This document shows positions 1 through 64,000 of a DNA stretch of 64,000 bases, piece after piece (within the stretch, counting starts at the first letter, position 1; every line of letters starts with the position of its first letter). Location: contig NZ_VFPP01000001.1 in assembly GCF_006716745.1 (NCBI RefSeq), forward strand, positions 6,707,386-6,771,385, given 5' to 3'. The position numbers were made by a program, and so were the translations under genes. Source of the stretch: Saccharothrix saharensis (GTDB lineage: Bacteria; Actinomycetota; Actinomycetes; Mycobacteriales; Pseudonocardiaceae). Under the pieces are notes generated by a model that did no database searches, had not been told where the DNA came from, and saw only the letters and a list, made by a program, of their open reading frames with translations.

Positions 1-473
1 TGGCGCAGCAGCTGCGGATCTCGGCGGCCGAGGCGCGGGAGCAGAAGGAGGCGTACTTCGCCCGGTTCGGCGGGGTGCGCGACTACCTGCACGCCGTGGT
101 CGAGGACGCGCGGAAGAAGGGCTACACCGAGACGATCCTCGGCCGCCGGCGGTACCTGCCCGACCTGACCAGCGACAACCGGCAGCGCCGGGAGATGGCC
201 GAGCGGATGGCGTTGAACGCGCCGATCCAGGGCAGCGCGGCGGACATCATCAAGGTGGCGATGCTCGGCGTGTTCCGCGCGTTGGCCGATTCGGGGCTGC
301 GGTCGCGAATGCTGTTGCAGGTGCACGACGAACTCGTGCTGGAAATCGCCGAGGGTGAGCGCGAGCAGGTGGAGGAGTTGGTCCGCGCGCAGATGGGCGG
401 GGCTTACGCGTTGTCGGTGGCGTTGGAGGTCTCAGTGGGCGTCGGCCGTTCCTGGGATGCCGCCGCCCACTGA
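1..473 (+). CDS. polA: DNA polymerase I, C-terminal end (partial)
   Basis: This is the 3' end of the DNA polymerase I gene. The enzyme fills gaps during excision repair and removes RNA primers on the lagging strand. The frame is open from base 3 to the TGA at 471-473 (about 156 codons), so the gene enters from the left edge. The visible part carries the family-A palm sequence MALNAPIQGSAADIIK and motif C (LLQVHDELVLE, with the conserved His-Asp-Glu). The polymerase motifs A and B lie outside the window. Its position ahead of rpsA agrees with the order known in mycobacteria. Identification is secure; the start cannot be seen. Confidence 0.96.
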   Translation, partial: AQQLRISAAEAREQKEAYFARFGGVRDYLHAVVEDARKKGYTETILGRRRYLPDLTSDNRQRREMAERMALNAPIQGSAADIIKVAMLGVFRALADSGLRSRMLLQVHDELVLEIAEGEREQVEELVRAQMGGAYALSVALEVSVGVGRSWDAAAH

Positions 474-486
474 GGACCGGCCCCGA

Positions 487-849
487 TCAGTCGAGGTAGC
501 AGTACCAGCTGTACTCGTCCTGCTCGTCCCAGAAGGCGGGCTTGGCCCACTGCTTGTTGTACTGCCACTGACAGGCGGCGTACATGTTGATGTCCTCGAG
601 GCTGCCGTCCTGCCGGACGCAGTACCAGGTGTAGACGGTGTGCGGCGACTCGTTGGTGACGTCGCGGTGGCCGAGCTTGCGGCAGAACTCCCAGAGGTTC
701 ACGCCACCCAGGTACTCGTACCGCGGGCTCGCCGAGGCGGTGGTCGCGGTGTCCGGTGTGGCGGGCGCCGCGGAGGCGGCGACCATCGGGCCGAACGCGA
801 GCGCGATACCCAGTGCCGTCACCGCCAACGCCTTTGCCGTTTTCATCAT
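487..849 (-). CDS. Small secreted protein with four cysteines, unknown function
   Basis: A 120-residue protein with a clear Sec signal peptide: MMKTAK, a hydrophobic stretch to about residue 22 and a cleavage region at ASAAPA. The mature part is about 90 residues, rich in Trp and Tyr, with four cysteines (EFCRK, WYCVR, AACQW, WYCYL) that could form two disulfides outside the cell. The C-terminus ends WYCYLD. The start is supported by GAGGAG upstream and by a promoter-like pair at 905-934. I do not recognise the family. It is convergent with polA, 13 bp apart. It could be a small extracellular binding or inhibitor protein, but nothing in the sequence decides this. Confidence 0.75.
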   Translation of the reverse strand: MMKTAKALAVTALGIALAFGPMVAASAAPATPDTATTASASPRYEYLGGVNLWEFCRKLGHRDVTNESPHTVYTWYCVRQDGSLEDINMYAACQWQYNKQWAKPAFWDEQDEYSWYCYLD

Positions 850-1136
850 CGTGTTTTCTCCTCATCGGGGGAAAGGCTCGGTATTGGCGCACCGAGTCCG
901 TCCGAATATAGGAGTGGACTTTCCGTGTCAGCAATGCCCGGTTAGAGTGCCGCACCGTTGTCCGATGGAACGGGATAATCACCGGAAAGAGATGATCCGC
1001 GACGGTAACGCGCACGGTTGGTGACGCTTTTCCAGGTGGTTGACCGCTGCGGGTGTCACCGGCGCGGGGGTGCGGACAGCCGTACTTCGCTCGCCGGGCC
1101 CGCGGGTCATCATTCGTGGTGGCGGAGGGGGTGGCC
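850..1136. other. Intergenic region between divergent genes
   Basis: This 287-bp stretch separates the secreted peptide gene (minus) from the membrane protein gene (plus). Besides the minus-strand promoter at 905-934 and the two ribosome binding sites, I see no gene or RNA in it. Short frames crossing it have no coding-type codon bias. Confidence 0.5.
905..934 (-). promoter_or_regulatory. Sigma70-like promoter for the secreted peptide gene
   Basis: Read on the minus strand, TTGCTG and TATATT are separated by 18 bp, about 55 bp upstream of the secreted protein start at 849. This is one of the few AT-rich hexamers in the region. It is a pattern match only. Confidence 0.5.
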
Positions 1137-1586
1137 ATGGCCGACGGGTCGGTGTTCGGTGGCGGTGTCCGGTGGTCGAGGCTGTTCACGCCGATCGGCG
1201 TGTTCCTCGCGCTGTTCGGCCTGCTGAACTTCGCCGAGCTGCCACTGGGCTGGAAGGACCGGCAGCAGCAGGTCGGCCGCTACCTCGACGCCACGCTGGA
1301 CCTGGGCCCGGACTGGGTGCTGCCGGTGATCTGGCTGGCGAAGCTGGTCGAGCTGGTGCTGGGCGTGATCGCGGGCGCGGCCGTGGTGCGGCGCAGCGCG
1401 AAGTGGCTCGCCGCGGCCGTGCTCGGCTGGCTCGCGTGGTTCACCGCGTTCAGCGCCATGGACGTGTGGGCGGCAGACCGCGCCGAGCTCCAGGAGCACA
1501 CGGTCTACTTCGTCATGTTCGCCGTGCTGCTCGGGTTGATCCACGTCGTCTCGGCCGTGGAGCAGGTGCTGCGCTCACGCGCCTGA
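1137..1586 (+). CDS. Small integral membrane protein, unknown function
   Basis: A 149-residue protein with about four hydrophobic helices: FTPIGVFLALFGLLNF, WVLPVIWLAKLVELVLGVIAG, WLAAAVLGWLAWFTAFSA and VYFVMFAVLLGLIHVVS. The layout is like DoxX-type four-helix membrane proteins, but no family signature is certain. I chose ATG 1137 because GGAGGGGG lies just upstream; GTG 1131 is also in frame. It converges on the HxlR regulator gene and overlaps it by 12 bp. No function can be assigned beyond a membrane location. Confidence 0.75.
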   Translation: MADGSVFGGGVRWSRLFTPIGVFLALFGLLNFAELPLGWKDRQQQVGRYLDATLDLGPDWVLPVIWLAKLVELVLGVIAGAAVVRRSAKWLAAAVLGWLAWFTAFSAMDVWAADRAELQEHTVYFVMFAVLLGLIHVVSAVEQVLRSRA

Positions 1587-2030
1587 GTCGCGCAGCGGCG
1601 TGACGCGGACGTCGCGCGCGGTCAGCTCGGCGCCGCAGCCCTCGCACGCCACGTGCACGCCGACGTCGCCGCCGCACGCGCGGTGGTGCAGGTCGAACGA
1701 CGGCCCCTCGGCCGGTGACATCCAGCGGTCGCCCCACTTCCGCAGCGCCATCAGCACCGGGTAGAGGTCGAGGCCCTTCTCGGTCAGCCGGTACTCGTAC
1801 CGCGTGCGCACGTCCTTGTACGCCTCGCGGCGCAGGATGCCCTCCTCGACCAGCGTGCCCAGCCGCTCGGTCAGCACGCTGCGCGAGATGTCCATGGCGG
1901 TCTGGAAGTCCTCGAACCGCCGCGTGCCCAGGAACGCCTGCCTGAGCAGCAACAACGTCCAGCGCTCGCCCAGCAGGGCGGCGGGCAGCGACACCGTGCA
2001 CAGCTCGTCGGCAACCTTCACGTGGGCCAT
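1575..2030 (-). CDS. HxlR-family winged-helix transcriptional regulator
   Basis: A 151-residue protein with the HxlR/MarR-like winged helix near its N-terminus: CTVSLPAALLGERWTLLLLR, FEDFQTAMDISRSVLTERLGTLV and a wing (YEYRLTEKGLDLYPVL). The C-terminal part has four cysteines (RACGG, ACEGCG), an extension that may bind metal or act as a thiol sensor; that is inference. The start at ATG 2030 could instead be GTG 2036. It is divergent from a GNAT gene at 2108. A perfect palindrome at 2075-2093 lies in the shared region, so autoregulation and control of the acetyltransferase are likely. Confidence 0.85.
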   Translation of the reverse strand: MAHVKVADELCTVSLPAALLGERWTLLLLRQAFLGTRRFEDFQTAMDISRSVLTERLGTLVEEGILRREAYKDVRTRYEYRLTEKGLDLYPVLMALRKWGDRWMSPAEGPSFDLHHRACGGDVGVHVACEGCGAELTARDVRVTPLRDSGA

Positions 2031-2074
2031 GTCCACCCACGATACCCCTTGCGTTCGGAAAACGGATCCAGCTA

Positions 2075-2093
2075 GGGTTCGGATTCCGAACCC
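2075..2093. promoter_or_regulatory. 19-bp perfect palindrome, likely HxlR operator
   Basis: GGGTTCGGA and TCCGAACCC flank a single T. A further half-site, GTTCGGA, lies at 2053-2059. Both sit between the divergent regulator (start 2030) and GNAT gene (start 2108), where an operator for the HxlR protein would be expected. Confidence 0.6.
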
Positions 2094-2107
2094 AGGGGGC
2101 GCCCGCC

Positions 2108-2611
2108 ATGAGAGTCCGCGAACTGCACGCCGCCGAGGCGGGCCACGCCGTCGACACGGTGTTCCACGGCCTGTCCCCGCGGAGCCGCTACCTGCGCTTC
2201 CACGCCCCGGTGCCGCGCCTGACCGCGTCCATGCGCCGGCGGCTGACCGACCTCGACGGCCACCGCAAGGTCGCCGTCGTCGCCGAGTCCCACCGCACGC
2301 CGATCGGCATCGGCCGGCTGATCGCCACCGGTGAGGACACCGCCGAGATCTCCCTCGCCGTGGTCGACCCGTGGCAGCGCAGGGGTGTCGGCACCGAGCT
2401 CGTGAACGCCCTCGCCCGGCTGGCCGCGGAACTGCGCTACGACGAGCTGCACGGCGACGTCCTGGGCGAGAACCAGCCGATGCTGCGCCTGGTGGCCCGC
2501 GTCCTCCCGGGTGCGCGCCTGACCCGGGAGGAGGACGACGTGCTCCGGGTGAGCTATCCGTTGAACTACCGGTTGACCCACGAGGAACTGGTGGCGGACC
2601 TGCGGTGGTGA
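2108..2611 (+). CDS. GNAT-family N-acetyltransferase
   Basis: A 167-residue single-domain GNAT protein that would transfer an acetyl group from acetyl-CoA to an amine; the substrate is unknown. The acetyl-CoA loop is visible in DPWQRRGVGTELVNALARLA (Q/R-x-x-G-x-G/A type), followed by the ENQPMLRLVARVLPGA segment typical of motif B. The N-terminal SRYLRFHAPVP resembles the subclass often fused to acyl-CoA synthetase-like proteins. It is divergent from the HxlR gene and followed directly by a secreted hydrolase gene whose possible GTG start overlaps its stop, so the two may be co-transcribed. Confidence 0.85.
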   Translation: MRVRELHAAEAGHAVDTVFHGLSPRSRYLRFHAPVPRLTASMRRRLTDLDGHRKVAVVAESHRTPIGIGRLIATGEDTAEISLAVVDPWQRRGVGTELVNALARLAAELRYDELHGDVLGENQPMLRLVARVLPGARLTREEDDVLRVSYPLNYRLTHEELVADLRW

Positions 2612-2616
2612 GCACA

Positions 2617-3927
2617 ATGGCCGGTATGCGACGGATCTTCGGTTTGGCGCTCGTCCTGGTCCTGCTGGCGCCGCCGGCCGCGGCGTCGACGCCGCCCGGT
2701 GACCGGCCGCTGCCGGGCTACACGGTCGACAACCCGCCACTGCCACCCGCGCAGGTCGGCGGCGAACCGTCCCGGGTGTCGCAGGGGGTGCACGAGCACG
2801 CCGCGTACACCATCGAGGTGCCGCCGCGCTGGAACGGCCGGCTGGTCCTGTGGGCGCACGGCTACCGCGGCGCGAGCACCGTGCTGACCGTCGACCCGCC
2901 CGCCTACGGCCTGCGCCAGAAGCTGCTCGACCAGGGTTTCGCGTGGGCCGCGTCCAGCTACTACGCCAACGGCTACGACGTGGAGGCCGGTGTGCTGGGC
3001 ACGCACGCCCTGGCCGAGCACTTCCGGAAGCTGGTGGGCAAGCCGCGCGACACGTTCATCGTCGGCGTGTCCATGGGCGGTCACGTCATCGGCCGGTCGC
3101 TGGAGCAGTTCCCCGGCTTCTACCGGGCCGCGCTGCCGCTGTGCGGCGTGCTCGGCGACCAGGAGCTGTTCGACTTCTTCCTCGACTACAACCTCACCGC
3201 CCAGGCCCTCAGCGGCATCCGCGCGTGGCCCGCGCCGGCCGACTACCTGACCGCGGTGGTGCCGCGCATCCAGGGCGAGCTCGGGCTGACCGGCACGCCG
3301 AACGAGCGGGGCGCGCAGTTCGCCGCGATCGTCGCCCACCGCAGCGGCGGACCGCGCCCGGGCTTCGCGCCCGCGTTGGCGTACTGGAAGGACTACCTGT
3401 TCGGCCTCGCCGCGCCGTCGGAGGGCGAGGGGTTGGCGGCCGACCCGGGCCAGATCGCCACCAACGTCCTGACCCGGTACGAGCCGAACGCGCCGGTCGA
3501 CGTCAACCGCGAGGTCCAGCGCGTGCTGCCGGAGAACCCGAAGGCCCGCCTCACGCCGAAGCTGACCGAGGTGCCGCGCGTCGCCGGTCGCCCGACCGCG
3601 CCGGTGCTGTCCCTGCACGACCTGGGCGACCTGTTCGTGCCGTTCTCGATGGAGCAGGCCTACGAGCGCGACGTGGAGCGCAACGGCCGCGGCCACCTGC
3701 TCGCGCAGCGGGCCATCCGCGCGGCCGGCCACTGCGAGTTCAGCCCGAACGAGGTCGGTGCCGCCTGGGACGACCTGGTGACCTGGGCGGACACCGGCCG
3801 CCGACCCGCCGCGGACGTGGTGGACGACCCGGCGGTCGTGGCCGCGCCGACCTACGGCTGCCGGTTCACCGACCCGGCCGCCTACACCGCGCCGAACAGC
3901 ACGCGCCGCTTCTTCCCGCCCTGCTAG
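2617..3927 (+). CDS. Secreted alpha/beta hydrolase
   Basis: A 436-residue exported hydrolase. A signal peptide is clear (MRRIFGLALVLVLLAPPAAAS). The body shows the alpha/beta-hydrolase oxyanion region (LVLWAHGYRG) and nucleophile elbow GVSMGGHV (Ser in G-x-S-x-G). The candidate acid is in HDLGDLFVPFSMEQ and the candidate His in AAGHCEFSP. It resembles actinobacterial secreted esterase/peptidase-like proteins of the ATP-free hydrolase type; the substrate is unknown. ATG 2617 was chosen; GTG 2608 (overlapping the GNAT stop) and ATG 2626 are alternatives. The mature protein has four or more cysteines near its C-terminus, fitting an extracellular location. Confidence 0.82.
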   Translation: MAGMRRIFGLALVLVLLAPPAAASTPPGDRPLPGYTVDNPPLPPAQVGGEPSRVSQGVHEHAAYTIEVPPRWNGRLVLWAHGYRGASTVLTVDPPAYGLRQKLLDQGFAWAASSYYANGYDVEAGVLGTHALAEHFRKLVGKPRDTFIVGVSMGGHVIGRSLEQFPGFYRAALPLCGVLGDQELFDFFLDYNLTAQALSGIRAWPAPADYLTAVVPRIQGELGLTGTPNERGAQFAAIVAHRSGGPRPGFAPALAYWKDYLFGLAAPSEGEGLAADPGQIATNVLTRYEPNAPVDVNREVQRVLPENPKARLTPKLTEVPRVAGRPTAPVLSLHDLGDLFVPFSMEQAYERDVERNGRGHLLAQRAIRAAGHCEFSPNEVGAAWDDLVTWADTGRRPAADVVDDPAVVAAPTYGCRFTDPAAYTAPNSTRRFFPPC

Positions 3928-4421
3928 GCGGCCTTCGCCGAGCGCCAACCTGACCACCGAGCCCGTGACGTCCAGTCGACCGCGGTCAGGTGTACGTCCC
4001 TCAGCGCGTACGTCCGCCGCCGCGGCCCGGAGGCGTCGCTGCGCGACGTCGCCGACCACGACGACCCGCTCCGATCCGCCCTCAAAAAGCTCAGCGACCG
4101 GCTCGAACGCCGGATCACGGGCCACGTCGCGGAGGTCCGGGCGGCGGCGACCCCCGCGGGGCGGCGGCAAGCGCCGCGCGCACCGGCGCCCGCCCTGCGG
4201 CCATAGGCCCGGCGGCGGCACGAAGGCCTGCGCATGATCGTCGGCAAGGCCCTGGTGGCGGCGGGGTGGCGGACGTGGAGGTGGAGACCGAACGGCTGGC
4301 CGTGCTCCTCGACGGCCTCCCGCTGGGCGGCGTGCTCCAGCCCGACCTCACCACGCCGGAGGTCATGCGCGCCGTGCTGCGCCGGCACCTGGTGTCGTCG
4401 ACCACCGGGGGGATCGCGACC
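3928..4421 (+). pseudogene. Stretch with two decayed coding segments, family unknown
   Basis: This ~500-bp stretch has no intact gene but keeps coding-type codon bias in two frames. From 3928 to 4206 the frame following the hydrolase stop reads about 92 codons including AYVRRRGPEASLRDVADHDD and LRSALKKLSDRLERRIT, without a usable start. From about 4270 another frame reads ADVEVETERLAVLLDGLPLG and TTPEVMRAVLRRHLV. The shift of frame between segments and the missing start point to a broken gene or genes. I cannot name the family. The minus-strand frames here look like shadows. Confidence 0.4.
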
Positions 4422-4451
4422 TTGACGGTGTACGGCCGGTGCGGGTTAGCG
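4422..4451 (+). promoter_or_regulatory. Promoter of the Gfo/Idh/MocA oxidoreductase gene
   Basis: TTGACG (4422-4427) and TAGCGT (4446-4451) are 18 bp apart, a good match to actinobacterial housekeeping promoters. They lie 30 bp ahead of the ATG at 4481. Confidence 0.6.
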
Positions 4452-4454
4452 TGG

Positions 4455-4470
4455 TGGAAAACGCTTACCA
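4455..4470. promoter_or_regulatory. LacI-family-type operator
   Basis: TGGAAAACGCTTACCA is a 16-bp palindrome with two mismatched pairs and a central CG, the usual form of LacI/GalR-family operators. It sits just downstream of the -10 hexamer and touches the AGGAGG ribosome binding site, so binding there would repress the oxidoreductase gene. No LacI-family gene is in the window; the regulator would act in trans. Confidence 0.5.
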
Positions 4471-4480
4471 GGAGGCGCGC

Positions 4481-5773
4481 ATGGCACGCAGGCGTTACGC
4501 GGTCGTGGGCACCGGCGCCCGCGCCGAGCTGCACGTCGACGCGATCGTCGGGCACGCGGACCAGGGTGAGCTGGTCGCGTTCTGCGACGTCAACCCCACC
4601 CGCATGGCCGTGCACAACGCGCGCCTCGACCGGCCCGTGCCGACCTACGCGGCCGAGGACTTCCCGCGGATGATCGCCGACGAGCGGGTGGACGTCGTCG
4701 TGGTCTGCACCGTCGACCGCCACCACGACACCTACATCGTCGAGGCGCTCGACGCGGGGTGCGACGTCGTCACCGAGAAGCCGATGACGGTCGACCCGGC
4801 GGGCGTCGACAAGGTCTTCGACGCGGTGGAGCGCACCGACGGCCGCGTCACGGTCACGTTCAACTACCGGTACAACCCGGTGCACGAGAAGGTCCGCGAG
4901 CTGCTGACCGGCGGCGCGGTCGGCGAGATCGGCTCGGTGCACTTCGAGTGGCTGCTCGACGTGCGGCACGGCGCCGACTACTTCCGCCGCTGGCACCGCG
5001 ACAAGGCCGCCTCCGGTGGTCTCATGGTGCACAAGGCCACCCACCACTTCGACCTGCTCAACTGGTGGGTCGACTCGGTGCCGGAGGTCGTCTACGCGCA
5101 CGGGCGGCTGTTCTTCTACGGCGACGAGAACGGCAAGCGGCACGGTCACCACCGGCCCTACGACCGGGTGCACGGCTCGCCGGAAGCAGCGGACGACCCG
5201 TTCGCCCTGCACATCGGCCGCGACGACTGGCTGCGCCGGCTCTACCTCGACGCCGAGCACGAGGACGGCTACCACCGCGACCGGAACCCCTTCGCGCCCG
5301 GCGTGTCCATTGAGGACGACATGTCGGTGCTGGTCCGCTACGCCAACGGCGCGAACCTGACCTACCACCTGACGGCCTACTCGCCGTGGGAGGGCTACCG
5401 GCTGATGGTCAACGGCAGCCGCGGCCGGCTCGAGCTGGAGGTGGTGGAGAACAACTGGGTCAGCGGCCAGCGGCCCGCCGTGCACGGCAAGGAGGCCAAC
5501 CCCGAGTCCGGGCACGTCCGGCTGACCGTGCAGCCGCTGTTCGGGCGGGCCGTCGAGGTGCCACTGGAGGCCGGTGGCGCCGGGCACGGCGGGGCGGACG
5601 CCCGGATGACCGCCGCGCTGTACGGCCCGCCCGGCCTGCCGGACCCGCTCGGCCGCCGCGCCACGCACCGCGACGGGGCGTTGTCGCTGGCCACGGGCTT
5701 CGCCGCGAACCGCAGCCTCGAGACCGGAGGACCCGTGCGCGTGGCGGAGTTGCCGGCCGTCGGTTGGCGGTAG
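4481..5773 (+). CDS. Gfo/Idh/MocA-family oxidoreductase
   Basis: A 430-residue NAD(P)-dependent dehydrogenase of the Gfo/Idh/MocA family, which usually acts on sugars, inositols or their derivatives. The N-terminal Rossmann fold is clear (YAVVGTGARAELHVDAI), followed by VVVVCTVDRHHDTYIVEAL and the family motif EKPM (usually EKP, with the catalytic Lys). The C-terminal domain contains GGLMVHKATHHFDLLNWW, which holds the conserved Asp-x-x-x-His-like active-site region. The start has AGGAGG six bases upstream. A LacI-type operator overlaps its leader, suggesting induction by a sugar. The exact substrate cannot be told. Confidence 0.88.
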   Translation: MARRRYAVVGTGARAELHVDAIVGHADQGELVAFCDVNPTRMAVHNARLDRPVPTYAAEDFPRMIADERVDVVVVCTVDRHHDTYIVEALDAGCDVVTEKPMTVDPAGVDKVFDAVERTDGRVTVTFNYRYNPVHEKVRELLTGGAVGEIGSVHFEWLLDVRHGADYFRRWHRDKAASGGLMVHKATHHFDLLNWWVDSVPEVVYAHGRLFFYGDENGKRHGHHRPYDRVHGSPEAADDPFALHIGRDDWLRRLYLDAEHEDGYHRDRNPFAPGVSIEDDMSVLVRYANGANLTYHLTAYSPWEGYRLMVNGSRGRLELEVVENNWVSGQRPAVHGKEANPESGHVRLTVQPLFGRAVEVPLEAGGAGHGGADARMTAALYGPPGLPDPLGRRATHRDGALSLATGFAANRSLETGGPVRVAELPAVGWR

Positions 5774-5782
5774 CCTGGCTCG

Positions 5783-6379
5783 GTGCCGCTCCTGGGACCA
5801 GCCGACGAGTTGCCGCACCCGCCGCGCCGGGTGCTCGTGGCAGGCACGTCCGGCTCCGGGAAATCGACCCTGGCCGGTCTCGTCGCCCGCGCCCTCGGCC
5901 TGTCCTACGTGGAGATGGACTCCCTGTTCCACGGTCCACAGTGGACGCCCAGGGTCGAGTTCGAGGACGACGTGCGCCGGTTCGTCAAGGGCGACGGGTG
6001 GGCCACGGAGTGGCAGTACCGCCTGGCGCGGCCGGTGCTGCTGGAGCACGCCGACACGCTGGTCTGGTTGGACCACCCGCGGCACGTGGTGATGCGGCGG
6101 GTGGCGGTGCGGACCGCGGTGCGCCGGCTGCGCCGCCAGGAGCTGTGGAACGGCAACGTCGAACCGCCGCTGCGCACGGTGTTCACCGATCCCGAGCACC
6201 TGCTGCGGTGGGCGTGGAAGTCGCACGCCCGCACCGGCGAACGGGTCCGCGCGGTGCTCCGGGGCGAGCACGCCGACCGGCTCGCGGTGGTGCGGCTGCG
6301 CGGGCAGCGTGAGGTCGACCAGTGGCGGTCCGGCCCCTTGCGGCGGGCCGCCGAACGCGGCGAGGAGTCGGTGCGATGA
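5783..6379 (+). CDS. P-loop NTPase, adenylate/shikimate kinase-like
   Basis: A 198-residue P-loop protein. Walker A is GTSGSGKST at about residues 22-30, followed by a DSLFHGPQWTP segment typical of the topology-modulation/FlaR-like small kinases, and an LVWLDHPRHVVMRRVAVR lid-like region. Proteins of this type are annotated as adenylate-kinase-like or AAA proteins; the phosphate acceptor is unknown. The GTG start at 5783 is six bases after a TAGCCT hexamer that overlaps the stop of the upstream gene, so a leaderless transcript is possible. The stop overlaps the next start (ATGA). Confidence 0.8.
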   Translation: MPLLGPADELPHPPRRVLVAGTSGSGKSTLAGLVARALGLSYVEMDSLFHGPQWTPRVEFEDDVRRFVKGDGWATEWQYRLARPVLLEHADTLVWLDHPRHVVMRRVAVRTAVRRLRRQELWNGNVEPPLRTVFTDPEHLLRWAWKSHARTGERVRAVLRGEHADRLAVVRLRGQREVDQWRSGPLRRAAERGEESVR

Positions 6380-6969
6380 GCGAGCGGACGGCGTTGGTGC
6401 TGGGTGGCACCGGGATGCTGAAGGGGTGCGCGGACGAGCTGGTGGCGCGGGGCTGGCGGGTGGTGCTGCCCAGCCGCCGGCCCGAGGGGCTGCTGGGCAG
6501 CGCGGCCAAGGCCGCCCTGCGCGGCCGCGCCCACGTGCCGCACGCGAGCGGCGCGGACGGGTCGCGGATCGCCGTGGCCGCGGACTGGGCCAGACCGGCC
6601 GAGCTGGCGGACCGGGTCCGCGAGGTGGTGGACCGGCCCGCCGACCTGCTGGTGGCCTGGGTGCACGCGAGCTACCGGGACGCCGTCCTGCGTGCCGTCG
6701 CACCCCTGCTCGCACCGCACGCCCCGGTGGTGGAGGTGCACGACAGCGGCTCCATCGACGGTGTGCGCGGCATGCCCGACCCGGCCCTGGACGGCCACCC
6801 GACGCAACAGGTCGTGCTGGGCTTCACCCGCCACGGCGGCACCACCCGCTGGCTGAGCCACGAGCAGACCTCCACCGGCGTCCTCGAAGCCGTCCACCGC
6901 GCCCTGGCCGGCCGACCCCCGTCGATCCACCAGGTCGGCGACGTCGACACGTGGGTGACGCGGCACTAG
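6376..6969 (+). CDS. NAD(P)-binding Rossmann-fold (short-chain dehydrogenase-like) protein
   Basis: A 197-residue protein starting with a dinucleotide-binding motif, ALVLGGTGMLKGCADELVARG, as in short-chain dehydrogenases. The middle reads VAADWARPAELADRVREVVD and LLVAWVHASYRDAVLRAVAP, like the SDR fold, but no Tyr-x-x-x-Lys catalytic pair is evident, so it may bind nucleotide without classical SDR catalysis. It overlaps the kinase-like gene by ATGA and is thus translationally coupled to it. Its stop overlaps that of the convergent TetR gene by 4 bp. Confidence 0.75.
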   Translation: MSERTALVLGGTGMLKGCADELVARGWRVVLPSRRPEGLLGSAAKAALRGRAHVPHASGADGSRIAVAADWARPAELADRVREVVDRPADLLVAWVHASYRDAVLRAVAPLLAPHAPVVEVHDSGSIDGVRGMPDPALDGHPTQQVVLGFTRHGGTTRWLSHEQTSTGVLEAVHRALAGRPPSIHQVGDVDTWVTRH

Positions 6970-7559
6970 GCCGGTCGCAGGCCGCGCACCAGGTTCAGCA
7001 CCGACTCGCGCACGTCGGCGAGGCTGCGTTCCGGCTGGAACACCTGCCAGTCGAGCGCGGTCACCAGCAGGGTGCCGAACAGCGCCGCCGACGCCGTGCC
7101 CACCTGCACCCCGTCGGGCAGGCGGCCGGCGTCGGACAGCCGCTGCATCTGGCCGCGCACGATCGACACGATGTCGTCGCGCAGCAGGCTCAACGTGTCG
7201 TGCCACTGGCCGGGCGTGCGCCACAGCTCCGAGACCAGCAACTGCCCGAACGCGGGGTACTCGGCGAAGAACCCGAGCATCCCGTCCACCAGCGACGCCA
7301 TCGCCGCGGCCGTCTCGTCCTCCTCCTCGGCGACCTTGAGCCGCGCGGCCAGCAGGTCGACGCCGTGCCGCAGCAGCGCGTCCACCAGCGCGTCCTTGCT
7401 GGCGAAGTTGTAGTAGACGGTGCCCTTCGCCACGCCCGCCTCGGCCGCGATCTCGTCCACGGTGACCCCGGCCGCGCCCCGTTCGCCGACCAGCCGCAGG
7501 GCGGCGTCGAACAGCTTCTGCTTGGTCGCGGCGGTGCGGCCGGGGCGCGTGCCCGTCAC
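6966..7559 (-). CDS. TetR-family transcriptional regulator
   Basis: A 197-residue TetR/AcrR-type repressor. The N-terminal helix-turn-helix is typical: KLFDAALRLVGERGAAGVTV, EIAAEAGVAKGTVYYNFASK. The C-terminal ligand domain runs to residue 197. GTG 7559 overlaps the TGA of the upstream YhgE/Pip gene (GTGA), so it is the last gene of a three-gene operon starting at 10095. The perfect 24-bp palindrome at 10108-10131 directly ahead of that operon is its most likely operator, giving negative autoregulation of the whole unit. Confidence 0.9.
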   Translation of the reverse strand: MTGTRPGRTAATKQKLFDAALRLVGERGAAGVTVDEIAAEAGVAKGTVYYNFASKDALVDALLRHGVDLLAARLKVAEEEDETAAAMASLVDGMLGFFAEYPAFGQLLVSELWRTPGQWHDTLSLLRDDIVSIVRGQMQRLSDAGRLPDGVQVGTASAALFGTLLVTALDWQVFQPERSLADVRESVLNLVRGLRPA

Positions 7560-9451
7560 AGGACCAGTTCGGGCTTGAGGCGGCTGGGTGTCCACACCCG
7601 CTGCTTGTACGCGGCGAGCGTCGCCAAGGCAAGGCTTGCCGCCAGGTAGCCGACCAGGATCAGCGCGTCCCGGCCCACGCCGCCCAGCGAACCGCCGTAC
7701 ATCAGGTGCCGCAGGCCGTCCACGGCGTACCCCATGGGCAGGCCGTAGTGCAGCGGGTACAGCGGCACCGGGATGGTCTGCCACGGGAACGTGCCGCCCG
7801 CGCTCACCAGCTGCAGGATCAGCAGCACCAGGCCGATGAACTTGCCGACCGCGCCGAACAGGGCGTTCAACGCGTGCAGCACCGCCACGAACGTCGCCGA
7901 CACCAGCAGCAGGAACGCCAGCGCGCCCAGCGGGTGCGACGGCCGGATGTCGACCACCAGCGTGACCACCGCGTACATCACCACGACCTGCGCCGCGCCG
8001 AGCAGCACGCCGGGCAGCCAGCCGCCGACCGCCACCCGCAACGGCGCCTGGCTCGTCGCCAGGCCGCGCCGCGGCAGCGGCTTGAGCAGCAGGAACAGCA
8101 CGAACGCGCCGATCCAGGTGGCCAGCCCGAGGAAGAACGGCGCCAGTCCCGCGCCGTAGCTGCCCGCGGACGTCTGGCTCACCCCGTGCACGCTCACCGG
8201 GTCGCCGATCGTCCGCGCGGTCGACTCGCGGGTCGGGTCGTCGGGGTTGGGGATCTGCGAGACGCCGGACGCCAGGCCGTCCCGCAGCCGGTTCGCCCCG
8301 TCGACGAGCTGCGCCTCGCCGTCGCGCAGCCCGGCCGCGCCGTCGCGCACCTGCGCCGCGCCCGCCGACACCCGCGCCGCGCCGTCGTTCAGCTGCGTGA
8401 TGGCGCTGGTCAGCGCGGGCGTGCTCGCGGCCAACTGCGCCGCGCCGGCGGAGACCTGCTGGGCGCCGTTCGCGAGCGCGCGCAACTGCCCGGCCGTGCC
8501 CTGGACCTTGCCGTTGGCGTCGTCCACGGGCCGGCGGGCCTCGCCCAGCACGCCGAGCACGCGCTGCACCTGCTCCTCGGTGAACCCGAGCGCGCGCAGC
8601 CGGGCCGCGACGTCACCGTTGACCGCGTCCAACCGGTTGACCAGGTCCTGCGCCTTGGCGGCGTAGTCCTCGGCGGTGCGGGCGACGGTCTCGTTGCCGT
8701 CCGCGACCTGCTTGGCCCCGGACGCCAGTTGCTGCGACTTCACCGGCAGGTCGGCGGTCGAGTCGCGCAGCTGCGTGAGGCCGGCCGACACCTGCGCCGC
8801 GCCGTCGGCCAGCGGCACGGTCCCGTCGGCGAGCCGCTGGGCTCCGGCCAGGGCGTCCTGCTGCCCGGAGGCCAGCTTCGTCGCGCCGTCGGCGGCCTCG
8901 ACGGTCTTCTGCCGGATCGTGGAGAAGCCGAGCAGCAGCTTGTCCGCGGCCTCCGCGCCGACCTTCACCGACACCGACCGGCGCACCTCGGCCACGACCT
9001 GGTTGGCGATCGTGGAGCCGAGGTAGTTGTTCGCGTCGTTGGTGGTCAGCACGATCACGCCCTGCCGGGGCGTGAAGTCGCCGGACGACAGCAGGGCCTG
9101 GGAGAAGTCCTCGGGCAGGGTCAGCGCGAACGTGTAGGTGCCGTTGCGCACCCCCGCCTCGGCCTGCGCGGCGTCGACCCGCTGCCAGTCGAACTTGCCG
9201 CCGTGGACGAGCTCCTCGGCCACCTCGTCGCCCGCGTCCAGCCGGGTGCCGTCGCTCGCGGTCGCGCCCTTGTCCTCCACGACCAGCGCGGCCGGCACCT
9301 GGTCGAGGTGCGCGTACGGGTCCTTGTTCGCGTACAGGTACAGCGCGGCGTACAGCAGCGGCACGAGCGTCAGCGCCAGCACCGCGAGCTTGGGCAGCTT
9401 GCCGGAGGTGATCCGGCGCAGCTCGTTGAACGCCATCCGGACGGCGGTCAC
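7556..9451 (-). CDS. YhgE/Pip-family (ABC-2-like) membrane protein
   Basis: A 631-residue membrane protein of the YhgE/Pip family. One transmembrane helix follows the N-terminus (KLAVLALTLVPLLYAALYLYA), then a long extracytoplasmic region of about 400 residues with many ADG-x-x-L-x-x-G heptad-like repeats (for example LADGTVPLADGAAQVSAG), then about five helices (LAPFFLGLATWIGAFVLFLLL to LILVGYLAASLALATLAAY). Family members include the phage infection protein and the mycobacterial ABC-2-like exporters. The start GTG 9451 overlaps the TGA of the ABC-type ATPase gene, and the stop overlaps the TetR start. Probably acts with the ATPase-like partner in export. Confidence 0.85.
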   Translation of the reverse strand: MTAVRMAFNELRRITSGKLPKLAVLALTLVPLLYAALYLYANKDPYAHLDQVPAALVVEDKGATASDGTRLDAGDEVAEELVHGGKFDWQRVDAAQAEAGVRNGTYTFALTLPEDFSQALLSSGDFTPRQGVIVLTTNDANNYLGSTIANQVVAEVRRSVSVKVGAEAADKLLLGFSTIRQKTVEAADGATKLASGQQDALAGAQRLADGTVPLADGAAQVSAGLTQLRDSTADLPVKSQQLASGAKQVADGNETVARTAEDYAAKAQDLVNRLDAVNGDVAARLRALGFTEEQVQRVLGVLGEARRPVDDANGKVQGTAGQLRALANGAQQVSAGAAQLAASTPALTSAITQLNDGAARVSAGAAQVRDGAAGLRDGEAQLVDGANRLRDGLASGVSQIPNPDDPTRESTARTIGDPVSVHGVSQTSAGSYGAGLAPFFLGLATWIGAFVLFLLLKPLPRRGLATSQAPLRVAVGGWLPGVLLGAAQVVVMYAVVTLVVDIRPSHPLGALAFLLLVSATFVAVLHALNALFGAVGKFIGLVLLILQLVSAGGTFPWQTIPVPLYPLHYGLPMGYAVDGLRHLMYGGSLGGVGRDALILVGYLAASLALATLAAYKQRVWTPSRLKPELVL

Positions 9452-10095
9452 TCCGACTCCTCGTTGTCCGCGCCGGTGCTCTCCGCGGCGGTGTTGTCCG
9501 CGCCGATGCGCGCGACGGGCACGTCGAGCACGGCGGCGCTGGTGGTGGTGCACAGGACGACGACGGACCGCTCGGGCGTCACGTGCCGGCGCGCCAGCTC
9601 CGCCCACCCCTCCGGGTCGCCGTGGTAGCGGTCCGGGCTGTCCAGCACCAGGGTCGTCGCGCCGGGCCGGCCCGCGGCCAGCTCCAGCATCAACGCGCAC
9701 CGGACGTCGGCCGGGACCTGCTCGAACCGCTGGTCCAGGTGCTCGTCCGCACCGCGCTCGACGAGCCAGTCGGCCACCGCCCGGCGTCCGCTGCGCGCCC
9801 CGTTCACGGCCAGCTCCTCGCCGACCACCCCGGCCAGCGGCAGCGACGCCTCGGGCTCGCTGACGTCGGGGGAGTCCACCAGCACGACGTGCCGGCGCAG
9901 GTCGGCCGCGGCGGGGGAGACCTCGCCGGTGCTCGGGCGCATCCGGCCGGACAGCACCAGGCCCAGCGCGGTGTGCCCGGAGCCCGGGTCACCGGCCACC
10001 AGCACCAGCTCACCCGGCCGCACCAGCAGTGACGTCGGCTTGAGCAGCGGGCCGTGCGGCCCGGTGACGCCGACGCGCCGAGCGTGGATGCGCAC
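9448..10095 (-). CDS. Degenerate ABC-type ATP-binding protein
   Basis: A 215-residue protein with the ABC ATPase layout but altered catalytic motifs. The Walker A position reads GDPGSGHTA (residues 35-43), with His in place of the invariant Lys. No LSGGQ signature is present, and the Walker B region is ATTLVLDSPDR, with Ser instead of the catalytic Glu. It is the first gene of the operon with the YhgE/Pip protein and TetR regulator. It is probably a pseudo-ATPase that partners the membrane protein. Start ATG 10095 has GGAGG upstream, inside the region carrying the TetR palindrome. Confidence 0.75.
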   Translation of the reverse strand: MRIHARRVGVTGPHGPLLKPTSLLVRPGELVLVAGDPGSGHTALGLVLSGRMRPSTGEVSPAAADLRRHVVLVDSPDVSEPEASLPLAGVVGEELAVNGARSGRRAVADWLVERGADEHLDQRFEQVPADVRCALMLELAAGRPGATTLVLDSPDRYHGDPEGWAELARRHVTPERSVVVLCTTTSAAVLDVPVARIGADNTAAESTGADNEESE

Positions 10096-10107
10096 CGTCG
10101 GACCTCC

Positions 10108-10131
10108 TTTGAACTGACCGGTCAGTTCAAA
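10108..10131. promoter_or_regulatory. 24-bp perfect palindrome, likely TetR operator
   Basis: TTTGAACTGACC is followed directly by its exact reverse complement. It lies 12 bp ahead of the first gene of the ABC-like/YhgE/TetR operon. The core (TGACCGGTCA) resembles operators known for TetR regulators of drug and fatty-acid exporters. Confidence 0.75.
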
Positions 10132-10177
10132 TAGTGGTCCGGCCGGGGACGCGTCGCAACTCGACGCGGTGTGACGC

Positions 10178-11101
10178 CTAGCGCAGCGCCCCGGCGGGGC
10201 GGACCTCCCACATCGTCCACAGTGGACGATAGCCCTGCCGCGGCCAGAACACCGAGGACAGCGGGTTCGGCGGGTTGTAGTACAGGTACGTGCCGACCGT
10301 GCCCAGCCGGTGCAGCTCGCGGTGCGCGTGCGCCATGAGCCGGCGGCCCACCCCGGTGCCGCGCGCGCCGGGCAGCACGGACACGCAGTTCACGTAACCC
10401 CAGCGGCCCGGCGGCAGCCGCGTCGCCGTCCAGTTGCCGGGCTCCGACGTCACCAGCGAGCACTCGGCCAGCGCCACCGCGATGCCGTCCCGCTCGGCCA
10501 GCCACGCCGGCCCGCCCGCGGCCAGCCGGTCGGCCAGCGTCCGCCGCTTCAGCGCCGCCGCGTCCGGCCGGTGGACCGTCGAGCCGACCATGGACGAGTA
10601 GCGCAGCTCCGCCAGCGCCAGGGCCAGCACCGTCTCCAGGTCGGCGGGGGTGGCCCGGCGGATCGTGGTCGAACCCGTCACCGGCGGGGGAGGTGCCTGC
10701 CGCACCGCGATCACGGTCAGCGGCACCAGGCCGTGGTCCAGCAGCGCCCGGGTGGCCTCGGCGTCCCGGCTCGGCCAGGTCAGCACGCACGCCGAGTCCC
10801 GCTCCGCCGGACCGAGCAGGTCCAGCCGCTTGCGCCAGGCGCGCAGCAGTACGTCCATGCCCGCGGCGCCCGCGTTGCCCAGCAGGGGCGTCAGCTCCCA
10901 CACCTCGGTGGCCGACCAGAGCCGGGCGGGGGACCGGCGGTCGTGCACCTGGCGCTGGAGCACGCCCGCGACCCTCGTGCCGTCCGGCAGCGCCGCGGTG
11001 ATGACGTCGCCGTCGGGCGGCGCGACCACCGCCGGCAGCAACGGGTCGACGCTCGCGAAGCGCGCGCTCTGCGCCTCCATCAGCCCTTGACCGACGGTCA
11101 T
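10178..11101 (-). CDS. GNAT-family N-acetyltransferase with N-terminal extension
   Basis: A 307-residue protein whose C-terminal half is a GNAT domain. The acetyl-CoA binding signature is VLPGARGTGVGRRLMAHAHRELHR (R-x-x-G-x-G/A type), followed by TYLYYNPPNPLSSVFWPRQG. The N-terminal 140 residues include AARDSACVLTWPSRDAEATRALLDHGLVPL-like sequence that looks like a second, degenerate GNAT fold, as in two-domain acetyltransferases of actinomycetes. The substrate is unknown. It is separated from the methyltransferase gene upstream by only 10 bp, so co-transcription is likely. Confidence 0.8.
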   Translation of the reverse strand: MTVGQGLMEAQSARFASVDPLLPAVVAPPDGDVITAALPDGTRVAGVLQRQVHDRRSPARLWSATEVWELTPLLGNAGAAGMDVLLRAWRKRLDLLGPAERDSACVLTWPSRDAEATRALLDHGLVPLTVIAVRQAPPPPVTGSTTIRRATPADLETVLALALAELRYSSMVGSTVHRPDAAALKRRTLADRLAAGGPAWLAERDGIAVALAECSLVTSEPGNWTATRLPPGRWGYVNCVSVLPGARGTGVGRRLMAHAHRELHRLGTVGTYLYYNPPNPLSSVFWPRQGYRPLWTMWEVRPAGALR

Positions 11102-11111
11102 GCGGGGCAGG

Positions 11112-11942
11112 CTACGGCTTCCGGGTGCGGAAGATCGCGGTACCCGGGAACAGCCGGCCGCGCAGCGGGCTCCACTGGCCCCACGTCCGGGTGTGCCCCG
11201 CGGGCCACTCCGGCTCGACCACGTCCAGCAGCTCCAGCCCCGCCCCGACGAGCGCCCGCACGTAGTCCCCGGTGGTCCGGTGGTGCTCGACGTAGGTCGC
11301 CCGGCCGGTGTCGTCCACCTCGACGTACGGCGTGCGGTCGAAGTACGACTGGGTGACGGTCAGCCCGCCCGGCCCCGGGTCGTCCGGGAAAATCCACCGG
11401 ATCGGGTGAGTGACCGAGAACACCCACGGGGAGCCCGGCCGCAGCACCCGCGCCACCTCCCGGAACACCTCGCCCACGTCCGCCACGAACGGCACCGCGC
11501 CGAACGCCGAGCAGGCCGCGTCGAAGCTGCCCGGGGCGAACGGGAGCTGGTCGGCGCTGGCCTGCACCAGCGGCACGGTCACGCCCGTCGCCGCGTTCGC
11601 CGCGACCGCGTGCCGCAGCATCCCGGCGGAGATGTCGAACGCCACCGCGCGCGCGCCCCGCGCGGTCAGCCACCGCGCGCACGGCGCGGAACCGCAGCCG
11701 ACCTCCAGGACCCGGCGTCCGCGCAGGTCACCCAGGTAGGAGACGTCCTGCTCGCGGACGCCCTCGGGGCACCAGACGAAGTCCGCCGCGCCCAGGAAGT
11801 CGCCGTGCTCGGCGTGGTAGTCGTCGGCGTCGGCGTCCCACCACATGCGGTTGGCCGCGCGCGACTCGGCCGCGTCCACGCCCCGCTTGGCGATGCCGGT
11901 GGTGCCGAGCGCCAGTTCGGCGCTCGCGTGCTGGTCGGACAC
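11112..11942 (-). CDS. SAM-dependent methyltransferase
   Basis: A 276-residue class I methyltransferase. Motif I is VLEVGCGSAPCARWL, with the acidic residue of the next strand in AVAFDISAGML, then VQASADQLPFAPGSFDAACSAFG and the late strand VLRPGSPWVFSVTHPIRW. The N-terminal RMWWDADADDYHAEHGDFLG is typical of the actinobacterial family found beside rpsA. GTG 11942 was chosen with GGAG four bases upstream; an in-frame extension to 12110 would cross the rpsA promoter. The methyl acceptor is unknown. It is divergent from rpsA. Confidence 0.88.
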   Translation of the reverse strand: MSDQHASAELALGTTGIAKRGVDAAESRAANRMWWDADADDYHAEHGDFLGAADFVWCPEGVREQDVSYLGDLRGRRVLEVGCGSAPCARWLTARGARAVAFDISAGMLRHAVAANAATGVTVPLVQASADQLPFAPGSFDAACSAFGAVPFVADVGEVFREVARVLRPGSPWVFSVTHPIRWIFPDDPGPGGLTVTQSYFDRTPYVEVDDTGRATYVEHHRTTGDYVRALVGAGLELLDVVEPEWPAGHTRTWGQWSPLRGRLFPGTAIFRTRKP

Positions 11943-11966
11943 ACTGCTCCATTCAAGGGTGCCGGT

Positions 11967-11996
11967 TTGCCCGGCGGGCCGGAAGCCGCGTACGAT
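11967..11996 (+). promoter_or_regulatory. rpsA promoter
   Basis: TTGCCC (11967-11972) and TACGAT (11991-11996) are 18 bp apart. The predicted transcript would have a leader of about 130 bases before the rpsA ATG at 12134. That leader contains a 12-bp palindrome (CGGTGATCACCG, 12031-12042), which could form a small hairpin. Confidence 0.55.
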
Positions 11997-12133
11997 ATCG
12001 CCCGCGTAGTGGGTTCGCGCTGTCCTCGATCGGTGATCACCGTGAGTCGGTCTTCGTGGTGGGGCGAGCCCTGGCGCGCAAGCGTTGAACCCGCAGGCCA
12101 CAAACCCCAATCCGTACCGGAGCCACCTACCTA

Positions 12134-13630
12134 ATGTCCACCGACACCACCACTGTCCCGGTTGCCGCTGCGCCGAAGCAGGTCGCCATCAACGATATCG
12201 GGACGGAGGAGGACTTCCTCGCTGCTATCGACAAGACGATCAAGTACTTCAACGACGGCGATATCGTCGAGGGAACCATCGTCAAGGTCGACCGGGACGA
12301 GGTCCTGCTCGACATCGGCTACAAGACCGAGGGCGTCATCCCCTCGCGCGAGCTGTCGATCAAGCACGACGTCGACCCCAACGAGGTCGTCAAGGTCGGT
12401 GACGAGGTCGAGGCTCTTGTCCTCCAGAAGGAGGACAAGGAAGGTCGGCTGATCCTCTCCAAGAAGCGCGCGCAGTACGAGCGCGCCTGGGGCACCATCG
12501 AGGCGCTCAAGGAGAAGGACGAGCCCGTCAAGGGCACGGTCATCGAGGTCGTCAAGGGCGGCCTGATCCTGGACATCGGCCTGCGCGGCTTCCTCCCCGC
12601 CTCCCTCGTGGAGATGCGTCGCGTCCGCGACCTGCAGCCCTACGTCGGCCGCGAGCTCGAAGCCAAGATCATCGAGCTGGACAAGAACCGCAACAACGTG
12701 GTCCTGTCCCGCCGCGCGTGGCTGGAGCAGACGCAGTCCGAGGTCCGCAGCGAGTTCCTCAACCAGCTGCAGAAGGGCCAGGTCCGCAAGGGCGTCGTGT
12801 CCTCCATCGTCAACTTCGGTGCCTTCGTGGACCTGGGTGGCGTGGACGGCCTGGTGCACGTCTCGGAGCTGTCCTGGAAGCACATCGACCACCCGTCCGA
12901 GGTCGTCGAGGTCGGCCAGGAGGTCACGGTCGAGGTCCTGGACGTCGACATGGAGCGCGAGCGCGTGTCGCTGTCGCTCAAGGCGACGCAGGAAGACCCG
13001 TGGCGCCAGTTCGCCCGCACCCACGCGATCGGCCAGATCGTGCCGGGCAAGGTCACCAAGCTGGTTCCGTTCGGCGCGTTCGTCCGGGTGGACGAGGGCA
13101 TCGAGGGCCTGGTCCACATCTCCGAGCTGGCCGAGCGCCACGTCGAGATCCCGGAGCAGGTCGTGCAGGTCGGCGACGACGTCATGGTCAAGGTCATCGA
13201 CATCGACCTGGACCGCCGCCGCATCTCGCTGTCGCTCAAGCAGGCCAACGAGGGCTTCACGGTCGACTCCGAGTTCGACCCGACCCAGTACGGCATGGCC
13301 GCCGAGTACGACGACCAGGGCAACTACATCTACCCCGAGGGCTTCGACCCGGAGACCCAGGAGTGGCAGGAAGGCTTCGACAAGCAGCGCGAGGAGTGGG
13401 AGCGGCAGTACGCCGAGGCCCACACGCGCTACGAGGCCCACATGAAGCAGGTCGCCAAGGCCGCCGCGGCCGAGGAAGAGGCCGCGGGCGAGACCAACTA
13501 CTCGTCCGGTGGCGAGGCCCCGGCCGCCGCGTCGTCCAGCAGCACGGGCGCCCCGGCTCAGGCCGGTGGCACGCTGGCCAGCGACGAGCAGCTGGCCGCG
13601 CTGCGCGAGAAGCTGTCGGGCGGCGCCTGA
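12134..13630 (+). CDS. rpsA: 30S ribosomal protein S1
   Basis: A 498-residue ribosomal protein S1 of the actinobacterial four-repeat type. S1 RNA-binding motifs are visible at about residues 36-105 (VEGTIVKVDRDEVLLDIGYK), 123-190 (VKGTVIEVVKGGLILDIGLR), 208-277 (RKGVVSSIVNFGAFVDLGGV) and 293-362 (VPGKVTKLVPFGAFVRVDEG). The first two differ most, as in other S1 proteins, and the C-terminal 130 residues are acidic then low-complexity. It recruits mRNA to the 30S subunit, a role likely reduced for the leaderless messages suggested in this window. A promoter and a strong terminator bracket it as a single unit. Confidence 0.98.
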   Translation: MSTDTTTVPVAAAPKQVAINDIGTEEDFLAAIDKTIKYFNDGDIVEGTIVKVDRDEVLLDIGYKTEGVIPSRELSIKHDVDPNEVVKVGDEVEALVLQKEDKEGRLILSKKRAQYERAWGTIEALKEKDEPVKGTVIEVVKGGLILDIGLRGFLPASLVEMRRVRDLQPYVGRELEAKIIELDKNRNNVVLSRRAWLEQTQSEVRSEFLNQLQKGQVRKGVVSSIVNFGAFVDLGGVDGLVHVSELSWKHIDHPSEVVEVGQEVTVEVLDVDMERERVSLSLKATQEDPWRQFARTHAIGQIVPGKVTKLVPFGAFVRVDEGIEGLVHISELAERHVEIPEQVVQVGDDVMVKVIDIDLDRRRISLSLKQANEGFTVDSEFDPTQYGMAAEYDDQGNYIYPEGFDPETQEWQEGFDKQREEWERQYAEAHTRYEAHMKQVAKAAAAEEEAAGETNYSSGGEAPAAASSSSTGAPAQAGGTLASDEQLAALREKLSGGA

Positions 13631-13663
13631 GCAGCACCGGCCGGCGGATCCTCGCCGGCTGAC

Positions 13664-13717
13664 TGAACGACCACGGTCGCCCCTCGCCCACCTCGGGCGG
13701 GGGGCGATCGTCGTTCA
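13664..13717 (+). terminator. rpsA terminator hairpin
   Basis: TGAACGAC (13664-13671) pairs with GTCGTTCA (13710-13717), and inside it TCGCCCC and GCCC pair with GGGC and GGGGCGA around a five-base loop. It starts 33 bp after the rpsA stop. There is no U-tract, as is common in actinomycetes. Confidence 0.8.
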
Positions 13718-13764
13718 CTCCTTCGGGGTGAGTTGGCGTCGTCGTGCGCTAAGTTGAGAATGCT

Positions 13765-14376
13765 ATGGGCATGCGGACGGCGGTGGCGGCGATGGCGGTG
13801 CTCGTGTGCGCGGGCTGCGCCGCGGTGCAGCCGCAGCCGGTGGTGCAGCCGCAGATCCCGACGATCGTGCCGCCCACCACGATCAGCCGGATCCCGCAGA
13901 TGGTGGACCGGCCGATCCCCGACGACTGCGAGCTGGTCGTCCCGGTCGAGCTGTTCCACCAGAAGCTCGGCCGCGAGCTGCCCGGCGAGCTGAAGACGAT
14001 CATCGGCATCCCGGAGCCGTCGCTCGGCCGCACCGGCAAGATCGACTGCTACTACGGGGTCCCGGAGCGGCAGCCGATCGCCGCCGCGCCGGTCATCATC
14101 GGCCTGGCCACCTACAACGACGAGCCCACGGCCGGTGGTCGGGTCACCGAGAGCGTGGACGCCGAGCGCCAGGAGGGCGCGTCGGTCCGCGAGGTCGACG
14201 TGGGCAAGAAGAAGGGCCAGTTCGTCAGCACGAAGGACGAGCGGCTGGTCATGGGGTCGCTGGGCAAGACCACGTACGTGGCCCGGGCGAAGGCGGGCGT
14301 CCTGCCGGACGACGCGGTCGCGGGCGCGCTGGCGGCCCTGGCCCAGCAGGCGATGACGCCCGTCGAGGGCGCCTGA
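13765..14376 (+). CDS. Lipoprotein of unknown function
   Basis: A 203-residue protein with a lipoprotein signal: hydrophobic AVAAMAVLVCAGC with Cys as the lipidated residue (lipobox VCAGC). The mature part starts with Pro/Gln repeats (VQPQPVVQPQ) and then a globular domain with two more cysteines (DDCELVV, IDCYYGV) that could pair; the whole looks like the DUF3558-type lipoproteins of actinomycetes, but I am not certain of the family. A TAAGTT hexamer lies nine bases before the ATG. It stands between rpsA and coaE, where mycobacteria have no equivalent. Confidence 0.78.
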   Translation: MGMRTAVAAMAVLVCAGCAAVQPQPVVQPQIPTIVPPTTISRIPQMVDRPIPDDCELVVPVELFHQKLGRELPGELKTIIGIPEPSLGRTGKIDCYYGVPERQPIAAAPVIIGLATYNDEPTAGGRVTESVDAERQEGASVREVDVGKKKGQFVSTKDERLVMGSLGKTTYVARAKAGVLPDDAVAGALAALAQQAMTPVEGA

Positions 14377-14404
14377 AGATCCCCCGCGTGGCAGGCTGGT
14401 CGCC

Positions 14405-15580
14405 ATGTTGCGCGTGGGGCTCTCCGGGGGCATCGGGTCGGGCAAGTCGACGGTGGCGGGCAGGTTCGCCGAGCACGGCGCGGTGGTGATCGACGCCGAC
14501 CGGCTGGCCCGGGAGGTGGTCGAACCCGGCACCGACGGCCTGCGCGAGGTCGTCGAGGCGTTCGGAGCGGACGTGCTGGGCCCGGACGGCGCGCTGGACC
14601 GGCCCGCGCTCGCGGCGAAGGTGTTCGGCGACGAGCGGGCCCTGGCCACCCTCAACGGCATCACGCACCCGAGGATCGCCGCGCGCACCGGCGAGCTGAT
14701 CGCCGCCGCGCCCGAGGACGCGATCATCGTGCACGACGTCCCGTTGCTGGTGGAGAAGGACATGGCGCCGCTGTACCACCTGGTGGTGATCGTGCACGCG
14801 GACCTGGACCAGCGCCTCGCGCGGCTGCGCGACCGGGGTCTGCCCGAGGACGACGCGCGCCGCCGGATCGCCGCGCAGGCCGACGACGGGCGCCGCCGCG
14901 CCGTGGCGGACGTGTGGCTGGACAACTCCGGCACGCCCGACCTGGTGCTGGCGCAGGTCGACGCGCTGTGGGCGGACCGGCTGGTGCGGTACGAGTCGAA
15001 CGTCCGGCTGCGCCGCTACGCCTCCGGCGCGCCGGTCGTGGTGCCCTACGACGCGACGTGGCCCGCCCAGGCCGCGCGGGTCGCCGCGCGCATCCGGCTC
15101 GCCGCGGGTGGCCGCGCGGTGGAGCACATCGGCTCGACGTCCGTGCCCGGCCTGGCCGCGAAGGACGTGCTGGACTTCCAGCTCGGCGTGCGGTCGCTGG
15201 ACGAGGCCGCCGAGCTGGAGGAGGCGCTGGCGCAGGCCGGGTTCCCGCTGCTGGGTGTCGCCGAGGACACCGTGCGGCACGAGGGTGACGCCCCGGAGGA
15301 CTGGCACAAGCGGCTGCACGCGGGCACGGACCCGGGGCGGCGGGTGAACCTGCACGTCCGGGTCGAGGGCGGACCGGCGTGGACCTGGGCGATCCGGTTC
15401 CGCGACTGGCTGCGGGCGGACGCGGCGGCGCGGGAGGAGTACGCGGCGCTCAAGTTGGAACTGGCGCGCGCGCACCGGGGTGACGCGGACGGGTTCGCCT
15501 ACGGCGAGGCGAAGGAACCCTGGATGGCCGCCGCGACCGCGCGCGTGGACGCGTTCTACAGGGACGGCCAGACGTCGTAG
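14405..15580 (+). CDS. coaE: Dephospho-CoA kinase fused to a GrpB/UPF0157 domain
   Basis: A 391-residue fusion. Residues 1-200 are dephospho-CoA kinase, the last step of coenzyme A synthesis (ATP plus dephospho-CoA gives CoA). Walker A is GLSGGIGSGKST, the conserved DADRLAREVV and VHDVPLLVE segments follow, and the lid is RLRDRGLPEDDARRRIAAQ. From about residue 210 a GrpB-like nucleotidyltransferase-fold domain begins (VVPYDATWPAQAARVAAR, VEHIGSTSVPGLAAKDVLDF, with the GS-S pattern). This same fusion is known in mycobacterial CoaE. The role of the second domain is unresolved. The gene overlaps the convergent DUF402 gene by 25 bp. Confidence 0.95.
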   Translation: MLRVGLSGGIGSGKSTVAGRFAEHGAVVIDADRLAREVVEPGTDGLREVVEAFGADVLGPDGALDRPALAAKVFGDERALATLNGITHPRIAARTGELIAAAPEDAIIVHDVPLLVEKDMAPLYHLVVIVHADLDQRLARLRDRGLPEDDARRRIAAQADDGRRRAVADVWLDNSGTPDLVLAQVDALWADRLVRYESNVRLRRYASGAPVVVPYDATWPAQAARVAARIRLAAGGRAVEHIGSTSVPGLAAKDVLDFQLGVRSLDEAAELEEALAQAGFPLLGVAEDTVRHEGDAPEDWHKRLHAGTDPGRRVNLHVRVEGGPAWTWAIRFRDWLRADAAAREEYAALKLELARAHRGDADGFAYGEAKEPWMAAATARVDAFYRDGQTS

Positions 15581-16083
15581 ATGCCGCGGTGGGTCAGCCA
15601 CGAGCCGAGGTCGTGCCGGTGGAGGCTGACCTCCTCCAGGGTGCGGTGCACGGTGCGCAGCGCCTGGTCGGCGTCACCGGGTCCGAGGACGCGGCCCGCG
15701 ACGGCGGCGGCGAACTCCTCGCAGCGCACGATCCGCGCGGTCGTGCCGCCGGGCACGGCCAGGCCGAGGAGCAGGTCGGTGGTGCGCCAGGCGCGCCCGT
15801 CGCGCTGCACGCGGACCGCGCTGAGCACGCTGGGGCCGCTGCGCGCGTGCCGGGACCGGGGCCGCTGGTGCGTCAACCGGAGACCCAGCGAAGGCATCAA
15901 CCAGGTGACCTCCGAATCGGAGAACGGGTCCTCCGGCGTCGGGCACTCCAGCCGCAGTCCCCACGGCTCGACCCGACACGTGGACAGGTGCCGCGACATG
16001 CCGCTGGAGTAGCTGCGAACTGCGCTGACGGTGTCGACCACGTCGACGAGCTGAGGTGTGATGACCGCTCCCACCCGACCCAA
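15556..16083 (-). CDS. DUF402-like protein, copy 1
   Basis: A 175-residue protein that resembles its neighbour at 16210 in layout: an N-terminal beta-rich part (RHLSTCRVEPWGLRLECPTP), a central AWRTTDLLLGLAVPGGTTARIVRCEEFAAAV and a helical C-terminus ending WLTHRGIYDVWPSL. The central strand-turn pattern (DLLLGLAV..., compare DLYLDLVV in the neighbour) is that of DUF402 proteins, some of which hydrolyse nucleotides; catalytic residues are not clear here. The position after coaE matches Rv1632c in M. tuberculosis. The start could be TTG 16083 or GTG 16074; neither has a good ribosome binding site. Confidence 0.7.
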   Translation of the reverse strand: MGRVGAVITPQLVDVVDTVSAVRSYSSGMSRHLSTCRVEPWGLRLECPTPEDPFSDSEVTWLMPSLGLRLTHQRPRSRHARSGPSVLSAVRVQRDGRAWRTTDLLLGLAVPGGTTARIVRCEEFAAAVAGRVLGPGDADQALRTVHRTLEEVSLHRHDLGSWLTHRGIYDVWPSL

Positions 16084-16209
16084 GGTAGACGCAGATGTGT
16101 CCTTGGTAACTATCAGGTTTGATTCGTTATATCACGGTCTGTATGGGAAGCGGTCTCTATCAGGTGACGGACACGGATGGCGGTTGACCTGCGAGTGTGA
16201 CCCTCTGTA

Positions 16210-16773
16210 TTACCGCCGACGCCAGGTGGTGATCGTTCCGAGGGCCGCGAGCCACCGCACCGCGTCGTGCCCGTGCGCGGCGATGCCGGCGACCGCGCGG
16301 TAGGTCGTCTCCAGCGCCCACTGCGCGCGGTCGGCCCGGATGAGTCCGTGGTCGAGCGCGGTCAGCAGCTCGTCGGTGTCCAGCACGGTCACGCTGCGGC
16401 CGGTGCGCACCACCAGGTCCAGGTACAGGTCGACGGTCTTCCACACCGAGCCGCTGGAGCTGATCTCGACCACGTCCACGTACAGGTCGTAGTCGCGCTC
16501 GTGGCCCGGGTGCCACGACTGCCGGGTGACGCGCAGGCCGTGCGCGGGCAGCAGCCACGACTCGAAGTGCGACAGGTGCGGGTGGCCGGGCACCGGGCGG
16601 TACATGTAGAGGCCGGCCGCCGTCAGCCGGTACTCCTCGACCCCGCGCAGGTGGCCCTTGGGATCGGTGTTGCTCTTCGCGTCGAGGTCGAAGTACTCGA
16701 TCTTCGGCGGGTGGATGTGCATGCGGGTCCCGGCGGTGCTCGACGTCACAGCGCCGACCTTAGGCACCGACAT
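16210..16773 (-). CDS. DUF402 family protein, copy 2
   Basis: A 187-residue DUF402 protein. The core is YDLYVDVVEISSSGSVWKTVDLYLDLVVRTGRSVTVLDTDELLTAL, with acidic residues placed as in family members that act as nucleotide phosphatases or RNA-processing proteins. The N-terminus (HIHPPKIEYFDLDAKSNTDPKG) is also typical. It is a diverged paralogue of the gene at 15556, about 125 bp away in the same orientation. The start ATG 16773 has AAAGGAG upstream; inner starts at the GTG before TSSTAG or at MHIHPPK are possible. Divergent from the DUF5685 gene. Confidence 0.78.
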   Translation of the reverse strand: MSVPKVGAVTSSTAGTRMHIHPPKIEYFDLDAKSNTDPKGHLRGVEEYRLTAAGLYMYRPVPGHPHLSHFESWLLPAHGLRVTRQSWHPGHERDYDLYVDVVEISSSGSVWKTVDLYLDLVVRTGRSVTVLDTDELLTALDHGLIRADRAQWALETTYRAVAGIAAHGHDAVRWLAALGTITTWRRR

Positions 16774-16830
16774 CGGCGAGATGCTCCTTTCTGTCACCCA
16801 AAAGTAGGATGATCGCTTACTCTTCCCGCC

Positions 16831-18117
16831 ATGTTCGGCATCATCCGCCCCTGTCGCAACCGCCTGGGCCCCGAGCTGCGCGAGTCGTGGCTGGCGCACC
16901 TGTGCGGGCTGTGCCTGGCGTTGCGCGACGACCACGGCCACCTGGCCCGCGTGGTCACCAACTACGACGGCCTCGTCATCTCCGCGCTGGTCGAGGCGCA
17001 GGCGGGGCGGTCGCGGCGGTCCGCCGGGCCGTGCGCCCTGAGGGGCATGCAGTCGGCCGACGTCGCCGTGGGCGCGGGCGCGCGCCTGGCCGCGTCGGTG
17101 TCCCTGGTGCTGGCGTCGGCGAAGGTCGACGACCACGTGGTCGACGGTGACGGCGTGTTCGCGCGGGCCCCGATGCGCGGCGTGGGCAGGCAGGTGGCGC
17201 GGCGGTGGGCGGCGCAGGCGTCGGAGACGGGCGTCGACCTGGGGTTCGACACGGCGGTGCTGGTGGACGCCGTGCGGCGGCAGTCGGCGGTGGAGGCCTC
17301 CGCCGGGCTCGGCTCGTCCGTGCTGGCGGTGACCGAGCCGACCGAGACGGCGGCGGGCGAGGCCGTGGCGCAGACCGCGGTGCTGGCCGGCCGACCGGGC
17401 AACGCGGCCCCGTTGCGCGAGGTGGGACGGCTGTTCGGGCGGTTGGCGCACCTGGTGGACGCGGTGGGGGACCTGGCGGCCGACCGGGCGTCCGGGGCGT
17501 GGAACCCGCTGGTCGTCACCGGCACGACGCCGGCCGAGGCACGGCGGCTGTGCGAGGACGCCGCGCTGGGCATCGAGCTCGCGATGCGGGAGGTGGAGTT
17601 CGCCGACGACCGGCTCGTGCACGTCCTGCTGGTGCACGAGGTGCGGGAGTCGATCCGGCGGGCGTTCGGCGACCCCCACCCGCACGCTCACACACCTCAG
17701 CCACCACCCGGGTGGCAACCCGCGCCGGGCACGTACCCGCCCCCGGCCCAGCCCGGCCCGTACGGCCACCAGGGTCCGGCCTCCGGTGCCGTGCCCCCTC
17801 CCGGTCCCGTGCCGCCACCGTCGGCACCCGGTCACGGCGGTCCGCCCGGTCCGCCGACCGGCGGCGAGAAGGGCAAGCGGGGCGGCGAGCCGCTCCGCCC
17901 CGGCAGCGGCCTGTGGTGCTGGCCCAAGCTGAAGCAGCCGCCGGTGACCCGAGGCGCGTTCCTCGGCTGCCTGGCCGTGCTGTACCAGTGCGGCACCTGC
18001 CAGTACTGCTGCCGCGACCCGTACCCCGGCCCGTTCAGCGGCAAGCCGCGCGAGGCGTGGTGCAACTGCGACTGCGGTCCGGGCTGCGACTGCTGCGGGT
18101 GCGACTGCAACTGCTGA
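16831..18117 (+). CDS. DUF5685 family protein with cysteine-rich tail
   Basis: A 428-residue protein of three parts. Residues 1-280 are a helical DUF5685 domain beginning MFGIIRPCRNRLG and containing HLCGLCLALRDDHGH. Residues 280-350 are a Pro/Gly-rich linker (PPPGWQPAPGTYPPPAQPGP). The last ~75 residues form a conserved block (LWCWPKLKQPPVTRGAFLGC, then CGTCQYCC) and end in a run with 13 cysteines in the last 42 residues, often C-x-C or C-C. Such a tail could bind several metal ions, like a metallothionein, or be a prenylation or maturation site; this is inference. No membrane segment is evident. Function unknown; the family is common in filamentous actinomycetes. Confidence 0.85.
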   Translation: MFGIIRPCRNRLGPELRESWLAHLCGLCLALRDDHGHLARVVTNYDGLVISALVEAQAGRSRRSAGPCALRGMQSADVAVGAGARLAASVSLVLASAKVDDHVVDGDGVFARAPMRGVGRQVARRWAAQASETGVDLGFDTAVLVDAVRRQSAVEASAGLGSSVLAVTEPTETAAGEAVAQTAVLAGRPGNAAPLREVGRLFGRLAHLVDAVGDLAADRASGAWNPLVVTGTTPAEARRLCEDAALGIELAMREVEFADDRLVHVLLVHEVRESIRRAFGDPHPHAHTPQPPPGWQPAPGTYPPPAQPGPYGHQGPASGAVPPPGPVPPPSAPGHGGPPGPPTGGEKGKRGGEPLRPGSGLWCWPKLKQPPVTRGAFLGCLAVLYQCGTCQYCCRDPYPGPFSGKPREAWCNCDCGPGCDCCGCDCNC

Positions 18118-18176
18118 CAAGGCCCTGACCTGGGCCGGGTCGGAAATTGTCGTACCACCGGCGTACCGTCGTACCC

Positions 18177-20336
18177 GTGGCATTCCCAACCGAGATCCCG
18201 GTCAAGGCGCACTCGTCGCATCGTCCCGTCGGTGACATCCCCCGCACCGACGGGAAGTTCCGCGTGGTCAGCGACTACCAGCCGGCGGGCGACCAGCCCG
18301 CGGCGATCGCGGAGCTCGAACGGCGCGTCCGCGCCGGGGAGAAGGACGTCGTGCTGCTCGGCGCGACCGGCACGGGCAAGTCGGCCACCACGGCGTGGCT
18401 GGTGGAGAAGGTGCAGCGGCCCACGCTGGTGATGGCGCCGAACAAGACGCTGGCCGCGCAGCTCGCGAACGAGCTGAAGGGGTTCTTCCCGGACAACGCG
18501 GTGGAGTACTTCGTCAGCTACTACGACTACTACCAGCCCGAGGCGTACATCCCGCAGACCGACACCTACATCGAGAAGGACTCCTCGATCAACGAGGACG
18601 TCGAGCGGCTGCGCCACTCCGCCACGATGAGCCTGCTCACCCGGCGCGACGTGATCGTGGTCGCGTCCGTGTCCTGCATCTACGGCCTCGGCACGCCGCA
18701 GTCGTACCTGGACCGGTCGATCAAGCTGGAGGTGGGTGTCGAGGTCGAGCGCGACCTGCTGCTGCGCGCGTTGGTCGACATCCAGTACACGCGCAACGAC
18801 ATCGCGTTCAACCGCGGCACGTTCCGCGTGCGCGGCGACACGGTGGAGATCATCCCGGCGTACGAGGAGCTGGCGCTGCGGGTCGAGTTCTTCGGCGACG
18901 AGATCGACAAGCTCTACTACCTGCACCCCCTGACCGGTGACGTGGTCAAGGAGGTGGACGAGCTGCGCATCTTCCCGGCCACCCACTACGTGGCGGGTCC
19001 GGAGCGCATGGAGAAGGCGATCCGCAACATCGAGCTTGAGCTGGCCGAGCGGTTGGCCACGCTCGAGCGGCAGGGCAAGCTCCTGGAGGCGCAGCGGCTG
19101 CGCATGCGCACGTCGTACGACATCGAGATGATGCGCCAGGTCGGCTTCTGCAACGGCATCGAGAACTACTCGCGCCACATCGACGACCGCGGCCCCGGCA
19201 CCGCGCCCGCGACCCTGATCGACTACTTCCCGGACGACTTCCTGCTCGTGGTCGACGAGTCGCACGTGACCGTGCCGCAGATCGGCGGCATGTACGAGGG
19301 CGACGCGTCGCGCAAGCGCAACCTGGTCGACCACGGCTTCCGCCTGCCCAGCGCCCTGGACAACCGGCCGCTGACGTGGGAGGAGTTCGCCGACCGGATC
19401 GGGCAGACGGTCTACCTGTCGGCCACGCCCGGCCCGTACGAGATGGGCCAGACCGGCGGCGAGTTCGTCGAGCAGGTCATCCGCCCGACCGGCCTGGTCG
19501 ACCCGGAGGTCGTGGTCAAGCCCACCGAGGGCCAGATCGACGACCTGGTGCACGAGATCCGGGCGCGGGCCGAGCGCGACGAGCGGGTCCTGGTCACCAC
19601 GCTGACCAAGAAGATGGCCGAGGACCTCACGGACTACCTGCTGGAGCTGGGCATCCGGGTGCGCTACCTGCACTCGGAGGTCGACACCCTGCGCCGCGTC
19701 GAACTCCTGCGCCAGCTGCGCCTCGGCGAGTACGACGTCCTGATCGGCATCAACCTGCTCCGCGAGGGCCTGGACCTCCCGGAGGTCTCGCTGGTCGCGA
19801 TCCTGGACGCGGACAAGGAGGGCTTCCTCCGCTCGGGCACCAGCCTGATCCAGACGATCGGCCGCGCGGCCCGCAACGTGTCCGGCGAGGTCCACATGTA
19901 CGCGGACCGGATCACCGACTCGATGCGGCACGCGATCGACGAGACCAACCGCCGCCGCGCCAAGCAGATCGCCTACAACGAGGAACGCGGCCTGGACCCC
20001 CAGCCGCTGCGCAAGAAGATCACCGACATCCTCGAGCAGGTCTACGCCGAGGCGGAGGACGCCATCGCCCCCGGCGGCTCGGGCCGCAACACGTCCCGGG
20101 GCAAGAAGCCGACCGGCGACCCGGGCGCCTCGGGCCGCGCCAGCTCGGGCGTCCTGGCCGACCGCGACACCACCACGATGGCCCGCTCGGAACTGGCCGA
20201 CCTGGTCCAGCAACTGACCGACCAGATGATGAACGCCGCCCGGGAGTTGCAGTTCGAACTGGCCGCCCGCCTGCGCGACGAGATCCAGGACCTGAAGAAG
20301 GAGCTGCGCGGCATGGACGCCGCCGGCGTCAAGTGA
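18177..20336 (+). CDS. uvrB: Excinuclease ABC subunit B
   Basis: A 719-residue UvrB, the damage-verifying helicase of nucleotide excision repair that works with UvrA and UvrC. Walker A is [13 protein letters not shown], the damage-probing beta-hairpin is [18 protein letters not shown], and helicase motifs include [32 protein letters not shown] and GRAARN. The C-terminal UVR motif that contacts UvrC is [24 protein letters not shown] 18177 matches the start of mycobacterial UvrB ([14 protein letters not shown]); TTG 18147 is an extension. No LexA box is seen upstream. A 12-bp-stem terminator follows at 20343. Confidence 0.98.
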
Positions 20337-20342
20337 CCGGCC

Positions 20343-20386
20343 GCGGCGGTCCCGACCTCGTCGTCGACGAACCCCGGGACCGCCGC
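20343..20386 (+). terminator. uvrB terminator hairpin
   Basis: GCGGCGGTCCCG (20343-20354) pairs perfectly with CGGGACCGCCGC (20375-20386), starting six bases after the uvrB stop. No U-tract. Confidence 0.7.
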
Positions 20387-20444
20387 CGCACGCCCGGTGA
20401 GCCGGGTGCTCGTCAACGCCGTCGGCCCGTGCCGGGTACTTGCA

Positions 20445-20492
20445 TCGGTCGGTGTCAGCGTCGGTCGGTGTCAGCGTCGGGTGGCGTCAGCC
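20445..20492. repeat. Three 16-bp tandem repeats
   Basis: TCGGTCGGTGTCAGCG occurs twice in exact tandem (20445-20460, 20461-20476), followed by a third, imperfect copy (20477-20492). The third copy covers the stop codon of the convergent gene at 20487. Probably slippage; no regulatory role is evident. Confidence 0.8.
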
Positions 20493-20882
20493 GTCGGTGG
20501 TGAGGGCCGCTCGCACCTTGCCCACGACGGCACCTTCCGCCGTGCCCACGTTCCCGTCCGCCGCCGCGACCTCCTCGCACACCGCCAGCACCGCCGATGG
20601 GAACGCCTCGGCCTCCGCCGGGGCCTTCGCGGCCAGGATCCGCACCGATCGCCGCAGTGCGTCGAGCACCCCGGCCTCCACGTCGGCGGTGGAACCGGCG
20701 GGCAGTTCGGGCCGGGCCGCGCCCAACACCTGCCGCAACCCGGGCGAGAACGTCGCCATGGCGCGGATGCCCGCGTGGCTCTCCTCGTCCAACGAACCGG
20801 GCTCCGCGGTGGACACCAGCACCATCGCGCCGAAGACGGCCGTGCGCAGCGTCCGACCTTCGTCCTCCGTGTACACACTCAC
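20487..20882 (-). CDS. Small TerB-like helical protein, function unknown
   Basis: A 131-residue, Ala-rich helical protein. The C-terminal segment AVCEEVAAADGNVGTAEGAVVGKVRAAL has the A-A-A-D-G-x-V pattern of TerB/DjlA-type domains, which bind metal through acidic residues, and the N-terminal half (GRTLRTAVFGAMVLVSTAEPGSLDEES) fits a first repeat of such a fold. The match is by pattern only. It is divergent from the MmcQ/YjbR gene with a 37-bp shared promoter region. Start GTG 20882. Confidence 0.6.
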   Translation of the reverse strand: MSVYTEDEGRTLRTAVFGAMVLVSTAEPGSLDEESHAGIRAMATFSPGLRQVLGAARPELPAGSTADVEAGVLDALRRSVRILAAKAPAEAEAFPSAVLAVCEEVAAADGNVGTAEGAVVGKVRAALTTDG

Positions 20883-20919
20883 CTGATCACCTTAGAGGCC
20901 GGCCGGTTAGCGTGAGGGC

Positions 20920-21288
20920 ATGACGGCGAACGCCATGACGGTGGACGACGTGATCGCCCACTGCCTCGCCAAGCCCGGCGCCGAGGAGACCTACCCGTTC
21001 GGCGACGCCGAGTTGTGCTGCAAGGTCGGCGGCAGGATCTTCGCGTTCATCGGCCTGGACGGCGGCACGGTCGGCGTCAAGTCCGGCGCCACCGCCGAAG
21101 AGGCGGGCCAGTGGCGGGAGCGGTACCCCGACGACATCGCCGTCAGCGCCTACATCGGCCGCTACGGGTGGAACCGGGTCCGGCTCGACGGCGCGGTCCC
21201 GGCCGACGAGGTGCGCGAGCTGCTCGACCTGTCCTACGACCTGATCGCAGCCAAGCTGCCGAAGTCGAAGCGACCCACGCCGTCCTAG
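20920..21288 (+). CDS. MmcQ/YjbR family protein
   Basis: A 122-residue protein of the MmcQ/YjbR family, a CyaY-like fold described as DNA-binding in some members. The typical features are all present: PGAEETYPFGDAELCCKVGGRIFAFI near the start, VGVKSGATAEEA in the middle, the YIGRYGWNRVRLDG segment and a C-terminal helix DLSYDLIAAKLPKS. A TAGCGT hexamer (20908-20913) lies six bases before the ATG and no ribosome binding site is seen, so the message may be leaderless. Confidence 0.88.
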   Translation: MTANAMTVDDVIAHCLAKPGAEETYPFGDAELCCKVGGRIFAFIGLDGGTVGVKSGATAEEAGQWRERYPDDIAVSAYIGRYGWNRVRLDGAVPADEVRELLDLSYDLIAAKLPKSKRPTPS

Positions 21289-21312
21289 CGGGACGACCGC
21301 CGGGCGGAACGG

Positions 21313-21348
21313 GAACGGCGCACCCGGAGCGTCCCGGGTGCGCCGTTC
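21313..21348. terminator. Bidirectional terminator
   Basis: GAACGGCGCACCCGG (21313-21327) pairs perfectly with CCGGGTGCGCCGTTC (21334-21348) around a six-base loop. It lies between the convergent MmcQ gene and the ABC permease gene and can serve both. Confidence 0.85.
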
Positions 21349-21362
21349 GGCAGGGCACGACG

Positions 21363-22289
21363 TCAGCTGGTGATGTCCTTGCGCGCGAACTTCCGCGCCG
21401 CCAGCAGCGTGAAGAACGCCCCGTACGCCAGCGCCGAGAACGTCCCCTTCGCCATCTGCGACCAGTCGACGTCGGACGACAGCAGGTCGGCCCACGCCAG
21501 CGCGTAGTGCGACGGCAGGTAGTCCCGCAACCCTTCCAGCGCGGTGATCTGGTCGAGGATCTGCGACACGATCGACGCCAGCACCGCGCCGCCCACCGCG
21601 CCCAGCGGCGCGTCCGTGGACACCGACAGGTACAGCGCCAGCCCGGCCACCCAGAACAGGTGGATGGAGATGTAGACGACGGCCAGCGCCACGCCGTACA
21701 CCCCGGCGCCGAACGAGGCCGCCTCACCGGTCGGCGACACCGCCTCCCCGGCCCCGTACCAGACCACGCCGACGACCAGCGCCACCGCCGGCAGCAGCGC
21801 CAGGGCGAACACCGACATCAGCCCGGACGCCACGGCCTTGCGCCGCAGCAGCCGGTGCCGGGGGATCGGCGCGGCCAGCAGGTACTTCAACGACGACCAC
21901 GACGCCTCGCTCGCGATCGTGTCGCCGAAGAACAGCGCCACGATCATGGGCAGCAGGAAGCTGCCGCTGACGAACAGCGTCAGGATCACGAAGTTCACGC
22001 CGCTGGCCGTGGCCAGGTCGACGAACCCGCCGGCCCGCCGGTTCGGCGACGCCTGCCCCAGCTCGAACGCCACCACCAGGATGAACGGCAGCAGCACCAG
22101 GAAACCCAGCACCAACTGCGTCCGCCTGCGGCGCAACTGCCGCACCAGCTCCACCCGCACCGGCAGCGTCCGCGACGCCCGGTACCCGACCTTGGACCCG
22201 TCGGGCGCGACCGACGAGTGCTCGGCCCGCGCCGCGTCCGTCAGGTCCGAGATCGCCGCCGGGTCGGTGTGCACACCGTTCTCGCTCAT
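21363..22289 (-). CDS. ABC-2 type transporter permease
   Basis: A 308-residue ABC-2 permease with six likely membrane helices: QLVLGFLVLLPFILVVAFEL, NFVILTLFVSGSFLLPMIVALF, ASGLMSVFALALLPAVALVVGVVW, YGVALAVVYISIHLFWVAGLALYL and two more to the C-terminus. The cytoplasmic N-terminal 50 residues are polar. The start ATG 22289 overlaps the TGA of the hydrolase-ABC fusion gene (ATGA), so it is translationally coupled to it and is the membrane partner of that ATPase domain. The cargo is unknown. Confidence 0.88.
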   Translation of the reverse strand: MSENGVHTDPAAISDLTDAARAEHSSVAPDGSKVGYRASRTLPVRVELVRQLRRRRTQLVLGFLVLLPFILVVAFELGQASPNRRAGGFVDLATASGVNFVILTLFVSGSFLLPMIVALFFGDTIASEASWSSLKYLLAAPIPRHRLLRRKAVASGLMSVFALALLPAVALVVGVVWYGAGEAVSPTGEAASFGAGVYGVALAVVYISIHLFWVAGLALYLSVSTDAPLGAVGGAVLASIVSQILDQITALEGLRDYLPSHYALAWADLLSSDVDWSQMAKGTFSALAYGAFFTLLAARKFARKDITS

Positions 22290-25156
22290 TCGCCCACCAA
22301 CTCCAGGAACGCGTCTTCCAACCGGCGGCGCGGACCGGCCTGGTCCACCGCCACGCCCGCGGCCACGAGTGCTTGCAGCGCCGACGCGCGCGGTGTGCCG
22401 TTGAGGCTCGCGTGGACCTGTTCGCCGTCCACGTGCACGTCGTGCACGCCCGCCAGGCTCCGCAGCACGGCGGCCGCCTCGTCCGGCCGGTCGACCCGGA
22501 AGCTCGCCTCGCCGCCACCGGTCGCGATCTCGTCGACCGGACCGGCCGCGACCAGCGACCCCTTGTGCATCACGACCACGTGGGTGCACGTCTGCTCGAC
22601 CTCGGCGAGCAGGTGGGACGACACCAGCACGGTGCGCCCGGCGGCCGCGTAGCGGCGCAGCACCTCGCGCATCTGGTGGATCTGCGGCGGGTCGAGCCCG
22701 TTGGTCGGCTCGTCGAGCACCAGCAGGTCCGGCAGGCCGAGCATGGCCTGCGCGATGGCCAGCCGCTGCCGCATGCCCTGGCTGTAGGTCCGCACGCGCC
22801 GGTTCACCGCGTTGCCCAGGCCCGCGATCTCCAAGGCCTCCTCGACGTGCGCCTGCTCCAGGGGGCGGCCGGTGGCCGCCCAGTACAGCCGCAGGTTCTC
22901 CGCGCCGGACAGGTGCGGCAGGAACCCGGAGCCCTCCACGAACGACCCGATCCGCGACAGCACCGGCGCGCCGGGCGTCACCCGGTGGCCGAACACCCTG
23001 ATGCCGCCCTCGGTGGGCCGGATCAGGCCCATCAGCATCCGCAGCGTCGTGGTCTTGCCCGCGCCGTTCGGCCCGAGCAGGCCCAGCACCTGGCCGTGCT
23101 CCACCCGGAACGACAGGTCCTTCACCGCGACGAACCCGCCGGGGTAGGACTTGCTCAGGTTCTCGATCACCAGCGGCACCGATTCGAGCGACGGCTCGAC
23201 GTCGGCGGTCAGCCGGCGGCGGAACCAGGCGACCACGCCCGCGATGACGCACGCGATCAGCACGACCGCGATGCCCCACAGCGCGCCGACCGGCACCTCG
23301 CTGGTCGCGTTCACGCCCGGCACCACCGGCACCGACAGCGCGGGCGACGCCAGCGAGATCCGGTACGCGGCGGGCTCCGGGGCGTTGGCGTAGGCCATGT
23401 CGGTGGTCGACACGACCAGTTGCAGCCGGTGGTCGGTCTCCACCGGGCGCACCGCGCCGGGCAGCGTGACGGTCACCTCGACCGGCGTGCCGTCGGCGGG
23501 CAGGTCGGTCACCCGCACCGGCGCGACCGCCGAGCCGGGCAGCGTCCGCACGCCGCTCGCGTCCGCGTCGTACAGCTTGACGAACAGCACCGCGCCGTCG
23601 GCGGGCACCGGCTGGCCGGGCACCGCGGCCACCCGCAGCCGCACCGTGGACGCGCCGGCCAGCAGCGTCTGCGCGGTCTGCGGCTCGCTCTGGAACACCG
23701 CGGCCTGGCCGGGCAGGTCGATCGACAGCCGCGACGACAGCGAGCTGGACCGCGACACCACCGACCCGAGGCCGGGCAGGCTGGACACCGCCGCCGGGTT
23801 GCCGCCCGCCGGGTTCACCACCACCTGCTCGCGGCCGGTCAGCGGCACGTCGCGGCGCTGCGTCGCGGCCGAGTCGCCCAGGCCCGGGTAGCCCGGCGCG
23901 ACGACGTTGCGCAGCGAGGGCGCGCCGCTGCTGCGGAACGCGCCGACCACGGTGTACTCGAAACCGGTGCCGGGGTCGGTGCCCTCGCCGTCGAGGTGGA
24001 ACGCCATCCAGTCGGCGATCTGACCGCGCAGCTCGGGGCCGGGCGAGCCGCCGTCGTGGCCGCCCGCGTACCAGACGACCTTGACCTTCGCGCCGTTGGC
24101 GGCGATCTGGCGGGCGTTGGCGTCGGCCTGGTCGAGGCCGAACAGGGTGTCCTGCTCGCCCTGGACCAGCAGCGTCGGCTGGGTGATCTTGTTCGTGACC
24201 GAGGACGGCGACGCGCGGCGCAGCACCTCCAGGGTCTGCGGCCCGGCCTTGCCGGTGGTCGCGACCTCGGTGTACGCGGCGCACACGTCGGCCTGGAAGC
24301 GGCCGCACGCGCCGTTCAGCGGTCCGGCGGGGCGGTCGTCGCCTGCCTGCTGCGGCGGCGCGGCGACCGCGGCCGCCGCGTTGTCCAGGCCCTGGCTGTC
24401 GTCGTCCTGGCCGGGCTCGCTCGCCTCCTGACCGGGGTTGGTCGCGTCCGCGCCGGACAGGCCGGCGGAGAAGAAGATGCCCGCCCACGACCGCTTGAAC
24501 ACGCCGTCGTCGGCGAACGCGCCCGCCGCCGGGGTGCCGTCCGCCACGTCCTCGGCTCGCGCCGAGTTCGGCAGCAGCGCCTGGGCCAGGTCGTTGTAGG
24601 TGATGACGGGGGCGATGGTGTCGACGCGGGGGTCGACGCCGGCCAGCGACAGCGCCAGCGCGCCGCCGTAGGAGCCGCCGGTCACGCCCACCTTCGGGTC
24701 GCCGCCACCGTCGGTGACCACCTCTTCCCGGGTGGCCAGCCAGTCGAGCAGCTTCTGGGCGTCGCGGACCTCGTGGTCCAGGGAGTTCAGCGCGATCTGG
24801 CCGGTGCTGCGGCCGAAGCCGCGCGCCGAGTAGGCCAGCACGACGAACCCCCGCTGGGCCAGTTCGGTGGCCTGGGAGGCGACGCTCGCCTTGCTGCCGC
24901 CGAAGCCGTGCGGGAGCAGGATGGCGGGTGCGGGTGTGCGTTCGGGCAGGTACAGGGTGGTGTCGATCTGCACGGTGCGGTCGCTGTCCGGGCTTTCCGG
25001 CACGTCGATCACCGCGTCGCGGGTGCTCACCGGGACGGGGTCGTCCCCCTGGCGCGTGAAGACCACGATGGCGCCCACCAGGGCGACCAGCACGACGAGC
25101 GCGGGGAGCGACCACCTGCCGCGGAGGCGGTTGAGGGAGGCCACGGAGTTGACCAT
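22286..25156 (-). CDS. Fusion of an extracytoplasmic S15-type hydrolase with an ABC transporter ATPase
   Basis: A 956-residue protein with an unusual order of parts. Residues ~17-34 form a membrane helix. Next comes an alpha/beta hydrolase of the CocE/NonD-X-Pro peptidase (S15) type: AILLPHGFGGSKASVASQAT, nucleophile GGSYGG (Ser162), QGEQDTLF with the acid and WYAGGHDGG with the His. A C-terminal jelly-roll-like domain follows to about residue 610 (as in S15 enzymes), then a second helix (ALWGIAVVLIACVIAGVVAWF). The last ~290 residues are a complete ABC ATPase: GLLGPNGAGKTTTLRML, TYSQGMRQRLAIAQAM, DLLVLDEPTNGLDP. The hydrolase faces outside and the ATPase inside. The permease is the next gene. 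Confidence 0.9.
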   Translation of the reverse strand: MVNSVASLNRLRGRWSLPALVVLVALVGAIVVFTRQGDDPVPVSTRDAVIDVPESPDSDRTVQIDTTLYLPERTPAPAILLPHGFGGSKASVASQATELAQRGFVVLAYSARGFGRSTGQIALNSLDHEVRDAQKLLDWLATREEVVTDGGGDPKVGVTGGSYGGALALSLAGVDPRVDTIAPVITYNDLAQALLPNSARAEDVADGTPAAGAFADDGVFKRSWAGIFFSAGLSGADATNPGQEASEPGQDDDSQGLDNAAAAVAAPPQQAGDDRPAGPLNGACGRFQADVCAAYTEVATTGKAGPQTLEVLRRASPSSVTNKITQPTLLVQGEQDTLFGLDQADANARQIAANGAKVKVVWYAGGHDGGSPGPELRGQIADWMAFHLDGEGTDPGTGFEYTVVGAFRSSGAPSLRNVVAPGYPGLGDSAATQRRDVPLTGREQVVVNPAGGNPAAVSSLPGLGSVVSRSSSLSSRLSIDLPGQAAVFQSEPQTAQTLLAGASTVRLRVAAVPGQPVPADGAVLFVKLYDADASGVRTLPGSAVAPVRVTDLPADGTPVEVTVTLPGAVRPVETDHRLQLVVSTTDMAYANAPEPAAYRISLASPALSVPVVPGVNATSEVPVGALWGIAVVLIACVIAGVVAWFRRRLTADVEPSLESVPLVIENLSKSYPGGFVAVKDLSFRVEHGQVLGLLGPNGAGKTTTLRMLMGLIRPTEGGIRVFGHRVTPGAPVLSRIGSFVEGSGFLPHLSGAENLRLYWAATGRPLEQAHVEEALEIAGLGNAVNRRVRTYSQGMRQRLAIAQAMLGLPDLLVLDEPTNGLDPPQIHQMREVLRRYAAAGRTVLVSSHLLAEVEQTCTHVVVMHKGSLVAAGPVDEIATGGGEASFRVDRPDEAAAVLRSLAGVHDVHVDGEQVHASLNGTPRASALQALVAAGVAVDQAGPRRRLEDAFLELVGE

Positions 25157-25295
25157 AGGCGGGATTAGCTGAGAACGGGCTGTCGGCCGTGCGTCACGCT
25201 CTCAGCGGAACCCGCTGGTTCCGGCGGCCCGGTCGGGTGCCCCTGATCACCTCCGCTGGCGCGGGACCGCGTTCATGCGTGAGACTGTGTAGGCG

Positions 25296-25438
25296 TGGAG
25301 GGGAGTACTCCCTAGCGGCGGTGTCGTCAGCACGGAACCTGGCGTGAGGTTCCCGGTGCCGCCGGTCGGTCGTTCAGGACCGGCGGAGGAGACCTCCGGT
25401 CATTGGCGTGCGCGCGCGATGCACCGGAGGTTCGTTCA
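25296..25438 (+). ncRNA. yybP-ykoY (Mn2+) riboswitch-like leader of terC
   Basis: The 5' leader of the TerC gene starts with GGAGGGGAGTACTCCC and continues with GTCGTCAGCACGGAACC, which I recognise as conserved parts of the yybP-ykoY riboswitch known to sense Mn2+ and to precede TerC/Alx/MntP genes. GGAACCT and AGGTTCC (25334-25340, 25347-25353) form a stem. Downstream, CCGCCGGTC pairs with GACCGGCGG (25359-25386). The ribosome binding region ACCGGAGGT (25423-25431) is perfectly complementary to ACCTCCGGT (25392-25400), which can alternatively pair with CGGAGG at 25384-25389. This is a credible switch over translation. Confidence 0.75.
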
Positions 25439-26449
25439 ATGTCTGTCCCCGTGTGGCTGTGGTTCGCCACGATTGCCGGCCTGGTGGTCTTGTTGGCCAT
25501 CGACCTCTTCATCGTCGACCGCAAACCGCACGAGGTCACCATCGGCGAAGCCGCCCGGTGGGTCACCTTCTACGTGGGCGTGGCGGTCCTGTTCGGCCTG
25601 GGCATCTGGTACTTCTCGGGCGGTGTCTACGCGGGTGAGTTCTTCGCGGGGTACATCACCGAGTACTCGCTGAGCGTCGACAACCTGTTCATCTTCTTGA
25701 TCATCATGACCACCTTCAAGGTGCCCGCGATCCACCAGCACAAGGTGCTGCTGATCGGCATCCTGATGGCGCTGGTCATGCGCGGCATCTTCATCGCCGT
25801 CGGCGCGGCGGTCATCGCGCAGTTCAGCTGGGTCTTCTACCTCTTCGGCGCGTTCCTCATCTACACCGGCTACAAGCTGGCGCGCACGGACCACGACGAG
25901 GAGGAAGAGGAGTACAAGGAGAACGTGGCGCTCAAGGTCGTCCGCAAGGTCTACCCGGTGACCGACAGCTACCAGGGCTCGAAGTCGTTCGTGAAGATCA
26001 ACGGCAAGCGGTTCGTCACGCCGATGTTCATCGTCATCGTCGCCATCGGCACCACGGACCTGCTGTTCGCGCTCGACTCGATCCCGGCGATCTTCGGCCT
26101 GACCAAGGAGCCGTTCCTGGTCTTCACCGCGAACGCGTTCGCGCTGATGGGTCTGCGGCAGCTGTACTTCCTGCTCGGCGGCCTGCTGAACAAGCTGGTG
26201 TACCTGTCGATCGGCCTGTCGGTGATCCTCGGCTTCATCGGCGTGAAGCTGATCCTGGAGGCGCTGCACACCAACTCGCTGCCGTTCCTCAACGGCGGTG
26301 AGCCGCTGCACGTGCCCACGATCGGCATCGAGGTGTCGCTGGCGGTGATCATCGGCGTGCTGGCCATCACCACCGTCGCCAGCCTGGTCAAGGTGCGCCG
26401 GCACCCGGAGGCGGTCAAGCCGGTTCCGACGCCCAGTGACCATCTGTGA
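25439..26449 (+). CDS. TerC/Alx family membrane transporter (Mn2+ exporter type)
   Basis: A 336-residue membrane protein of the TerC family, with about nine helices. Characteristic acidic sites are EYSLSVDNLFIFLIIMTTF in the first half and GTTDLLFALDSIPAIFGLT in the second; these Asp residues are thought to bind metal. A charged loop (ARTDHDEEEEEYKEN) lies between the halves on the cytoplasmic side. Family members export Mn2+ and some confer tellurite resistance. ATG 25439 has GGAGG eight bases upstream. The riboswitch-like leader fits Mn2+ control and supports a manganese role over tellurite. Confidence 0.93.
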   Translation: MSVPVWLWFATIAGLVVLLAIDLFIVDRKPHEVTIGEAARWVTFYVGVAVLFGLGIWYFSGGVYAGEFFAGYITEYSLSVDNLFIFLIIMTTFKVPAIHQHKVLLIGILMALVMRGIFIAVGAAVIAQFSWVFYLFGAFLIYTGYKLARTDHDEEEEEYKENVALKVVRKVYPVTDSYQGSKSFVKINGKRFVTPMFIVIVAIGTTDLLFALDSIPAIFGLTKEPFLVFTANAFALMGLRQLYFLLGGLLNKLVYLSIGLSVILGFIGVKLILEALHTNSLPFLNGGEPLHVPTIGIEVSLAVIIGVLAITTVASLVKVRRHPEAVKPVPTPSDHL

Positions 26450-26503
26450 GCGTCAAAAATCTCGTGAGCCTTGCTAATGATCGGTGGGGTAACGTGCTGA
26501 AGC

Positions 26504-28414
26504 GTGCGCCCCGATGACTTGCAGTCGTTGACCCAGCCCGGCTCCGTGGCGGTGCGTGGGGACCTCGTCCTGGTGAACGTCTCCATCCCGGACGTCGCCG
26601 CGAACGCCTACCGGGGCGGACTGCACCGCGTCGCCCTGGACGGCGGCGGGGCCACACGGTGGACGTGGGCGGAACGCGACCTGGCACCCCGGATCTCACC
26701 GGACGGCCGCTGGGTCGCGTTCCTGCGCGTCAGCGGGCGGGGCGAGCCGCCGCAGCTGCACGTGATGCCGGCCGACGGCGGTGAGGCCCGCGCGCTGACC
26801 GACCTGGGGCTGGGCGCGGGCGTGCCGGTGTGGGCGCCGGACTCGCGGCGGCTCGCGTTCACCTCGCGGGTTCCCGAACCCGGCCGCTACGGCACGCCGC
26901 CGGTCGACGGCGGGGAGGCGCCGACGCCGGACGCCGAGGCGCCGCGGCACATCACCCGGCTCGACTACCGGATGGACGACATCGGCTTCACCGCCGACCG
27001 GCACGCGCGCCTGTTCACCGTCGACGCGCTCGACCCGGACGCCGAGCCGGTGGAGCTGACCGGCGGCACGTTCTCCGCGGCGGACCCCGCCTGGACCGCC
27101 GACGGCGCGGCCGTGCTGTTCCTGGCCGAGCGCGACCTCGGCGCGGCCGAGGGTTTCCACAACGACGTCTACCGCGTGCCCGCCACCGGCGGCGAGCCCG
27201 AGCTGGTGGTGCGCGCCCCCGGCGCGGCGATGCTCCCGGTCGCGCTGCCCGACGGCGGCCTGCTCTTCTACTCGCCCGAGCACGCGCCCAGCACGTCGGC
27301 CGTCGCGCGCAACACGAGCCTGTGGCGGTTCGACGGCGAGGGGCTGACCCGGCTCACCGACACGGAGACCGTCGACTGCGAGAAGGCCGCCGGCGCACCG
27401 GTGGTGACCGACGCGGGCGTGCTGGTGGCGGTCCGCAACCGGGGCGCGGTCGAGCTGCGCCGCGTGCCGCTGGACGCCGTCGACGCCGTGCTGGCCGACC
27501 TGGAGCTGCTCGCGGGCGAGCAGGCCGAGGTGAAGTCGTTCGCCGCGGACGGCGACCGGGTCGTGGCCGTGGTGTCGCGGGCGGACAACACCGGCGAGGT
27601 CGAGCTCGTCGGCGGCGGCGTGCTCACCGACTTCGGCTCCGCCGTGCCGCTGCGGCCGGCGGTCGAGCTGACCGGCACCGCGCCGGACGGCTACCCGGTG
27701 CACGGCTGGCTCGTGCTGCCCGAGGGCGAGGGGCCGCACCCGGTGCTGCTCGCCGTGCACGGCGGCCCGTTCATGTACCACGGCTGGGGCTTCTTCGACG
27801 AGGCGCAGGTGTACGCCGCGGCCGGGTACGCGGTCGTGCTGCCCAACCCGCGCGGGTCCGCCGGGTACGGCCAGGCGCACGGCCAGGCCGTGATCGGCGG
27901 CTTCGGCACGGTCGACGTGGACGACATCCTCGCCGTGCTGGACGTCGCGCTGGAGCGGCCCGGGCTCGACGCCGACCGCGTCGGCGTGATGGGCGGCTCC
28001 TACGGCGGCTTCATGACCTCCTGGCTGGCCGCGCACCACGGCGAGCGGTTCCGCGCCGCGTGGAGCGAGCGCGCCGTCAACGCGTGGGACTCGTTCGCCG
28101 GGTCGTCGGACATCGGCTGGTTCTTCACCGACGCCTACTGCGGGCCCGGCCTGGAGGCGCAGCGCGCGATGAGCCCGCTGACCTACGCCGAGAAGATCAC
28201 CATGCCGTTCATGGTGGTGCACTCCGAGCACGACTGGCGCTGCCCGCTGGAGCAGGCGCAGCGGCTGTTCGTGGCGCTGCGCCGCAACGGCGTCGAGGCC
28301 GAGATGCTGGTGTTCCCCGGCGAGGGCCACGAGCTGACCCGCTCGGGCAAGCCGCGCCACCGGGCGCAGCGGTTCGAGGCCGTGCTGGACTGGTGGGCGC
28401 GCCACTTGGCCTGA
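26504..28414 (+). CDS. S9 family prolyl oligopeptidase-like serine peptidase
   Basis: A 636-residue S9-type peptidase. Residues 1-380 form a beta-propeller of TolB/DPP-like blades (for example LAPRISPDGRWVAFLRVSG, DPAWTADGAAVLFLAERD). The catalytic alpha/beta-hydrolase domain follows: VLLAVHGGPFMYHGWGFFDE, nucleophile GGSYGGFMTSW, acid in VHSEHDWRCPLEQ and His in PGEGHELTRSGKP. There is no signal peptide, so it is likely cytoplasmic and degrades oligopeptides or acts as an acylaminoacyl-peptidase. GTG 26504 is preceded by TAACGT at 26490-26495 and no clear ribosome binding site. Confidence 0.93.
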   Translation: MRPDDLQSLTQPGSVAVRGDLVLVNVSIPDVAANAYRGGLHRVALDGGGATRWTWAERDLAPRISPDGRWVAFLRVSGRGEPPQLHVMPADGGEARALTDLGLGAGVPVWAPDSRRLAFTSRVPEPGRYGTPPVDGGEAPTPDAEAPRHITRLDYRMDDIGFTADRHARLFTVDALDPDAEPVELTGGTFSAADPAWTADGAAVLFLAERDLGAAEGFHNDVYRVPATGGEPELVVRAPGAAMLPVALPDGGLLFYSPEHAPSTSAVARNTSLWRFDGEGLTRLTDTETVDCEKAAGAPVVTDAGVLVAVRNRGAVELRRVPLDAVDAVLADLELLAGEQAEVKSFAADGDRVVAVVSRADNTGEVELVGGGVLTDFGSAVPLRPAVELTGTAPDGYPVHGWLVLPEGEGPHPVLLAVHGGPFMYHGWGFFDEAQVYAAAGYAVVLPNPRGSAGYGQAHGQAVIGGFGTVDVDDILAVLDVALERPGLDADRVGVMGGSYGGFMTSWLAAHHGERFRAAWSERAVNAWDSFAGSSDIGWFFTDAYCGPGLEAQRAMSPLTYAEKITMPFMVVHSEHDWRCPLEQAQRLFVALRRNGVEAEMLVFPGEGHELTRSGKPRHRAQRFEAVLDWWARHLA

Positions 28415-28485
28415 ACCGGTCGGAATCACGGGTCTCCCTCCTCCGCGAGCGGCACACTGGTCCCTTGCGGAGGAGGTCCGACGTG

Positions 28486-29169
28486 ATGGTGATCCCATCG
28501 ACCTGGCCCACCGGCACGTACCTCGCGACGGTGTCCGCCACCGGCCGCGAGGCGCTGCTGCGCCTGGGCGTGCAGAAGGTGTTCCGGCGCGGTGAACCGC
28601 TGGTGCGCGAGTCCGACGCGTCCGACCACCTGATCCTGCTCGTCCAAGGCCTGGTGAAGGCCACGGTGACGCTGGAGAACGGGCGGGTCGCGCTGCTCAA
28701 CGTCAAGGTGGGCGGCGACCTGGTCGGCGAGATGGCGTTCCTGAGCGGCAAGCCGCGCTCGGCGACCGTGACCGCGTGCGTCGACACCCGCGCGCGGGTG
28801 ATCACCTCCGCGCAGTTCACCGACTTCCTCACCCGGTACCCGGCCGCCCACTTCGACCTCGACAAGATGATCCTGCGCACGCTGGAGTGGGGCGAGCAGC
28901 GGCGCATGGACTTCAACGGCTACCCGGCGTCGGTGCGGCTGGCCCGGGTGCTGGCCTACCTCACCGACGCCTACGGTCAGCAGGGCCCCGACGGCATCGC
29001 GTTGAAGCTCAACCTGACCCAGGGCGAGATCGGGTCGCTCGTCGGCGTGGAGGAGGACACCGCACGCCGGGAGTTCCGCACGCTGCGCGACCGCGGTGTC
29101 ATCACCATGGGGTACCGGGCCACCACGATCGTGGATCGGGACGTGCTGCGGCAGATCGCCGAGCTGTGA
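28486..29169 (+). CDS. Crp/Fnr-family transcriptional regulator
   Basis: A 227-residue Crp/Fnr protein. The N-terminal cyclic-nucleotide-binding domain shows VFRRGEPLVRESDASDHLIL and GGDLVGEMAFLSGKPRSATVTA, in the place of the phosphate-binding cassette (G-E-x-A... R-S-A-T), so nucleotide binding is plausible. The C-terminal winged helix is LNLTQGEIGSLVGVEEDTARREFRTLRDRGVI. There is no Fe-S cysteine cluster. GGAGGAGG precedes the ATG at 28486; GTG 28483 is possible. The next gene encodes a cyclase-like protein 58 bp downstream, and the two probably form a signalling pair. Confidence 0.9.
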   Translation: MVIPSTWPTGTYLATVSATGREALLRLGVQKVFRRGEPLVRESDASDHLILLVQGLVKATVTLENGRVALLNVKVGGDLVGEMAFLSGKPRSATVTACVDTRARVITSAQFTDFLTRYPAAHFDLDKMILRTLEWGEQRRMDFNGYPASVRLARVLAYLTDAYGQQGPDGIALKLNLTQGEIGSLVGVEEDTARREFRTLRDRGVITMGYRATTIVDRDVLRQIAEL

Positions 29170-29227
29170 AACGGGAAACCCGGTGATCGCCCTACTTCCG
29201 GGGGCGGACGGGCGCGATGCTCCTCGT

Positions 29228-29836
29228 GTGACGCTGGAAATGGTGACGCCCCTCCGCGGCCTGGTGTACCGCCTCGTGGTGGCCGTGGACGTCGAGGGCT
29301 ACAGCAAGCTCGACGCGCTGGACCAGTCGCTGGTCCAGTCGCGGCTGAGCGACGTGCTGGACGTGGCCGCCCGCAAGGCCGGGCTGGACCGCGACCTGTG
29401 GTACCGGCAGGTGCGCGGCGACGGCGAACTGGCCGTGCTGCCCACCGACGCCGACGCCGCGTGGGTGGTCGCCCACCTCACCGAGCAGCTGGTCGAGGCG
29501 TTGGCCGACCTGCGCCGCGCGGGCACGCCGCTGCGGATGCGCGTGGCCATGCACTGCGGCCCGCTCACCGCCGGCGCGTTCGGCCTGGTCGGCGACGCGC
29601 CGATCGTGACCTGCCGGCTGCTCGACGCCAAGGTGGTCCGCGACGCGCTGGCCGGCGCGGCCGACGAGGACCTGGTGCTGGTGATCTCGCAGCAGCTGCA
29701 CGACGACGTCGTGCGCACCCGGTTCCACGACCTGGACCCGTCCCGGTTCCGCCCGACCCGTTTCCGGGTGAAGAACCAGGTGTACGCGGGCTACCTGTGC
29801 GCGGGCGCGCCCCGGCGGGGTTGGCCCAATGGCTAG
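29228..29836 (+). CDS. Class III nucleotidyl cyclase-like protein
   Basis: A 202-residue protein matching the catalytic domain of class III cyclases. LVVAVDVEGYSKLD places Asp21 at the first metal site, RQVRGDGELAVLP places Asp65 at the second, and MRVAMHCGPLTAGAFGLVGDAPIVTCRLLDA matches the strand leading to the substrate region. The usual Asn of the transition-state pair is not evident, so activity or nucleotide choice may differ from adenylate cyclases. It has no membrane or receiver domain. It follows the Crp/Fnr gene directly in the same direction, suggesting it makes or senses the ligand. GTG 29228 is the chosen start; ATG 29240 is possible. Confidence 0.72.
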   Translation: MTLEMVTPLRGLVYRLVVAVDVEGYSKLDALDQSLVQSRLSDVLDVAARKAGLDRDLWYRQVRGDGELAVLPTDADAAWVVAHLTEQLVEALADLRRAGTPLRMRVAMHCGPLTAGAFGLVGDAPIVTCRLLDAKVVRDALAGAADEDLVLVISQQLHDDVVRTRFHDLDPSRFRPTRFRVKNQVYAGYLCAGAPRRGWPNG

Positions 29837-29870
29837 CGGACCACGTGGTGGTTGCGGCACGCTCTGAAGG

Positions 29871-30434
29871 ATGCAGTGGACCGTGCGGGCCGGACGGCCC
29901 GACGACGCGCCCGAGATCGCCCGGATCAACGTGGACGCGTGGCAGCACTCGTACCGGGGGATAGTGGACGACCCGGTGCTGGACCGGATGCTGCCCGAGA
30001 GCAGGCTCCCGGCGTGGGCGCGCGTGCTGCGGCTGCCCGAACCCAGTCGGGTGTTCGTCGCGGTCGACGAGAGCACGGGCCGGATCGGCGCGTACTGCGC
30101 GGTCGACGCGGTCCGCGAGGCCAAGGACGCGCACCCCGACCTGCACACCGGCGAGCTGGTGGCGATCTACGCCGACCCCCGCTACCACGGTCGGGGCGCG
30201 GGCCACGAGGTGCACGAGGCCGGGCTGCGCCACCTGATGGACCAGGGGTTCCGGTACGCGGTCCTGTGGGTCTTCCAGGACAACGCCCGCAGCCGCGGGT
30301 TCTACGAGTCGCACGGCTGGCGGCACGACGGGCTGGTGCACCGCTACGAGCTGGGCGGCCAGGAACTGCCCGAGGTCCGCTACGGCCGGTTCCTCCCCGC
30401 GCCGCGCCGGCGGCGTCAGCCGAGCAGGGTGTAG
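29871..30434 (+). CDS. GNAT-family N-acetyltransferase
   Basis: A 187-residue GNAT protein. The N-terminal motif (TVRAGRPDDAPEIARINVDAWQHSYRGIV) and the acetyl-CoA binding segment (LVAIYADPRYHGRGAGHEVHEAGLRHL) are typical, followed by VLWVFQDNARSRGFYESHGW, where N-x-x-x-x-x-F-Y-E marks the end of the fold. This subgroup is often annotated as ribosomal-protein or small-molecule acetyltransferases; the substrate is unknown. It is convergent with the RES toxin gene and overlaps it by 19 bp. Confidence 0.9.
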   Translation: MQWTVRAGRPDDAPEIARINVDAWQHSYRGIVDDPVLDRMLPESRLPAWARVLRLPEPSRVFVAVDESTGRIGAYCAVDAVREAKDAHPDLHTGELVAIYADPRYHGRGAGHEVHEAGLRHLMDQGFRYAVLWVFQDNARSRGFYESHGWRHDGLVHRYELGGQELPEVRYGRFLPAPRRRRQPSRV

Positions 30435-31072
30435 TTCAGCTCCTCGCACACGCGCGCCAGCGGCAGGTCGAGGCCGGGGTGCTCCAGCGGCAGCAGCACG
30501 TCCGGCGAGGCGGGCAGGCCCGTGCCGCCCGGCGGGTCCCACAGGCACACCGCCGGGGCGCCGGAGTCCATCGACGAGCGGTACCACAGGCCGTCCAGCT
30601 CGGGGTAGGCCGCGCGGATCGCCCGCGCCCACTGCTGGGTGAGCGCCTTGGGCCCGGAGCTGATCTCCTGCGACGCGCCCGCGCGGGTCGGCCACAGGCC
30701 GGTGAGGTCGAGCAGCCGCAGCGTCCGGCGGGGCCGCAGGATCACCAGGAACGGGCTGCGCGTGCGCCGGTCCACCACCGACGTCGCCTGGAACACCTCG
30801 GCCACCGACGTCCGCACGGTCAGGCCGAAGTAGAGCACCCCTTGGTCGTGGGCGTGCGTCGGCGAGCCGTCCGGGCCGGGCTGCTGGGTGTCGAACCGCG
30901 CGTGCGGCAGCGGACCGGTGTAGCGGAAGCTGTTCCACCGCTGCGGGTGCAGCCCCTTCGCGGCGAAGACGCGCACCAGCCGGGTGGCGCGGTGCACCGC
31001 CACGACGTCCTCGGTGCGGCGCAGGTTCGCCTGGAGCACAGCGGGAGAAGGCGGCTGGGGTAGCCGTGACAT
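30416..31072 (-). CDS. RES-domain toxin (NAD+ phosphorylase type)
   Basis: A 218-residue RES protein. Family members such as MbcT and ParT/Res deplete NAD+ by phosphorolysis or modify targets by ADP-ribosylation. Seen: VVAVHRATRLVRVFAAKGLH with the first conserved Arg, WNSFRYTGPLPHARFDTQ, the YFGLTVRTSVAEVFQATSV strand carrying the conserved Glu, and YRSSMDSGAPAVCLWDPP with the Ser, which together give the R-E-S set. It lies 79 bp downstream of its presumed antitoxin gene, in the same direction, the usual order for RES systems. Confidence 0.85.
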   Translation of the reverse strand: MSRLPQPPSPAVLQANLRRTEDVVAVHRATRLVRVFAAKGLHPQRWNSFRYTGPLPHARFDTQQPGPDGSPTHAHDQGVLYFGLTVRTSVAEVFQATSVVDRRTRSPFLVILRPRRTLRLLDLTGLWPTRAGASQEISSGPKALTQQWARAIRAAYPELDGLWYRSSMDSGAPAVCLWDPPGGTGLPASPDVLLPLEHPGLDLPLARVCEELNYTLLG

Positions 31073-31151
31073 GCGTGTCCAAGGTTCTCGGCGACAGGGA
31101 TCGGCGGCCGGGGTCGGGTGGGCCCGGTCCGGCGGGATGGGCCGGCCGGGG

Positions 31152-31736
31152 TCAGGCGGGCGTGCCCACCTGCTCGGCCAGCGCGGCCACGCGACGGGGT
31201 TCGCCGCCGGCCAGCAGCCACTCGCGCGGTGTCGTGGGCGCGCCGTCCACCACCAGGTCCTCCTGCTCGGTCGTCATGAACCCGGCGACCACGAGCGCGG
31301 GCTGGTCCGGCGGCACGGCCGCGAGCACGGCCTCCAGGCCCGGCAGGACCCCGGCGCCCGCGAACTGCCAGGCGGGCAGCCGCCAGCTCCCCCGGTCCTT
31401 CCAGCCGACCAGGCGGCCGACGCCGAGCCGGTGCCGGATGCGGCTGGTGTCGACGCCGAGCTGCCGCGCGGCCTCGGCGACGGTCAACGCGGAGTCCCGG
31501 AGCACGGCGTGCGCCACCACGGTCCGCGCGCGTCCCTGGTCGTCGGTGACGCGGTGCGGGCTCAGGTCGAGGCCGACGTCCTCCAGCGCGTCGCGCTGGT
31601 CGGGCGGGAAGTAGCTCGCCGGGTCCGGATGGGGTGGGGCCAGCTTCTTCGCCGCGTCGGCCACGAGCGACAGGAACTCGTCGGGGGTGACCTGCAAGCC
31701 TGCCTTGGCCAAGACCGCCTCCAGCGCGGGACTCAT
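31152..31736 (-). CDS. Antitoxin of the RES system (Xre/MbcA/ParS-like)
   Basis: A 194-residue protein upstream of the RES toxin gene. A helix-turn-helix is visible in SALTVAEAARQLGVDTSRIRHRLGVGRLVGWKDRG, close to an excisionase/MerR-like fold, then a C-terminal part (LPGLEAVLAAVPPDQPALVV, TTPREWLLAGGEPRRVAALA) that matches the toxin-binding region of MbcA/ParS/Xre antitoxins, where P-x-x-W-L-x-x-G is conserved. The N-terminal 60 residues are longer than in the usual ~130-residue antitoxins. ATG 31736 is the start. Repeats upstream may be its autoregulatory sites. Confidence 0.78.
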   Translation of the reverse strand: MSPALEAVLAKAGLQVTPDEFLSLVADAAKKLAPPHPDPASYFPPDQRDALEDVGLDLSPHRVTDDQGRARTVVAHAVLRDSALTVAEAARQLGVDTSRIRHRLGVGRLVGWKDRGSWRLPAWQFAGAGVLPGLEAVLAAVPPDQPALVVAGFMTTEQEDLVVDGAPTTPREWLLAGGEPRRVAALAEQVGTPA

Positions 31737-31766
31737 GCGCACAGGGTATCCCGTGCGTGCGCTTCT

Positions 31767-31833
31767 GTGCGCATACGTAACCCGATCGTCGGAGGCTGTC
31801 GACAGAGTGCGCACAATCACTGACTCTACGTAA
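31767..31833. promoter_or_regulatory. Repeated elements upstream of the toxin-antitoxin operon
   Basis: GTGCGCA occurs at 31767-31773 and 31807-31813, and TACGTAA at 31774-31780 and 31827-31833, inside the 150 bp ahead of the antitoxin start. Paired short repeats at this place are typical of antitoxin operators. No further support. Confidence 0.4.
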
Positions 31834-31905
31834 ACGAACGAGGTCGAGCACGGTGACCTCGGCCTCATTCGAGTGTGAGGCGAGGTGAGGGCGGGTGAGG
31901 GCCGG

Positions 31906-32748
31906 TCAGGCGCTGCCGGTGATCAGCGCGACCGCGCGGTCCCGGGTCGCCTCGTCCACCTCGCCGAGCCGGAAGCCGCGGGCCACGATGTGCGCGACCA
32001 GCTCCGGCTCCGGCGGCAGGCCGTGCTTGCGCAGGTAGTGCGGCACCGCGCCGGCCCAGATCCAGGCGCCGTCGGTGCGGAAGTTCAGCGGCACGTCCTG
32101 GTCACCGGGCACGAACTCGTCCACGTCGAGGTGGCGCGCGGCCAGCACGACCGGCGCGCCCTCCAGGTACGTCAGCAGCGCGTCGGCCAGCTGCGGGTCG
32201 ATCATCTGCCGGTTCACCACCGGGCGACCCGCCTCGTCGCGGCCGTCGTAGACGTGCGCCGTGCGCAGCTCGCCGTCCGGCCGGGCCTCGGGTTCGGGTT
32301 CGGGCAGCGGCGGCAGGCCCACCCGCAGGCGCAGCCACGGCGGGATGCGGTCGTCCTGGCGGGGGAACGTGCGCAGCTCGTCCTGGAAGCCGATCACCGG
32401 CGGCGCGTTGCGCCAGCGCGGCTCGTCGTCGGCGTTGAAGTCCACCGAGAACGCGGCCGGCGCCTCGATCTCGTACACCGCGCTGAGCCACGTGCCGCGC
32501 ACCGGCTCGTACATCCCGGCCCGCAACTGGCCGAACAGCTGCACCACGTCCATCGGCGGCCGCACCGGCCGCCACTGCCCGTCCGGGCCCGCGAACGCCA
32601 GGTCCACCTCGATGTGCCGCCCCGCGGCCCGGTACTCGGCGCGGATCCGCTGCCAGCCGGGCGGCAGGGCGGGGAGCATGGCCCGGCCGATCTGCTTGAC
32701 GAGCTGGTTCTGCTCCTGCTCGGTCAGCGGTGTGGCTGGCTGGCTCAT
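31906..32748 (-). CDS. YezG-like (DUF600-type) immunity candidate
   Basis: A 280-residue protein, last gene of the type VII substrate operon. Its N-terminal ~150 residues look like YezG-type immunity proteins: LVKQIGRAMLPALPPGWQRI, MDVVQLFGQLRAGMYEPVRGTWLSAVYEI, FSVDFNADDEPRWRNAPPV and LRTFPRQDDRIPPWL. The C-terminal part (VPHYLRKHGLPPEPELVAHI) is extra. It follows the SUKH gene by about 165 bp. It is probably a second immunity or chaperone function for toxins delivered by type VII secretion; that function is inferred from the pattern and position. Confidence 0.6.
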   Translation of the reverse strand: MSQPATPLTEQEQNQLVKQIGRAMLPALPPGWQRIRAEYRAAGRHIEVDLAFAGPDGQWRPVRPPMDVVQLFGQLRAGMYEPVRGTWLSAVYEIEAPAAFSVDFNADDEPRWRNAPPVIGFQDELRTFPRQDDRIPPWLRLRVGLPPLPEPEPEARPDGELRTAHVYDGRDEAGRPVVNRQMIDPQLADALLTYLEGAPVVLAARHLDVDEFVPGDQDVPLNFRTDGAWIWAGAVPHYLRKHGLPPEPELVAHIVARGFRLGEVDEATRDRAVALITGSA

Positions 32749-32912
32749 GCGTCGAACACCCCTTTGGCTCCCCCCCGGACACGGTGGGCTGATCTTAACG
32801 GCCAGGACACACCCCCGTGGTCCGCTTGGCCGACCCCGCCGCCCGGTGCCGGCGGTCGGTGGAGCCGGTCCCGCCGCCGGCCGCGCCGCCACCGGCGGCT
32901 CGCGGAGCCGGC

Positions 32913-33470
32913 TCAGTCGGTGCGGATGTCCGCGGCCCAGGGTGGCAGCCGGGTCTTCCCGAGACCGCGCAGCACCCGCAGCCGGGAGCGGTACTCCGCG
33001 GCGCTGGGCGCGTTGCCCTCGAACCAGTTCGTCACACCGGGCCAGCGCACCTCGGCGTACTCGCCTTCGGAGATCACCCACACCGGCGGGTCCGCCCGGT
33101 CGAGGTCCGCGCCGTCCACCACGTCGTAGGTGTACGCCTGGTGCTCGGTGAGGACCAGCATCCCCTCGGCGTCGACGAACGGGTTCCCACCCAGCTGGGC
33201 GAGCGTGGCCAGCGCGTTGCGCTTCTGCTTCTCGCCGATCCGGTGCACGCCCAGGGCCGTGCCGCCCAGCCACAGGCCGTTCCTCACCCCGATGTGCCGC
33301 AGCACCTCGCGCACGGCCGCCGGCACCCGGTCCACGCCCTGGGCCGCGGCCATCGCGTCGATCTCCTCGTCCGACGCGCCCGCCACGGACTCGGCCCGCA
33401 GCCCCTCGGACACGACCCGCTCGAACGTCGCGCGGACCGCCTCCACCGCCTGCTGCTCTTCGGTGTTCAT
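32913..33470 (-). CDS. SMI1/KNR4 (SUKH) family immunity protein
   Basis: A 185-residue SUKH-superfamily protein, the commonest immunity family for polymorphic nucleic-acid toxins. The signatures are GASDEEIDAMAAAQGVDRVPAAVREVLRHIGVRNG near the start and ALATLAQLGGNPFVDAEGMLVLTEHQAYTYDVVDG with PPVWVISEGE later. Its ATG 33470 overlaps the toxin's TGA by one base (TGATG), so immunity is translated immediately after the toxin. It most likely binds and neutralises the C-terminal deaminase-like domain inside the producer cell. Confidence 0.9.
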   Translation of the reverse strand: MNTEEQQAVEAVRATFERVVSEGLRAESVAGASDEEIDAMAAAQGVDRVPAAVREVLRHIGVRNGLWLGGTALGVHRIGEKQKRNALATLAQLGGNPFVDAEGMLVLTEHQAYTYDVVDGADLDRADPPVWVISEGEYAEVRWPGVTNWFEGNAPSAAEYRSRLRVLRGLGKTRLPPWAADIRTD

Positions 33471-36400
33471 CAGATGAGGATCTCCTGGGCGAGGTTGCGC
33501 GCTTCGACCCGGACGCCGGGGAAGACCGCCTCGAACTGCGTGATCGCGTCCTGGCAGGACTGGCAGATCTGGGTCTCCACCGGGTCGTTGCGACCGGAGG
33601 GCAGGTCGACCGCCAGCCGGAGGTCTCCCTTGATGTCCTCGACGGTGAACGGAGTGTACTCGGTGCCGTTGCGGTCGGCGTTGCGCTGACCGATCTTGTT
33701 GAGGTTCTCGATCGTCTTCTCGACCCGGTCCCGGACCCGCTCCACCTCGCCTTCGAGGTGGTCCGGGTACTCCTTGCGCCCGAACTTGACATCGTTGGCG
33801 ACGTCCTTGCAGGCGCGCTGGATGGCCACGTCCACGTCGTGCCGCGTCAGGCCGCTGAGCGCCTCGAACCGCTGCCGCGTGATCTCCTCCAGGAGCTTCA
33901 CCTCGGAGTCGTTGGTGCGGGGCGAGGTGTTCTCGCTGCGACCGGTCGGCGAGTCCGGGTCGTAGGGGCCCGCGTCCTTGTCCTCGAACAGCCGGCGGTT
34001 CTTGGGCGGGCGTTCCGCGGTCTCGTCGGCCGGGGGCCAGTCGTGCGACTTGCCGCTGTAGCCGTGCAGGTCCGACGGGTCGGTGCCGTCGTCCGGGCGG
34101 AAGCGCATGGTCGTGAGCGCGCGCTCGTTCGGCCGGCGTTCGATGTCCAGGTCGGGGTCGGTGCCCCCGTTCATCTCCCCGACGTTGCGGGCGCCTTCCT
34201 CGCGCAGTTCGCGGTTGCGCTCGACGAGGTCCTCGAAGTCCTGCTCGCGCTGCCGCTGGTACTCGGGGCTGGACGTGTCGACGGGCGGGTCCTCGTCCCC
34301 GTCCTTGTCGTCGGTGCGGTCCGGGTCTTCGCCGCGGTCTTGGGCGTCGGTGGGGTCGAGGTCGGTCTTGTCCGTGTCGTCGGTGCCGGGGGCGAAGCCG
34401 TCGGTGCCTGTTTTGGTGGTGGTGCCGTCGGGGTGGTGGGTGTTCCACTCGCCGTTGGGTGGGATGCGGGGTTGGCGGGTGCCGTCGGGGCCGGTGTGGG
34501 CGTCGCTGGTGTAGACGCGGCCGTGGGTGTCGGTCCAGGCGGGTTTGGTGGGGGCGAGGACGTCGGCGCCGGTGTGGCGGGCGAGGCGGTTGGCGAAGTC
34601 GTTGCTGCCGGCGTCGCAGCCGATGAGTCGGAGGGGGGTTCTGCCGTCCCAGCCGTTGCGGCGCAGGAGGTCGCCGTAGTCCTCGGGGGTGTAGGTGTGG
34701 TTGCCGATGCGGGCGCGGCCGTCGGGGGTGATGTGGACGTCGGCGGTGAAGTAGCGGGGGTCGGGTGGGACGCGGTGGGGCAGGTCGCCCATGTCGCTGT
34801 CGCCGCGGTGGTGCGAGATGCCGGCGGGGGTGGTCTCCCCGTGCCGGGCGTGGGCCTGGTCGATGTCGGGCCGGTCGGCGTCGGATCGATCGGTATCGGT
34901 CCGGTCGCTGTCGGGTCGGTCTGTGTCGCGGTGCGGGGTGTCGCCGTCGGGGGAGTGCGGTTTCGGGGCGTCGGTGTCGCGGTGGGGCGGGGTCCACGCG
35001 TCCGGGTCGCGGCGCTGGGTGGGGATGCCGTCCGGGTCGCGGCGCGGGGGCAGTTGCCCGTCCAAGTCGCGGCGTGGGGTGGGCGTGTGCGCGTCGGGGT
35101 GGCGCGGGGGTGGCGGACCGTCGGGCCGGTTCGGGGCGTGCGGCCCGGGGCCGTCGCCGCCTCGGGGACGGGTGAAGTCGGGGCTGCCGTCGCGCTGGTG
35201 CGGTGCGTTCGCCGAGCCTCGGTTCGGAGGGCCGTTGTGCGGGGTGTGCTGGGACGGGCCGTTCGGTGAATGAGGTGTGTACGGGTTCGCGGGCCCGGTG
35301 TGCGGCGGGCCGGAGTGCGACGCGTTGGGGTGCGGCGGACCGGCCGAGGATGGCGTCGGTCCGCCGGCGGGTCGGCCGTGAGCCGGGCCGGGGTTGCCGG
35401 GACCTGTGTGGGGCGGGCCGCTGGGCGGGGTGCCCGGACCGGTGTGAGGTGCGGTCGGGGCGTGGTTCGGAGCGTTGTGCGGCGAGCCTGGGCCTGCGTG
35501 CGAGGGGCCCGCGTGCGACGGGCTGGTGCCCGAGGGGCTCGCGTGTGAGGGGCCGCCGTGCGACGGACCGCCGTGGGCAGGGCCGGCGTGTGAAGGGCCG
35601 CTGTGGGTGGGGCCGCTGTGGGTGGGGCCGGTGTGGGTGGGGCCGCCGTGGGTCGGACCGCCGTGCGATGGGCTTGCGTGGGTCGGGCCGGTGCCCGACG
35701 GGCCGCGCGAGGAGGGGGAGAGGTTCTCCGGGCCGCGCGAGGTCGGGAGGCCGGAGCCGACATCGCCCCGGCTGCCGGGTGTCCCGGTCCAGCCCCCGCC
35801 ACTGCCCGGACGCGGGCCGCCGCCACCCGGTGCACCGCCGCCCGGTGTTCCACCGCTTGGCGCGCCGCCCGTGCCGCCGGGGCCGGGTTGCGCGGACTGC
35901 GGAGTGGCGGTGTTGGGGTTGCCCGCGTTGGGAGCGCCGGTGTGGGGCTGGTCCGGGCGCGGAGGGGCCTCGGGAGCCGCGGCGGTGGCCGCGGAGGTCT
36001 GGTCGGTGCGCTGTGGTGAGCCGGTGGGGCTCGGTGCGCCACCCCCGCCGGGGTTGCCGCCGGAGCTGTGCGAGCCGCCAGTGCCGCCGCTGGACCCGGT
36101 GCCGCCGCTGTGCGTGCCGGCGGAGCTCGGAGTGCCGTGACCGCCCGACGCGGGCTGACCGCCCGGGCCGCCGCCCCGGTGTTCGCCGACGGGTGCGTTG
36201 CCGCCCGGGCCGACGCGGTGTTCGCCGAGGGGGGTGTTGCCGCCGGGGGTGTTGCCCGGCGTAGTGCCGGGAGTGTTGCCACCGGGTGCGGTGGTGCCGC
36301 GGGGGAGGTCGTGGTCCGGGGTGTTCGGGTCGCGGGTCGGGCGGGAGGTCGGCGGTGGCACGTCGGTCGGGTCGCCCCGGCCCGGCCTCGACGCCGTGGA

Positions 36401-37423
36401 GGTCGGGTCGGCGGTGGTGGTGCTGGAGGTGGACGTGGTGTCGGTGGGGCGGTTCGACGGGGGCGTCCCGGTGTCCGAAGTGGACGGATCGCCGGTGCCG
36501 GTGTCGCGGCCGGTGCCCGAGGGGCTCGTGTCCGGGCTGCCGGAGGGGGTGTCGATGTCGGCCCGTCCCGTCTGGAGGAAGCCGCCCTTCTTGATGTTGC
36601 CCGGGTCCAGCACGTCCAGGCCGGTCGCCTTGCCCGCGAGCTTCCCGACCACCTTCATGATCTTCTCGAAGACCTCCACCAGACGCTTCAGCATCGGCGA
36701 GACCTTCTTGATCGTGTTCAGCAGGTCCTGGATGATCTTCGCGATCTTCGCGGCCCACTTCGAGATCGCCGTCACGGCCTGCGCCACGATCACCGGCGTC
36801 CCGAACCCCAGCGAGAACACCGCCTCCAGCACCCACGCGATCAGCTTGCCCACCAGGTCGGCGATCAGGTCGCGCACCATCTCGCGGACGAACGCCACCA
36901 CCATGCCCATGAGGCCCACGACCGTGCCCACCGTGCCCGCGGCCGACGCGGCACCCGCCAGGGCGTCACCGTGCACCTTCGAGTTCTCGAGGTAGGTCTG
37001 CGCCGCCGCGCCCGTCCACCCCTCCGTGCCGCGCTGGACACCGGACGAGTACTCCTCCGCGATCCTGCCCAGCTCCTCGGCGACCTTGCCCCACGTCGCC
37101 GAGTACGACTCGATCACCGGCGGATCACCGGCCAGCCAGTCCAGCATGTCCTTCAACGGCTGCACGTGCTCCATCAGGAACGACGCCGCCGACGACATCA
37201 ACGTCCCGAACGGATCGATCGCCATCGCCGCCGCGTCCGCGGCCAACCCGACCATCCCCAGGCCGGCCTCGACCCAGTTCCCGTCCTTGATCCCGTTGAA
37301 CGTGTCCATCGCCGACTCCGCGATGGAGATCCCCGTCGCCCACCCGTTGTCACCCGTACCGGCGTTGAACGCCCCACCCGGCTCCGCGTCGGGCGTGACC
37401 ACCAACGGGTTCTCGCCCGCCAT
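33470..37423 (-). CDS. Polymorphic toxin of the type VII secretion pathway, with deaminase-like C-terminus
   Basis: A 1317-residue modular toxin. Residues 1-260 are a helical secretion module with a WXG-type turn (RGTEGWTGAAAQTY, Trp ~135) and hydrophobic helices (VGTVVGLMGMVVAFV). Residues ~290-880 are a Gly/Pro/Ser/His linker with pentapeptide repeats. Residues ~890-975 resemble a cysteine-peptidase-like domain seen in such toxins (RLIGCDAGSNDFANRLARHT, VLAPTKPAWTDTHGRVYTSD). The last ~150 residues include DSEVKLLEEI (1172-1181) and ICQSCQDAITQFEAVFPGVRV (Cys1287, Cys1290), which fit the metal site of the BURPS668_1122-type toxin deaminases. The following SUKH gene fits. Assignment of the toxin fold is moderate. 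Confidence 0.85.
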   Translation of the reverse strand: MAGENPLVVTPDAEPGGAFNAGTGDNGWATGISIAESAMDTFNGIKDGNWVEAGLGMVGLAADAAAMAIDPFGTLMSSAASFLMEHVQPLKDMLDWLAGDPPVIESYSATWGKVAEELGRIAEEYSSGVQRGTEGWTGAAAQTYLENSKVHGDALAGAASAAGTVGTVVGLMGMVVAFVREMVRDLIADLVGKLIAWVLEAVFSLGFGTPVIVAQAVTAISKWAAKIAKIIQDLLNTIKKVSPMLKRLVEVFEKIMKVVGKLAGKATGLDVLDPGNIKKGGFLQTGRADIDTPSGSPDTSPSGTGRDTGTGDPSTSDTGTPPSNRPTDTTSTSSTTTADPTSTASRPGRGDPTDVPPPTSRPTRDPNTPDHDLPRGTTAPGGNTPGTTPGNTPGGNTPLGEHRVGPGGNAPVGEHRGGGPGGQPASGGHGTPSSAGTHSGGTGSSGGTGGSHSSGGNPGGGGAPSPTGSPQRTDQTSAATAAAPEAPPRPDQPHTGAPNAGNPNTATPQSAQPGPGGTGGAPSGGTPGGGAPGGGGPRPGSGGGWTGTPGSRGDVGSGLPTSRGPENLSPSSRGPSGTGPTHASPSHGGPTHGGPTHTGPTHSGPTHSGPSHAGPAHGGPSHGGPSHASPSGTSPSHAGPSHAGPGSPHNAPNHAPTAPHTGPGTPPSGPPHTGPGNPGPAHGRPAGGPTPSSAGPPHPNASHSGPPHTGPANPYTPHSPNGPSQHTPHNGPPNRGSANAPHQRDGSPDFTRPRGGDGPGPHAPNRPDGPPPPRHPDAHTPTPRRDLDGQLPPRRDPDGIPTQRRDPDAWTPPHRDTDAPKPHSPDGDTPHRDTDRPDSDRTDTDRSDADRPDIDQAHARHGETTPAGISHHRGDSDMGDLPHRVPPDPRYFTADVHITPDGRARIGNHTYTPEDYGDLLRRNGWDGRTPLRLIGCDAGSNDFANRLARHTGADVLAPTKPAWTDTHGRVYTSDAHTGPDGTRQPRIPPNGEWNTHHPDGTTTKTGTDGFAPGTDDTDKTDLDPTDAQDRGEDPDRTDDKDGDEDPPVDTSSPEYQRQREQDFEDLVERNRELREEGARNVGEMNGGTDPDLDIERRPNERALTTMRFRPDDGTDPSDLHGYSGKSHDWPPADETAERPPKNRRLFEDKDAGPYDPDSPTGRSENTSPRTNDSEVKLLEEITRQRFEALSGLTRHDVDVAIQRACKDVANDVKFGRKEYPDHLEGEVERVRDRVEKTIENLNKIGQRNADRNGTEYTPFTVEDIKGDLRLAVDLPSGRNDPVETQICQSCQDAITQFEAVFPGVRVEARNLAQEILI
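35470..35700 (-). repeat. Degenerate 15-bp repeats encoding G-P-(S/T)-H-x in the toxin linker
   Basis: About fifteen imperfect copies of a five-codon unit (for example GPTHSGPTHSGPSHAGPAHG) run in tandem in the linker of the toxin. They explain the low-complexity G/T-rich strand here. This is a coding repeat, likely an unstructured spacer between secretion and toxin modules. Confidence 0.85.
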
Positions 37424-37725
37424 CAGTCACCGGCCTTGAAACTGTCCCGGATCGCCTCTTCCATCTCCCGGTACTGGTCGACGGTGTGCTTCACGGCCTT
37501 GCCGGCGGCGTCCATCGCTTCCACGGCACCCTGCAGCGCGTCGAGCCCGTACTGCTCGACCGGGTCGAGCATCATCCGGAACGGCTGGCAGATGATGCCG
37601 TACGCGTCGGTCGGCATGCTCACCGTCTTGGCGGCGTCCACCGCGCCCTGCAGTCGCGCCCCCAGGTCGTCCAACTGCTTGCTGTGCGCTTCGAGCGTGT
37701 CCGCGACGATCTCGAAACCGGCCAT
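37423..37725 (-). CDS. EspC-like type VII secretion substrate
   Basis: A 100-residue helical protein of the EspC/WXG100-related type: FEIVADTLEAHSKQLDDLGARLQGAVDAAKTV, a turn (MPTDAYGIICQPF), then ALQGAVEAMDAAGKAVKHTVDQYREMEEAI. The C-terminal helix has the Y-x-x-x-E motif (YREME) that targets substrates to type VII secretion. The stop overlaps the toxin's start (TGATG), so the two are made together, and it probably pairs with the toxin's N-terminal module as a secretion partner. One Cys is present. Confidence 0.85.
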   Translation of the reverse strand: MAGFEIVADTLEAHSKQLDDLGARLQGAVDAAKTVSMPTDAYGIICQPFRMMLDPVEQYGLDALQGAVEAMDAAGKAVKHTVDQYREMEEAIRDSFKAGD

Positions 37726-37745
37726 GCGTTCCCCCTAGGTGCTGC

Positions 37746-38288
37746 TTACGACAGGAAGGACTGTCCGCCGAAGTCGTCGTCCTCGTCCGGTCGGCGCGCC
37801 GGCCTGCGTGACGGCGGGGCCGGCGGCGCGGGGCGCGAGGGCGGCGGGGCGGGCGCGTCGTCGTCCTCGATGCCGAACCGGATCTCACGGCCCACCGGCG
37901 GCGGCGCGGGTTCTTCGTGCGGCGGGGCGGGGAAGTTGCGCTTGGCCTCGTCGAACAGCACGTTGGCCGTCTCGTCCTGCGTGCCGATGGTCTCGGCCAT
38001 GGCCTGCTGGAGCAGTTCCGGGATGCGCGACTGGGCGCGCTGCAACGTCCTCATCACCTCGGCCGACACCTCGGCCATCCGCTTGTCCCGCGCGGACTCG
38101 GCGATCTCCAGGTGGGTCAGGATGCCGTTGGAGCCGATGGTGAGCCGCACCGAGCCGTCGCGGGACGCCTCGGAGATGGTCATGCCCTGCACGCGGGCGG
38201 CCATCTCCTGGTAGCGCTCGGCTTTCTGCTCGATGCTTTGCTGCCACTGGCTGAGCATCCGCTCCGATGCGCCGATGTCCTCCGGCAC
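37746..38288 (-). CDS. YbaB/EbfC-like protein at the head of the toxin operon
   Basis: A 180-residue protein. Residues ~10-120 match the YbaB/EbfC fold: a first helix (LSQWQQSIEQKAERYQEMAARVQG), strands (ASRDGSVRLTIGSNGILTHLEI) and a last helix (MRTLQRAQSRIPELLQQAMAE). The rest is an acidic/Pro-rich tail (EEPAPPPVGREIRFGIEDDD). Similar proteins (EspL-like) accompany ESX substrates and are thought to be chaperones or regulators. It is the first gene of the operon; the next start is 21 bp downstream. Confidence 0.82.
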   Translation of the reverse strand: MPEDIGASERMLSQWQQSIEQKAERYQEMAARVQGMTISEASRDGSVRLTIGSNGILTHLEIAESARDKRMAEVSAEVMRTLQRAQSRIPELLQQAMAETIGTQDETANVLFDEAKRNFPAPPHEEPAPPPVGREIRFGIEDDDAPAPPPSRPAPPAPPSRRPARRPDEDDDFGGQSFLS

Positions 38289-38337
38289 GACGGCCTACCC
38301 CCTCCGACTCGGTCCGTCCAGGATGACGCAGTGGTGA

Positions 38338-38400
38338 ACGGCCCGGTTCCGCCTCCGGGTCAAATGCTCCGAACGGAGCAGGGAGGCGGAACCGGGCCGT
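38338..38400. terminator. Nested hairpin terminator
   Basis: A 19-bp perfect stem (38338-38356 with 38382-38400) encloses a second perfect six-bp hairpin, TGCTCC-gaac-GGAGCA (38365-38380). It lies nine bases after the FKBP stop, so it terminates that minus-strand gene ahead of the toxin operon. Confidence 0.85.
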
Positions 38401-38409
38401 GGTGACGCG

Positions 38410-38784
38410 CTAGTTCACGCCGAGCAGGTCCACCACGAAGATCAGCGTCTCGCCGCCCTTGATCACGCCGCCCGCGCCGCGGTCGCCGTAGCCGAGGTGC
38501 GCCGGGATGACCAGCTTGCGCCGGCCGCCGACCTTCATGCCCGCGACGCCGCGGTCCCAGCCGGCGATGACCCGGCCGCCGCCGAGCGGGAAGCTGAACG
38601 CCTCGCCGCGGTCCCAGGAAGCGTCGAACTGCTCGCCGGTCGAGTGCGCCACGCCGACGTAGTGCACGTGCACGAGCTGACCGGGGGCCGCCTCGGGCCC
38701 GTCGCCGACGGTGATGTCCTCGATCACCAGGTCGGCGGGCGGCGCGCCCTCGTACGGCTCGACGACGGGCTTGCTCGGGGCCAT
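38410..38784 (-). CDS. FKBP-type peptidyl-prolyl isomerase
   Basis: A 124-residue single-domain FKBP, which catalyses cis-trans isomerisation of peptidyl-proline bonds. The hallmark residues are present: VHVHYVGVAHSTGEQFDASW, the FPLGGGRVIAGWDRGVAGMKVGGRRKL active-site region with its Trp, and IPAHLGYGDRGAGGVIKGGETLIFVVDLL. There is no signal peptide, so it is cytoplasmic. ATG 38784 has AGGAG six bases upstream. Confidence 0.95.
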   Translation of the reverse strand: MAPSKPVVEPYEGAPPADLVIEDITVGDGPEAAPGQLVHVHYVGVAHSTGEQFDASWDRGEAFSFPLGGGRVIAGWDRGVAGMKVGGRRKLVIPAHLGYGDRGAGGVIKGGETLIFVVDLLGVN

Positions 38785-38907
38785 GTGACTCTCCTGTGCT
38801 GCTCCACCCGGACCGGGGGTGTTGGGCAATCGGTCCGCCCCTACTCAATCACGTCGTCGCCGACACGGACGCGCAACCCTTTGCCCGCTCCGTCCCGTCC
38901 TGGGTGC

Positions 38908-40857
38908 ATGAGGCGATGGTCCTGGGGTACGCGGGCGGCGCTGTTCGGCGGCGCGGCACTGGTGGTCGGGGTGAGCGCGGCCTCCGCCGTGCCCACCGGG
39001 GCGGAGGACCGGCGGGCGGTGCCGCCGATCGAGGCGGTGCCGGTGGACCTGGTGGCGTTCGACACGTGCGACGCCGCGCTGGCCGAGCTGAGGACGGCCA
39101 TCGCGCCGCACGTCGGCGTGTACGGGTTGGGCGGTCACGGCTTCCTGACCAAGGCCGACGGCGAGGTCGCGATGGAGAGCCAGGCCGACGCGCGGGCCGG
39201 GAGCGCGCGACAAGCGCCCGGTGACGCGGCCGCCGTGCCCGAGCACTCCAGGACCAACGCGCACGAGTCGGGCGTGGACGAGCCCGACCTGGTCAAGACC
39301 GACGGCAAGCGGGTCGTCACGGTCGCCGACGGCAGGCTGCGCGTGCTGGACGTGGCGACGCGTCAGCTCACCGGAACGCTGGACGTGCCCGCGGGCCACG
39401 CCTCCCAACTGCTGCTGCACGGCGATCGCGCGCTCGTCATCGGCGCGGGCCAGGGCCTGGCGGGCCGGGGGATCGTGGTCGACGGCCCGGCCGGGGGGTA
39501 CGCCGAGGACTCGTCGGTGACGCTGGTCGACCTGTCCGGCGCGCCCCGGGTCCTGGGCACGCTCACCGTGGACGGCCGCTACGTCGACGCGCGCCAGGTC
39601 GACGGCGTGGTGCGGGTGGTCGTGCACTCGGGGCCGCGCCTGCCGTGGGTGTACCCGATGGACGGTCGCAGCGAGGCGGAGTCGCTGATCGCGAACCGGG
39701 AGCTGGTCGCCACCGCGCCCATCGAGGCGTGGTTGCCGCACTACGAGCTGACCGACGCCGACGGCGCGACCTCCGAGGGCCTGCTGGTGGCGTGCGACCG
39801 GGTCAGCCACCCGGAGCACCACTCGGCCACGTCGATGCTGTCCGTGCTGACGTTCGACTTCCCCGGCGACCTGGGCACCGGCGACGCGGTGACGATCATG
39901 GCGGACGGCGACACCGTCTACGGCACGGGCGGCTCGCTGTACGTGGCCGACGACCACCACCTGCGGCCGATGACGCGGTTCGCGCCGGACACCCCCGCCT
40001 CCACCGCCATCCACCAGTTCGACGTGTCCCGGCCGGGGCCGCCCCGGCACGTGGCGTCCGGGTCGGTCGCGGGCACGCTGCTCAACCAGTACTCGCTGTC
40101 CGAGCACCAGGGCCACCTCCGGGTGGCGACCACGTCCGGGGACGCGCCGGGCATCCCCGGGCAGGCGCCCGCGACGCAGAGCTCGGTCACCGTGCTCAAG
40201 CGGGACGGCACGACGCTGGTGGAGGTCGGCCGGCTCGACGGGCTCGGCGTCGGCGAGCGGATCTACAGCGTCCGGTTCGTCGGGCCGGTCGGCTACGTGG
40301 TGACGTTCCGGCAGGTCGACCCGCTGTACACGCTGGACCTGTCCGACCCGGCCAGGCCGCGCGAGGTCGGCGAGCTGAAGATCACCGGCTACTCGGCGTA
40401 CCTGCACCCCGCCGGTGGCGGGAAGCTGATCGGTGTCGGGCAGGAGGCCACCGGGCAGGGCCGGGTCACCGGCACGCAGGTGTCGTTGTTCGACGTGTCG
40501 GACCCCGCCGCGCCGACGAAGGTCGCCGGGCACCACCTGCCCGGGGCGAGTTCGGAGGTGGAGTTCGACCCGCACGCGTTCCTGTACTGGCCGGCCCGCG
40601 ACCTGGTGGTGCTGCCGGTGACCGGGTCGGGCGCCGCCGGCCGGGAGGTGCAGGCGACCGGCGGCCTGCTGGTGCTGCGGCTGGGCGACGGCGCGTTCTC
40701 CGCGCTGGGCACGGTGCGGCACGACGGGTCGGCCTACGACCCGGGCATCCGCCGGGCGCTGGTGATCGGCGACGACCTGTGGACGGTGTCGGCGGTGGGC
40801 GTGCAGGTCAGCCGGATCGACGGGCTGGCGCGCCAGGCGTGGGTGCCGTTCACCTGA
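38908..40857 (+). CDS. Secreted beta-propeller domain protein
   Basis: A 649-residue exported protein of the beta-propeller family that has a Cys near the start and the motif SRTNAHESGVDEPDLVKTDG, followed by repeated strands (VVTVADGRLRVLDVA, SVTLVDLSGAPRVLGTL, IYSVRFVGPVGYVVTFR, PLYTLDLSDPARPREVGELK). The signal peptide is MRRWSWGTRAALFGGAALVVGVSAASA. The blocks EADPDLVKTDG and GLxGYSAYLHP are typical of archaeal and actinobacterial members (Beta_propel family). The role is unknown; it is probably an extracellular or cell-envelope binding protein. It is transcribed alone. Confidence 0.87.
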   Translation: MRRWSWGTRAALFGGAALVVGVSAASAVPTGAEDRRAVPPIEAVPVDLVAFDTCDAALAELRTAIAPHVGVYGLGGHGFLTKADGEVAMESQADARAGSARQAPGDAAAVPEHSRTNAHESGVDEPDLVKTDGKRVVTVADGRLRVLDVATRQLTGTLDVPAGHASQLLLHGDRALVIGAGQGLAGRGIVVDGPAGGYAEDSSVTLVDLSGAPRVLGTLTVDGRYVDARQVDGVVRVVVHSGPRLPWVYPMDGRSEAESLIANRELVATAPIEAWLPHYELTDADGATSEGLLVACDRVSHPEHHSATSMLSVLTFDFPGDLGTGDAVTIMADGDTVYGTGGSLYVADDHHLRPMTRFAPDTPASTAIHQFDVSRPGPPRHVASGSVAGTLLNQYSLSEHQGHLRVATTSGDAPGIPGQAPATQSSVTVLKRDGTTLVEVGRLDGLGVGERIYSVRFVGPVGYVVTFRQVDPLYTLDLSDPARPREVGELKITGYSAYLHPAGGGKLIGVGQEATGQGRVTGTQVSLFDVSDPAAPTKVAGHHLPGASSEVEFDPHAFLYWPARDLVVLPVTGSGAAGREVQATGGLLVLRLGDGAFSALGTVRHDGSAYDPGIRRALVIGDDLWTVSAVGVQVSRIDGLARQAWVPFT

Positions 40858-40867
40858 TGCTGCTTCC

Positions 40868-41629
40868 TCATCCGACCTGGTCGTGGAGCAGGCGGTGCGC
40901 GAGGACCGTGCCGCCTGCCATCGCCGCCGGCAGCACGACCAGCGCCGCCAGCGGCACCAGGCACAGCAGGTAGACCGGCACGGCGAAGCCGAGCGTGACC
41001 GCCCGCCGCTTGCGCAGCGTGCGGCGGCGCACGTCGAGCTTGAGGCCGCGGCGGGTGAACGGGATGGCGGTCAGCTCGATCGACAGCAGCGTGGCGTTGA
41101 CCAGCACCGCGATGACCGGCACCACGGTCTGGCCGACGACGGGGATGAACCCGGCGGCGAACAGCGGGATGGCGCACAGGATCGCGAGGCCGACCAGCAG
41201 CACGGCGTCCCGCACGCCGACCGCCGCCGACCTCAGCCACGTCACCTGCTCGGCCTCGGGCACGCCGCCGAGGTGCGTGTCCTCGACGGTCTCCGCGATG
41301 TGCTCGTAGAACGGGCCACCGATGATCAGCGTGATCGCGGTGAACAGCAGCAGTCCGATCGCGACGAACGCGCCGATGATCGAGAACCCGGCGGCGAACC
41401 GGATCGCGGTGCGCGGCCCGTCGTTCCAGTCGTCGGCGAACGGCGTGACCCACGCGGCGATCCCGTCGATCCACATCGCGAGCCCGACCAGGCCGCCGAT
41501 CAGCAGCACGGTCGTGAGCAACGCCGGGATCGCGCCGATGAGCAGCAGTTTCGGCGACCGGAACACCAGGGCGAACCCCTGGCCGAGCAGCTTGACACCG
41601 GTGGAGAAGTCCCGCAGCACCCTGATCAC
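40868..41629 (-). CDS. EI24 domain (CysZ-like) membrane protein
   Basis: A 253-residue membrane protein of the EI24/CysZ type. It starts with STGVKLLGQGFALVFRSPKLLLIGAIPALLTTVLLI, a typical amphipathic-then-hydrophobic opening, and has about six helices, with the polar loop GGPFYEHIAETVEDTHLGG after the second pair, a family hallmark, and FIPVVGQTVVPVIAVLVNATLL later. CysZ proteins import sulfate; whether this one does is not shown by the sequence or its neighbours. GTG 41629 is the start. It converges on the beta-propeller gene, ten bp apart. Confidence 0.88.
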   Translation of the reverse strand: MIRVLRDFSTGVKLLGQGFALVFRSPKLLLIGAIPALLTTVLLIGGLVGLAMWIDGIAAWVTPFADDWNDGPRTAIRFAAGFSIIGAFVAIGLLLFTAITLIIGGPFYEHIAETVEDTHLGGVPEAEQVTWLRSAAVGVRDAVLLVGLAILCAIPLFAAGFIPVVGQTVVPVIAVLVNATLLSIELTAIPFTRRGLKLDVRRRTLRKRRAVTLGFAVPVYLLCLVPLAALVVLPAAMAGGTVLAHRLLHDQVG

Positions 41630-41733
41630 CGCCGGAGCATATCGGCGGAGAGCGTGGCGGAGTCCCGAACCGACGGTCGCGCGACTCTGGGAGCGGTGCC
41701 AGACTGCTGGTCTCTGGGGAGAGGACGTCCGTC

Positions 41734-41967
41734 ATGGCACTGGACCACCACCACACCGAACCCGTCCTGCTCGTGCGCAAGCGCGCCGACCTCGTGGGCG
41801 AGTGGGAGCGCAGCTGCCACCTGGCGGCGTTGCCCGACGACGGCACGCGCTCGACGCTGCTCACGTTGTGCGGCGAGCGGATCGAGGTGGGCGCGGCCGA
41901 GCTGCTGCCCGAGCCGGAGGGCATGCCGTGCGTGGCGTGCCTGCTGTCGGCGACGCCCCGGAGCTGA
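41734..41967 (+). CDS. Small hypothetical protein
   Basis: A 77-residue protein beginning MALDHHHTEPVLLVRKRADL with three cysteines: one in RSCHL, one in TLCGERIEV and a pair in MPCVACLLS, which could bind a metal ion together with the His run. GAGAGGA precedes the ATG. Codon bias is that of a real gene. No family is recognised. Confidence 0.6.
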   Translation: MALDHHHTEPVLLVRKRADLVGEWERSCHLAALPDDGTRSTLLTLCGERIEVGAAELLPEPEGMPCVACLLSATPRS

Positions 41968-42300
41968 CCCGTCAGCCGACGTGGCGGTCCGACTCGCAGA
42001 GGTCCTCGCGGAGGTTCGCCCGCACGGACCGCGCGAGCAGCGGGCCGACCAGCGGGTAGTGCCCGCCCGGGTGGCCTCCGCGCCGACGCCGAACCCACCG
42101 CCGGGCGCGGGCGCTCTCAGCTCGGCGTGCGTGATGCCCCGGGGTCCACTCGTGGTCGTGCCGCCGGTCCACGGCGGTAGCGCGCCACCACCTCCGGTGA
42201 CCGGGCGATCGATCGGCGCGCGGACACGTCCACGCGCCGATCGTCCATCCGGGACCGCCCCCGCACCGGGCGAGGGCGGTGCCCGTTCGATGCGGTCGGT
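41968..42300. other. Intergenic stretch with a possible minus-strand remnant
   Basis: No convincing gene. A minus-strand frame at 41972-42172 ends with about 35 codons of strong GC3 bias (HYPLVGPLLARSVRANLRED), but its upstream part loses that bias, so it may be a gene fragment. Nothing else is visible up to the small membrane gene at 42301. Confidence 0.35.
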
Positions 42301-42483
42301 TCAGCGGCGGCGGCGGAAGCTGAGCGCCCGCGCGCCGGCGCCGACGCCGGCCAGGTGCAGCGCCAAGCAGAGCAGACCGGCCAGGAGCAGCGTCCCGCCG
42401 TCCAGCACGGAACCGAGGGAGGCGTTCGCCAGGTCGAGCAGGAGGGCGAGGCCGAAGATGACCGCGGCGATGATCGCGAGCAC
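42301..42483 (-). CDS. Small membrane protein, two helices
   Basis: A 60-residue hydrophobic protein: LAIIAAVIFGLALLLDLAN, a short turn (ASLGSVLDG) and TLLLAGLLCLALHLAGVGAG, ending in a basic tail (FRRRR). This layout is that of small actinobacterial membrane proteins of unknown function. GTG 42483 is the start because GGAGG lies five bases upstream; a longer start at 42513 has no such site. Confidence 0.7.
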   Translation of the reverse strand: MLAIIAAVIFGLALLLDLANASLGSVLDGGTLLLAGLLCLALHLAGVGAGARALSFRRRR

Positions 42484-42671
42484 GGGAACCTCCAGGTGGG
42501 GATGGGTGAGCACCGATTACCCCGCCGCCGGTGACCCCAAGCGGGCGTTCGGTCCAACTTCGAGGCCCGGGTGGGTCAACCGGTGCCGCGTCCGCCGCAG
42601 CGATCTCGTGGCAGCCCGGCCGCAGCGCGCCGAGGGACGTCGTCCGTCCCGGTGAGGCGTGGTCGGCACGG

Positions 42672-43118
42672 TCACGAAGGCGCGGTCAGCCGCGGCACGC
42701 CGGTGCCCGACGCGGCCCAGGCGACCAGGCCCGCCACGTCCACCCCGTGCGGCGGGTCGTCGAGGTAGGGGGAGATGTTGCGGGTGCCCCGGCTCAGCAG
42801 CGCCGACGCGCCCGCCTGGTTGCCCCGGGCGGCGTGGGTCAGGCCGACGGCCAGTTGCGCCAGGCCGCGCCACAGCTCCCGCTCGGCCTCCGGCGCGGCC
42901 TTCCACGCGTCTTCCAGCACTTCGTGCGCGTGGAACGGCCGGCCGAGGTCGAGCAGGCGCTGTGCCTCGGCCAGCGCTTCGGCGGGCGTGCGGGGCACGC
43001 CTTCGGGCTGGCGTTCGACGCCCGGGAGCCCGTAGGGCAGGGGCCGGCCGAGCCCGTCGCGCGGTCGCGCGTTGCGGGCCCGACCCTGCTCGTCGCGATC
43101 GCGGGAACTGGTCGGCAC
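42672..43118 (-). CDS. DUF309 family protein
   Basis: A 148-residue protein with the DUF309 core: AQRLLDLGRPFHAHEVLEDAWKAAPEAERELWRGLAQLAVGLTHAARGNQAGASALL. H-x-H-E-V-L-E and E-x-E-L-W-R-G are the family signature residues, placed on helices. The N-terminal 45 residues are basic and Pro-rich. The function of the family is unknown. A decayed AraC/VOC locus lies upstream. Confidence 0.88.
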   Translation of the reverse strand: MPTSSRDRDEQGRARNARPRDGLGRPLPYGLPGVERQPEGVPRTPAEALAEAQRLLDLGRPFHAHEVLEDAWKAAPEAERELWRGLAQLAVGLTHAARGNQAGASALLSRGTRNISPYLDDPPHGVDVAGLVAWAASGTGVPRLTAPS

Positions 43119-43139
43119 GTCTTGATCGTGTCACGAACA

Positions 43140-43440
43140 CCGCCACCGCGAAACGGCACGGCCGGTGCGCCCGAGCGGCGCGGAGAAGCGCGTGTGGTCG
43201 CCGAGGGGCGCGGAACGCGCGGTCGCGCACCCCGCGGACCTGGTCCGTCGGCTCCTGCATGACCTCCGCGCCCGCCGCGCGGATCCGCTCGAACTCGGCG
43301 TCGCGGTCGTCCACCCGGAAGGTGACCGCGCCGAGCGAGCCCTCGGCCGTCAGCTCCCTCATCGCGGTCGCGTCGGCGGCGGGCCGGCCGATGCCCGGGT
43401 CCTCCGGCACGTTCCCCACGTCGGGGTCGGGCGGCGGGTC
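43140..43440 (-). pseudogene. Frameshifted VOC/glyoxalase gene remnant
   Basis: Reading from 43419 the minus strand encodes ATAMRELTAEGSLGAVTFRV, then DDRDAEFERIRAAGAEVMQE and TDQVRGVRDRAFRAP, the C-terminal half of a vicinal-oxygen-chelate protein (compare the usual EPTDQPYGVRDCAFRDPAGN). After AFRAP the expected continuation (LGDHTRFSAPL) is in another frame, so there is a frameshift near 43205. The N-terminal half is missing. This is a decayed gene. Confidence 0.65.
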
Positions 43441-43461
43441 CCACGGACGGCCGGCGGTACT

Positions 43462-43597
43462 GAGGTGGTGGTACGGCGTCTCGCCGGGGCCGGCTCGAAC
43501 TGCCGGGCGCGAGGGCGGGCCAGTCGAGCGGCCGGGCGTACTCGCGGTCCGTGAGGTCGCGTGCCCGGCGCAGGTGGGCCGGTTCTTCCGGTCGCAC
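43462..43597 (-). pseudogene. Truncated AraC-family regulator remnant
   Basis: The minus strand from GTG 43597 encodes HLRRARDLTDREYARPLDW, the start of an AraC DNA-binding domain, followed in another frame by GETPYHHL (43485-43462), part of the same domain in intact regulators. The helix-turn-helix between them and the C-terminal part are lost. AraC genes of this group commonly precede VOC genes, as the remnant next to it suggests. Confidence 0.6.
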
Positions 43598-43628
43598 GGG
43601 ACCGGCCCGCCACGGCGATACTGGCGGG

Positions 43629-44666
43629 GTGTCCGGAACGGACTGGGTGCTGCACGTCGACCTCGACCAGTTCATCGCGGCGGTCGAGGTGGCGCGCCGG
43701 CCCGAGCTGCGCGGCAAACCGGTGGTCGTCGGCGGTGCGGGCGACCCGACGCGGCGCGCCGTGGTGGCGACCGCGTCCTACGAGGCGCGCGAGTTCGGCG
43801 TCCACTCGGGGATGCCGTTGCGGATGGCGAAGAAGAAGTGCCCGGACGCGGTGTTCCTGCCGTCCGACGCGGCCGCCTACGAAGAGGTGTCGGCGCACGT
43901 GATGGAGGTGCTGCGCGAGCTGCCCGTGGTGGTCGAGGTGCTCGGCTGGGACGAGGCGTTCCTGGGCGCGCGCACCGACGACCCGGAGGCGTTGGCCGAC
44001 ACCGCGCGGCGGGCCGTCAAGGCGGGGACCGGGTTGGAGTGCTCGGTCGGCATCGGCGACAACAAGCTGCGCGCCAAGCTCGCCACCGGGTTCGCCAAGC
44101 CGGCCGGGGTGTACCGGCTGACCCGGGACAACTGGGTGGAGGTGATGGCCGCCCGGCCGGTGACCGCGTTGTGGGGCATCGGGGCGCGGACCGCGGCCAA
44201 GCTCGCCGGGCTGGGCGTCGGCACGGTCGAGGAGCTGGCGCGGGCGGACCCGGAGGTGCTGGCCGGGCGGTTCGGCCCGGCGATGGGGCCGCACTTCCGG
44301 CGGTTGGCGCTGGGCGCGGGCGACCCGGTGGTCACCGCGACGCCCTGGGTGGCGAAGTCGCGCAGCCGCGAGACGACGTTCCAACAGGACCTGACGGACC
44401 CGGACGAGATCCGGGACCAGGTGCGGCTGCTGGCGCGGCGGGTGGCGGAGGACGTGCGCGCCGAGGGGCGGCCCGCGGTCCGGGTGGTGGTGAAGGTGCG
44501 GTTCGTGCCGTTCTTCACGTACACGCGGGGCGTGGCGCCGGCCGAGCCGACGGCGGACGTCGAGCCGATCGAGGCCGCGGCCGTGGCGGCGCTGGCACGA
44601 TTCGACGACACACGCGCCGTGCGCCTGCTGGGGGTGCGGGCCGAGTTCGCCGGAGGACGGTCATGA
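43629..44666 (+). CDS. dinB: DNA polymerase IV (Y-family)
   Basis: A 345-residue Y-family DNA polymerase for translesion synthesis. The motifs are in order: VLHVDLDQFIAAVEV (first catalytic Asp), RRAVVATASYEAREFGVHSGMPLRMA, VEVLGWDEAFLG (second acidic pair, usually S-x-D-E; here W-D-E), CSVGIGDNKLRAKLATGFAKP, and the thumb helix-hairpin-helix GIGARTAAKLAGLGVGTVEEL. It lacks the C-terminal clamp-binding extension, like the shorter actinobacterial DinB2 type. GTG 43629 is the start. The stop overlaps the start of the DHFR-like gene (ATGA). No LexA box is seen upstream. Confidence 0.94.
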   Translation: MSGTDWVLHVDLDQFIAAVEVARRPELRGKPVVVGGAGDPTRRAVVATASYEAREFGVHSGMPLRMAKKKCPDAVFLPSDAAAYEEVSAHVMEVLRELPVVVEVLGWDEAFLGARTDDPEALADTARRAVKAGTGLECSVGIGDNKLRAKLATGFAKPAGVYRLTRDNWVEVMAARPVTALWGIGARTAAKLAGLGVGTVEELARADPEVLAGRFGPAMGPHFRRLALGAGDPVVTATPWVAKSRSRETTFQQDLTDPDEIRDQVRLLARRVAEDVRAEGRPAVRVVVKVRFVPFFTYTRGVAPAEPTADVEPIEAAAVAALARFDDTRAVRLLGVRAEFAGGRS

Positions 44667-45220
44667 CGAAGGTGGTGTTGAACGGCTCGGTGTCGCTCGA
44701 CGGGTACAGCGCCGGGCCGAACGTGAGCGACGAGCACCCGATGGGCGAGGGCGGCGAGCGGCTGCACGAGTGGCTGTTCGCCGAGGGTTCGGACGGCGAC
44801 GCGGCGTTCGCGGCGACGGTCGGCGCGGTCGTGCTGGGCAGGCGGACGTTCGACCTGGGGCTGCGGTTCTGGCAGGACACGCCGTTCCCGGTGCCCAGCT
44901 TCGTGCTGACCCACGAGGAGCGCCCGCCGTTGGCGATGAGGTCGGCGGCGTTCACGTTCGTCACCGACGGGCCGAAGAGCGCGGTCGCCCGGGCACGGGC
45001 CGCGGCGGGGGACAGGGACGTGCTGGTGATGGCCGCCGCCGAGACCGCGCAGCACGTGCTGCGGGCCGGGCTGGTGGACGAGGTCCGGCTCCAGCTCGTG
45101 CCCGTGCTGCTGGGTGCGGGCACGCGGCTGCTGGACGGGCTGCGGCCCACCGAGCTGGAGCGGGTCGGGGTGACCGAGGCCGACGACGTGCTGCACCTGC
45201 GGTTCCGCGTCCTGCGGTGA
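44663..45220 (+). CDS. Dihydrofolate reductase family protein (RibD C-terminal type)
   Basis: A 185-residue protein of the RibD C-terminal/DHFR-like fold. It starts VVLNGSVSLDGYSAGPN, the usual opening of this family, has VVLGRRTFDLGLRFW in the middle, and DVLVMAAAETAQHVLRAGLVDEVRLQLVPVLLGAGTRLLDG near the end, where NADPH is bound in family members. The substrate is unknown, and it is not a true folate enzyme by motif. It is translationally coupled to dinB (ATGA). Confidence 0.9.
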   Translation: MTKVVLNGSVSLDGYSAGPNVSDEHPMGEGGERLHEWLFAEGSDGDAAFAATVGAVVLGRRTFDLGLRFWQDTPFPVPSFVLTHEERPPLAMRSAAFTFVTDGPKSAVARARAAAGDRDVLVMAAAETAQHVLRAGLVDEVRLQLVPVLLGAGTRLLDGLRPTELERVGVTEADDVLHLRFRVLR

Positions 45221-45232
45221 CGCCGTGCCCGG

Positions 45233-46030
45233 TCACGACGCCGAGGCGGTGATGCCGTCCAGGACGGCGTAGAGGCGGGCGGCGGTGGGGCGGTCGAACT
45301 CGGGGCGGCCCAGGTCCACCGGCTTGCCCGCGCGGGACGCCGTGAGCGGCGCGGTGGGCGGGTCGGAGAGGAACCGGTGCACCTGGTCCGCCGCGCCGGC
45401 CGTCGACCGGGCGACCAGCCGCGCCACCCCGTCCAGCGCCCGGCCGCGCAGCCCGCCGACCTGCGCGCCCAGGCCGCTGTCCACGAACATCGGGTTGTGC
45501 AGCACGTACCGGACCGCGCTGCCGGGGTGCCGGTCGGCGAAACCGGCGCCGAGCAGGTCCGCGGCCCGCGCGCCCTGGCTGACCGCCCGCAGCGGCCGGA
45601 ACCCGCGGCTGAGCGCGAGGTCGTCCCACCGGATGCCCGGCCCCTTCAGCCCGGCCACGCCGCACAGGCTCACCACCACCGGCGCGGCCGACCGCTCCAG
45701 GACCGGCAGCAGGCGTTCCACCAGCGCGAACCGGCTCACCGCGTAGAGCGCGAACGAGTGCTCCAAGCCGTCGGCGGTGACCTCGCGGCGGCGGGTGAAC
45801 CGGCCCGCGCCGAGCACGAGGTGGTCGACCACGTCGAACCGCGACGCCACCTCCTCGGCCACCGCGGCGGTGCCGGCGATCGTGCTCAGGTCGCCCCGGA
45901 TCAGCTCGACCCCGTCCGGCGCGGCGGCCGACCGGCCCACCACCGCGACCCGGTGCCCCTCTCGCGCCAGTCGTTCCGCCAAGCTCCGGCCGATGCCGTT
46001 GGTGCCGCCCGTGATCACCGCGTTCGCCAT
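45233..46030 (-). CDS. Short-chain dehydrogenase-like protein without the YxxxK pair
   Basis: A 265-residue SDR. The nucleotide-binding motif is AVITGGTNGIGRSLAERLARE and the next conserved stretch is DHLVLGAGRF; Ser is in VVVSLCGVAG. The place of the catalytic Y-x-x-x-K reads PLRAVSQGARAADLL, where neither Tyr nor the Lys is present, so catalysis may be altered. The C-terminal half (VRYVLHNPMFVDSG, GALDGVARLVAR-like) keeps the retinol-dehydrogenase-type layout. Divergent from an HxlR gene 48 bp away, which likely controls it. Confidence 0.82.
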   Translation of the reverse strand: MANAVITGGTNGIGRSLAERLAREGHRVAVVGRSAAAPDGVELIRGDLSTIAGTAAVAEEVASRFDVVDHLVLGAGRFTRRREVTADGLEHSFALYAVSRFALVERLLPVLERSAAPVVVSLCGVAGLKGPGIRWDDLALSRGFRPLRAVSQGARAADLLGAGFADRHPGSAVRYVLHNPMFVDSGLGAQVGGLRGRALDGVARLVARSTAGAADQVHRFLSDPPTAPLTASRAGKPVDLGRPEFDRPTAARLYAVLDGITASAS

Positions 46031-46078
46031 AACCTGGAGCTTGCAGCGCGTCGCGACGACCCGGAAGAAGGCACATCC

Positions 46079-46483
46079 ATGTCACTGGTCCCGGTGCCGG
46101 TCACGGCCGCCGACCGAGCCGCCTGCTCGGTGTCCGGGCTGCTGGCCCGGGTCGGCGACAAGTGGAGCCTGCTGGTGCTGGTGCTGCTCGCCGAACGCCC
46201 CTACGGCTTCAACGAGCTGGACCGCGCGGTGCACGGGCTGAGCCGCCGCATCCTCACCCGCACGCTGCGCGCCTTGGAGCGCGACGGCCTGGTCAGCCGG
46301 GAGGTGCGGCCCGGCAGGGCGGCCGGCGTGACGTACGCGGCGACCGCGCTGGGCCGGTCCCTGCTGGAGCTGGTCGTCCCCTTGGGACGGTGGGTGCTGC
46401 GGCACGAGGCCGAGATCGAGGCCGCGCGGTCGGCCTACGACAGGGAGGTGAGCACCCGCCGCGCGGTGTCCACGCTGGACTGA
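46079..46483 (+). CDS. HxlR-family transcriptional regulator
   Basis: A 134-residue HxlR regulator: CSVSGLLARVGDKWSLLVLVLLAERPYGFNELDRAVHGLSRRILTRTLRALERDGLV, with the wing REVRPGRAAGVTYAATALG. It has the family's N-terminal Cys, which acts as a redox switch in some members. It is divergent from the SDR gene at 46030 and its 3' end overlaps the end of the PfpI gene by 49 bp. The first TTG/ATG choice is ATG 46079. Confidence 0.9.
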   Translation: MSLVPVPVTAADRAACSVSGLLARVGDKWSLLVLVLLAERPYGFNELDRAVHGLSRRILTRTLRALERDGLVSREVRPGRAAGVTYAATALGRSLLELVVPLGRWVLRHEAEIEAARSAYDREVSTRRAVSTLD

Positions 46484-47097
46484 GGGTTCTGGCCGGTGAC
46501 CAGGTTGCCGTCCACGACGACCGTGCTGGACCACGCCGGGCCGGTCTCGGGCACCGCGCCCAGCTCGCGCAGCCGCCCCTCCACGGAGTACGGCACGGCC
46601 AGGCCGCCCTGGCGCTCCTCCTCGTCGGTGAACGCGGTCAGCCGCCGCCCGGCGAACGCGAACGTGCCGTCCTCGCGCACCGCGGCCAGCAGCCCGGCCG
46701 GGCCGTGGCACAGCGCGGCGACGACCTTGCCCGCGTCGTCGAACGCCACCAGCAGCCGGCCGAGGTCCGCGTCGAACGCGAGGTCCGCCATCGGGCCGTG
46801 CCCGCCGGGCAGCAGCACGGCGTCGTAGTCGGCGGCGTCGACGTCCGCGAGCCGCAGCGGCGCCGCCAGCTCGTCGTCGATCGACGCCAGGTAGGCGGCG
46901 AACTCGTCGGTGAGGCTGGCCGCGTCCACGGTCGGGCGCGCGCCGCCAGGCGTGGCGATGTCCACGCGCACGCCCGCGTCGCGCAGCACGCGCACCGACT
47001 CGACCACTTCCTCCGCCCAGAACCCGGTGGGGTGGCTCGACCCGTCGGCCAGCACCAGTGCGTCGGCCGCCGAGACGACCACGAGGACCTTGCTCAT
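46435..47097 (-). CDS. DJ-1/PfpI family protein (class I glutamine amidotransferase-like)
   Basis: A 220-residue DJ-1/PfpI protein: KVLVVVSAADALVLADGSSHPTGFWAEEVVESV at the start and the nucleophile elbow AALCHGPAGLLAAV with Cys. The NTHPTGFWAEE-type segment places it with the Hsp31-like/ThiJ group, which includes glyoxalase III-type enzymes and chaperones. GHGPMADLAFD carries the Gly-His of the active-site region. It is divergent from a LysR gene; an inverted repeat (47117-47141) lies in its leader. Confidence 0.92.
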   Translation of the reverse strand: MSKVLVVVSAADALVLADGSSHPTGFWAEEVVESVRVLRDAGVRVDIATPGGARPTVDAASLTDEFAAYLASIDDELAAPLRLADVDAADYDAVLLPGGHGPMADLAFDADLGRLLVAFDDAGKVVAALCHGPAGLLAAVREDGTFAFAGRRLTAFTDEEERQGGLAVPYSVEGRLRELGAVPETGPAWSSTVVVDGNLVTGQNPQSSVDTARRVLTSLS

Positions 47098-47116
47098 CGT
47101 TCGTTCCCTTCGAGAA

Positions 47117-47141
47117 GTCGCTGTCCAGGTCGGACAGCGAC
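47117..47141. promoter_or_regulatory. Inverted repeat upstream of the PfpI gene
   Basis: GTCGCTGTCC and GGACAGCGAC (10-bp perfect arms, 5-bp spacer) lie 20-45 bp ahead of the PfpI start. A separate ATAA-N6-TTAT element at 47180-47193 is nearer the LysR gene. Either could be an operator; which regulator binds is unknown. Confidence 0.5.
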
Positions 47142-47210
47142 CACTCCATCACGTTTCATCCGGTAGCGTTCGACGAGCCATAACTGTGCTTATAGCTGTG
47201 GGGTTGCGCG

Positions 47211-48116
47211 GTGACCGATCTCGACCTGCTGTCCACGTTCGTGGAGATCTACCGGGCCGGCTCGCTGACCGCCGCCGCCGGGCGCCGGGGCCTCACCCAG
47301 CCCGCGGTGAGCGGGCACCTGGCCCGGTTGGAGCGGGAGCTGGGCGAGCCGCTGTTCGTGCGCTCCAGCCGCGGCGTCACGCCCACCGCGCGGGCCGACG
47401 CGCTGGCCCGCCGGGTCGGCGCGCACGTGGACGGGCTGCGGTCCGCGCTGTCCGAAGTGGACGACCGGGAGGCGTGCGCGGGCACCGTGCACCTGGGTGG
47501 CGCGGTGGAGGTGGTGTCCGCGCGGGTGCTGCCCGCGCTGGCGCCGCTGACCGCGCGCGGGCTGCGGCTGCGGATCACGCTCGGGCTCGCCGACGACCTG
47601 CTCGCCGCGCTGGCCAACGCCCGGCTGGACCTGGTGGTGTCCGCGGTGCGGCCCGCGGACCGCGCGCTGGTCGCCACGCCGTTCGTGGACGAGGAGTTCG
47701 TGCTGGTCGGCGCACCGACGCTGGTGCGCACGATCGACCGCGCTCTGCTGGCGGCCGACCCGGTGCGGGCGCTGGCGCACCTGCCGCTGGTCGCGTACGC
47801 GGAGGAGCTGCCGATCGTGCGGCGGTACTGGCGCAGCGAGTTCGGCCGCCGCCCGCCCAACCCGGTCGCGGTCGTGGTGCCGGACCTGCGGGCGGTGCTG
47901 GCGGCGGTGGTCGCGGGGGCGGGGGTGTCGGCGCTGCCGCGGTACCTCGCCGACCCGGCGCTGGCGGCGGGGTCGGTGGAGCTGGCGCACCAGGCGGCGG
48001 TGCCCCCGTTGAACACGTTGTTCCTGGCCACCCGGGTCGGTGGGCTGGCGAACCCGTCGGTGGCGCTGGTGCACGGGCACCTGATGGCCCGCTCGCGCGA
48101 CTGGGGTGTGCTGTGA
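47211..48116 (+). CDS. LysR-family transcriptional regulator
   Basis: A 301-residue LysR regulator. The DNA-binding domain is LLSTFVEIYRAGSLTAAAGRRGLTQPAVSGHLARLERELGEPLFVRSSRG, and the effector domain runs from residue ~90 with DLVVSAVRPADRALVATPF and VLAAVVAGAGVSALPRYL. GTG 47211 is the start. It is divergent from the PfpI gene, the usual arrangement for a LysR protein and its target; the ATAA-N6-TTAT element at 47180-47193 could be its site. Confidence 0.93.
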   Translation: MTDLDLLSTFVEIYRAGSLTAAAGRRGLTQPAVSGHLARLERELGEPLFVRSSRGVTPTARADALARRVGAHVDGLRSALSEVDDREACAGTVHLGGAVEVVSARVLPALAPLTARGLRLRITLGLADDLLAALANARLDLVVSAVRPADRALVATPFVDEEFVLVGAPTLVRTIDRALLAADPVRALAHLPLVAYAEELPIVRRYWRSEFGRRPPNPVAVVVPDLRAVLAAVVAGAGVSALPRYLADPALAAGSVELAHQAAVPPLNTLFLATRVGGLANPSVALVHGHLMARSRDWGVL

Positions 48117-48147
48117 CCGCGTCGCGCGAGCGGGCCGATCGGGGTGA

Positions 48148-48861
48148 TCAGACGCCGGCGATGGACTGGATCCAGGACCGGTACCGCGTGACGTTGGTGT
48201 AGGCGGTGGTGGTCTGCCGGTCACTGGTGGACGCGACGCCGACCTGCACGCCGCCCGCCATCATCGGGCCGCCCGAGTCGCCGCCCGCGGTGATGCCGTT
48301 GCCGCGCCGGGCGCAGATCGCGTTGCCGCCGTAGGCGTCGGTGCAGCCGCCGGTGACGGTCACGTTCGCGACCTTCAGGTACTGCGACTGGCAGTTGATC
48401 TCCGAGCCGCACTGGGACGTCGCGCCCCAGCCGTAGACCTGCACGGACTGGCCCACGGTGACCGAGCCGGGCTGGCCGAGCCGGGCGTAGGTCGCCGACA
48501 CGGAGCGGTCGAGCCGGACCAGCGACAGGTCCGACGAGTGGTTGTAGGTCTGCACGCCGTTGGCGACCGTGCCGCCGGTCGTCTGGTCGAGGCTGCCGAT
48601 GCGGAACGACAGCCCGCCGCCGCTGACGCAGTGCCTCGCGGTCAGGATCCACGTGGGCGCGATGATGGTCGCGCTGCACGTCTGCCTGCCGTTGGAGAAC
48701 AGCCGGGCCGCCCACGGGGCGTTGCTCGCGTAGCCGCCGCCGATGATGTACGGCGTCACGCCGCCGTCCGCCGTCGCCGGCGCGGCCGACCCGGACGGGG
48801 CGAGGGCCAGCAGGGACAGCAGGGCGGCTGCGAGCGCAGGGATCAACCTGGTGATTCGCAA
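48148..48861 (-). CDS. Secreted trypsin-like serine protease (S1)
   Basis: A ~237-residue secreted S1 protease. The signal peptide is LRITRLIPALAAALLSLLALAPSGSAAPATA, then IIGGGYASNAPWAARLF, the N-terminus of the mature enzyme. The catalytic triad is seen: WILTARHCVS (His), SDLSLVRL (Asp) and GDSGGPMM (Ser), with cysteine pairs as in trypsins. The residue pattern before GDSGGP suggests a trypsin-like pocket only weakly. I prefer TTG 48861 because GAGG lies just upstream and the signal peptide begins cleanly; GTG 48885 gives eight extra residues. It is convergent with the LysR gene. Confidence 0.92.
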   Translation of the reverse strand: MRITRLIPALAAALLSLLALAPSGSAAPATADGGVTPYIIGGGYASNAPWAARLFSNGRQTCSATIIAPTWILTARHCVSGGGLSFRIGSLDQTTGGTVANGVQTYNHSSDLSLVRLDRSVSATYARLGQPGSVTVGQSVQVYGWGATSQCGSEINCQSQYLKVANVTVTGGCTDAYGGNAICARRGNGITAGGDSGGPMMAGGVQVGVASTSDRQTTTAYTNVTRYRSWIQSIAGV

Positions 48862-48978
48862 GTGTTTCCTCGATTCCGAAGACACGCGATTGCTCGCGCA
48901 CAGGGGTGTCTTGGGTCACGAGATTCGTACCACTCGACCGGGTGAAAAGGGATATATCGAATCGGTTATAACGCGGGC

Positions 48979-48984
48979 TATAGC
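48979..48984 (+). promoter_or_regulatory. -10 element ahead of the ADP-ribosylglycohydrolase gene
   Basis: TATAGC lies nine bases ahead of ATG 48994, in an AT-rich stretch with TTATAA at 48966-48971. Transcription would start at or near the start codon, giving a leaderless message. The divergent protease gene shares this AT-rich region. Confidence 0.45.
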
Positions 48985-48993
48985 GTGTGCGGC

Positions 48994-49827
48994 ATGCTCG
49001 TCGAACTGGCCATCGGGGACGCGTACGGCGCGGGCTTCGAGTACGCCGACCCCGCGTTCGTGACCAGGCACAACACCCTGGACGGGTACGTGCGGCACCC
49101 CCGGCACCACGGCATCCGGCCCGGCGCCTACACCGACGACACCCAGATGACGCTGGCCTTGGCGGAACTGCGGGCCTCCGGCGTCGAGTGGACGCCCGAG
49201 TCGGTGGCGTCGGCGTTCGTCACCGCGTTCCACCGCGACCCGCGCGAGGGCTACGCGCGGGGGTTCCAGGCTTTCCTGGGTACCGTGCGCACCGGCGCCG
49301 AGTTCCTGGCGCGGATCCGGCCGGACAGCGACAAGAGCGGCGCGGCGATGCGCGCCTCACCCGCCGGGCTGCTGCCCACCGCGGCCGAGGTGCTGCACCA
49401 CACCGACGTGCAGGCCCGGGTCACCCACGACACCGCGGACGGCATCGCGGCGGCGCGGGCGGCGGCGTTGGCCGTGCACTACTGCCACCACGGGCTCGGT
49501 CCGGTGGCGGAGGTGGGCCCGTGGATCGCCGACCGGCTCGGCTCCGGGGTGTGGGCGCGGCCGTGGCGCGGCAAGGTCGGGTCGAAGGGCGTGATGAGCG
49601 TGCGCGCGGCCTTGACCGCGTTGGCCGCGGGCGGGTCGCTGAGCTCGGTGCTGCGGGCGTGCGTGGCGTTCACCGGGGACGTGGACACGGTCGCGACGGT
49701 CGCCCTGGCCGCCGCCTCACGGTCCGCGGAGATCCGCGCCGACCTGCCCCGGGCGCTGCTGGACGGCCTGGAGAACGGCCCCTTCGGCCGCGACCACCTG
49801 GCCCGGGTGGACGCTCACCTGCGGTAG
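48994..49827 (+). CDS. ADP-ribosylglycohydrolase family protein
   Basis: A 277-residue protein of the ADP-ribosylglycohydrolase (DraG) family, which removes ADP-ribose from proteins or nucleic acids. The start (LVELAIGDAYGAGFEYADPAFV) is typical, YTDDTQMTLALAEL holds the T-D-D of the metal site, and GDVDTVATVALAAAS near the end holds the second acidic G-D-x-D-T, so the binuclear Mg2+/Mn2+ site is complete. GTG 48985 would add three residues. It overlaps the convergent SRPBCC gene by 13 bp. It stands alone in its direction. Confidence 0.9.
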   Translation: MLVELAIGDAYGAGFEYADPAFVTRHNTLDGYVRHPRHHGIRPGAYTDDTQMTLALAELRASGVEWTPESVASAFVTAFHRDPREGYARGFQAFLGTVRTGAEFLARIRPDSDKSGAAMRASPAGLLPTAAEVLHHTDVQARVTHDTADGIAAARAAALAVHYCHHGLGPVAEVGPWIADRLGSGVWARPWRGKVGSKGVMSVRAALTALAAGGSLSSVLRACVAFTGDVDTVATVALAAASRSAEIRADLPRALLDGLENGPFGRDHLARVDAHLR

Positions 49828-50681
49828 TGGTCGAGGAGTTCGGCGACCCGGTCAGCCGGCCACGGGCAGCGGATCTCGCCGAACGTGGCCGCGAAGAACA
49901 GCTCCAGGTGGGCGTGCCACGCGGCGAGCGCACGCGGCGCGAACGCCGGGTCGGCCAGGGCGTGCGTCAGCTCGACCGTGGTGCCGTGGTCGGGGTCGTG
50001 GTGGAACTCCCAGCGCACCCGGCCGGTCGGCGAGTCGAACGCCAGCACGCGGGGCGGCTCGTGCTCGACCAGCGGGCCCGGCGGGACGTCCGGGTTGGTC
50101 GCGCGGGTCGGCACGCCGTCCTCGCCCACGCCGTCCTCGTCCTCGGTGAGCAGCGCCCACACCTCGTCCAGGGGGCGCCAGACGAGGTCGCGGACGAACC
50201 GCACCACGCCGTCGTCGAGCCGGCCCTCGTCCAACCCGAACTCGCGGGTGTAGCGCTCCATCGGCGCGAGCACGTCGGTCGGCGACTGGAACGTCCGGTC
50301 GTCCAGGCGGGCTTCGAGCGCGGCGAGGCAGGTGTCCCAGCCGGCGGCGTTGCGCGCCGCGCCGTGCTCGTCGCCCAGGACGTGGGTGAACACCAGCAGG
50401 CAGCCGCGTTCGTGCGGCAGCAGCTCGAACCGCAGCACGTCGGTGTTCCAGCGGAACGCGAACACCCGGGGCGGGTCGGACTCCAGCACCTCGCCGGTGG
50501 TGATCTGGTCGGGGAAGGAGAACGTCAGCTCCCGGCCGTCGACCGCGACCGCGGCCGGGAACCAGTGCGCCAGCTCGGCCGGTTCGGTGATCGCGCGCCA
50601 CACCTTGGCCGGTGGGTGGGCGAGCGCCCGTTCGAACCTCAGCACGGGCTTGCCGTCGATCCGCCGCAACTCGGTGCTCAT
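49815..50681 (-). CDS. SRPBCC (AHSA1-like) protein, two-domain
   Basis: A 288-residue protein with an N-terminal AHSA1/START-like domain (VLRFERALAHPPAKVWRAITEPAELAHWFPAAVAV, FRWNTDVLRFELLPHERGCLLVFTHVL) and a C-terminal region (VVRFVRDLVWRPLDEVWALL, VRWEFHHDPDHGTTVELTHAL) that looks like a second SRPBCC copy. Proteins of this type bind hydrophobic ligands. It is encoded next to and translationally coupled with an ArsR regulator (ATGA overlap at 50678-50681), the well-known ArsR-SRPBCC pair. Confidence 0.88.
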   Translation of the reverse strand: MSTELRRIDGKPVLRFERALAHPPAKVWRAITEPAELAHWFPAAVAVDGRELTFSFPDQITTGEVLESDPPRVFAFRWNTDVLRFELLPHERGCLLVFTHVLGDEHGAARNAAGWDTCLAALEARLDDRTFQSPTDVLAPMERYTREFGLDEGRLDDGVVRFVRDLVWRPLDEVWALLTEDEDGVGEDGVPTRATNPDVPPGPLVEHEPPRVLAFDSPTGRVRWEFHHDPDHGTTVELTHALADPAFAPRALAAWHAHLELFFAATFGEIRCPWPADRVAELLDHYRR

Positions 50682-50986
50682 GAGTCCATCCCGTCCAGTC
50701 GGCGTTCCAGGGCGTCGAGGCTGTCCTCCCACATCCGCCGGTACGGCGCCAGCCAGGCGTCGACCTCGGCCAGCGGCCCGGGCCGCAGCCGGTAGAGCCG
50801 CCGCTGGGCGTCCCGCCGGACCTCGACCAGCCCGGCGTCGCGCAGCACCTTGAGGTGCTTGGACACCGTCGGCTGGCTCACCGACAGCCCGTCGACCAGG
50901 TCGTTGACCTGCCGTTCCCCGTCCCGCAGCACGTCGAGGATGCGTCGTCGCTGCGGGTCGGCGAGCACGGCGAACGTGGATGCCAT
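50678..50986 (-). CDS. ArsR-family transcriptional regulator
   Basis: A 102-residue ArsR winged-helix regulator: FAVLADPQRRRILDVLRDGERQVNDLVDGLSVSQPTVSKHLKVLRDAGLVEVRRDAQRRLYRL. There is no metal-binding Cys box, as in the group paired with SRPBCC proteins. Direct repeats TCGGCA-ATATA and TCGGCA-TATA near 50988-51013 ahead of its start may be its operator. It controls the downstream SRPBCC gene. Confidence 0.92.
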   Translation of the reverse strand: MASTFAVLADPQRRRILDVLRDGERQVNDLVDGLSVSQPTVSKHLKVLRDAGLVEVRRDAQRRLYRLRPGPLAEVDAWLAPYRRMWEDSLDALERRLDGMDS

Positions 50987-51157
50987 GTCGGCAATATAGC
51001 CAGATCGGCATATACGCTGTCAACGGCGGTGCGTATCCCGGCCACACCCACCCATCACACGTTAGGATGACCGCGGCGCCTCGACCCCAGTGCAGCCCTC
51101 TCCACGCGTGGCACGACCGCGCGGACGTTCTCCGCTCGACGCTTCGAGGAGCCCTCC

Positions 51158-52291
51158 ATGCCGCGCACGTTCACCGGCTCGCCCGTCCGCGACCTGCTCG
51201 CCCTGACCTCCCGGCCCGAGGTCATCTCGTTCGCGGGCGGCCTGCCCGCGCCCGAGCTGTTCGACGCCGACCACCTGCGCGAGGCCTACGCGCGAGCCGT
51301 GTCCCGCCGGTCGTTGCAGTACGCGCCCACCGAGGGCGACCTGGACCTGCGCGGGCTGGTCGCCGACCGGCTGACCCGCCGCGGCCTGCCGACCGCGGCC
51401 GGGGACCTGCTCGTCACCTCCGGCTCGCAGCAGGCGCTGACGCTGGTCGTGACCGCGCTGCTGGAGCCCGGCGCGGTGGTCGCCGTCGAGGAGCCGACCT
51501 ACCTGGCCGCGCTGCAGTGCTTCCAGCTCGCCGGCGCGCGGGTCGTGCCCGTCGCGGGCGACGAGCACGGCATGGACCCGGCGGCGCTGGCGGAGGTGGT
51601 CGAGCGGGAGCGGCCCGAGCTGCTGTACCTGGTGCCGACGTTCGCCAACCCGACCGGCCGGACGTTGAGCGCCGCGCGGCGGGCGGAGATCGCCGCGCTC
51701 GCCGACCGGCACGGCCTGTGGGTGGTCGAGGACGACCCGTACAGCGAGTTGCGCTACCGGGGCGAGCCGGTGCCGTCGTTGGCCTCGATGAGCGACCGGG
51801 TGCTGTACGCGGGCAGCTTCTCCAAGGTCGGCGCGCCGGGCATGCGGTTGGGCTGGCTGCGCGCGCCCGCGTCCATCATGCGCACGCTGGTGATCGTGAA
51901 GCAGGCGGCGGACCTGCACACGTCCACCGTCGACCAGGCCGCGGCGGCGGTGTACCTGGAGGCGAACGACCTGGACGAGCACATCCGCGGTCTGTGCGCG
52001 GCCTACCGGGGCCGGCGGGACGCGATGATCGCCGCGCTGCCGTCGACGGTGCCCGCCGGGACGCGGTGGAGCGACCCGGACGGCGGGATGTTCGTGTGGG
52101 TGACGCTGCCCGGCGGGGTGGACACCTCGGAGCTGATCACGGCGGCGTTGGCGCGTGACGTGGCGTTCGTGCCCGGCGCGCCGTTCTACGCGACCACGCC
52201 GGACCGGTCGGCGTTGCGGCTGTCGTTCACCACCAACACGGTCGACGAGATCGCCGAGGGCATGCGGCGGCTGGCGGCCGTGCTGCGGTAG
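51158..52291 (+). CDS. PLP-dependent aminotransferase, class I/II
   Basis: A 377-residue fold-type I aminotransferase of the MocR/2-aminoadipate group but without an N-terminal regulator domain. Seen: VISFAGGLPAPELFD, LVTSGSQQALTLVVTALLEPGAVVAVEEPTYLAAL, LVPTFANPTGRTLS, VVEDDPYSELRYRG and the PLP-binding Lys in YAGSFSKVGAPGMRLGW. The closest known enzymes are 2-aminoadipate/LysN-type transaminases. The start ATG 51158 has AGGAG nearby. The amino donor cannot be told. Confidence 0.93.
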   Translation: MPRTFTGSPVRDLLALTSRPEVISFAGGLPAPELFDADHLREAYARAVSRRSLQYAPTEGDLDLRGLVADRLTRRGLPTAAGDLLVTSGSQQALTLVVTALLEPGAVVAVEEPTYLAALQCFQLAGARVVPVAGDEHGMDPAALAEVVERERPELLYLVPTFANPTGRTLSAARRAEIAALADRHGLWVVEDDPYSELRYRGEPVPSLASMSDRVLYAGSFSKVGAPGMRLGWLRAPASIMRTLVIVKQAADLHTSTVDQAAAAVYLEANDLDEHIRGLCAAYRGRRDAMIAALPSTVPAGTRWSDPDGGMFVWVTLPGGVDTSELITAALARDVAFVPGAPFYATTPDRSALRLSFTTNTVDEIAEGMRRLAAVLR

Positions 52292-52335
52292 GCGCACGGT
52301 GGCGGTGCCGGCGGTGTGGGAGGCGGGAACGCCAC

Positions 52336-52509
52336 GTGAGCTTCACGTGCTGCGCCCGGCCGGGGCACGACACGCCGGTCGCGGTGATCGCGCGCGAGAC
52401 GCACCCGTCCGCCGGGGCGGTGCGCAACCACCTGGCCGCGGCCGTGGCGGAGCTCGGCGTGCCCGGCCGCTCGGAGGTCCGCCTGACCGCGGACGACCAA
52501 GGGTGGCTC
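52336..52509 (+). pseudogene. Remnant of a LuxR-type response regulator C-terminus
   Basis: TPVAVIARETHPSAGAVRNHLAAAVAELGVPGRSEVRLTADDQGWL matches the final helix-turn-helix of NarL/DesR response regulators (typically EIA...L..S.GTVRN.LS.A..KLG.R.R.EAVR...). Only the DNA-binding end is left; the receiver and start are gone and the end has drifted. It lies between the aminotransferase and RNase H genes. Confidence 0.55.
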
Positions 52510-52528
52510 CGACCCCGGTCCTCGGTCC

Positions 52529-53014
52529 TCACGCCTGTTCCGCGTCGTGGACGACGTCCGCCCGCAGCTCCGACTCCATCGCCGCCCGGACGCCGCGAAC
52601 CGCCAGCCGGTCCGCGCGTTCGTTCTCCGGGTGCCCGGCGTGCCCCTTCACCCAGTGCCACTCCACCTGGTGGGGCGTGGCGGCGGCGTCGAGGCGCTGC
52701 CACAGGTCGACGTTCTTGACCGGCTGCCGGCCCGCGGTCAGCCAGCCGTTGGCCTTCCACTTGGCCATCCACGACAGCACGCCGTTGCGGACGTACGTGC
52801 TGTCGGTGTAGATCCGCACCGCGGACGGCCGCTTGAGCGTCTCCAGCGCGCGGATCGGGGCCATCAGCTCCATGCGGTTGTTGGTGGTGGCGGTCGACTC
52901 GCCGCCGAACAGGTCGCGCTCGTGCGCCCCGTACCGCAGCACCGCGCCCCACCCTCCCGGTCCGGGGTTCCCACTGCACGCGCCGTCGGTGTAGATCTCC
53001 ACCACCTGCTCCAT
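52529..53014 (-). CDS. rnhA: Ribonuclease HI
   Basis: A 161-residue ribonuclease HI, which cuts the RNA strand of RNA-DNA hybrids. All catalytic acids are seen: Asp in [20 protein letters not shown], Glu in [13 protein letters not shown], Asp in [18 protein letters not shown] and the last in [12 protein letters not shown], with the handle region [19 protein letters not shown] 53014 is the conserved start ([11 protein letters not shown]); an extension upstream has no support. It is divergent from a methyltransferase gene. Confidence 0.95.
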
Positions 53015-53103
53015 GCCGGGAAGATACCCACCGGTCCGGTGACGGATTTCGGCCGTGAGCGCAATCGCTGTCGCCGGTTCGGGGCCCCGGGCACCCTGGG
53101 GCC

Positions 53104-53892
53104 ATGGCACTGGGATTCCGGGGTGACGTCGCCGACTACTACCACCGCTACCGGCGCGGCTACCCGCCGGAGGCGCTCGACGTGGTGGTGGACGTGTTCG
53201 GGCTGACCCCGGACGACGTGGCGGTGGACCTCGGCTGCGGCACGGGCCAGGTGACCGTCCCGCTCGCGACCCGGGTCCGCGCCGTGGTCGGCGTCGACCC
53301 GGAGCCGGACATGCTCGCGCACGGTCGGCGTGCCGCCGCGGAGCGCGGGGTGGCGAACGTGTCGTGGGTCGTCGGGACGGACGCGGACGTGCCCGCGTTG
53401 CGCGCCGCGCTCGGCGACGGGTCGGTCGGCGCGGTGACGATCGGCCAGGCGTTGCACTGGATGCGGCACGACGACCTGTTCCGCGAGGCGTCCTCGCTGG
53501 TCAGGCCGGGTGGCGGGGTGGCGGTGCTGACCAACGGCACGCCGTTGTGGCTCCAGGACGCGGACTGGTCGCGGGCGTTGCGCGCGTTCCTGGAGGAGTG
53601 GCTGGGCGCACCGGCCGGCGGGGCGTGCGGCACCGACGAGGAGAGCCGGTCGCGCTACCGCCGGAGCCTGGCGGACGCCGGGTTCCGGGTCGACGTGCAC
53701 GGCGTCGACTACACCGACACGCTGGACGTCGAGTCGGTCGTGGGCGGTGTCCTGTCGGCCCTGCCCGCCGACCGGCTCCCCGCGGACCGCCCCACCTTCG
53801 CCGACCGGATCCGCCGCGCCCTCGAGCCGCACGCGCCGTTCACCGAGCACGTCCACGTCACCGTGCTGACCGGCACCGGACCCACCGCCTGA
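53104..53892 (+). CDS. SAM-dependent methyltransferase
   Basis: A 262-residue class I methyltransferase: [21 protein letters not shown] at the start, motif [36 protein letters not shown] and a later [18 protein letters not shown], which matches the ubiquinone/menaquinone-type and trans-aconitate methyltransferase groups. [17 protein letters not shown] carries the post-motif strand. The substrate is unknown. Confidence 0.9.
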
Positions 53893-53988
53893 CCCACGAC
53901 CGGCCCGGGCCGGTGCGGGACCGGCGGCCGGCGTGGACCCGGCCCCGAAATCCGTTCGGGCGCCGGCCGACCCGCTGGGTTCCCGGGG

Positions 53989-54264
53989 GTGGAGGTCTAC
54001 ATCCTGTGGCACGTGCGGCACGCCCGGAACCTCGACGGCTCGGTCGAGCACGTCGACGGGACCGGCGAGCTGCGGTGGGACGAGGAAGACGGCGACGACC
54101 TGAAGATCCCGGGCGTCTACTCGACCGGGGCCCGCGCCCGCGAACGGATCGAGCGGGCCAGGACGACACCGGGCTTCGCCGACGAGCCGGACTGCTTCAC
54201 GGTCGTCCGGCACGTGGTCGACGAGGACGCGTGGACCGAGGGCTTCGTGACGGTCGTCGGCTGA
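53989..54264 (+). CDS. Small hypothetical protein (DUF7336-like)
   Basis: A 91-residue protein beginning VEVYILWHVRHARNLDGSVEH, followed by acidic stretches (LRWDEEDGDDLKIPGVYST) and DEDAWTEGFVTVV at the end. The VYxLWHxxH opening resembles short proteins named DUF7336, but I am not certain. It lies next to a diverged MBL remnant. Function unknown. Confidence 0.65.
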   Translation: MEVYILWHVRHARNLDGSVEHVDGTGELRWDEEDGDDLKIPGVYSTGARARERIERARTTPGFADEPDCFTVVRHVVDEDAWTEGFVTVVG

Positions 54265-54357
54265 TCACGGGTCTCCGGTCCCACCCAGCCGCCGGACGTC
54301 GCCCACCGGGTGAGGCGCTGGTGCCGGCAGCGTCGGGTGTCGGCACCGGCGCCGTGC

Positions 54358-54548
54358 TCACCAGCCGCGCTCGCGCCACTCGGACAGGTGTGGACGTTCA
54401 CTCCCCAGAGTGGTGTCGTCCCCGTGACCCGGGTACACCCGGGTGTCGTCCGGCAGTTCGGCGAAGATCCGCGCCTCCACGTCGTCGATCAAGGAACTGA
54501 ACGTGTCGGGCGACGTGGTCCCGCCCACCCCTCCCGGGAACAGCGGGA
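54358..54548 (-). pseudogene. Second, diverged 3' end of the MBL hydrolase gene
   Basis: The minus strand encodes the last ~61 codons of an MBL-fold hydrolase, from LFPGGVGGTTSPDTFSSLID to HLSEWRERGW and a stop. Compared with the intact gene at 57232-57909, 44 of the 61 residues agree by eye, so it is a homologous but not recent copy. The rest of the gene is missing. It marks one boundary of the inserted segment ending at 57235. Confidence 0.75.
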
Positions 54549-54630
54549 TTCTCCGCGAACAGTCGTTCTGGTCGGTGTCAGCGCCACCACTGCCGGCAAG
54601 CGGTTCGGCAGAGTAAGGCCCAGGTGTGGC

Positions 54631-54669
54631 GCGTTTTGCCCATTAGGAAGACCGCGTTTTGTCGGTTAG
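54631..54669. promoter_or_regulatory. Direct repeat and promoter of the DUF4143 ATPase gene
   Basis: GCGTTTTGCCCATTAG (54631-54646) and GCGTTTTGTCGGTTAG (54654-54669) are 16-bp repeats 23 bp apart, about two helical turns. TTAGGA and TAGAGT (54667-54672) are 18 bp apart and the latter is six bases before GTG 54679, so the message is likely leaderless. The repeats overlap the promoter and are a likely operator. Confidence 0.5.
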
Positions 54670-54678
54670 AGTCGCCCT

Positions 54679-55944
54679 GTGAGTGCTCTCGTACAGCGCA
54701 ACGCAGCGGCAAGGGTGACCGAGCTACTAGCTTCGTTCCGCGTGGTCCTCCTCGGCGGCGCGCGGCAGACCGGGAAGACGACGCTGGCGCGCGAGTTGCT
54801 CGACCTGCCTGGCCACGCGTGGTTCAGCTTCGACGACGAGGCCGTGCTCGCCCGTGCGGAGGACGATCCGGTCGGTTTCGTGGACGCCTTGCCGCGACCG
54901 GCGGCGGTTGACGAGTTCCAGCGTGCCGGCCGCGGTTTCCTGCTCGCGGTGAAGCAGGCGGCCGACCGCGACCGCGCGCGAGGTCAACTGCTGTTGACCG
55001 GGTCGACCAACTACCTGGCCGACAAGGGCCTCTCGGAGACCTTGGCAGGCCGCGCCGGCAGGCTGCTGCTCTGGCCGTTGTCGATGGGGGAGCGGCTGGG
55101 AGTGCGGGAGACCTTCCTGGACCTGCTGTTCGAGTCGACCCGGTGGCCGGGTCGGTTCGAGCCGTTGCCGCGTGCGGAGTTGATCAGCACGTTGTTGGAG
55201 GGCGGGTACCCCGAGATCGTCACCGAAGGGCTTGCCGGACGTCAGCGCCGGAACTGGTTCGAGGCGTACGTGCACGACGTCGTGTCGAGAGAGGCGCTTC
55301 GCCCGATCGCCGAGGTCCGGTTGGAGGCCGAGCTGCGGAAGCTGCTGCGTCTACTGGCCGCTCGCACCGGTCAGGAGCTGGTTGTCGCCGGAGTTGCCGG
55401 CGACGCCGAGGTCGGCCGTGAGACCGCGTCGAACTACGTAACCCTGCTGGAGGCTCTCCACCTGGTGACCTTGCTGCCCGCGTGGTCAACCAACATCACG
55501 AACAGGGCGAAGCGTCGCCCGAAGGTCGTTGTCGTGGACACGGGTCTCGCGGCGGATCTCTGCGGTCTCGGCGAGCAGGCGTTCTCACTGACCGCCAATG
55601 GGACTGCGGCAGGTGCGCTGTTCGAGACGTTCGTGATCACCGAGGTCTTCAAGCAGGCCACGTGGAGCGAGCGGAGCGTGGACCTGTCGTACTTCCGTGA
55701 CCGTGACGGGGCCGAGGTGGACCTCATCGTGGAGGACCGCAGGTCTGGTGAGCTGGCTGGCTTGGAAATCAAGCTGACCAGCACGCCGACTGCTCGGCAT
55801 GCCAAGCACCTGGTGATGTTGCGGGACAAGTTGGGGAGCCGGTTCACGACAGGTCTGGTAATCCACGCCGGATCGCAAGTGCTGCCGCTGGGCGACCGGA
55901 TCTGGGCCGTTCCGGTCTCTGCCCTGTGGCGGTCGGACGTCTGA
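54679..55944 (+). CDS. AAA ATPase with DUF4143 domain
   Basis: A 421-residue ATPase of the type found scattered in genomes with DUF4143. Walker A is LLGGARQTGKTTLA; Walker B is in LPRPAAVDEFQRA; QLLLTGSTNYLAD follows as the sensor region. From residue ~200 the DUF4143 domain runs with SREALRPIAEVRLEAELRKLLRLLA, NYVTLLEALHLV and the C-terminal DLSYFRDRDGAEVDLIVED, which resembles a PD-(D/E)XK nuclease-like core. Its role is unknown, and it can travel with mobile and defence genes. Codon use is less GC3-biased than its neighbours. Confidence 0.9.
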   Translation: MSALVQRNAAARVTELLASFRVVLLGGARQTGKTTLARELLDLPGHAWFSFDDEAVLARAEDDPVGFVDALPRPAAVDEFQRAGRGFLLAVKQAADRDRARGQLLLTGSTNYLADKGLSETLAGRAGRLLLWPLSMGERLGVRETFLDLLFESTRWPGRFEPLPRAELISTLLEGGYPEIVTEGLAGRQRRNWFEAYVHDVVSREALRPIAEVRLEAELRKLLRLLAARTGQELVVAGVAGDAEVGRETASNYVTLLEALHLVTLLPAWSTNITNRAKRRPKVVVVDTGLAADLCGLGEQAFSLTANGTAAGALFETFVITEVFKQATWSERSVDLSYFRDRDGAEVDLIVEDRRSGELAGLEIKLTSTPTARHAKHLVMLRDKLGSRFTTGLVIHAGSQVLPLGDRIWAVPVSALWRSDV

Positions 55945-55950
55945 CCGCCT

Positions 55951-55986
55951 GGTCGACCCGTCGTGCCCGCACCCGACGGGTCGACC
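55951..55986. terminator. Bidirectional terminator
   Basis: GGTCGACCCGTCG (55951-55963) pairs perfectly with CGACGGGTCGACC (55974-55986). It sits between the convergent DUF4143 and RAMA/CBS genes. Confidence 0.75.
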
Positions 55987-56043
55987 GGGAACCTAGCGGC
56001 ATCAACAATATTTTGACAGTGATCTCGGCGGTTGTTGCTGCGG

Positions 56044-57235
56044 TCAGATGGGCATATTGAGTCGTATCATGCGCAAGAGGTTGCGGAGTATGTCGACAGT
56101 GTTCGACGGGATATCTTCCGGATTGAAGTGCATAATGTCGTTGCGGATGTCCCGGATTATTTCCAGGCGTTTGCAGAAGAGGGTCCGATCCAGCTTGGTG
56201 TTCAACCGGGTCCATGCATCCGGGTTCTGCAGGGTGCGTTCGTAATCGCCCATTGTCAATTGGTCGAACGACTTGATATCGCGAGATCCCGAAGGGTCGC
56301 ACAAGGTCACGACATCCGAAAGAGGGACATGACTGCTCACCACGTGGCGCAGTAGTCGGTCCAGTTCTCCGATCAGGAAGAAGGGTGTTGCCATGTCGCC
56401 GTAGGCGTGCGCAAGGTCGGCCGCCGTCACGATGCCGCTGACTTCGTTCAACTCGTTGCGAACGAAGACGAATCCTGCGCTTTGCAGAACACCCAGAACG
56501 TCCACGAGTTCCTGGTTGTAGGAGATCTCCGGGGCGTCGATGATGCAATCTCGCAGTGTTGCGCTCGGATTGATGTGCCGTGCGACGGCAATCGACTTCC
56601 AGGTGACTGCCCCGGACAGGTTGCGCTTGTTGGGAGACATGACGGCCAACTGGGAGAAGTCGTCGATCTGCATCAGCGTGATCGCCTGCTCGATGGTGCT
56701 CTCCCGCGTCACGGCGATGACCCCGCCAAGCGCGGACGGCAGGTTGCCGACCTTGAGTCAATGTCCGTAGCCCTTGACTCGTGAGGTCCTTCTCGATACG
56801 TCGGGTGATGCGGGTTCCGCGGCTCCGCGCGTTCCAGTGCCTGAGCAGTTCGCGGACCGTGACCGAGACCTCCTCGCCTTCTCCCAGCTGTTCTCTGACT
56901 TCGCTGAGGTACTGGTGTGGCGTGTCTGGGTGGGCGGTGCCCGTCGTGGTGTCACGCAGTTCGTTGCGCAGAGACGCCAAGGTCCGGTTTGCGTCGGTGC
57001 GCCACACGATCCAACCATTGATCTGTGTTCCGGTGACTGCTCTCGCGGCGTCCGACGGGGTGTCGTACTCGGCGCCACCCGTCAGGACGATGCGCCCTTC
57101 TGGCGAGACCGTGGCGACGTGCTCTTCGCCTGCTCTCGGTCGGGCGAACCGCAACCGGTCACCCGCGCGGATCAGTTCGGCACCGAGGAGATCGCGGACG
57201 CTCTCGCGGCGGTGTTCCGGAATCTGTGAGCTCAC
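56044..57235 (-). pseudogene. RAMA-CBS-HEPN-like protein gene, split by a frameshift
   Basis: GTG 57235 opens a RAMA-like domain (modified-DNA reader of restriction systems): LLGAELIRAGDRLRFARPRA, TVSPEGRIVLTGGAEYDTPS, INGWIVWRTDANRTLASLRN. Near 56750 the frame breaks, and the next frame gives two CBS repeats (VGNLPSALGG, IEQAITLMQIDDFSQLAVMS, VLQSAGFVFVRNELNEVSGI) and a C-terminal helical part with LEIIRDIRNDIMHFNPED, where R-N-D-I-M-H fits the HEPN R-x4-H motif. The linker expected between RAMA and CBS seems deleted, which explains the shift. GTG 56712 could start the second half separately. The RAMA start overlaps the MBL stop (GTGA). Codons are less GC3-rich. Confidence 0.7.
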
Positions 57236-57909
57236 CAACCGCGTCCCCTCCACTCGTCAAGCTTGGGACGCTCCGCTCCGAGCGTGGAGTCATCCCCGTG
57301 ACCGGGGTAGAACCAGGTGTCGTCCGGCAGCACGTCGAAGATCCGCGACTTCACGTCGTTGAACAGGGACGTGAAGTCCTCCGGCGACGTAGTCCGTCCC
57401 ACCCCACCGGGGAACAGCGAGTCCCCGGTGAACAGGTGGGGGTGGCCGGCCGGGTCGCGGTACAGCAGGGCGATCGAGCCGGGGGTGTGGCCGCGCAGGT
57501 GGATCACCGTCAGGGGGACTTCGCCGACGTGCACCGTGTCACCGTGCCCGACCAGGACGTCCGGCGGGATCGGCAGGACCTCGGCGTCCGCGGCGTGCGC
57601 GATGGTGTTCGAGCCGTTCGCGCCCGCGACCGCGCCGAGAGCCCCCCAGTGGTCCTGGTGGCGGTGGGTGGTCACCACGGTCTTCAGCCTCGGCCGGTCC
57701 ACCGAGTGGCCGACCACGTCCGACAGCCGTTCGGGGTCGGCCGCCGCGTCGATCAGCAGACCCTCGTTCGTCGCACGGCAGACCAGCAGGTACGCGTTGT
57801 TGTCCATCGGTCCCACCGAGACCTTCGTGATGGTCAGCGCGTCGAGGGTGCGCCGTGCCGCAGGGCCGCCCGGCGATACATGACCCGTGTAGTCCTCTAG
57901 TACGTCCAC
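57232..57909 (-). CDS. MBL-fold hydrolase (glyoxalase II-like)
   Basis: A ~225-residue metallo-beta-lactamase-fold hydrolase. The metal-binding motif is VVTTHRHQDHWGALG (H-x-H-x-D-H), with the further ligands in VIHLRGHTPGS, HLFTGDSLFPGG (Asp) and FYPGHGDDSTLG (His). It resembles Rv1637c of M. tuberculosis, which also lies just before uvrA. GTG 57909 (VDVLEDYTGHV) is preferred over GTG 57936 because a promoter-like TACGGT lies between them. The stop overlaps the start of the RAMA gene. The same 3' end, diverged, reappears at 54358. Confidence 0.88.
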   Translation of the reverse strand: MDVLEDYTGHVSPGGPAARRTLDALTITKVSVGPMDNNAYLLVCRATNEGLLIDAAADPERLSDVVGHSVDRPRLKTVVTTHRHQDHWGALGAVAGANGSNTIAHAADAEVLPIPPDVLVGHGDTVHVGEVPLTVIHLRGHTPGSIALLYRDPAGHPHLFTGDSLFPGGVGRTTSPEDFTSLFNDVKSRIFDVLPDDTWFYPGHGDDSTLGAERPKLDEWRGRGW

Positions 57910-58037
57910 AATGGCCGACCGTATCCGACCGGACACCCTTCAAGTCGCCCGCAGGTCGACCCCCTAGGGTTGGCTACCGGCCCGTAACGCCTCACCGCCG
58001 CTCGTCCGATGTCACCTGATTAGGGTTCTTCCACCTC

Positions 58038-59222
58038 GTGCCTACCAAACGCCGGATCAACTGGGACGTCCTGCGCCTCCTCGCCGTGCTGTGCGTGCTC
58101 CTCCAGCACGCCACCCGCGTCGGACCCGCCAACCACCCGGAACTCGACCGGCCGCACTTCGTCTTCGGCCTGGAGTTCGGCGCCAGCACCCTGGTGGTGA
58201 TCTCCGCCTTCTTCGCCTGCGTCTCCCTGTCCAAGGGCGAACCGGCCCGCTTCCTGCGCAACCGCCTCGCCCGCCTGCTGCCGCCCTACCTGGTGGCGGT
58301 CCTGGGCACCTACGCCGTCCTGCGTCACCTCGCGCCGGACGGCTGGAGCGAGCTCACCTCGCGCGACCTGCTCGTGAACGTCCTCATGCTGCAGAGCTGG
58401 TTCCCCGACGCACGCCTGGTCGACGCCTCCCACTGGACGCTCCCGATCCAGGTCACGGGCTTCCTCGCGGGCGCACTGCTCGCCTCACGCCTCCGCGGCC
58501 GCTCGGTGAAGGCGCTGCTGTGGACCCTCGTGGTCGTGCCCGTGGTCGTCAAGGACTGGGCGATCCCCCAAGGCCTGTTCAACACCCTCTACAACGGCGT
58601 CGGCGCGCCTCGCGCCCAGCTGTTCGCCATCGGCATCGCCATCTGGCTCTGGTCCAGGGGCCGGCTCGGCGACCGGCACCTGTTCGCCCTGCTCACGACC
58701 GCCCTGCTGGCCCAGGCCTGGCACACCGCGGACCTGCCGTCGACGGTCGGGTTCGGCGTCCTGCTGATCGCCGTGTGCGCCGCGGCGGGCGGCCGGGACT
58801 GGGACGTCGCCCCCGTCCGCCTGCTCTCCCGGCCCATCCGGTGGCTCGCGGGCATCTCCTACGGCGTCTACCTGGTCCACCAGGAACTCGGCTACCTGGT
58901 GATGGCCCGGGTCGCACCCCACGGCGGACCGTGGCTCGAGCTGGCGGCCTTCACCGGCTCGGCCATCGTCCTCGGCTGGCTGCTCACCGCGTTCGTCGAA
59001 CGCCCGGCGCACCGCGCCCTCACGGCCAGCCGGCCGACCGTGGCCGGCCTGCTGCTCACCGCCCGCCTGCACGCGGCTCAGAGCCACCTGGGCAGCGTCG
59101 GCGCCGTCCCGTTCAGCCGGGCACCGCTGTGGCGGCCGGTCAACCACCCCAGCACGTCGGCCGCCGCGCCGCTCACCGCGGGCGACGTGGCGCTGTCCGC
59201 GGTCAGCCCCCAACTGCGCTGA
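58038..59222 (+). CDS. Acyltransferase family 3 membrane protein
   Basis: A 394-residue acyltransferase-3 protein with about ten membrane helices. The first part is NWDVLRLLAVLCVLLQHATR, with the conserved His-x3-Arg-like region, then FLRNRLARLLPPYLVAVLGTYAV and ISYGVYLVHQELGYLVMARV near the end. Family members acetylate sugars or surface lipids. A TAGGGT hexamer lies upstream of GTG 58038. The last ~48 codons overlap the convergent isomerase-like gene by 145 bp and look like antisense of it, so the original stop may have been lost. Confidence 0.88.
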   Translation: MPTKRRINWDVLRLLAVLCVLLQHATRVGPANHPELDRPHFVFGLEFGASTLVVISAFFACVSLSKGEPARFLRNRLARLLPPYLVAVLGTYAVLRHLAPDGWSELTSRDLLVNVLMLQSWFPDARLVDASHWTLPIQVTGFLAGALLASRLRGRSVKALLWTLVVVPVVVKDWAIPQGLFNTLYNGVGAPRAQLFAIGIAIWLWSRGRLGDRHLFALLTTALLAQAWHTADLPSTVGFGVLLIAVCAAAGGRDWDVAPVRLLSRPIRWLAGISYGVYLVHQELGYLVMARVAPHGGPWLELAAFTGSAIVLGWLLTAFVERPAHRALTASRPTVAGLLLTARLHAAQSHLGSVGAVPFSRAPLWRPVNHPSTSAAAPLTAGDVALSAVSPQLR

Positions 59223-59869
59223 CGACCGTCCGGGAACACCGCCGCCACCCGCGCGTCCGGCACGTCGGGCCGGTCCGCGAACTGGCCCACGGCGTCCTCC
59301 AGGAAGTGCTCCAGCAGCTCCGGTGGCAGGTCGTCGAACCCGACACCACCGTCCAGGTCGACCAGGTGGAACCACACCTCCCGCAGCCGCAGCCACGGCA
59401 CCCGGTGCGCCAGGAACGGCCCCGCCTTCGGGTGCGCCACCTCCGCCTCCCACGCCGAGGGCGGCAGGTCGCGGGCGAACGCGGCGAACCGCTGGCACGC
59501 CGCGTCCAGGTCCGCCCGCAGCAACTGCGGCAGCCGGCCCGCGCCCTCCGCGATGTCCGCGTCGCGGTCGGCCATGCTCGGGTACATCGGGTGCTCGACC
59601 CCCGTCTTGGCCCACGTGAGCAGGTTCACCAGGGCGTCGGCGTTGCGTGCGAGGTGCGTCACCACGTGCGCCCGGCTCCACCCGGGAAGCAGGCTCGGAC
59701 CCCGCAAAGAGGGCAGGTCGAGGCCGCCGACGACCTCGTACAACGCCCGCGTCGCCCGTTCGACCTCGGCGAGCCCGGCGACCGCGTCCTGGACCGCGGC
59801 CGACTGCTCGCGGGGCGCGGGTACGCTCGTCTGGGCGGATCGGACCTGGGCGGCATCAGCGAAGCTCAT
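59078..59869 (-). CDS. Mycothiol-dependent maleylpyruvate isomerase-like protein
   Basis: A 263-residue protein of the DinB-like mycothiol-dependent isomerase family. The first part is LPSLRGPSLLPGWSRAHVVTHLARNADALVNLL (with the conserved His of the Zn site) and the second conserved stretch is HRVPWLRLREVWFHLVDLDGGVGF (Glu and His of the same site). Members isomerise maleylpyruvate or act on other mycothiol adducts. ATG 59869 has GAGG upstream; GTG 59875 is possible. Its 3' end overlaps the convergent acyltransferase gene by 145 bp. Confidence 0.9.
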   Translation of the reverse strand: MSFADAAQVRSAQTSVPAPREQSAAVQDAVAGLAEVERATRALYEVVGGLDLPSLRGPSLLPGWSRAHVVTHLARNADALVNLLTWAKTGVEHPMYPSMADRDADIAEGAGRLPQLLRADLDAACQRFAAFARDLPPSAWEAEVAHPKAGPFLAHRVPWLRLREVWFHLVDLDGGVGFDDLPPELLEHFLEDAVGQFADRPDVPDARVAAVFPDGRQRSWGLTADSATSPAVSGAAADVLGWLTGRHSGARLNGTAPTLPRWL

Positions 59870-60054
59870 GGGCACCTCATCCCGGCGTTTGCGGCCGAAC
59901 GGCCTATCACCCCAGCGTAGGGGCGTTCACTACCGACCGGTAGAGCCGTTGGCGCACGATCGTGGGACTGTGCCCGTCACGAATTGTCGGTGCCCGCCCC
60001 TAGCATGGTGGTCGCCCTCCCCGACAGGGCCGACGCAGTGGTCCGATACGCTTT

Positions 60055-60070
60055 TCGAACGTCTGTTCGG
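60055..60070 (+). promoter_or_regulatory. LexA (SOS) box ahead of uvrA
   Basis: TCGAAC-GTCT-GTTCGG matches the actinobacterial LexA box TCGAACN4GTTCGA with one change at the end. It lies 30 bp ahead of the uvrA start and overlaps the region after a TACGCT hexamer (60047-60052). Damage-inducible expression of uvrA is expected. Confidence 0.75.
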
Positions 60071-60099
60071 GGGAAGGTCAAAAACCGAAGGGAACCGTT

Positions 60100-62973
<2,874 letters not shown>

Positions 62974-63337
62974 CCCAAGATCACCCCAAGGCGTGACGGC
63001 CTCCCGGGTATGAATGGAAACGCGGAATGCGTTGCCGGAAATGAAGGAGGCGCACGGCCAGGCACATCACCATGCCAACCCCGGCCCGATCGCCGCCGAC
63101 CGCACCCAAACCCCCGCCGCGCCATACCGACCAGTCGCCGTCAGCCACCGCCGAAGCAGACGCAATCACCCGCAGCCGGTCACCCGCAGCCGGTCGGCCG
63201 GAGAGCGGTCGGCCGGAGCGGTCGATCACGGTCACAAAGGCGTGACGGCCTCCGGGGCGGTCGAGCGCGGCTGGAATGGCGAGACCCGGTGCCTGCGGCT
63301 GGTCGCGGCCGCGGCCGGTGTGCGTGACCATGGTCGT
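62974..63337. other. Intergenic region with short repeats
   Basis: No gene is supported here. AAGGCGTGACGGCCTCC occurs at 62988-63004 and again at 63237-63253, and near 63166-63230 there are tandem copies of TCACCCGCAGCCGG and TCGGCCGGAGAGCGG-type units. An in-frame extension of the next gene through this region lacks normal codon bias. Confidence 0.5.
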
Positions 63338-63805
63338 ATGCCGCTGAACTCATACCGCTTCCGCAGCGTCTGGTCGGTGGACTGCCCGCCCGAGCGGGCG
63401 TTCGAGGTGCTCGCGGACTTGGGGAGTTACCCGAGCTGGTGGCGTGAGGTGCGTGACGCTCGGCAGGTCGCCGAGCAGGCGGCCGAGCTGCGGTGCCGGT
63501 CGGTGCTGCCCTACGAGCTGGTGTTCCAGGCGCACCACAACGCCCGGGAGCCCGAGGCGGGGTTGCTGCGCGCCGACCTGGTCGGGGACTTGGACGGCAC
63601 GGTGAGCTGGCGCATCTTCGGTGAGGATGCCGGGTCGCGGCTGGTCTACGACCAGGAGGTGGTGGTGCGCAAGCCGCTGCTGCGTCGACTGGCCCTGCTC
63701 GGCCGGCCGCTGCTCAAGGCGAACCACGAGTTGATGATGCGCAGTGGCCAGCGAGGATTGCGCGCCTACCTGGCGGGGTTTCAGGCGGCGTCGGGGAACG
63801 AGTAG
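63338..63805 (+). CDS. SRPBCC family protein (polyketide cyclase/dehydrase-like)
   Basis: A 155-residue SRPBCC protein: RFRSVWSVDCPPERAFEVLADLGSYPSWWREVRDA at the start, a strand pattern through VSWRIFGEDAGSRLVYDQEVVVRK and a final long helix (KANHELMMRSGQRGLRAYLAGF). It is a single hydrophobic-ligand-binding domain of the polyketide cyclase type; the ligand is unknown. ATG 63338 is the natural start; nothing supports a longer N-terminus. The remaining 195 bp to the window end hold no gene. Confidence 0.85.
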   Translation: MPLNSYRFRSVWSVDCPPERAFEVLADLGSYPSWWREVRDARQVAEQAAELRCRSVLPYELVFQAHHNAREPEAGLLRADLVGDLDGTVSWRIFGEDAGSRLVYDQEVVVRKPLLRRLALLGRPLLKANHELMMRSGQRGLRAYLAGFQAASGNE

Positions 63806-64000
63806 TCGAGGCGCCGGCCGGAGGTCGCGGGCAAGCCAGCCAGGGTGGTGGACAGGCGAGCCGGGTGGCGGTGGCGGGTAGAGGTCGCGGATGCCCGGGC
63901 CTCGGCGGTGGGCGACCGGCCGCAGACGCTGGGGCCTTGGCCGGCCGAGGGGTGCGGGGCGGGCGGTGGTGAGCCGCTGAGGCGGGAGACGCCAGTGGCG

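Follow-up and report, generated by a model that had tools for sequence, protein, structure and literature searches.

A broken RAMA-CBS-HEPN gene in Saccharothrix saharensis, best read as an inactivated, sensor-fused DS-11

A 64,000-nucleotide stretch of the genome of the soil actinomycete Saccharothrix saharensis (the window; the source genome is one contig of 8,924,967 bases) carries what is almost certainly a broken gene of a RAMA-winged helix-CBS-CBS-HEPN family, whose intact members have both parts in one frame and make a protein of about 450 amino acids. The best reading of the window gene is an inactivated, sensor-fused form of the anti-phage protein DS-11, and its intact relatives are probably anti-phage RNase effectors. 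As an explanation of the whole, we lean slightly towards a DS-11-type anti-phage protein with an N-terminal RAMA domain, lately inactivated, which would be a mark-sensing RNase when intact. The broken copy is ordinary; it is the variant and its gene company that make the trigger of DS-11 testable.

The gene lies on the minus strand and is split over two frames, the RAMA part being followed by the CBS-HEPN part. A first-pass annotation had proposed such a two-frame gene, with RAMA in one frame and paired CBS repeats plus a HEPN-like end in the other, and matches to PF18755, PF00571 and DS-11 confirmed it. The features of the gene are as follows.

56948..57229, minus strand: RAMA domain (PF18755), profile match over residues 9-102 of the 57253-56778 ORF, E 2.6e-17
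56760..56920 (start approximate), minus strand: winged-helix remnant, corresponding roughly to residues 105-158 in P0001, the intact sister
56759..56760: deletion junction, 164 bp absent relative to L003 (alignment, model and P0001 numbering)
56758..56760, minus strand: TGA stop that the junction introduces into the CBS frame
56047..56757, minus strand: CBS pair and HEPN half in an open frame, with the stop codon at 56044-56046 and a possible restart at GTG 56712
56656..56658, minus strand: Phe codon aligned to Tyr157 of DS-11, a predicted adenine contact
56047..56427, minus strand: HEPN-like helical end
56128..56145, minus strand: R-x4-H motif, RNDIMH

The RAMA domain and half of the winged helix are encoded at 57235-56760 (minus strand), with a possible start at GTG 57235, and this frame stays open down to 55844, running out of frame over the entire CBS-HEPN part. 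The R-x4-H motif is the catalytic motif of HEPN domains. Of the profile matches that the first-pass annotation had expected, those to RAMA (63.1 bits, above the gathering score of 35.2) and to CBS (PF00571, E 3.7e-7, in the second frame) were obtained, but a scan of the window with HEPN_Swt1 (PF18731) at E <= 1 came back empty; this profile matched two of 56 relatives at E <= 0.01 and L027 at E 0.09. A reading of these domains as chance similarity was rejected on the profile scores and the intact relatives.

The CBS-HEPN half alone matches the NCBIfam model NF053863 (DS11_antiphage) with a score of 233.3 bits, the match covering model positions 74-305. This score (234.4 bits in a genome search) is under the curated cut-off of 260 bits, and the model positions before about 63-74 are deleted or out of frame in the window copy. 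Intact RAMA relatives scored above the cut-off (L003, 266.8; P0002, 279.3; P0020, 283.3; L034, 277.9; L055, 283.2 bits), and DS-11 of E. coli KE47 scored 404.9 bits. Since the match in the intact relatives spans the full model length and begins only at about residue 127-147, after RAMA, the intact protein consists of RAMA plus DS-11. Thus, beyond the first-pass annotation, a winged helix lies between RAMA and CBS, and winged helix, CBS and HEPN together make up DS-11. All 56 relatives chosen for alignment match NF053863 at E <= 1e-10, which was the sole criterion applied to them as a set, the 260-bit cut-off having been applied to the five individually scored relatives. No second DS-11 gene was found by a search of the window genome.

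According to the available text of the DefensePredictor study (Science 2026, PMC13092281), DS-11 is a CBS-HEPN anti-phage protein that forms a one-protein system; E. coli DS-11 defends, and mutation of its CBS domain (Y157A) or of the HEPN catalytic residues abolishes defence. Its authors state that the adenine derivative 'remains to be discovered' (PMC13092281, available text). The RAMA relatives resemble DS-11 in that winged helix, CBS pair and HEPN follow one another in the identical order. KE47 Tyr157 (counted from ATG) sits in the first CBS motif in the alignment, and the corresponding position 247 of P0001 is Tyr in 29, Phe in 26 and His in one of the 56 relatives, so that 55 of them have either Tyr or Phe; it is Phe in the window. 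R418 and H423 of the R-x4-H motif are invariant (56/56). By contrast with DS-11, the relatives carry a RAMA domain ahead of the DS-11 part, a term absent from the main text of PMC13092281, and the window copy is broken and below the cut-off.

We then considered how far the intact form has spread. Across 200 genomes of the family, the CBS-HEPN half was matched in 31 and the RAMA half adjoined it in 14, the window included (two lower match rows, G017 and the second of G197, came without a locus, and L019, L025 and L031 were left out). Among the 13 other RAMA loci, 12 are single open frames, intact relatives of this kind keeping a linker, and one (L010, Streptoalloteichus hindustanus) is in several pieces. 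A search with the sister protein returned 441 relatives, with RAMA in 117 of 120 among the matches listed (precomputed domains). This figure is biased by the RAMA-bearing query, and it does not bear out the earlier view of the domain combination as unusual. Where names were given among the matches listed, nearly all were actinobacterial, and the proteins were labelled 'CBS domain-containing' or 'restriction system modified-DNA reader domain-containing protein'; P0012-P0014 have CBS without RAMA. The 56 aligned relatives were hand-picked from the 120 listed of 441, using only proteins listed with RAMA, so that the presence of RAMA in 56/56 is partly a result of that selection.

The DS-11 model also 'matched' 333 of 396 genomes of the phylum and 13 of 14 control genomes, none of them over the cut-off; a wide spread in the phylum was rejected, as most of these matches are CBS background. 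Scores of >200 bits occurred in only 3 of 396 genomes, the window genome included, and a stricter search of the class found DS-11 in 12 of 394 genomes. There were no matches among 50,697 phage records, and eight plasmid records matched, none covering 80% of the query. One E. coli record of 4.94 Mb labelled as a plasmid, NZ_CP141089.1, is probably a chromosome and holds an unannotated DS-11 gene. From the sequences surveyed, the RAMA-bearing variant appears to be common in Actinobacteria; a literature search, which reached few subscription papers, found no paper naming it, and the variant is apparently both widespread and unnamed.

We compared the RAMA form with its sister lineages. In another DS-11 lineage (L017 and kin), PF28530 takes the place of RAMA as the N-terminal domain. 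Of 65 PF28530 proteins found, 49 carry CBS, ten carry Mrr_cat (PF04471), three carry AAA and PF14338, and three carry neither. In loci with a DS-11-size gene and no fused reader, a GmrSD_N gene (PF03235) lies directly upstream on the same strand in 9 of the 14 examined, and was absent from L111, L151/L163 and three proteobacterial loci. GmrSD_N was called by profile in L050 (E 2.6e-26) and by tblastn in the others. The 21 RAMA loci examined (14 from the family survey, four from a class survey, and L053, L054 and L055) include 11 in which a ParA-like ATPase gene (AAA_31, E 3.4e-35) and a second gene stand in tandem upstream. The gene sets are as follows.

L048, L049, L050, L023, L024, L155-L158: GmrSD_N-bearing loci, all actinobacterial
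L050:7414-10196: GmrSD_N gene and DS-11-size gene, overlapping by four bases; eight like loci
L034:7148-10202: ParA-like gene, second gene and RAMA-CBS-HEPN gene; ten like loci

The second gene has about 220-250 codons and a Rho_N match under the cut-off, with no Pfam family over the cut-off. It was found in 14 of the 200 family genomes, namely the very ten that have the ParA operon, and four others. A universal three-gene operon was rejected, as ten of the 21 RAMA loci lack it, the window's lineage among them; in the window genome the operon check consisted of a search for the second gene, and the window's own sub-lineage is solo.

In a quick tree of 63 hand-chosen rows, in which support was <80 at 24 of 60 inner branches, the 35 RAMA forms made one clade and the 17 PF28530 forms another (branch support 99 and 98); for the rows of DS-11 size, two changes have to be assumed. 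The window belongs to a seven-member clade that also includes Umezawaea, Amycolatopsis circi and Kutzneria. Because the tree gives a single origin for each module in the rows chosen, repeated swapping of sensor modules was rejected, and we speak of lineages rather than swapping.

Parts of this architecture have counterparts in known systems. HEPN-CBS fusions were noted in 2013 by Anantharaman et al., who proposed a response to nucleotide ligands (PMC3710099, available text); as here, HEPN is joined to CBS domains, but the examples in that text have CBS with or without HD, and 'RAMA' is absent from its main text. The available texts of PMC11037411 and PMC12839542 present RAMA as a proposed modified-DNA reader, unconfirmed for MPND, and describe RAMA-Mrr-NTPase, GIY-YIG-RAMA and DUF3780-RAMA fusions in type IV restriction or BREX-related proteins. 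Those proteins, as far as described there, likewise fuse a proposed mark reader to a defence effector, but the effector there is a DNA nuclease or some other part, whereas the effector here is predicted to be a CBS-gated HEPN. The GmrSD and Mrr type IV restriction systems share modules with the family as well: GmrSD_N is the neighbour gene of DS-11 in one lineage, and the PF28530 domain that a second lineage carries as a fusion is found with Mrr_cat too. They differ in that the modules here accompany a HEPN protein, GmrSD_N being a putative partner. In a type IV restriction system, a modified-DNA reader and a DNA nuclease belong to one system. A Pfam scan of the intact sister returned RAMA, DUF4357 (below cut-off) and CBS only, with no DNA-nuclease domain, placing the sister outside that class. 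The RAMA-DS-11 protein may still sense like a type IV restriction enzyme.

In the mechanism that we propose for the intact relatives, RAMA and the winged helix would be in contact with DNA and signal that a base is marked, the CBS pair would bind an adenine nucleotide or derivative, and these two inputs would together determine the state of a HEPN dimer. HEPN, once released, would cut RNA and halt phage growth. From domain content and gene company, we infer that RAMA senses modified DNA in RAMA-DS-11 and that this sensing would switch the RNase. Because a conserved effector is joined to modules of modified-DNA restriction, foreign-DNA marks are suggested as part of the signal, and the neighbouring genes and alternative fusions point towards the coupling of foreign-mark reading to RNA cleavage put forward in the first-pass annotation. 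Whether modified DNA is the trigger in the intact relatives is, in our judgment, an even call.

Two other roles for the RAMA domain, each of which we consider unlikely, were weighed. In one, the logic is inverted: RAMA would read a mark of the host's own and restrain the RNase, which a missing mark, on incoming or hypermodified phage DNA, would free. RAMA does occur with methyltransferases as well, and the RAMA domain here weakly matches a type II methyltransferase model and CcrM. However, no methyltransferase gene was recognized beside the loci examined, whose neighbours were partly identified, and PF28530 with Mrr_cat and GmrSD_N both belong to restriction of modified DNA, which argues for a foreign mark. 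In the other, RAMA and the winged helix would serve merely as a DNA tether or autoregulator, an adenine derivative at the CBS pair being the whole trigger. This would fit E. coli DS-11, which, in the available text of PMC13092281, defends without RAMA and needs the CBS tyrosine, and also the predicted model, which puts CBS beside HEPN and RAMA beyond a disordered linker. Against a mere tether, RAMA and PF28530 were each gained once at the base of a lineage and then kept (quick tree, chosen rows), and RAMA residues S60, W74 and W77 are invariant in 56 of the 56 relatives. A fold search with the whole model returned mostly CBS proteins and was uninformative on RAMA, winged helix and HEPN because CBS proteins filled its matches.

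The mark-sensing reading can be extended, although we put the extension forward only tentatively and with some doubt. Actinobacterial DS-11 would then be an RNA-cutting counterpart of type IV restriction, in three deep lineages each with its own restriction module as sensor (RAMA fused, PF28530 fused, or GmrSD_N as a partner gene). Modified phage DNA and a CBS nucleotide would release the HEPN RNase, and one RAMA sub-lineage would be a three-gene system with a ParA-like ATPase and a second protein. If true, this names the missing trigger class of DS-11. The finding of the same effector fused to or next to three restriction-type modules makes marks on phage DNA testable as part of the signal, for which the intact natural RAMA-DS-11 proteins now form a named set; these relatives suggest what might switch the DS-11 class on. 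The window copy matters less, as a recently lost defence gene showing that such genes get lost.

We investigated the break by comparing the window with its closest intact copy, L003 of Umezawaea beigongshangensis, to which the RAMA half is 82% and the CBS-HEPN half 87% identical. A single clean block of 164 bp is missing in the alignment, in agreement with the linker deletion suggested earlier. It corresponds to residues 159-212 of the 450-residue sister P0001 plus one base on each side and, in the predicted model of P0001 (mean pLDDT 88, pTM 0.57), to the last strand (wing) of the winged helix and the disordered linker. Because 164 is not divisible by three, the deletion changes the reading frame, and a stop codon arises from the joined sequence itself. 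Of 40 residues invariant in the 56 intact relatives, 39 are kept in the window copy and the fortieth falls within the deletion. In the first half, dN/dS was 0.175 between the window and Umezawaea and 0.184 between the window and Amycolatopsis circi; in the second half the corresponding values were 0.128 and 0.131. These are similar to the values between the two intact copies (0.197 and 0.135); the second-half rows of Amycolatopsis anabasis were left out, its split anchor not having been found. Unique changes in the two halves numbered 6 and 8 in the window versus 7 and 5 in Umezawaea, and 6 and 5 versus 4 and 10 in Amycolatopsis circi, with no excess in the window copy. Because the invariant residues are kept, dN/dS resembles that of intact relatives and unique changes are not in excess, the gene was lost recently, in its own lineage. 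Broken genes account for three of the 21 RAMA loci, namely the window, L010/L039/L056 (Streptoalloteichus hindustanus) and L152/L162; the breaks of L039/L056 and L152/L162 consist of several frames or an inner stop.

The same conservation would be expected if the break were harmless and the halves were made as separate proteins that work together, from GTG 57235 and GTG 56712, as the first-pass annotation had allowed: nearly all invariant residues are kept in both, and amino-acid change is not in excess. A recent break accounts for this equally well, however. The second half, started at GTG 56712, would miss 15 residues at the start of the CBS part; the first half has only part of its winged helix, without the wing, and a long out-of-frame tail to 55844; and no relative among the RAMA loci examined has the same two-gene arrangement. 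Separate working halves are thus very improbable. Still less probable is a sequencing or assembly artefact in a strain that carries the intact gene, since a clean loss of 164 bp in unique sequence of a one-contig genome is atypical of sequencing error. Programmed frameshifting was rejected, because 56720-56800, inspected by eye, contains no run of at least four identical bases and no classic slippery heptamer, and because the missing 164 bp account for the shift.

The site of the recently broken gene, which it shares with an ATPase gene, has an intact hydrolase gene on one side and a duplicated 3' end of that gene on the other. The features of this site, and those at the same site in other genomes of the genus, are as follows.

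57232..57936, minus strand: metallo-beta-lactamase-fold hydrolase gene (PF00753, E 8.6e-14), directly upstream of the broken gene
54356..54545, minus strand: partial second copy of the hydrolase 3' end, 78% identity, 150/192 columns
54679..55944, plus strand: AAA_14 and DUF4143 ATPase gene, converging on the broken gene
L104:1235-1702 and L107:1231-1698: PIN-like ORFs beside the hydrolase gene and fragment, PF01850 E 0.003 and 0.006, below cut-off

The hydrolase gene and the RAMA frame overlap, the end of the former with the possible start of the latter. The same gene order with a hydrolase fragment is found in Umezawaea, Kutzneria and Amycolatopsis circi (L032, L033, L053). In a survey of the genus, a hydrolase fragment lay near the intact hydrolase gene in 5 of 25 genomes, and neither RAMA nor CBS-HEPN was found at the hydrolase site, within the stretch fetched, in the 24 genomes other than that of the window. 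Three genus genomes have a PIN-like ORF there, the third being assigned by sequence likeness. The site looks like an insertion hotspot, where small cargo would arrive bringing a hydrolase 3' end of its own. The AAA_14-DUF4143 ATPase is 97% identical in Umezawaea, where its neighbours are 55-91% identical (RAMA 82%, CBS 87%, uvrA 91%). Relatives of this ATPase at 39-40% identity follow the hydrolase gene in L099 and L101, and the ATPase matches the PADLOC candidate PDC-S01.
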